DNA of 5,570 bases from Lachnospiraceae bacterium. Its GTDB lineage: Bacteria; Bacillota_A; Clostridia; Lachnospirales; Lachnospiraceae. Positions 1 to 5,570 of this stretch are shown here, one piece after another (positions within the stretch are counted from its first letter, which is position 1; every line of letters begins with the position of its first letter). A model generated the notes under the pieces. That model did not search any database. It saw only the letters and a list, made by a program, of their open reading frames with translations, and was not told where the DNA came from. The stretch covers positions 1-5,570 of the forward strand of contig JAFXWR010000241.1 of the NCBI GenBank assembly GCA_017542725.1, given 5' to 3'. The position numbers and the translations under genes were made by a program.

Positions 1-554
1 AATTCATTTTTTAATCTTATAAGCTCATACTGCATCTCTTGTCTGAGTTTTAAATCAAGTGCACCAAGCGGCTCATCAAGAAGTAATAACTTTGGTTCAT
101 TTACTATGGCTCTTGCTATAGCGATCCTTTGTTGCTGTCCTCCAGATAATGCATCAATATCTCTCTTTTCATATCCTTCAAGATTTACAAGTTTAAGTGC
201 ATATTTTATTTTATCGTTAATATAATCTTTACTCTTCTTTTTTATTTTTAATCCAAACGCAATATTATCAGCCACATTCATATGCGGAAACAATGCATAC
301 TTTTGAAACACTGTATTGAGCTGTCGCTTTTCTGGTGGCAAATTAGTTATATCTTTGCCATCAAAAAAAACCTGTCCCTTGTCAGGAGTTAAAAATCCAC
401 CAATAATTCTAAGAGTGGTAGTTTTCCCACAACCTGATGGTCCAAGTAATGTAACAAAAGAATTCTCTTTAATTGAAAGGTTTAAATCATCTAAAACTAC
501 TTCATTATCAAAATATTTTGTAATATTAACTAAATCAATTAATTTGTTTTCCAA
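1..554 (-). CDS. potA: Spermidine/putrescine-type ABC transporter ATP-binding protein PotA (3' end beyond window)
   Basis: This is the cytoplasmic ATPase that powers polyamine import together with PotB, PotC and PotD, which would lie beyond the left edge. The visible 184 residues contain a complete set of ABC motifs up to the edge: Walker A GPSGCGKT (38-45), Q-loop Q84 in [10 protein letters not shown], signature LSGGQ (136-140), Walker B LLLLDEP (156-162) and D-loop GALD (164-167). The H-loop and the C-terminal TOBE domain are off the window. The phrases [20 protein letters not shown] and [11 protein letters not shown] are typical of the PotA subgroup of the MalK-like importers. The start is taken as TTG at 552-554, giving MENKLIDL, because PotA proteins usually begin this way and no ATG exists in this frame nearby. 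A GAGAGG Shine-Dalgarno sequence lies 10 nt upstream. An ATG at 557-559 is better spaced but is in another frame and stops after six codons. The gene has its own promoter (614-642). The family is certain; the polyamine substrate is inferred from similarity. Confidence 0.93.
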
Positions 555-561
555 CTCATAT

Positions 562-579
562 TTACCTCTCAGGGAACAT
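562..579 (-). other. Possible 5-codon leader ORF upstream of potA (MFPER)
   Basis: An ATG at 577-579 opens a five-codon frame reading Met-Phe-Pro-Glu-Arg and ending in TAA (562-564). It is preceded by a strong Shine-Dalgarno-like AAGGAAGG (585-592) at 5-nt spacing. Its last sense codons, GAG AGG, are themselves the Shine-Dalgarno sequence of potA (565-570), so a ribosome terminating here would sit on the potA initiation region. The arrangement fits translational coupling or a regulatory leader peptide, but such a tiny frame could also be accidental. Confidence 0.3.
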
Positions 580-586
580 AAGTTCC
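573..586 (-). promoter_or_regulatory. 14-nt palindromic element in the potA leader
   Basis: GGAAC-TTAT-GTTCC (minus strand) is an inverted repeat with 5-bp arms and a 4-nt loop, about 20-34 nt downstream of the predicted transcription start. As DNA it could be an operator for a repressor; as RNA it would form a small hairpin whose 5' arm overlaps the AAGGAAGG purine tract. The symmetry is seen directly; the function is unknown. A 5-bp stem in AT-rich DNA can occur by chance. Confidence 0.35.
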
Positions 587-613
587 TTCCTTCATAAAAG
601 TTAGTGAAAATAT

Positions 614-642
614 ATTATATAGTAAAACAAACCATTTATCAA
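614..642 (-). promoter_or_regulatory. Sigma-A promoter of potA (TTGATA-N17-TATAAT)
   Basis: On the minus strand a -35 box TTGATA (637-642) and a perfect -10 box TATAAT (614-619) are separated by exactly 17 nt. Transcription should start near 605-607, leaving a leader of about 50 nt before the potA start. The -35 box overlaps the TGA stop (639-641) of the upstream permease gene. potA therefore begins a new transcription unit with no intergenic spacer and no visible terminator in front of it. Confidence 0.85.
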
Positions 643-1331
643 GCACTAAATATTGTCGTCTTTTTAGCCACAGAAATCAATATAAGTGCCACTATGACAC
701 AAAACAATGCGTAGATTATTGCCAAAAATGTATTATTGAGCAGGCGATGCAAATAATACATATTTATCGCTGTCAAAACAATCCCTATGACATATGACAC
801 TATGGTCGTGGCGTTTTCGTCGATGAACCGAGTAGATACATACAAACAAATAGACGAAAAAAGCATTGCATAACTTAGTATTATAATCAATAATCTCAGC
901 ATCTTTATTACTCCGAAGCCACCAAAGTAAAACGATATAACTATTATAGGGAACGATGAAACCAGCAAAATTAGAAGCGTTGATAATCCCCTAAAGTATA
1001 CGGCATACACAATATCTCGCATGCTAATTCTAACCGACAATAAATGCTCTATAATATTCTTTTTATACAAATCACTTAATGATCGCGACAGTAAAATTGG
1101 AGCAAACAAATCAATTATAAAAAATAAAAGCATAATTGCAATATTATAAAACAGCTTTATCTGACTATAATCTAATTCCCCATTTGTATTGCCATTTGAA
1201 ATAATTACATTGGCAAAAATTAACATGATGAGTGACAATATTGTATTTTGTGCAATTAAACACATAAGTAAAACTCTCTGCTTCACATACACTTCATTTA
1301 ACCTTTTTAATATTTTTACAATATTTCCCAT
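639..1331 (-). CDS. ABC-2-type membrane permease (GldF-like), six TM segments
   Basis: This 230-residue integral membrane protein is probably the membrane-spanning partner of the adjacent ABC protein. Six hydrophobic segments are visible at about residues 18-44, 58-80, 112-134, 143-166, 172-194 and 202-222. Between the second and third lies a cytoplasmic amphipathic stretch (about 81-111, including SRSLSDLYKKNIIEHLLSV). It matches the position and style of the ABC-2 family segment just after TM2, where Glu-rich sequence precedes a 'LL..pis...i' motif. That layout and length fit GldF and other small ABC-2 permeases. The ATG (1329-1331) follows the ATPase stop by one base and has an AAAAGGA Shine-Dalgarno sequence (1336-1342) inside the end of the ATPase gene. 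It is the last gene of the four-gene operon. Substrate is unknown. The C-terminal tail ends shortly after TM6 (KKTTIFSA) with no extra domain. Confidence 0.8.
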   Translation of the reverse strand: MGNIVKILKRLNEVYVKQRVLLMCLIAQNTILSLIMLIFANVIISNGNTNGELDYSQIKLFYNIAIMLLFFIIDLFAPILLSRSLSDLYKKNIIEHLLSVRISMRDIVYAVYFRGLSTLLILLVSSFPIIVISFYFGGFGVIKMLRLLIIILSYAMLFSSICLYVSTRFIDENATTIVSYVIGIVLTAINMYYLHRLLNNTFLAIIYALFCVIVALILISVAKKTTIFSA

Positions 1332-1332
1332 G

Positions 1333-2259
1333 CTATCCTTTTAATCTTCCGAATAACTGTTCAAATCTTACTCTTTGCTTTTTGAAAGAATAAACTTCTA
1401 TTTTATTTTCAACTAATTCTTTTAGTATATCTGCCTCAATTTGATTCCTTGTATTGGAATAAGTTATGTTTGGCACTATGGAAAAAGAAATAACTCTATC
1501 AGTATACACAATATTAGTGACATCCTGATTCTTCTTCAACACTTCAATTGCCTCTTGCATCTTATCTATAACTTCTAACTCAATTTTATTACTAAGCTCT
1601 GCCTTCTTGTATACCTCTTCTTTTTTACCATAAGCTACTAAGTTTCCATTCTCAAGCACCACAAGATGAGTTACTATATCTTCAATATGGTTTAAACTTC
1701 GTGTTGCAAATACTAAAGTCTTCTTACCAATCAAGCTTTTAATATATTCCAGTAATTTATCGTTAAAGTCTGCATTATCACTTGAAAACAAATTGTCAAA
1801 TAGAATTACATCAGGATTATTAATTGATATTCTGATTAATTCTACTAACTTATAATTTTCATTATCAATCTGGTCAAGACTTGTGTATTTATATGACATA
1901 AGAGAAAACTTTTTTAGCATATTATTTATATAAGTATCTAACTCATCATTATTCTCTTTACCATATATGCTTCCGTAAAAACTCAAATACTCATTGACAG
2001 TAATATCTGGATCTTTTTCTCTCGTCTCGTGAAGAATATCAATTTTACAGTCCGTTAAATCATTGATATCAACACCATTATATAACACTTCGCCATAATA
2101 ATTCTTATAAGTGCCTGTAAAAACCTTAAATATTGAGCTCTTACCAGAATTTCTGTTTCCCAGGATGCACATTACTGCATTATTAGGTATATCAAACGAT
2201 AATTCATTTAATATGTCTATGTTGTTAATATTCAATTTTAAGTTCTTAATTTCAATCAT
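1333..2259 (-). CDS. ABC ATPase-like protein with degenerate catalytic motifs (GldA/CcmA-type)
   Basis: This 308-residue protein has the architecture of an ABC-2 exporter ATPase but lacks key catalytic residues. The Walker A motif is intact as GNRNSGKS (34-41). The Walker B aspartate is kept in VILFDN (D155), but the catalytic Glu is Asn156. The signature position, set by distance to Walker B, reads IDNEN (131-135) instead of LSGGQ. The H-loop His is Arg187 in FATRSLNHIED. The Q-loop region reads LHETREKDPDITVNEY (76-91), resembling the 'LPE...Y..mTV.EY' segment of GldA-like proteins, without a Gln. A C-terminal extension (about 226-308) ends in FEQLFGRLKG, like the 'LE..F..LT' tail of this family. 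ATP binding looks possible; hydrolysis by a homodimer looks unlikely. The ATG overlaps the upstream stop as ATGA, and no good Shine-Dalgarno sequence is seen, so translation is probably coupled. It should pair with the downstream permease. The frame is uninterrupted, which argues against random decay. Confidence 0.85.
   Translation of the reverse strand: MIEIKNLKLNINNIDILNELSFDIPNNAVMCILGNRNSGKSSIFKVFTGTYKNYYGEVLYNGVDINDLTDCKIDILHETREKDPDITVNEYLSFYGSIYGKENNDELDTYINNMLKKFSLMSYKYTSLDQIDNENYKLVELIRISINNPDVILFDNLFSSDNADFNDKLLEYIKSLIGKKTLVFATRSLNHIEDIVTHLVVLENGNLVAYGKKEEVYKKAELSNKIELEVIDKMQEAIEVLKKNQDVTNIVYTDRVISFSIVPNITYSNTRNQIEADILKELVENKIEVYSFKKQRVRFEQLFGRLKG
1336..1342 (-). promoter_or_regulatory. 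Ribosome binding site of the permease gene
   Basis: AAAAGGA (minus strand) lies 4 nt upstream of the permease ATG and within the last codons of the ATPase gene. It is the only clear Shine-Dalgarno sequence at the operon's internal junctions. It supports the ATG at 1329-1331 as the true start. Confidence 0.6.
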
Positions 2260-4505
2260 TTCTTCGCGATGACCCTTGGAACCGGCAAACTAATCTTTCG
2301 GTAGAGCGGATCCCTACTCAAAGGATTGTATTTTATAATTATATGATTATTTGGCATAAGATAGTTACTAATCATATTAGAATCTATCACATTATTTTGT
2401 ATTTCCTCATAGCTATTTGTTGCATAATTAAACGCCAATATTTCTCCATAAAATGGTACATACGATTCCAACGCACCATGATCATAATTGTCTATTCTCT
2501 CAAAATATATCTTACTCACATCTTTAATTTCTTCCAGCGAATACTCATTAACTACTTCCATATCACCATTAATAGTGTTAGTATCATTGTCATAATAGCC
2601 TTCTATAGTATTAACTGCATTTTCCAACAAACAGTAATCAGCTACATCCAAACTTACTTCCTTGTTAATTTTTGTTACCAATAAAGTTCTACCATATACA
2701 TCTCCTACATCGCTAGAGTTAATATCAATAGTACCATTATTATCTATAAACCCAAACAACAAACCGTAGTCATAGTATCCTAAAATACTATCATCCAAAT
2801 AATATTTTATTATATTTCTATTACTATCATCCGATATAATATCCGATATCATTAAATTATTGCCTATAGGTGCTCCAATATTTGTAGCCCTTGATAATGA
2901 TATGCTACGATTTGGCTCTATATCCCCAATCTGTACAATCTTCCCGAAGAGCAGAATACTTGCATTCTTAATTGTTAGATTCATTTTATTTGTAATTCTT
3001 CCTGTAATTTCACCATCAAACCTCTGGAAGGAACAATCCAAATTATATACATCATTTAGATAATTACTATTTTCATATACAAATATATTTGAATCAAAAT
3101 CTTTTGCATTTTCAACAGATATAATTTTTCTGTCTCCTTCTTCATAAAATATAGTCGACTTAATAAGTTTTGAATCCATGAAGTTATAGCCTACTATCGG
3201 CTCTCTATTATTTTGCAAAATTGGATTTAACTTAATATTTGTACTTGTATCAAAAGAATAATTGCCATTTTCACTAGTTCTAAAATTCAAAAATGCTGTT
3301 TCTTTCGTATTTGCATCCTTTATATTGACGATACTTATATATGTTAAAAATGTATTCTTCTTCATTACCGAATAACCTATAAAAACCATTATAATAGTAT
3401 ATATTATAGAAAAAATGGCAGCATATTTTCCATATTGTTCTCTCATATTTATATTTCTCAAAAAAACATATATGATAATAGTCAAAAAAGCAACATAAAA
3501 TACAAGAAGAACTGTGATAATAAATATGTCGGGCAATTTCTTTTTATCAACTATGTTGAGAATGTTTCCAATATTATAGTAATCATTATTGATATATGAA
3601 TTGTAACTATTGCTCAGTTTTTGAATCCACTGTTCATCTACACATTTTGTTAAAAGCTCAACAAATTTCTTATCAGCATCTTTAAGTTTCCCAAAATTAG
3701 TGAAGCTATCCGAAACCAAAACGACTATGCTACTATCAAAATTCAGTTTATTAACTTGTATTCCACTCTCAATGCCATCAACTTTTTTTGTATCATCGGT
3801 ATTATGTATAAATGAAGGAATACTTTTATTTCCATGTTCCTTTCCTATACCGACAAATATAGGTTTTCCATTATTAACCAAAGAATAGAGTGAATCATTC
3901 AAATAATCCAAAGAGGCTACATCATAATCAGAAATAACAAGCATATCTATAGTATCTAGATAATTTTTATTATTTCTCACCTTTTCCACATCTATAGGGA
4001 CAATCTTTGTTTGAATTGTGCTATTTGTCAAAAGTAAGTTATCTAAATAAGATAGTGTATTGTATTCAGAAGATAAAATACCAATAATTAAATTTTCATT
4101 ATAAAATGACAAATCAATATTAGTTCTTTCATTTGCAACTAATTCTTCTTTTCTATTATATAAATTTATAATTACAGTATTTGATGTATTTGTTATCGAA
4201 ATTGTTCTATTGTATACATTTGTTGATCTAGCACTAATATCAACATCAATTCTATATACAAATACGGAATGATTATTCTCGTAAACATTGATTGTAAGAT
4301 AACCTTTAAAGTCCTGCGTATCCCTATTTTCCACACTTAATTCTATAGGTAATTCGGATCCTTTTTTTGCAACTTTATTTATGCCATAATTTAAATTTAT
4401 ATTGACATTTTCGGCAAAAGTATAAAAATTAAACCTAAACAAACAAAATAAAAGTGCTGTGCACAAAAAAGTAAAAATTTTAATATTTTTCATACAAACT
4501 TTCAT
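2256..4505 (-). CDS. Exported, membrane-anchored GldG-like ABC-associated protein
   Basis: This 749-residue protein is not a named family that I can identify with certainty. A signal peptide is visible (Lys-rich start, hydrophobic core about 11-30, likely cleavage after TFA at residue 31; no lipobox). A predicted beta-rich domain (about 32-135) follows, then an alternating beta/alpha segment (about 137-222: LIIGILSSEYNTLSYL, DMLVISDYD, GKPIFVGIG). The latter resembles the GATase-like fold of GldG-type ABC accessory proteins. Two TM helices (about 326-349 and 361-381) flank a short basic loop (RNINMREQYGKY), placing both large domains outside the cell. The C-terminal 365 residues look beta-rich and Asn/Asp-rich, with no motif I recognise. 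The ATG (4503-4505) shares one base with the kinase stop; a second ATG four codons in is an alternative start. Given its operon position it is probably the extracytoplasmic partner of the ABC protein and permease, possibly binding ligand or cell-wall material. Confidence 0.75.
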   Translation of the reverse strand: MKVCMKNIKIFTFLCTALLFCLFRFNFYTFAENVNINLNYGINKVAKKGSELPIELSVENRDTQDFKGYLTINVYENNHSVFVYRIDVDISARSTNVYNRTISITNTSNTVIINLYNRKEELVANERTNIDLSFYNENLIIGILSSEYNTLSYLDNLLLTNSTIQTKIVPIDVEKVRNNKNYLDTIDMLVISDYDVASLDYLNDSLYSLVNNGKPIFVGIGKEHGNKSIPSFIHNTDDTKKVDGIESGIQVNKLNFDSSIVVLVSDSFTNFGKLKDADKKFVELLTKCVDEQWIQKLSNSYNSYINNDYYNIGNILNIVDKKKLPDIFIITVLLVFYVAFLTIIIYVFLRNINMREQYGKYAAIFSIIYTIIMVFIGYSVMKKNTFLTYISIVNIKDANTKETAFLNFRTSENGNYSFDTSTNIKLNPILQNNREPIVGYNFMDSKLIKSTIFYEEGDRKIISVENAKDFDSNIFVYENSNYLNDVYNLDCSFQRFDGEITGRITNKMNLTIKNASILLFGKIVQIGDIEPNRSISLSRATNIGAPIGNNLMISDIISDDSNRNIIKYYLDDSILGYYDYGLLFGFIDNNGTIDINSSDVGDVYGRTLLVTKINKEVSLDVADYCLLENAVNTIEGYYDNDTNTINGDMEVVNEYSLEEIKDVSKIYFERIDNYDHGALESYVPFYGEILAFNYATNSYEEIQNNVIDSNMISNYLMPNNHIIIKYNPLSRDPLYRKISLPVPRVIAKK

Positions 4506-5570
4506 TAAATATTTGTCTTAAACACTACCTTAAACTCAGTTCCATCAGAGTCAGATTTTACAGATATATCTCCGCCATGAAGTTCCACTATGCTCTTTGC
4601 AATCGCTAGTCCAAGTCCCGTGCCTCCAGTAGCGCTTGTTCTTGAGTTATCTACTCTATAAAACTTTTCAAAAATCTTCTTTAATGCTTCCTCCGGTATA
4701 AGTTGACCGAAATTTATAACACTAACTTCTACAATATCAAGTTCTTTATTGTTCTTAATTTTAATAATTATATGTTTTCCGTCCTTGCCATACTTTATCG
4801 CATTATTAATTAAATTTTCAAATAGACGAACTATAAGTTTGGGGTCTAGGTTTAATATCAAAGAATTGACATTACTTTGTATGCTACATTCCAGGTCGTT
4901 ATTCTCAAAAAGCGGATAAAGCTCTGAAACTAACTGATTTAAAAGTTCTATTAAGTCTATTCTTTCTTTGTTTACTGCAAGTTCATCACCATAATTCATC
5001 TTTGTAAATGAGAACAGGTCCTCTATAAGCACCTCAAGTTTTTTTGACTTTTCAAATGCAATTCCAAGATAATCCTGCTTCTTTTCTTTAGGAAGGTTTT
5101 TGTTATTGACCAGTATATCCAGATAACCAATAATTGAAGTAAGTGGAGTTCTCAAATCATGTGCTATATTTGTTATAAGTTCATTTTTTGTCTTTTCACT
5201 TTCTTTTTCACTTAATATCAATTTATTGATGGTATCCTGCATTATATTGATATTAAATGCCATCATCGATAACTCATCATCGCCCTTTGACTCAATTTTA
5301 CTATTCAAGTCTCCTTTTGACATTCTTTCTATGCCCATATATATTTCTTCAATATAACTATGTCTTTTTCTTTCCAAGAATATAAAAGTTATAGCAAAAG
5401 CAACAATGCCTAATAGTAAAAATAATATCAATGAATAAAGATTGATATTTTCTTTATTATCTTCCAAGATTATAGTGTTATAAACCAAAAAAGAAGTGAA
5501 CGCAAATAAAATAATACTTGCACTTATTACATTTAATACAAATCGACCGTAATAATTTTTAAATAGTCTA
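4505..5570 (-). CDS. Two-TM HAMP sensor histidine kinase, VanS-like (5' end beyond window)
   Basis: This membrane kinase would autophosphorylate on a His and pass the phosphate to a response regulator, probably encoded just upstream outside the window. The frame stays open to the right edge, giving 354 visible residues with no in-frame ATG, GTG or TTG in the first 27; the TTG at 5486-5488 is therefore an internal Leu codon. In visible numbering, TM1 is about 10-30 and TM2 about 46-65, separated by an external loop of only about 15 residues. A HAMP domain (about 66-118) with MSKGDLNSKIESKGDDEL follows, then HisKA with the H-box NIAHDLRTPLTSIIGY and phospho-acceptor His137 (codon 5159-5161). 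The ATPase domain has N-box ENLINNAIKYG (ending near 261, key Asn256), F-box FEKFYR and G2 box GGTGLGLA (315-322). The G1 box reads NFGQL (from Asn286) instead of DxGxG, as I recall for some VanS-like kinases. The gene overlaps the next by one base, so the kinase probably serves the same ABC module. Confidence 0.92.
   Translation of the reverse strand, partial: RLFKNYYGRFVLNVISASIILFAFTSFLVYNTIILEDNKENINLYSLILFLLLGIVAFAITFIFLERKRHSYIEEIYMGIERMSKGDLNSKIESKGDDELSMMAFNINIMQDTINKLILSEKESEKTKNELITNIAHDLRTPLTSIIGYLDILVNNKNLPKEKKQDYLGIAFEKSKKLEVLIEDLFSFTKMNYGDELAVNKERIDLIELLNQLVSELYPLFENNDLECSIQSNVNSLILNLDPKLIVRLFENLINNAIKYGKDGKHIIIKIKNNKELDIVEVSVINFGQLIPEEALKKIFEKFYRVDNSRTSATGGTGLGLAIAKSIVELHGGDISVKSDSDGTEFKVVFKTNI

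Follow-up and report, generated by a model that had tools for sequence, protein, structure and literature searches.

A gut bacterial genus in which an ABC exporter module has probably become a scaffold or sensor

Heterodimeric ABC exporters such as TAP, CFTR, Pdr5, TmrAB and BmrCD pair a consensus nucleotide site with a degenerate one. Degenerate sites are described as common in such exporters, and that of Pdr5 has Asn for the catalytic Glu and Tyr for the H-loop His (PMC7756269). In B. subtilis, RbsA and NupO are described with one degenerate site each (PMC11466899). Other ABC modules serve signalling: in the Bce module, the ABC protein is described as having no membrane transport capability and as needed to activate a kinase which itself has no dedicated sensing domain (PMC10314905), and the signalling of BceAB–BceRS is tied to ATP-driven cycling. 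In FtsEX, the ABC protein acts as a signal transmitter rather than a transporter, and from FtsE variants in the ATP-binding and hydrolysis residues both processes are reported to be essential for CwlO activity (PMC7828314). A limited search of the open-access literature (titles and the starts of abstracts) returned no bacterial ABC module in which both sites are degenerate and nothing on the operon described below; degenerate sites are known from heterodimers, whereas a genus-conserved module without any consensus site was not found in that search.

The window analysed here is a stretch of 5,570 nucleotides from a Lachnospiraceae genome (GCA_017542725.1, contig JAFXWR010000241.1). It carries most of an operon that is spread across the Lachnospiraceae, with the order response regulator, histidine kinase, 749-aa membrane protein, ABC protein and permease; the response regulator lies outside the window and was observed in the closest relative. 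The features referred to below are the following:

639..1331, minus strand: ABC-2-like permease, 230 aa, with about 60 residues missing around the last two predicted TM helices
1333..2259, minus strand: ABC ATPase-like subunit, ORF of 308 aa with ATG start and C-terminal extension, a candidate pseudo-ATPase
1699..1701, minus strand: Arg187 (codon CGA), in the place of the H-loop His
1792..1797, minus strand: Asp155-Asn156, the Walker B Asp being kept and the catalytic Glu replaced by Asn156
1855..1869, minus strand: IDNEN at the ABC signature position (residues 131–135), where relatives have LSRGM
2137..2160, minus strand: Walker A GNRNSGKS (residues 34–41), an intact P-loop
2256..4505, minus strand: membrane protein of 749 aa, the large partner conserved with the ABC protein and permease
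4505..5569, minus strand: VanS/PhoR-type sensor histidine kinase with HAMP, HisKA and HATPase_c, cut by the window edge

The initial annotation described an ABC protein with intact frame and fold in which the signature, the catalytic Glu and the H-loop His were all replaced. Residue arithmetic confirms every coordinate, residue and codon of these replacements, and in the alignment to same-operon relatives IDNEN lies over LSRGM, Asn156 over the Glu of DEP and Arg187 over the His of SSH; the D-loop is changed as well (SSDNA versus SGLDP). The 308-aa frame is open, and its PF00005 match (51.4 bits, cut-off 25) marks a true ABC protein. The fold, too, is intact as predicted by AlphaFold2 from 23 sequences: the model averages a pLDDT of 81, with means of 77–96 for the blocks of residues 1–220 and values below 50 for residues 290–308. 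Among the 50 Foldseek matches listed, all were ABC ATPases or ABC transporter subunits (4yer, LptB, MlaF and others), the best being 4yer at E 1.6e-17. The protein resembles the GldA/DrrA-type ATPases in that these NCBIfam matches cover almost its full length, but it scores far under both cut-offs (second-best match, DrrA-type TIGR01188, 76.2 bits versus 312.45; third-best match, GldA TIGR03522, 75.1 bits versus 402.6). A GldFG-type gliding system was not recognised, given this score below the GldA equivalog cut-off and a large-protein partner outside any Pfam family; the “GldG-like” label that the neighbour had received could not be confirmed, for the latter reason.

A scan of 84,980 species, each represented by one genome (the method detects close relatives only), returned a single close match, L001, while the remaining loci kept were at most 28% identical. 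L001 comes from a Lachnospiraceae MAG of goat reticulum, and its ABC protein is 89% identical to that of the window and has the same replacements. Its genome, G001, was used as the centre of the genus and family comparisons. In the family of G001, the 749-aa protein was matched in 73 of 299 genomes, G001 counted. The ABC gene follows the large-protein gene in all 29 family loci listed from these 73 genomes besides that of G001, and the permease is present in 28 of the 29 (in L098 the stretch ends first); regulator and kinase genes also lie upstream in 20 larger stretches and in L001. The nearest genus, that of G001, has the large-protein gene in 12 of 12 genomes. Nine of these (L001, L157–L164) are largely syntenic over the compared stretch, where PotABC follows the operon and genes for a glycosyltransferase, an ABC-2 exporter permease and an acyltransferase precede it. 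In G308 the five operon genes are kept among different neighbours, and the copies of G309 and G310 lie on short contigs, where the gene order is seen as far as the contigs reach. The ABC-2 export permease and acyltransferase genes that precede the regulator in the nine genomes (L001:4434-5994) recur as a pair in three of four long sister-genus stretches (L172–L174), L175 having only the acyltransferase; such neighbours suggest a cell-envelope context. A viral or other mobile origin was rejected after a scan of viral contigs without any relative, and so was a plasmid origin, the best 10 of 1075 matches being ABC proteins of 21–28% identity and all 1075 lying below 60%.

Only one ABC protein had been noted in the visible operon. 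This stands for the module itself, while a canonical PotA-type ATPase gene with LSGGQ and DEP, the first of the PotABC set, comes next in the window (3..554, minus strand). PotA is found next to the operon in nine of the 12 genus genomes and not in G308, the contigs of G309 and G310 being too short; in nine long stretches of other genera, no PotA adjoining the operon was seen.

The 749-aa protein matched no family in a Pfam search. By hydropathy (Kyte–Doolittle, a crude guide), it has an N-terminal signal or TM segment and two central TM segments; a structure model built on two sequences was of no use (mean pLDDT 30), and a sequence profile search of the PDB gave only three beta-galactosidases at E 0.08–0.6, which we counted as no result. 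For the window kinase, the family search matched no sensor domain. The loop between its predicted TM helices has 17 residues in nine of the 12 genus loci, L001 included, 25–29 in the three deep-branching ones and 22–31 in nine other loci examined. In one locus with a canonical ABC protein (L171, G151), the histidine kinase is present as two ORFs of 307 and 185 aa.

Of the 12 genus genomes, 11 show the ABC gene (the G309 contig ends before it), and 10 of these 11 genes are without the signature, the Glu and the His. The eleventh, from the deep-branching member G310 (L125, G310:C60), was read over 234 residues only, the contig ending inside the gene; its signature is lost (LTRFE), and both DEP and the H-loop His are kept. 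In an ABC tree calculated without the motif columns, the window and the 10 genus rows with all three losses form one clade (support 100/99). The signature is absent in all 11 rows of this clade, the Glu position holds Asn in 10 and Asp in one (L119), and the His position holds Arg in 10 and Asn in one. In the inner clade, which comprises 10 of these members with L124 left out, Walker A Gly39 and Lys40 and Walker B Asp155 are invariant, position 156 is Asn in nine rows and Asp in one, and Arg187 is Arg in all ten, encoded by three codons (CGA, CGG, AGA); PF00005 is matched by all ten proteins at E <= 0.001. The letters at the signature position drift among orthologues and IDNEN is not strictly kept, whereas Asn156 and Arg187 are conserved, the replacements recurring at 48–89% identity to the window protein. 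One species (L117) has Asp in place of the first Walker A Gly, and the A-loop aromatic residue, at the position we take to be the right one, seems to be missing in most of the triple-loss clade. A single decayed allele or an assembly error was rejected because another 10 sequences, each from a different genome, share all three losses.

Beyond the genus the picture is different. All 28 rows of the family sample have an LSxG signature, Glu and His (L088 was excluded as a member of the sister genus). In the order sample, the large protein was matched in 105 of 392 genomes and 30 loci were listed; 22 of the 24 new ABC rows are complete over the motifs and all 22 are canonical, and the two rows cut before the end of Walker B both have the signature. 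The complete same-operon ABC rows beyond the genus and its sister are canonical in 50 of 50 cases, some of these rows (L211–L214) being nearly identical to one another. Homologues with normal motifs in the same context had been named in the initial annotation as the mark of one decayed allele; they exist outside the two genera but not inside the genus of the window, which indicates a clade-level conversion of a canonical ATPase. The ABC family of this operon is unusual even with normal catalytic residues, as the Q-loop Gln position is Asp (VPDFFGVY type) in 52 of 52 same-operon rows beyond both genera.

The sister genus (that of G180) has the large protein in all 17 genomes and 15 readable ABC genes. 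The Glu is kept in all 15, the signature is replaced in two and the His in seven (Ser and Asn and Arg twice each, Glu once). The seven rows (L088, L129, L131, L134, L135, L138, L142) present a natural series of partial losses. On the large-protein tree, each of the two genera is a clade (99; 12 and 14 rows), and they are sisters with an SH-aLRT of 93, a value under the tool's star. The minimum numbers of changes on the 68-row tree are four for the His, two for the signature and one for the Glu; counted by eye under irreversible loss, the His was lost six times.

The permease of the window has no Pfam match; it aligns with the permease of the relative L086, which matches ABC2_membrane_2 at 1e-14. 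Permeases, with starts assigned mechanically, measure 229–232 aa in the genus, 234–279 in the sister genus and 270–344 in 25 others read. The difference is concentrated in the stretch with the last two predicted helices: 55–56 residues in 11 of 11 genus rows (56 in the window) and 59–62 in 15 of 15 sister-genus rows, versus 97–128, mostly 111–124, in 25 of 25 other permeases, the shortest being those of L255 (97) and of L236 and L254 (106). The missing residues are split over two alignment gaps, the first lying between the last two helices and the second at the last helix, a pattern that leaves the exact borders of the deletion uncertain. Some of the longer permeases checked show an extra hydrophobic segment in this region by hydropathy. 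TarGH has two re-entrant helices, EH1 and EH2, which are situated between TM5 and TM6 and labelled extracellular gate helices (PMC7078476). Judged by length (56 residues versus 97–128), the segment that Type V exporters have between TM5 and TM6 is absent here, and from its position the missing segment is probably the equivalent of the gate helices. All losses of catalytic motifs in the sampled rows fall within the short-permease clade, which makes up 28% of the large-protein tree length; with this fraction (0.28), the estimate for all events falling inside the clade is 0.0017 for five independent events, 0.0005 for six and about 0.006 for four. Because the deletion in the permease happened just once, its association with the ATPase losses is not replicated independently on the permease side. 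The same-operon modules of other Lachnospiraceae are alike in gene order, in the C-terminal extension of the ABC protein, in the large partner and in the short-loop kinase, but they differ in having an LSRG- or LSKG-type signature, Glu and His (50/50) and a longer permease (25/25).

Slow decay of a module no longer needed, its ATPase and permease drifting to loss, would agree with the stepwise and partly independent motif losses in two genera and with the permease deletion, yet it seems unlikely to us. The ABC protein, permease and large protein do evolve faster than the neighbouring regulator and PotABC genes, a pattern that also fits relaxed constraint, and in one sister-genus genome (L137, G326) an in-frame stop splits the large-protein gene into ORFs of 478 and 378 aa. 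In the genus of the window, however, the large-protein gene is retained 12 times out of 12 with no internal stop, none was found in the ABC frames read, which include 10 of full length, and the replacement residues are conserved at the identities given above. Of the 308 columns, 63 are invariant in the inner clade, Gly39, Lys40, Asp155 and Arg187 among them. Between the window and G001, amino-acid changes are few relative to synonymous ones (Nei–Gojobori dN 0.054 and dS 2.08 for the ABC protein, 0.055 and 0.92 for the large protein, 0.088 and 1.56 for the permease), the ratios being rough because synonymous sites are near or at saturation, in most other pairs too. The suggestion that more than the decay of one allele is involved is thereby upheld by 10 further triple-loss sequences, conserved replacements and frames without stops. 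Residual hydrolysis through unusual residues, with Asn or Asp after Walker B and Arg as a substitute for the H-loop His, is quite improbable: in its favour are the conservation of Arg187 and Asn156, an intact P-loop and Walker B Asp, and the Asp that L119 has at the Glu position, but loss of both Glu and His usually abolishes hydrolysis in ABC ATPases, and here the signature is lost too and the probable gate segment is gone from the permease.

The least probable of the alternatives is that the protein forms a heterodimer of the TAP, TmrAB or BmrCD kind, in which it would be the degenerate partner of a canonical ATPase encoded elsewhere. It would place this protein in a common class, as noted above; the same genomes encode many other ABC ATPases, and a canonical PotA adjoins the operon in the window and nine of the 12 genus genomes, though it sits beside its own PotBC. 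A heterodimer half usually retains the element that the partner site requires, whereas here Glu, His and signature are all lost from one chain. The partner search used the canonical same-operon ABC protein of L086 against the 12 genus genomes and, as a control, its source genome G121. The best non-operon match has an E value of 1.1e-28 to 1.4e-31 in 11 of the 12 and 1.2e-41 in G311, while the control returned its own gene plus paralogues at 1.2e-50 and 3.4e-43. The G311 match (G311:C12) was rejected as a partner, having other membrane genes beside it and neither the large protein nor a matching permease by profile. The module holds no second consensus-site chain, and no same-family paralogue stands out in the 12 genus genomes except in G311, so the pairing considered in the initial annotation found no candidate there. 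A pattern scan of the 30 loci listed by this search (27 from genus genomes, one of them the G310 operon gene) found the T/S-H motif in 29 and D-E-P in 19, the pattern being loose and the 11 absences of D-E-P pattern misses; among these loci, the other ABC proteins gave no indication of H-loop loss.

We lean towards the explanation that a former exporter lost a permease segment and then its ATPase chemistry, and that what is left persists as a scaffold or sensor which only binds ATP and transports nothing, perhaps in the service of the kinase. The ancestor would have been an ordinary ABC-2-type exporter module in an operon of regulator, kinase, membrane protein, ABC protein and permease. In the common ancestor of the two sister genera, a segment close to the last helices of the permease, probably comprising the exit-gate helices, would have been lost. 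Afterwards the ATPase may have come under looser constraint, with repeated losses of the H-loop His in the sister genus, and the genus of the window would then have lost the signature, the catalytic Glu and the H-loop His. The remaining ABC subunit, kept by selection, would bind nucleotide, hydrolyse it very slowly or not at all, and keep permease and large membrane protein in a conformation that is either fixed or set by sensed ATP. Without transport, the module would probably serve for scaffolding or sensing, with the neighbouring kinase, itself lacking a sensor domain, as the most plausible recipient. The ATP-binding, non-hydrolysing role proposed at the outset agrees with the retention of the Walker A Lys and the Walker B Asp.

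This candidate scaffold shares the kinds of replacement seen in the degenerate sites of TAP, CFTR, Pdr5, TmrAB and BmrCD, whereas its module encodes no partner with a consensus site; moreover, Pdr5 has also lost the Walker A Lys, which the window protein keeps. With BceAB–BceRS it shares a two-component system joined to an ABC module, a kinase without sensor domain and an unconventional ABC protein (PMC10314905), but BceB is a permease of a different type (PMC11466899). The 230-aa window permease gave no FtsX-type Pfam match and is instead homologous to ABC-2 permeases. To our knowledge, Bce modules have no large partner protein. Hydrolysis is held to be required in FtsEX (PMC7828314) and BceAB (PMC10314905), and a binding-only function is therefore without a close precedent in the literature found; for the same reason a kinase link in the present operon, if real, must use binding or static assembly. 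Such a link, argued by analogy, is a possibility to which we would give somewhat less than even weight. We put forward just as tentatively that gate loss followed by loss of hydrolysis at both sites may have produced an ATP-binding, non-cycling scaffold for two-component signalling, with the sister genus and the deep-branching genus member as intermediates.

Most studies of degenerate ABC sites have dealt with asymmetric pairs, in which such a site is one of the two halves. A genus-wide module without a consensus site would separate the role of ATP binding from that of hydrolysis in a natural system. Related genomes hold intermediates in which the signature is lost with Glu and His kept, or the His is lost with Glu and signature kept. 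The permease truncation apparently came before the ATPase loss, and the order of steps by which a transporter becomes a non-transporter is thus open to study in these bacteria.
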